DNA of 8,615 bases from an uncultured Oxalobacteraceae bacterium (GTDB taxonomy: Bacteria; Pseudomonadota; Gammaproteobacteria; Burkholderiales; Burkholderiaceae): positions 1 through 8,615 of the forward strand of contig CAMLHI010000071.1 in NCBI GenBank assembly GCA_946479705.1, written 5' to 3'. Made by a program: the position numbers and the translations under genes. Each line of letters starts with the position of its first letter. Positions within the stretch are counted from its first letter, which is position 1. This document shows positions 1 through 8,615 of this stretch, in pieces. The notes under the pieces were generated by a model, which saw only the letters and a program-made list of their open reading frames with translations, was not told the DNA's origin and did not search any database.

Positions 1-28
1 TTGTGAGGAACCGTCTGGCGATCTCATC

Positions 29-158
29 AAGTGCTTGATTTCAAAGGACAAATGTTCGCTGCTCAAGTTTCAGGCATATCCACAGGGCCGACTTCCACAC
101 ACATTGTGTGGATAACTTTGTGAAGAAGTCCGCCGGGAAGTCGCAAAGTGCTTGATTT
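29..158 (+). repeat. Pair of direct 13-mers (29-41 and 146-158)
   Basis: AAGTGCTTGATTT occurs twice, 117 bp apart. The copies continue as CAAAGG and TGAAGG, so similarity runs for about 19 bases. They flank the DnaA-box cluster. Such repeated non-DnaA motifs occur in origins and as plasmid iterons; only two copies are seen, so the role is open. Confidence 0.55.
107..115 (-). promoter_or_regulatory. Perfect DnaA box
   Basis: TGTGGATAA is the reverse complement of the consensus TTATCCACA. It forms the right arm of a 7-bp inverted repeat (CCACACA, 95-101, and TGTGTGG, 105-111), so a degenerate box (ACTTCCACA, 91-99) faces it on the other strand. A third box-like site follows at 119-127. Confidence 0.65.
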
Positions 159-549
159 TGAAGGGTTTTCTTACCGTGCCGGGAAAACATGCAGCAAAAA
201 TTATCCTTTCGAATCAATGACTTATAAATTTCATTTTCACGTTGGAAATATTATGACGGAAGCATGACTTCCCGACAATTTTGTGGACAAAGTGTGGAAG
301 GGCCAATGCCAGACTTCGTCACAAAACCCGATGAAACGATCGATAAGATCGTCTTGGGATCTTTCTGCTGAAAGACCCTCCGAGCCGAAGCTTTGACGCT
401 ATGCCGGGTGTCAATTAACAATGAACAGGGTAGCGCTAGCCCAGTCGCCAGCCCACCCTCATGTAACAGCCAACTCGTTCAGTGTTAATTGGGCCTGGCT
501 TCAGCAATTCGGTAATTTGACGCGCTTTTCGTATCAGGAGCAATCTGAA

Positions 550-1347
550 ATGACCCAATCTTTTGCCGGCATGAACATTATTGACTATGGCAACATGCAG
601 ACGCGCGACCAGCTCGTCCCCAACACGGGCATGTCCGCCAGCCCTTCCCTCGCTGTTTTTAACGCCCAGCTCTATGCATTTCATCAAGGTGGCGGCAATT
701 GCGGTGAACTGTGGTTCAACACCTTCGATGGCAGCAATTGGGCCGGCGACAAGTTAGTACCGCAAACAGGTATGTCCGGAAGCCCCTCGGCAGTGGTCTT
801 CAATAATCACCTCTATTGCTTCCACCAAGGAACGAACGATTGCGGGCAACTTTGGTTTAACGTCTACGACGGGAGCAATTGGAGCGGCGATCGGCTGGTG
901 CCGAACACCGGCATGTCATCCAGTCCCTCGGCGCTTGTCTTTAACGGCCAGCTCTATTGTTTCCACCAGGGCTCGAACAATTGCGGACAACTTTGGTTCA
1001 ACGTGTACGACGGGAGCAATTGGAGCGGCGATCGGATGGTGCCGGACACCGGGATGTCCGACAGCCCTGGCGCGGTGGTATTCAACAATCAGTTGTACTG
1101 CTATCACCAGGGTTCTGGCAACTGCGGCGAGCTGTGGTTCAACCAGTTCAATCTGACCGCATGGCGCGGCGATCAGCGGGTGGAAAATACGGGCATGTCT
1201 GCCGGGCCTGCCGCAGCCGAATTCCAAGGCCAGATTTTCTGTCTCCACCAAGGGACGGAACACGACGGGCAGATGTGGGCCAATTTCGACCCGGCATTTG
1301 ACCTGATGAATGTGGTCACGGGACTTGCCAGTAAGATGTCCACATAG
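550..1347 (+). CDS. Five-repeat beta-propeller / lectin-like protein
   Basis: A 265-residue protein built almost entirely of five tandem 47-residue units starting at about residue 20. Each unit follows the plan D-x-V-P-x-T-G-M-S-x-S-P-x-x-V-F-N-x-x-L-Y-C-x-H-Q-G-x-x-x-C-G-x-L-W-F-N-x-x-D-G-x-x-W. The recurring SP, YCxHQG, GQLWFN and W positions resemble blades of propeller lectins and sialidase-like proteins, so sugar binding is a reasonable guess, not shown. The frame is open from an ATG at 421, but the ATG at 550 has AGGAG at 536-540, while 421 has no ribosome site and its extra 43 residues look unstructured. No signal peptide or membrane segment is seen with either start. The fifth unit is divergent: it lacks the Cys pair and the terminal W, and is followed by a short tail. 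The gene is less GC-rich than those to its right, hinting at separate acquisition. Confidence 0.75.
   Translation: MTQSFAGMNIIDYGNMQTRDQLVPNTGMSASPSLAVFNAQLYAFHQGGGNCGELWFNTFDGSNWAGDKLVPQTGMSGSPSAVVFNNHLYCFHQGTNDCGQLWFNVYDGSNWSGDRLVPNTGMSSSPSALVFNGQLYCFHQGSNNCGQLWFNVYDGSNWSGDRMVPDTGMSDSPGAVVFNNQLYCYHQGSGNCGELWFNQFNLTAWRGDQRVENTGMSAGPAAAEFQGQIFCLHQGTEHDGQMWANFDPAFDLMNVVTGLASKMST
607..1311 (+). repeat. Five tandem 141-bp coding repeats
   Basis: Units start at 607, 748, 889, 1030 and 1171, all exactly 141 bp and in frame. The part spanning the end of unit 2 and start of unit 3 (about 848-917) and the same part one unit later (about 989-1058) are nearly identical at DNA level, differing at only a few positions, which points to recent duplication of the central units. 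Units 1 and 5 are the most diverged. Confidence 0.85.
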
Positions 1348-1460
1348 ATCGATGGACTGGCGAGAAATCCGCATGTAACTTTGGCCATTCGGTATCGGTA
1401 GCGGTCGCGTCGCCGCCGAGTGGCCTGTTCAGCACCTGCTCCATGGCGAACGGTTCGAGA

Positions 1461-1482
1461 GGCGCGCCCGATCCGGCGCGCC
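1461..1482 (-). terminator. GC-rich hairpin between convergent genes (possible terminator)
   Basis: Two copies of the self-complementary octamer GGCGCGCC (1461-1468 and 1475-1482) are separated by six bases and can form an 8-bp stem just past the stop of the leftward gene. No clear T tract follows on either strand, so it may be a weak or factor-assisted terminator. Confidence 0.35.
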
Positions 1483-1487
1483 CAAGC

Positions 1488-2798
1488 TTACGCTTTCAGC
1501 GTCCGGTCAATGCGCTTGATTTCGCTGTCGTGCACGGTCACGGCGTCGAGAATCAGATTGGCGTAATCGAATGGGTCCTTGTGCGCCGCCAGGTAGCTGC
1601 TGAGTTTCTGGAAACTGGCGGCGTGGCTCGCGTCGCTCAGGCGCGTGGCGATGCACTTGATTCCGGCATCGATAACGAGCTTGCAATAGGCGGCCCACTT
1701 GGCGTTGCAATCACGCCGCGCCGCATCCTGGGTGGAGGCCGGGTCGCTCGCTTCAGCATACAGGGGGCACCAGGATTCGCCACGCCCCAGATGGGTGGAC
1801 GACGCCGGAAAGCCGTTCGCTTCCATGAAGATGGCGCAGGTAAAACAGGAAGCCAGTTTGGTCGTCTGATTGCCGACTGCAATTTCATAGGGCTTGCCAG
1901 CCTTGCGCCATGCCACGTCGTAGATGGCCTGGATCATGCCGTGGGTATAGCCGACGATGTCGCCCGGCCCCAGCTTCCTTTGCCGCGGATAGCGCACCAT
2001 GTCTTCGTCCTGGAAATACATGCCCTGGGCCTTGAGCGTGTCGGGGCGGCAGCCGCAGCTTTGCTTCGCGTTGTCGACGATCATGCCCCAGTAGCGCTGG
2101 TCGTCGCCAGGGCCAATCTCGGCTCCCAGATCCCACGCCGGCTTCGAGGCCGCCGTGGCGTCCTTTAGGCCGGGGGCCGGACTTTTTACCGCGCTGGGCA
2201 GCCAGCGCCGTGGATTGGCCTTATCCAGCGGCATGTCCGCTCCGGCGACCCGGTGCCGGAAGGTGGAAAACAGGCCGGGCTGGCGACTCGGATCATCGAG
2301 CTGGACGAAGCCGGTGTAGGCGCCGCGCCCCTGGTATCCCACGTCGGGCATCTGGGCGATTTTCATCAGCAGTGCGCCCGGCGTATGCTCCGGGGGCGCC
2401 GCTGCCACGTAGCGCTCGCTCGAGCCGGCTGGCAGATTGCCGCTGCCGCCGATGATGCGCACCACCCCGCCATCCTTGCCGTAGATGGGCGTGACGCCGG
2501 CGATGACTTCCTTCCCCTTGGCTTGCCGGCCGAAGTCGCCCCCCATCACGGCCAGGGCCGCGTTGATTTTGGCGATGCCGCGCAGGTGCAGATTCCAGTC
2601 GGCGGCGGCGGCCGGCGCCACCTGGCCGGGCGGGAGCGACATGGTGGCCGGATCGATTTCCATGTCGAACATGGCAGTCTTGGCGGCGGCGAGCCGGACG
2701 TAGGCATGGCCGACAATGGCCGCGCTCATGATGACATCGGCGTCGTCGCGGGGACTGGTGGCCGGGTCGAGTATGCCTTGTTGTTTGACGATTTGCAT
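1488..2798 (-). CDS. Uncharacterised 436-aa protein with Cys-rich C-terminal half
   Basis: I do not recognise this family. The start chosen is the ATG at 2798, preceded by GAGGAAAAATC; an in-frame ATG at 2864 would add 22 residues overlapping the upstream gene's end and has no comparable site. No signal peptide or membrane helix is evident. The N-terminal half (about 1-225) has no cysteine and is rich in Ala, Gly and Pro. The C-terminal half has eight: C248 and C250 (SCGC), C318 and C321 (SCFTC), C344 (WCPLY), C364, C372 and C382. The CxxC followed by a helix-like AIFMEANG and a His (THLGRG) could be a zinc site or a catalytic centre; a deaminase-like reading is possible, but I cannot find the matching upstream H/C-x-E motif. 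It is the last gene of the leftward cluster, 69 bp after the muramidase gene. An effector or envelope role would fit the context but is not demonstrated. Confidence 0.8.
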   Translation of the reverse strand: MQIVKQQGILDPATSPRDDADVIMSAAIVGHAYVRLAAAKTAMFDMEIDPATMSLPPGQVAPAAAADWNLHLRGIAKINAALAVMGGDFGRQAKGKEVIAGVTPIYGKDGGVVRIIGGSGNLPAGSSERYVAAAPPEHTPGALLMKIAQMPDVGYQGRGAYTGFVQLDDPSRQPGLFSTFRHRVAGADMPLDKANPRRWLPSAVKSPAPGLKDATAASKPAWDLGAEIGPGDDQRYWGMIVDNAKQSCGCRPDTLKAQGMYFQDEDMVRYPRQRKLGPGDIVGYTHGMIQAIYDVAWRKAGKPYEIAVGNQTTKLASCFTCAIFMEANGFPASSTHLGRGESWCPLYAEASDPASTQDAARRDCNAKWAAYCKLVIDAGIKCIATRLSDASHAASFQKLSSYLAAHKDPFDYANLILDAVTVHDSEIKRIDRTLKA

Positions 2799-2850
2799 GA
2801 TTTTTCCTCGGGATAGAAATTGGATGGGAAGGACGGCGCGGCGCAGTGGA

Positions 2851-2876
2851 CCGGCCTGGGGCACCGCTCAGGCCGG
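2851..2876. other. Intercistronic hairpin overlapping the muramidase stop codon
   Basis: CCGGCCTG (2851-2858) pairs perfectly with CAGGCCGG (2869-2876) around a 10-base loop. It spans the TGA stop of the GH19 gene. No T tract follows on either strand, so it is more likely an mRNA stability or translation element between the two genes than a terminator. Confidence 0.4.
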
Positions 2877-3527
2877 CGGGACGACGCTCAGGACCGCCTT
2901 GGCCAGCGCCCAGAAGGCGCGGCGCTGGAGCAAACCGTTGTTGCCGCCGTTGATGCGCTTGGTGATCTCAACAAAATAGGCATCCGCCTTGGGGCCGGCG
3001 GTCGCGTCGGCCACCTCGTTCAAGCCATGCGCCACCCAGAACCAGCCCGCCGACAGCGCCGCGCCCGGGGGCAGTTGCAACAGGTCTGGATTGGCCAGGG
3101 CGTCAAGCTGCATCTCGTGCGAGAACCTGGCGTAGTTCGCGCGCCCGGTCAGCTGGATCAGGCCGCGTCCGCGGTAGCGCCAGCCGTCGCCGCTGGCTTC
3201 GTCGCCGTTGCCCATGCGATTGGCATAGACGTGGTTGGCCAGTTTCTCAGGCTGATGGCTAAACGGCGCGGCCGCCGCGTCGCTGGCAAAATGGCCAGGC
3301 CACACCTCGCGCAGGCGCGCCGCCGAATAGCCCAGCGATTCCTGCACCTGCTTGAGCGTGGAGGACTCGTGCATGACCTGCGCCAGAAACGCGGCCTGTC
3401 TCACGGGTGTGGAAATGGCACAGGCAGCCATGGCCTTGTTGAGCGGCCCGACCCACAGGCCGGGACGCGGGTCGGCGGCGGGCGCGGCCAGCAAGGCGCC
3501 CAGCTGCTGTTGTGTAATGGGATTCAT
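2868..3527 (-). CDS. GH19-family lysozyme/chitinase-like hydrolase (phage-endolysin type)
   Basis: A 219-residue protein with the full catalytic core of glycoside hydrolase family 19 enzymes, which cut the glycan of peptidoglycan or chitin. Seen in order: FLAQVMHESS (E54, predicted acid), QESLGYSA (E63, second acid), YANRMGNGDEASGDG (about 101-115), then YRGRGLIQLTGRANY (about 118-132) and INGGNNGLLQRR near 192-203. E54, E63 and T127 match in order and spacing the Glu/Glu/Thr set described for the SPN1S endolysin. Length is typical of single-domain endolysins; there is no signal peptide, membrane anchor or cell-wall-binding domain, so export or cell lysis would be needed for it to reach its substrate. 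The ATG at 3527 has GGAG nine bases upstream. It is fifth of six genes in the cluster. A peptidoglycan substrate is favoured over chitin from similarity to phage enzymes. Confidence 0.9.
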   Translation of the reverse strand: MNPITQQQLGALLAAPAADPRPGLWVGPLNKAMAACAISTPVRQAAFLAQVMHESSTLKQVQESLGYSAARLREVWPGHFASDAAAAPFSHQPEKLANHVYANRMGNGDEASGDGWRYRGRGLIQLTGRANYARFSHEMQLDALANPDLLQLPPGAALSAGWFWVAHGLNEVADATAGPKADAYFVEITKRINGGNNGLLQRRAFWALAKAVLSVVPPA

Positions 3528-3565
3528 TGCGTTCGCTCCGATTCAATGTTCGAGGGGCGGTTCCG

Positions 3566-3600
3566 GCCGCCGGCCCGTGCACAGGCCGGCGGCGGTTTTT
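3566..3600 (+). terminator. Strong hairpin plus T tract, pointing against the operon
   Basis: GCCGCCGGCC (3566-3575) pairs perfectly with GGCCGGCGGC (3584-3593) around an 8-base loop and is followed by GG and five T. This is an intrinsic terminator for rightward transcripts, although both neighbouring genes run leftward. On the leftward transcript the same stem has no U tract after it and would instead sit between the DUF2589 and muramidase genes as an mRNA structure. A smaller stem, CAGCG/CGCTG (3611-3624), lies beside it and is also followed by T on the plus strand. Confidence 0.6.
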
Positions 3601-3631
3601 CACTACAGGACAGCGTCGCCGCTGCGCCTTT

Positions 3632-4252
3632 TTAAGTTGGCGTTGCAGCGCTAGTGGCTTTGACGCGCGGCTGGATCGACTGTTGCAGGATGTCGAGCAC
3701 GCGCGCCAAGCCTTCCGGCATGCCGTTGTCCTCGGCCAGCACCTGCACGTGGTACTTGGCCGAATTGTCCGACGTGCGGGTGTTTTCCTTGTGGGAGGCG
3801 ACCGAGCCTTCGACGTGGACATTGACGCTTAAGCAGCCCCAGCCGACTCGGCCATCGCCGGCGAAAGCGCCTTTCTTATCTTCCGATTCCGTCGAGCTGA
3901 ACGAGGACTTCACTTCCATGTCGAAGGTGATGTCGACCTTGGTGACGCTCAGGTTGGGCACCTTGACGATGGCCAGCATGGGCACGTCGAGGTGCATGTT
4001 TTCGTCCTTCATCTCGCCCGGCTTTTCGGGATCGACGATCGTGCGCGTGTATGCAAACCTGGCGAGACGAACGTCGCCCACATCGGCCGTGCTGCCTTTA
4101 TCCGGCGGCAGGAAGCCGATGGTTTTGATGAAGGTGGCGGTGGCGCCCGCCAGCTTCAATTGGGCCTCGCAGGCCGCCGTCAGCGGGCCGCCGATGAGGT
4201 CGCCCATGGGCAAGCCTTTGAATTGTGATGCCATATCTACGAGTTCAGCCAT
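3632..4252 (-). CDS. DUF2589 family protein (206 aa)
   Basis: The N-terminus carries the hallmark of the DUF2589 family: LPMGDLIGGPL (14-24) followed by AACEAQLKLAGATATFIKTIGF (26-47), the segment in which these proteins keep an AxAQ...T..FI..GF pattern. The middle block VPMLAIVKVPNLSVTKVDI (90-108), followed by TFDMEV, is the family's second conserved region, probably paired beta strands. The C-terminus ends in EGLARVLDILQQ (180-191). The family has no established function that I know of; proteins are soluble with no signal peptide. The ATG at 4252 is preceded by AAGGAG at ideal distance. The gene lies 128 bp downstream of the 196-aa gene, and the related 176-aa protein heads the same cluster, so the two probably act together, perhaps as partners or subunits of one assembly (inference). 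Confidence 0.85.
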   Translation of the reverse strand: MAELVDMASQFKGLPMGDLIGGPLTAACEAQLKLAGATATFIKTIGFLPPDKGSTADVGDVRLARFAYTRTIVDPEKPGEMKDENMHLDVPMLAIVKVPNLSVTKVDITFDMEVKSSFSSTESEDKKGAFAGDGRVGWGCLSVNVHVEGSVASHKENTRTSDNSAKYHVQVLAEDNGMPEGLARVLDILQQSIQPRVKATSAATPT

Positions 4253-4380
4253 TTCCTACTCCTTGACAAGTGGACCCTTGCGGGCCATGGTTTCCACACA
4301 AGGTGGACGGGAATCGCCGCGCTGCCTTGCGCTGGCAAGGGCGTGCGCGACATCCTTAGAGTAAGGCGCTGGAAAGTCGA
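4253..4380. other. 128-bp intercistronic gap with small hairpins
   Basis: The largest internal gap of the cluster. It holds a 6-bp stem with tetraloop (CCTTGC/GCAAGG, 4325-4340) and a 5-bp stem (TCCAC/GTGGA, 4293-4307), then the ribosome site of the DUF2589 gene. No T tract or convincing promoter was found, so continued transcription is assumed. A 10-codon ATG frame ends at 4256 just before the gene; I do not consider it real. Confidence 0.4.
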
Positions 4381-4971
4381 TTACGTGTCGGTTTCTGACG
4401 GTGTTGCCGTGCTTCTGCCCCAGCCGAACCAGGCCAGCAGGCGGCGCAGGCACGAGCGTGACGGCGCGGCATGCAGGCGCGCCAGCGCAGCCTGGGTGTC
4501 GGCGTCGAGGCGCACGATATACGGCGCGCCGCACGCGGCGCGTAACGGCGCGGCCATCTCGACGCTGACGCCGGCCGCGCCGGCTCCGGCCTTGATGCGC
4601 AGCGCCAGCAAGGGCGCCGGGCACAACACGCGCCGCCACCATGCGCGGCGGCCGGCGCACAACACGGCCTCGGTGCGGCGCTCCCAACCGAACTGATGCT
4701 TCGCGTAATAGCCGTAGACGGTCAGTTCCAGGCCATCCAGGCACAGCGCGAATTGCCGCTCGAACTGGTCCGCCGGAATGCGCTGTGGCGTGGTGGCGTC
4801 GCGCAACGGATCGACGTAAAGGAAATCGGCCCGCACGGCGCTGTGCGCGGCCGCCGTGCGGGCCGCCGCCTGCGCTTGCAGCCAGGCGTTGGCGTCGTGC
4901 CTGGCCTGCTCGGTAAGGTGCTGGAGAAATTGCGCATGGTAGCGGGCGGCCGCCGGCCTGAGGCTGCGCAT
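4381..4971 (-). CDS. Uncharacterised 196-aa cluster protein, possible relative of the 88-aa neighbour
   Basis: Not assigned to a known family. The start is the ATG at 4971, one base after the stop of the upstream 88-aa gene, which implies translational coupling; no good ribosome site is seen, in keeping with that. An in-frame ATG at 5079 would overlap the upstream gene heavily and add a Ser-rich shadow sequence, so it is rejected. Residues 10-45 look helical and Ala/Gln-rich. Residues 71-99 (from ERQFALCLDG to YYAKHQFGWERR) are probably beta strands and resemble residues 56-83 of the upstream 88-aa protein. The C-terminal third is Ala/Arg-rich with scattered Cys, including RSCLRRLLAWFGWGR (172-186), which could be an amphipathic membrane-touching helix. 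No signal peptide. Sandwiched between DUF2589-type genes, it is presumably part of the same assembly. Confidence 0.75.
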   Translation of the reverse strand: MRSLRPAAARYHAQFLQHLTEQARHDANAWLQAQAAARTAAAHSAVRADFLYVDPLRDATTPQRIPADQFERQFALCLDGLELTVYGYYAKHQFGWERRTEAVLCAGRRAWWRRVLCPAPLLALRIKAGAGAAGVSVEMAAPLRAACGAPYIVRLDADTQAALARLHAAPSRSCLRRLLAWFGWGRSTATPSETDT

Positions 4972-4972
4972 G

Positions 4973-5239
4973 CTAATCGAGGAACAAGGGCTTGCGCTCG
5001 AAGCCGATGTGGTAGACGGCATACTGCAACACGATCTGGTGCTCGCCGATATTGTAGAGGCCGAAGCTCTTCTCGACATTGAGGGTATAGCCGCGCGGCG
5101 ACGCCTGCAGGCAGTGGTTGACCAGGTCCATCGCCTCCTGCACCTCGGCTTCCGTTTTCATCGCCTGCGGATTGTCGTTGCCGACCACGATGCGTTTGAT
5201 GAAGCGGATGTTGGTCAATTGAAAGGTGTTTACGCTCAC
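4973..5239 (-). CDS. Uncharacterised 88-aa protein, GTG start
   Basis: The start is a GTG at 5239 with GGGAG six bases upstream; no ATG fits, since the only upstream in-frame ATG (5413) lies deep inside the preceding gene and yields an Arg/Ser-rich shadow. The protein reads as one compact domain: strand-like NTFQLTNIRFIKRIVVG (4-20), a helix TEAEVQEAMDLVNHCLQ (29-45), then YTLNVEKSFGLYNIG and QIVLQYAVYHIGFERKP in the C-terminal half, probably a beta hairpin. It has no signal peptide or membrane segment. The E-K-S-F-G-L and Y-A-x4-G-F-E-R-K elements recur in the next protein of the cluster. Spacing is tight on both sides: 25 bp after the first gene and 1 bp before the next. I do not recognise the family. 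Confidence 0.8.
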   Translation of the reverse strand: MSVNTFQLTNIRFIKRIVVGNDNPQAMKTEAEVQEAMDLVNHCLQASPRGYTLNVEKSFGLYNIGEHQIVLQYAVYHIGFERKPLFLD

Positions 5240-5264
5240 GCTGCTCTCCCGAGGTGGTGGACGA

Positions 5265-5795
5265 TCATGCCGGCGCGCGCGGCGCGAACGCGGCCGGCCC
5301 CTGAGCCTTGACGATATCGTTGACCAGGCGCGCGAGTCCTTCGGACTTCTCCGTCGCCACCAGCTTGAGCTTGATGTGGACGGCATTGCCGTTCTTAGCG
5401 GCCAGGCCGCCATTGGCCAGATTGACCATCAGGCCGGCTTTCATGTCGGCAGGCGCGGCGCGGCCGAGCTGGTCGATGATTCCTTCGTGCACGCCCGTGC
5501 GTTCTTGCTCCTCGAAGGCGCCCAATTCGACATCGAGCTCGATCTCGGCCTCGCCGATCACCAGCGAGCTGTGCGGCACGAGCGAAATGACCGGCACCCG
5601 GTACAGATGATGTGAATCGGCCAGGGCGGTGCTGTGGATCGCGGGCAGTTCCAGTTCGATGACGTTTGGCTGGTGCAGGTCGTCAAAGAAGGACGCGATA
5701 TTGGCCAATTGCGCCTTTTCCACCATGTGCTGCGCATTCATGACCGAGCCCGCTATCGCCCGCACCATGTCTTCCAGACTCGTCAAGATTGCCAT
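5265..5795 (-). CDS. DUF2589-like protein (176 aa), first gene of the cluster
   Basis: The ATG at 5795 has GGGAG eight bases upstream; an in-frame ATG at 5912 is rejected because its 39 extra residues look like intergenic DNA. The protein begins with a helical stretch, LEDMVRAIAGSVMNAQHMVEKAQL (7-30), corresponding to the N-terminal helix of DUF2589 proteins. It continues with YRVPVISLVPHSSLVIGEAEI (65-85) then ELDVEL, which matches the family's VPxLxxVxxPxLxIxxxxIxxDxEx strand block. It ends with HIKLKLVATEKSEGLARLVNDIVKAQ (140-165). The EGLAR element and the strand block are shared with the 206-aa DUF2589 protein, so the two are paralogues. It lacks the LPxxxLIGGPL signature, so it is a divergent member. 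The lead position and divergent neighbour at 6000 make 5796-5999 the likely control region. Confidence 0.82.
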   Translation of the reverse strand: MAILTSLEDMVRAIAGSVMNAQHMVEKAQLANIASFFDDLHQPNVIELELPAIHSTALADSHHLYRVPVISLVPHSSLVIGEAEIELDVELGAFEEQERTGVHEGIIDQLGRAAPADMKAGLMVNLANGGLAAKNGNAVHIKLKLVATEKSEGLARLVNDIVKAQGPAAFAPRAPA

Positions 5796-5999
5796 AGATA
5801 CTCCCAAGTAGTTGTGAATCGGATCGCTGACTGTGATCAGCAGTAAGGAGCATAACGAGCAGGCGCACTGCGGCCCTGACCGATTCTGTCGGGGCGCCGC
5901 AGGTGACAGCAACGGTCAGCCAATGCCGCCGCCGCGGCTCTAGCATGGATCAGTCAGGCAGGCACGCCTGTCGCCCGCTGAACGCTACCCGAGGTCACG
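5796..5999. promoter_or_regulatory. Divergent intergenic control region
   Basis: This 204-bp gap separates the first gene of the leftward cluster from the rightward membrane-protein gene, so it should hold both promoters. I could not find a convincing -35/-10 pair for either direction. Inverted repeats that could bind a regulator are GCTGA/TCAGC (5826-5841), CCGA/TCGG (5880-5892) and CAGGC-AC-GCCTG (5959-5970), the last about 30 bp before the ATG at 6000. Confidence 0.45.
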
Positions 6000-7418
6000 A
6001 TGAAAACTCTCCTATGCATGCTGGCATGCGCCATGGCGACCGGCACCGCGCCAGCGGCCGGGACGGCTACCGACGGCGTCTGTTCGTCCCACATCAGCAG
6101 CGCCGAGCCGGCTGACGCGCTGGTGCAAAGAGTGCGGGCGCCGATAGAACTGGCCATCGCCACGCTCGACAACGCCCAAGTCGCCTTACCTTCGCCGAGC
6201 CTGGCCAGCGGCACGATCGGCTATGTGACCGTCTCCCCCATTTTCGCGAACCAGCTGGACAAGGTCTGCGTGCTCGGCTATTTCGAGCTGGGGAGCGGCG
6301 CGCAGGCGCGGACCTTGCCGCTCGTGCTCGAAAGCGCGGAAGTGGTCAAGACGGCGCGGCGCCACGATGCGAGCCAGACGGTGGCGAGCGCACGCATTTA
6401 TTTCCACGTCCCCGCGCTCGCCGATTTCGGCGCGGGGACGGGCGCCCCGGCATTCTGGAAATTCTGGGCACCCCGCCAGATGCTGCACTTGAAGATCGCC
6501 GCCTTCGACTATGCGGCGGGGTCGGCGGGCCGGCCTATTTTCGGGCGCGATCAGAACATTGCCGTTTCCGACAAGGGCGTGAGCACCGTTGCCGCCTGCC
6601 TGTTTGCGGTCTTCTTTTACGTCGTGGCAGGCGTGGCGGTGCCGCGCGCGGCCGACCCGGCGCACCCGGCCTGGCATCGCCATCTGGCGCGCCTGGCCCC
6701 GTGGAACATCACCGGCGCTTCCGGCCAGGTCAGCCTGTCGCAGCTGCAAATGCTGGTGTTCACGCTGATCGTGGCCACGCTGCTGTTCTACCAATGGCTG
6801 CGCACCGGTTTGCTGGAGGAACTTTCGACGGACTTGCTGTATTTGATCGGCATTTCCACCGCCGGCACGGCCGCCACCGAAATCGCCACTTCAATCAGGA
6901 AAGACCTCGAGCCGGCCATCTATCAGTACCTGCAGCAGCTGGCCTGGTTTACGGCACCGGTGGCCGCTCCTTCCGGCCGGGCCAGCGCGAAGGGCTTGCT
7001 CATGACAAATGATCGTTTCGATATCTATAAATTCCAGATGCTGGTGTTTAGTTTCGTCATCGCCGCCTACGTCATTGCCAGCGGGGCCGATGAACTGGGT
7101 AAGGTCCGGATTTCGGCCACCTTGCTTACCTTAATGGGCATGAGCCAGGGGGCCTATGTGGGCGGGCGCGCAGCGGTCGACACGCTCGGCCCCTTGCAAG
7201 ACCAATTGCGCGGCATGCGGGCGCTGCAACAACGCTATGCGAGTTGCCAGGACGGGCGCGTGCGCGAGCAATTGCGGCGCCAGTTCGAACTCGCGGCGCA
7301 CGAGGCGGGCTCCATGTTCAACGCCATGTTCGGGCGGGTTCTGAGCGAAGCCATGCTGCTCATGCCGCCCGATAGCGACTGCGGCGCGGACGTGCCGGAG
7401 CGGGCGCCGCCGCTATAG
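6000..7418 (+). CDS. Membrane protein with signal peptide and duplicated two-helix unit (472 aa)
   Basis: The ATG at 6000 follows GAGG by five bases. Residues 1-20 form a signal peptide ending in an Ala-rich stretch (TAPAA). A soluble, probably periplasmic region (about 25-190) comes next, then a membrane helix at about 194-214. Two related membrane units follow. Unit 1 (246-298) has SLSQLQMLVFTLIVATLLF then LLYLIGISTAGTA. Unit 2 (342-394) has DIYKFQMLVFSFVIAAYVI then LLTLMGMSQGAYVGGRA. Each is a QMLVF helix, a short linker and an L[IM]G[IM]S-containing helix. The C-terminal 80 residues (about 395-472) are charged and helical, presumably cytoplasmic. Q-M-[LV]-x-[FW] helices followed by LLxLMGISQG occur in uncharacterised bacterial membrane proteins; their function is unknown to me. 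Divergent placement next to the cluster suggests it is the membrane partner of that system (inference). Confidence 0.88.
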   Translation: MKTLLCMLACAMATGTAPAAGTATDGVCSSHISSAEPADALVQRVRAPIELAIATLDNAQVALPSPSLASGTIGYVTVSPIFANQLDKVCVLGYFELGSGAQARTLPLVLESAEVVKTARRHDASQTVASARIYFHVPALADFGAGTGAPAFWKFWAPRQMLHLKIAAFDYAAGSAGRPIFGRDQNIAVSDKGVSTVAACLFAVFFYVVAGVAVPRAADPAHPAWHRHLARLAPWNITGASGQVSLSQLQMLVFTLIVATLLFYQWLRTGLLEELSTDLLYLIGISTAGTAATEIATSIRKDLEPAIYQYLQQLAWFTAPVAAPSGRASAKGLLMTNDRFDIYKFQMLVFSFVIAAYVIASGADELGKVRISATLLTLMGMSQGAYVGGRAAVDTLGPLQDQLRGMRALQQRYASCQDGRVREQLRRQFELAAHEAGSMFNAMFGRVLSEAMLLMPPDSDCGADVPERAPPL

Positions 7419-7450
7419 GTGGACACATCGATCGCGCCTGCCGGCTTTTC

Positions 7451-8071
7451 TCATGGGTCGATAATGAGCAAGTCACCAAAGGAATAGCCGCGTACGCGTT
7501 CCGTATTCAGGGGCAGTTGGACGCCGGCGCAGGCTTCGATCTTCTGGCGCAAGCGCCGCACCAGGGTATCGATCCGGTTCTGGTCGTAACTGAGATAGTC
7601 CTCACCGAAGGCCAACACGATCGACTTGCGCGAGACCGCTTCGCCCACATCGACCATCGCGAAAATCTTGATGAAGATGAATTCAAGCGTGGTGAGCTCG
7701 ATGATGGCGCCGGCCGGTGCTTCGAGCCGGCGGTGGCGCATGCTCAGGCGCCAGCCTGGCGTCAGCTGACGCGCCAGGTTGACAAGGAATTGGCGCAGAT
7801 GGGCCTTGCGCGCGCTGGTGTCGAGATTCAAGGCGATGGCGTTGGCGTTGAAGATCGTCACGGCGCCCGCGCGGCTTGCCGCGGCTGCTTCGCCCAAGGC
7901 ACCAGGCAGCATGGACGGGGGAAGCAATTCGGCCTGCAACTGCCGGCAGCAAGAGGCGACATCCCTCACTTCGACGACGTCGTATCCCGCAGTGTGAAAG
8001 ATTGCGGCAAGCTCATCGGTGCATCCTGACGCTTGGCTCATTAAGATGAGATTTGTCATAACCCTTTTCAT
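7451..8071 (-). CDS. Winged-helix transcriptional regulator, OmpR/PhoB C-terminal type, degenerate N-terminus
   Basis: Residues about 105-203 match the DNA-binding domain of OmpR/PhoB response regulators: an N-terminal strand region (WRLSMRHRRLEA), ELTTLEFIFIKIF (125-137), EAVSRKSIV, then the recognition-helix region QNRIDTLVRRLRQKIE (164-179) and the wing ERVRGYSFGDLL (191-202). The first 100 residues have the length and alternating pattern of a receiver domain but lack its acidic pair and an evident phosphoacceptor Asp, so phosphorylation by a histidine kinase is unlikely. No kinase gene is adjacent. The start at 8071 lacks a strong ribosome site; ATG at 8059 is an alternative, with AAGGG very close to it. 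The gene converges on the membrane-protein gene (32 bp gap) and is preceded by an inverted repeat suited to autoregulation. It is a good candidate for controlling the cluster, by position only. Confidence 0.85.
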   Translation of the reverse strand: MKRVMTNLILMSQASGCTDELAAIFHTAGYDVVEVRDVASCCRQLQAELLPPSMLPGALGEAAAASRAGAVTIFNANAIALNLDTSARKAHLRQFLVNLARQLTPGWRLSMRHRRLEAPAGAIIELTTLEFIFIKIFAMVDVGEAVSRKSIVLAFGEDYLSYDQNRIDTLVRRLRQKIEACAGVQLPLNTERVRGYSFGDLLIIDP

Positions 8072-8087
8072 CGCAGAATGCTAATGC

Positions 8088-8116
8088 ATCAATATTATTG
8101 CAAAGGAAATATTGAT
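8088..8116. promoter_or_regulatory. 9-bp perfect inverted repeat, candidate operator
   Basis: ATCAATATT (8088-8096) and AATATTGAT (8108-8116) are exact reverse complements with an 11-base spacer. The site lies 17-45 bp upstream of the regulator's start codon and just downstream of a possible -10 hexamer, a position that would block initiation. Its AT-rich composition stands out from the surrounding GC-rich DNA. No second copy was seen in the 5796-5999 region. Confidence 0.55.
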
Positions 8117-8322
8117 CTCTGACATTATCTGACCCTGAAAAGTCAGCTTGCTCAGGCGCCATGGAAGGGAAGCCAGGACGCGGGGTGCGCAAGCATGCGA
8201 CGTGCGAAATTAGTTCACGCACAAGCGCTGTAGTCGGCGGGGTAAGCGGGACGAGGAAGGATGAGACTGAAGGTGCTCAGCCTTGCACTGACAGTTGCGC
8301 AGGCGGCGAGGCCCAGAAGGGA
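8117..8322. other. Non-coding stretch upstream of the orphan terminator
   Basis: No convincing protein gene. It contains short repeats around CTGAC/GTCAG (8119-8146). On the plus strand, a 25-codon frame from ATG 8261, preceded by GAGG, stops at 8338 inside the terminator stem. Its peptide (MRLKVLSLALTVAQAARPRR and five more residues) could be a leader peptide or a chance frame. A small rightward RNA ending at the terminator is another possibility. Confidence 0.3.
8124..8129 (-). promoter_or_regulatory. Possible -10 element for the winged-helix regulator gene
   Basis: On the minus strand GATAAT matches TATAAT at five of six positions, about 52 bp before the start codon. No good -35 hexamer is found at 16-18 bp spacing, so the promoter would need an activator or is weak. 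Confidence 0.3.
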
Positions 8323-8325
8323 GAT

Positions 8326-8369
8326 GATCCCCTGTTGAGTGTGTAAATTCAACAGGGGATCGTCTTTTT
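8326..8369 (+). terminator. Strong rho-independent terminator, rightward
   Basis: GATCCCCTGTTGA (8326-8338) pairs perfectly over 13 bp with TCAACAGGGGATC (8349-8361) around a 10-base loop, followed by GTC and five T (8365-8369). Additional bases (8323-8325 with 8362-8364) can extend the stem with one wobble pair. It serves plus-strand transcripts, but the nearest recognised plus-strand gene ended at 7418, with an opposite-strand gene in between. Confidence 0.85.
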
Positions 8370-8446
8370 ATATGTCGATGAAGAAAATAGCGGGCCGCGG
8401 TGTACCAGGATGGGGCCTGCAAGCTTGGGGCTGGCCCGGAGGATCA

Positions 8447-8471
8447 AGGGCGTCCGCTCTGCGGATACCCT
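8447..8471 (-). terminator. Hairpin downstream of the right-edge gene (weak terminator candidate)
   Basis: AGGGCGTCCGC (8447-8457) can pair with GCGGATACCCT (8461-8471) around a TCT loop, with one mismatch and one G-T. It lies 38 bp past the stop of the leftward gene at the right edge. The following leftward sequence is T-poor, so termination strength is doubtful. Confidence 0.35.
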
Positions 8472-8508
8472 CAAGCCGCGTCAGCCGTCGCGCGGTGCCA
8501 GCGCAGCC

Positions 8509-8615
8509 TTACAGGCCCACGATTTCGTAGCGCTTGCCTTTGACCGTGTTGAAGGCGTTCAGGTAATAGCGCGTGCCATTGCGCTCTTCCACGCGCGTTT
8601 GCAGCTTCTGGCCCT
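8509..8615 (-). CDS. C-terminal end of an unrecognised protein (partial, runs off the right edge)
   Basis: Reading leftward from the edge there are 34 open codons ending in TAA at 8509-8511. The peptide starts GQKLQTRVEERNGTRYYL and ends NAFNTVKGKRYEIVGL, with an alternating polar/hydrophobic pattern that suggests terminal beta strands. Codon third positions are GC-rich as in the neighbours. The family cannot be told from so little sequence. Confidence 0.6.
   Translation of the reverse strand, partial: GQKLQTRVEERNGTRYYLNAFNTVKGKRYEIVGL

What the first reader, a model, noticed from the sequence alone, without database searches (positions are those of the whole stretch)
1488..5795. Six-gene cluster pairing two DUF2589 paralogues with a GH19 muramidase and a Cys-rich protein
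Six same-strand genes with good ribosome sites combine two DUF2589-type proteins, two small related proteins, a single-domain endolysin-type hydrolase without a signal peptide, and a Cys-rich 436-aa protein. There are no phage structural, integrase or secretion genes around. DUF2589 has no established role. The composition suggests a dedicated assembly (envelope-acting, delivery or lysis-release module) that is not a standard prophage lysis cassette.
Basis: partly seen in the sequence, partly recalled or inferred. Interest (0 to 1): 0.75.

Follow-up and report, generated by a model that had tools for sequence, protein, structure and literature searches.

The report
DUF2589 pair with wall-cutter and passenger
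A soil bacterium carries a compact gene set in which two relatives of an uncharacterised protein family sit beside a cell-wall-cutting enzyme and a passenger enzyme whose relatives elsewhere sit beside known membrane-piercing toxins, so it is probably a toxin-delivery or toxin-release module of unknown working.

Summary
The six genes are real. The conserved unit is five of them (DUF2589b, p88, p196, DUF2589a, GH19), in this order in 7 of 8 Burkholderiales genomes with this type. The sixth, C436, is a separable passenger.

DUF2589 genes form same-strand pairs in 37 of 48 non-redundant loci from several phyla and phage-like contigs; p88 is in 18. A peptidoglycan hydrolase of one of eight Pfam families lies within 2 kb in 18 of 48 loci. 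In a control zone 4-7 kb away I found none, or one doubtful case, though tallies were only partly displayed. Wall cutting is kept while the enzyme changes.

C436 has no Pfam or PDB relative. Of 19 loci, six lie beside a cytolysin, xenorhabdolysins, a delta-endotoxin-type protein or R-body genes, three beside DUF2589.

Best reading: a toxin/effector module. DUF2589 plus p88 is the (possibly membrane-active) core, the hydrolase opens the wall, C436 is an exchangeable co-toxin. Nothing was shown experimentally; no holin was found. Loci without a recognised hydrolase (30 of 48) count against a universal lysis role.

The parts
5265..5795 (-). DUF2589b, 176 aa, first gene of the cluster
   Evidence: PF11655 1.3e-20; profile match to DUF2589a at 96.6% probability, E 5.5e-10
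4973..5239 (-). p88, 88 aa, family without Pfam or PDB match; found beside DUF2589
   Evidence: in 18 of 48 DUF2589 loci (plus the window); all 3 plasmid and both viral-contig p88 places found lie beside DUF2589
4381..4971 (-). p196, about 196 aa, seen only in the Burkholderiales type
   Evidence: (cluster 8); no PDB match
3632..4252 (-). DUF2589a, 206 aa; N-terminal helix, beta domain with a Ser/Thr-rich amphipathic stretch (residues about 112-166)
   Evidence: PF11655 1.8e-43; 1510 relatives; low-confidence model; hairpin statistics
2868..3527 (-). GH19 endolysin-type peptidoglycan hydrolase, 219 aa, no signal-like N terminus or membrane segment by hydropathy
   Evidence: PF00182 and PHROG 181 endolysin; PDB 9eoi_A 1.3e-48; hydropathy
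1488..2798 (-). C436, passenger; invariant H286, C318-x-x-C321, H336-x-G-x-x-x-S342-W343
   Evidence: 334 relatives; alignment of 25; confident model without a PDB match
6000..7418 (+). TM472, membrane protein with three predicted membrane segments; near the module in 3 of 8 related genomes
7451..8071 (-). RR206, OmpR/PhoB-type winged-helix regulator; within the fetched 19-21 kb around the module in 8 of 8 related genomes
   Evidence: PF00486 7.3e-07; cluster 6

Best explanation
The cluster is a toxin/effector module acting at cell envelopes. Step 1 (shown): DUF2589b, p88 and DUF2589a form a conserved core found across phyla, plasmids and phage-like contigs; p196 is a Burkholderiales addition. 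Step 2 (shown by context only): the core is often paired with a peptidoglycan hydrolase whose family is exchanged between lineages, so wall opening is the conserved job there. Step 3 (shown by context only): one slot carries an exchangeable enzyme-like passenger. It is C436 in the window and a 404-aa protein with nitrilase-like motifs in two relatives. C436 accompanies cytolysin, xenorhabdolysin, delta-endotoxin-type and R-body genes elsewhere. Step 4 (inferred): the proteins build up in the cytoplasm, since they show no signal peptides. The hydrolase then lets them out by lysing some producer cells, or opens the target's wall. The DUF2589 pair perforates or carries the passenger through a membrane, filling the place that known pore-formers fill in other C436 loci. 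Step 5 (inferred): RR206 controls expression.
For: Order DUF2589b-p88-p196-DUF2589a-GH19 in 7 of 8 Burkholderiales genomes with this type. A hydrolase within 2 kb in 18 of 48 non-redundant loci, from eight Pfam families: GH19 6 (four of them by phmmer to the window's protein), Phage_lysozyme 3, Pesticin 2, Muramidase 2, SLT 2, GH108 1, Amidase_3 1, CHAP 1. In the 4-7 kb zone (42 of the 48 loci have genes there) none was found, or one by-eye M15-like protein. By length scanned (183 against 198 kb) this gives p 1.8e-6, or 2.3e-5 with that one. C436 lies 64 bp from a thiol-activated cytolysin (PF01289 5e-96) in L005 and 188 bp from a delta-endotoxin N domain (4.5e-17) in L011. It lies in one gene run with XaxA (7e-84 in L009) and XaxB (4.1e-42 in L009), also in L010 and L012 by phmmer, and 2.2 kb from a group of six RebB matches in L001. 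C436 lies beside DUF2589 in the window, L002, L069, L086 and L172; L172 was found through DUF2589, not through C436. Of 8 Burkholderiales genomes with C436, 5 carry DUF2589, against 6 of 144 others in the family sample (p 4e-5; counts).
Against: No function was tested. DUF2589 has no sequence or fold match to a pore-former, and its model is poor (pLDDT 60). Profile comparison with the XaxAB-linked p462 family failed (7% probability, E 0.005 for one pair). 30 of 48 DUF2589 loci have no recognised hydrolase within 2 kb, among them phage-like contigs of 54-201 kb and Brachyspira. Archaeoglobus also has a DUF2589 gene cluster, although archaea have no such wall (recalled). No known pore-forming family is seen among the Pfam families displayed beside DUF2589. 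In 10 of 19 C436 loci I recognised neither a known toxin nor DUF2589 nearby; of these L008 and L019 were not inspected gene by gene. Five of the GH19 loci are close relatives; counting them once gives 14 of 44. The distal control is incompletely displayed and holds one phage metallopeptidase of unknown target (PF18894).
Confidence: 0.4

Rival explanations
1. A lysis-release (T10SS-like) cassette in which the DUF2589 pair stands in for the holin: it opens the producer's inner membrane so that GH19, then the passenger, escape.
For: 16 of 18 linked hydrolases show no N-terminal membrane segment and so need a partner to leave the cytoplasm. A T10SS releases Tc toxin by lysis of a cell subset in Yersinia entomophaga (PMC10847048, abstract read).
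Against: No small membrane protein (160 aa or less) within 2 kb in 13 of the 18 hydrolase loci, the window included; the other five have one each, only two of them on the module's strand (L101, L103). DUF2589b and p88 never show a membrane-like segment (0 of 47 and 0 of 28 hits; DUF2589a 4 of 74). Many DUF2589 loci have no recognised hydrolase.
Confidence: 0.25
2. An antibacterial system: the DUF2589 core delivers the hydrolase (and passenger) into rival bacteria.
For: The most frequent recognised neighbour function is a hydrolase of bacterial wall. Amidase plus a Tle1-type phospholipase gene lie together in L081.
Against: No immunity-like gene was recognised beside the hydrolase in the window (by eye; not searched specifically). 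C436 keeps company with cytolysin, Xax and Cry-type genes that are known from other work to act on eukaryotic membranes (recalled). No T6SS or contractile-injection family was among those displayed.
Confidence: 0.15
3. A phage-derived or stress-induced self-lysis or abortive-infection module of the host.
For: DUF2589a/b occur in 8 IMG/VR loci (two of them near-duplicates) and with p88 in L194. Endolysin-type hydrolases are phage-like.
Against: No phage structural gene was recognised in the window, and neither DUF2589 protein matches a PHROG family. The anti-phage library was not searched.
Confidence: 0.1

Closest known systems
T10SS / holin-endolysin toxin release (Serratia chitinase system, Yersinia YenLC)
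   Same: Endolysin-type hydrolase without signal peptide encoded with cytoplasmic, signal-less proteins
   Different: No holin or spanin found; core made of DUF2589, p88 and p196
Streptolysin O with its co-toxin NADase (SPN)
   Same: A pore-former and an enzyme encoded together, as C436 with a cytolysin in L005
   Different: No homology of DUF2589 to a cytolysin was found (one cytolysin tested); C436 matches no known enzyme. Starts of abstracts only
Alpha-xenorhabdolysin (XaxAB) loci
   Same: In L009 and L010 XaxA/XaxB sit with C436 and a GH19 gene, a parallel arrangement
   Different: XaxAB are alpha-pore-forming toxins (PMC6086661, abstract start in the listing); DUF2589 shows no Pfam, NCBIfam or PDB match to them
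R-bodies (Reb)
   Same: C436 lies 2.2 kb from RebB-type genes in L001
   Different: No Reb gene in the window; Reb is not enriched in DUF2589 genomes (1 of 33 against 2 of 200 over the cut-off)

Membership tests
DUF2589 (PF11655) | score over the Pfam cut-off | tested here: met
   149 and 74.8 bits, cut-off 23
GH19 endolysin-type hydrolases | family score and the HES and GDEASGDGWR(Y/F)RGRG stretches shared with solved relatives | tested here: met
   the catalytic role of the Glu residues is recalled, activity untested
T10SS / holin-endolysin cassette | endolysin without signal peptide | tested here: met
   hydropathy
T10SS / holin-endolysin cassette | small membrane holin next to the endolysin | tested here: not met
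   no called gene of 60-160 aa with a membrane segment within 2 kb of the core in the window (hydropathy scan)
T10SS / holin-endolysin cassette | spanin pair | tested here: inconclusive
   none seen; embedded overlapping spanins not searched specifically
Prophage lysis cassette | phage structural or integrase genes around | tested here: not met
   nine proteins of the window against PHROGs: only GH19 matches named phage families (endolysins, a chitinase and, through the same domain, a tail-fibre family); RR206 matches one of unknown function. The window is only 8.6 kb
Known pore-forming toxins | sequence or fold match of DUF2589 | tested here: inconclusive
   none by sequence; model too poor for a fold verdict
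R-body (Reb) system | RebB-type proteins (PF11747) | tested here: not met
   none among nine window proteins; no genome enrichment
T6SS / eCIS delivery | sheath, tube, spike or baseplate genes | tested here: inconclusive
   none in the window and none among displayed neighbour families, which show only the first 25 families each

The most novel reading that the evidence does not exclude
DUF2589 pairs with p88 are a previously unrecognised two-part membrane-perforating machine, used by bacteria of several phyla and by large phages, that recruits whichever peptidoglycan hydrolase is at hand and carries exchangeable enzyme passengers such as C436. C436 would be a general co-toxin that travels with unrelated pore-formers.
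Probability: 0.22. Interest if true: 0.85.

Novelty: new variant of a known kind. Interest (0 to 1): 0.6.

Why it matters
In the held library the term DUF2589 occurs in one paper only, for genes of Archaeoglobus induced on lactate, and PF11655 in none. The hydrolase exchange gives this large family (1510 relatives of DUF2589a alone) a first testable function at the envelope. The C436 context links one uncharacterised enzyme-like family to several unrelated membrane-attacking systems, a lead to a shared co-toxin.

Tried and rejected
R-body link: suggested by L001 (C436 near RebB genes). Rejected as a property of DUF2589, since 1 of 33 DUF2589 genomes against 2 of 200 sampled genomes (3 at E 0.001) have RebB over the cut-off.

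DUF2589 as a homologue of the p462 protein of XaxAB loci: a by-eye resemblance, not supported by hhalign (7% and 3.5% probability), nor by comparison with the L005 cytolysin.

C436 fold: the model is good (pLDDT 87, pTM 0.91) but no PDB match was found (the tool warns that single domains of models over 400 residues can be missed). The order strand-H286-helix, strand, C318xxC321-helix recalls deaminase-type zinc sites, but the usual HxE is HGM here, so I do not claim it.

DUF2589a fold searches: no PDB match. One viral protein, A0A516MP19, matched at 1.3e-9 with 38% identity; it has no name in the tables.

404-aa passenger as nitrilase: motifs by eye only. Pfam gave nothing, and PDB nothing convincing. 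None of the 120 listed homologues shows such a domain; four show PF02839.

C436 in viral contigs: none. C436 in plasmids: one partial match among insertion sequences, uninformative. Two genome samples for more C436 loci (188 and 175 genomes) gave only the centres themselves. Rfam: no match in the window.

Limits of the counts: the Pfam tallies display 25 families each, so single weaker families are hidden. Searches covered 225 of 262 proximal proteins of at least 75 aa; left out were 26 of the window, L002, L067, L068 and L072 (some scanned), ten others, mostly long, and the C436 of L086. One search covered 148 of 179 distal proteins; left out were the 26 of L002, L067, L068 and L072 and five others. 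To firm up the control I scanned 56 distal proteins chosen by eye as possibly unknown (25 of 30 families shown, no known hydrolase family among them, one phage metallopeptidase); the rest were judged by eye on their first 75 residues. Rows dropped before counting: L018, L022, L024 and L004 as duplicates, L155 and L157 as Brachyspira repeats, and loci over 75% identical to a kept one. Not fetched: partial DUF2589 matches of G977, G863, G904, G997 and one of G068. L070 has no DUF2589a and is not among the 48; L194 came later and is not among them. L076 is a broken gene (stops inside), counted among the 48 but not as a pair. Assignment of single hydrolases behind the tallies rests on phmmer; for L103 it rests on the tally of two SLT members, with L102 confirmed alone. 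Loci were found partly through C436 and partly through DUF2589, so linkage counts are ascertained, except L172. L182 (peptidoglycan-binding below cut-off), L085, L163 and L167 look like further hydrolases by eye and were not counted. The eight Burkholderiales genomes are those with this type; three further DUF2589 genomes of the family sample (G068, G092, G094) have other types.
Full report
What is there. The window's DUF2589a lies on contigs of at most 11.8 kb, and its nearest named relatives are Oxalobacteraceae. On the minus strand, in order, are DUF2589b, p88, p196, DUF2589a, GH19 and C436. Both DUF2589 proteins pass PF11655, and GH19 passes its Pfam cut-off and matches PHROG endolysins. 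p88, p196, C436 and TM472 have no Pfam match over the cut-off. Upstream and divergent is TM472; beyond it is RR206, a winged-helix regulator.

Conservation of the unit. In Burkholderiales genomes with this type, DUF2589b-p88-p196-DUF2589a-GH19 keep their order in 7 of 8 (L002, L067, L068, L071, L072, L073, L074). In the eighth (G004) the set is split: DUF2589b-p88-p196 in L070, DUF2589a with C436 in L069 (p196 is recognisable but weak in L002 and L067). RR206 is within the fetched stretch in 8 of 8 and TM472 in 3 of 8. DUF2589 is rare: 7 of 145 genomes of the family sample, 9 of 398 of the phylum, 8 of 149, 3 of 146 and 9 of 198 in three further phyla, 2 of 78 and 15 of 247 in two further orders.

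Pairs and p88. I collected DUF2589 loci from these searches, from plasmids and from viral contigs. After removing near-identical ones 48 remained. In 37 of 48, at least two DUF2589 genes lie on one strand within 2.5 kb; in 18, p88 is there (plus the window). A profile comparison links DUF2589a and b (96.6%). p88 was found beside DUF2589 in all 3 plasmid and both viral places found; one of four DUF2589 plasmids has no p88.

Wall-cutting neighbours. Within 2 kb of the DUF2589/p88 core, 18 of 48 loci encode a peptidoglycan hydrolase. They are GH19 (window, L002, L067, L068, L072, L083), phage lysozyme (L080, L104, L172), pesticin-like lysozyme (L084, L173), N-acetylmuramidase (L101, L105), SLT transglycosylase with an SBP_bac_3 domain (L102, L103), GH108 (L020), Amidase_3 (L081) and CHAP (L168). 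Fourteen of the 18 lie less than 450 bp from the core; the others 0.6-1.7 kb. In the 4-7 kb zone of the same loci phmmer with the proximal hydrolases found only an M15-like protein in L067, and no hydrolase family is among those displayed by Pfam. Scanned lengths were 183 and 198 kb; p is 1.8e-6, or 2.3e-5 with the doubtful case. If five closely related GH19 loci count as one, 14 of 44 remain. 16 of the 18 enzymes show no N-terminal membrane segment; L168 has a short hydrophobic start below the threshold. In 30 loci none was recognised, among them Brachyspira, the Bacteroidota loci apart from L168 (and, by eye, L167 at 2.0 kb), and the phage-like contigs L021, L023, L026 and L027. L194, a phage-like contig of 195 kb found later, carries DUF2589a, p88 and DUF2589b. 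In Archaeoglobus a group of DUF2589-related genes responds to lactate (PMC3949148, one passage read). The hydrolase is therefore a frequent but not obligatory partner.

The passenger. C436 has 334 relatives in several phyla, with invariant motifs around H286, C318xxC321 and H336. Its model is confident, yet no PDB match was found. Of 19 genome loci, three lie by DUF2589 (L002, L004/L069, L018/L086). Six lie by known membrane-attacking genes: a thiol-activated cytolysin 64 bp upstream and a PI-PLC in L005; XaxA and XaxB in L009, L010 and L012, with GH19 in L009 and L010; a delta-endotoxin N-domain protein 188 bp downstream in L011; RebB-type genes in L001. In ten I recognised neither, though L008 and L019 were not inspected gene by gene. 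L172, fetched through DUF2589, also carries a C436 relative (6e-18). In L068 and L072 the slot behind GH19 holds a 404-aa protein instead. Fifteen contig lengths coincide, counted by hand, between the 120 listed homologues of that protein and the 120 of DUF2589a, so it is probably the usual passenger of the family; two coincide for C436, the window's own contig and one of 8049 bases. Four of the 120 listed relatives of the 404-aa protein carry PF02839, a carbohydrate-binding module (recalled). Some C436 relatives are longer; one begins with what looks by eye like a Tat signal (P0134).

DUF2589 itself. The only model is weak: one long helix, a beta domain and a final helix. Residues 112-166 are rich in Ser and Thr (28% against 16% overall in the alignment) and contain alternating strands. 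This is compatible with a membrane-inserting hairpin but proves nothing. No homology to a pore-former was found.

Interpretation. The facts that need explaining are the fixed core, the exchange of unrelated wall-cutting enzymes, the exchangeable passenger, and the passenger's company elsewhere. An effector module that must cross envelopes explains all four. The closest working analogy is T10SS-coupled toxin release, where lysis frees folded toxins (PMC10847048, abstract; PMC9527704, passages). The co-toxin aspect recalls streptolysin O with NADase (search listing and starts of abstracts only). The defining holin was looked for and not found, so I do not file it as a T10SS. Whether DUF2589 makes the pore, acts as a carrier or does something else is open.

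Noticed in passing
window 421-1347, + strand: 308-aa protein with tandem repeats of 47 aa (141-bp unit, 3.0 copies by TRF, about five by eye), Kelch-like below the cut-off; no relative in the other loci searched.
   Followed up: partly
L009 2607-13644, L010, L012: Gene run XaxA-XaxB-p462-p421-C436-788 aa, with a GH19 gene upstream in L009 and L010. C436 and the 788-aa protein share a similar region.
   Followed up: partly
L005 7253-11275: PI-PLC, thiol-activated cytolysin and C436 in tandem in Chryseobacterium taiwanense.
   Followed up: partly
L162, L163, L165, L105, L161, L178, L179; L167-L170, L082, L180, L183, L184: Other small conserved companions of DUF2589: a zinc-ribbon-like protein (CPxC..CPxC) of about 62-111 aa and a protein of about 180-210 aa; they look like module subtypes.
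   Followed up: no
L164 7589-8188; L178 8072-8578; L067 4220-4876; L081 11518-13317: Further effector-like genes by DUF2589: two that look like ADP-ribosyltransferases by eye (no Pfam match for L164), a C58-type peptidase (6.2e-11) and a Tle1-type phospholipase (2.8e-69).
   Followed up: partly
L020 (IMG/VR 19.9-kb contig): A GH108-DUF2589b-DUF2589a-p88 run on the same contig as a PM2-like coat protein P2.
   Followed up: no
L001 6463-9777, L178 2985-6200, L179, L070: Large related proteins of about 870-1100 aa that look by eye like N-terminal winged-helix regulators, shared between a C436/Reb locus and DUF2589 loci.
   Followed up: no
window 8320-8367: Terminator-like hairpin of 20 pairs at the far end of the window.
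   Followed up: no
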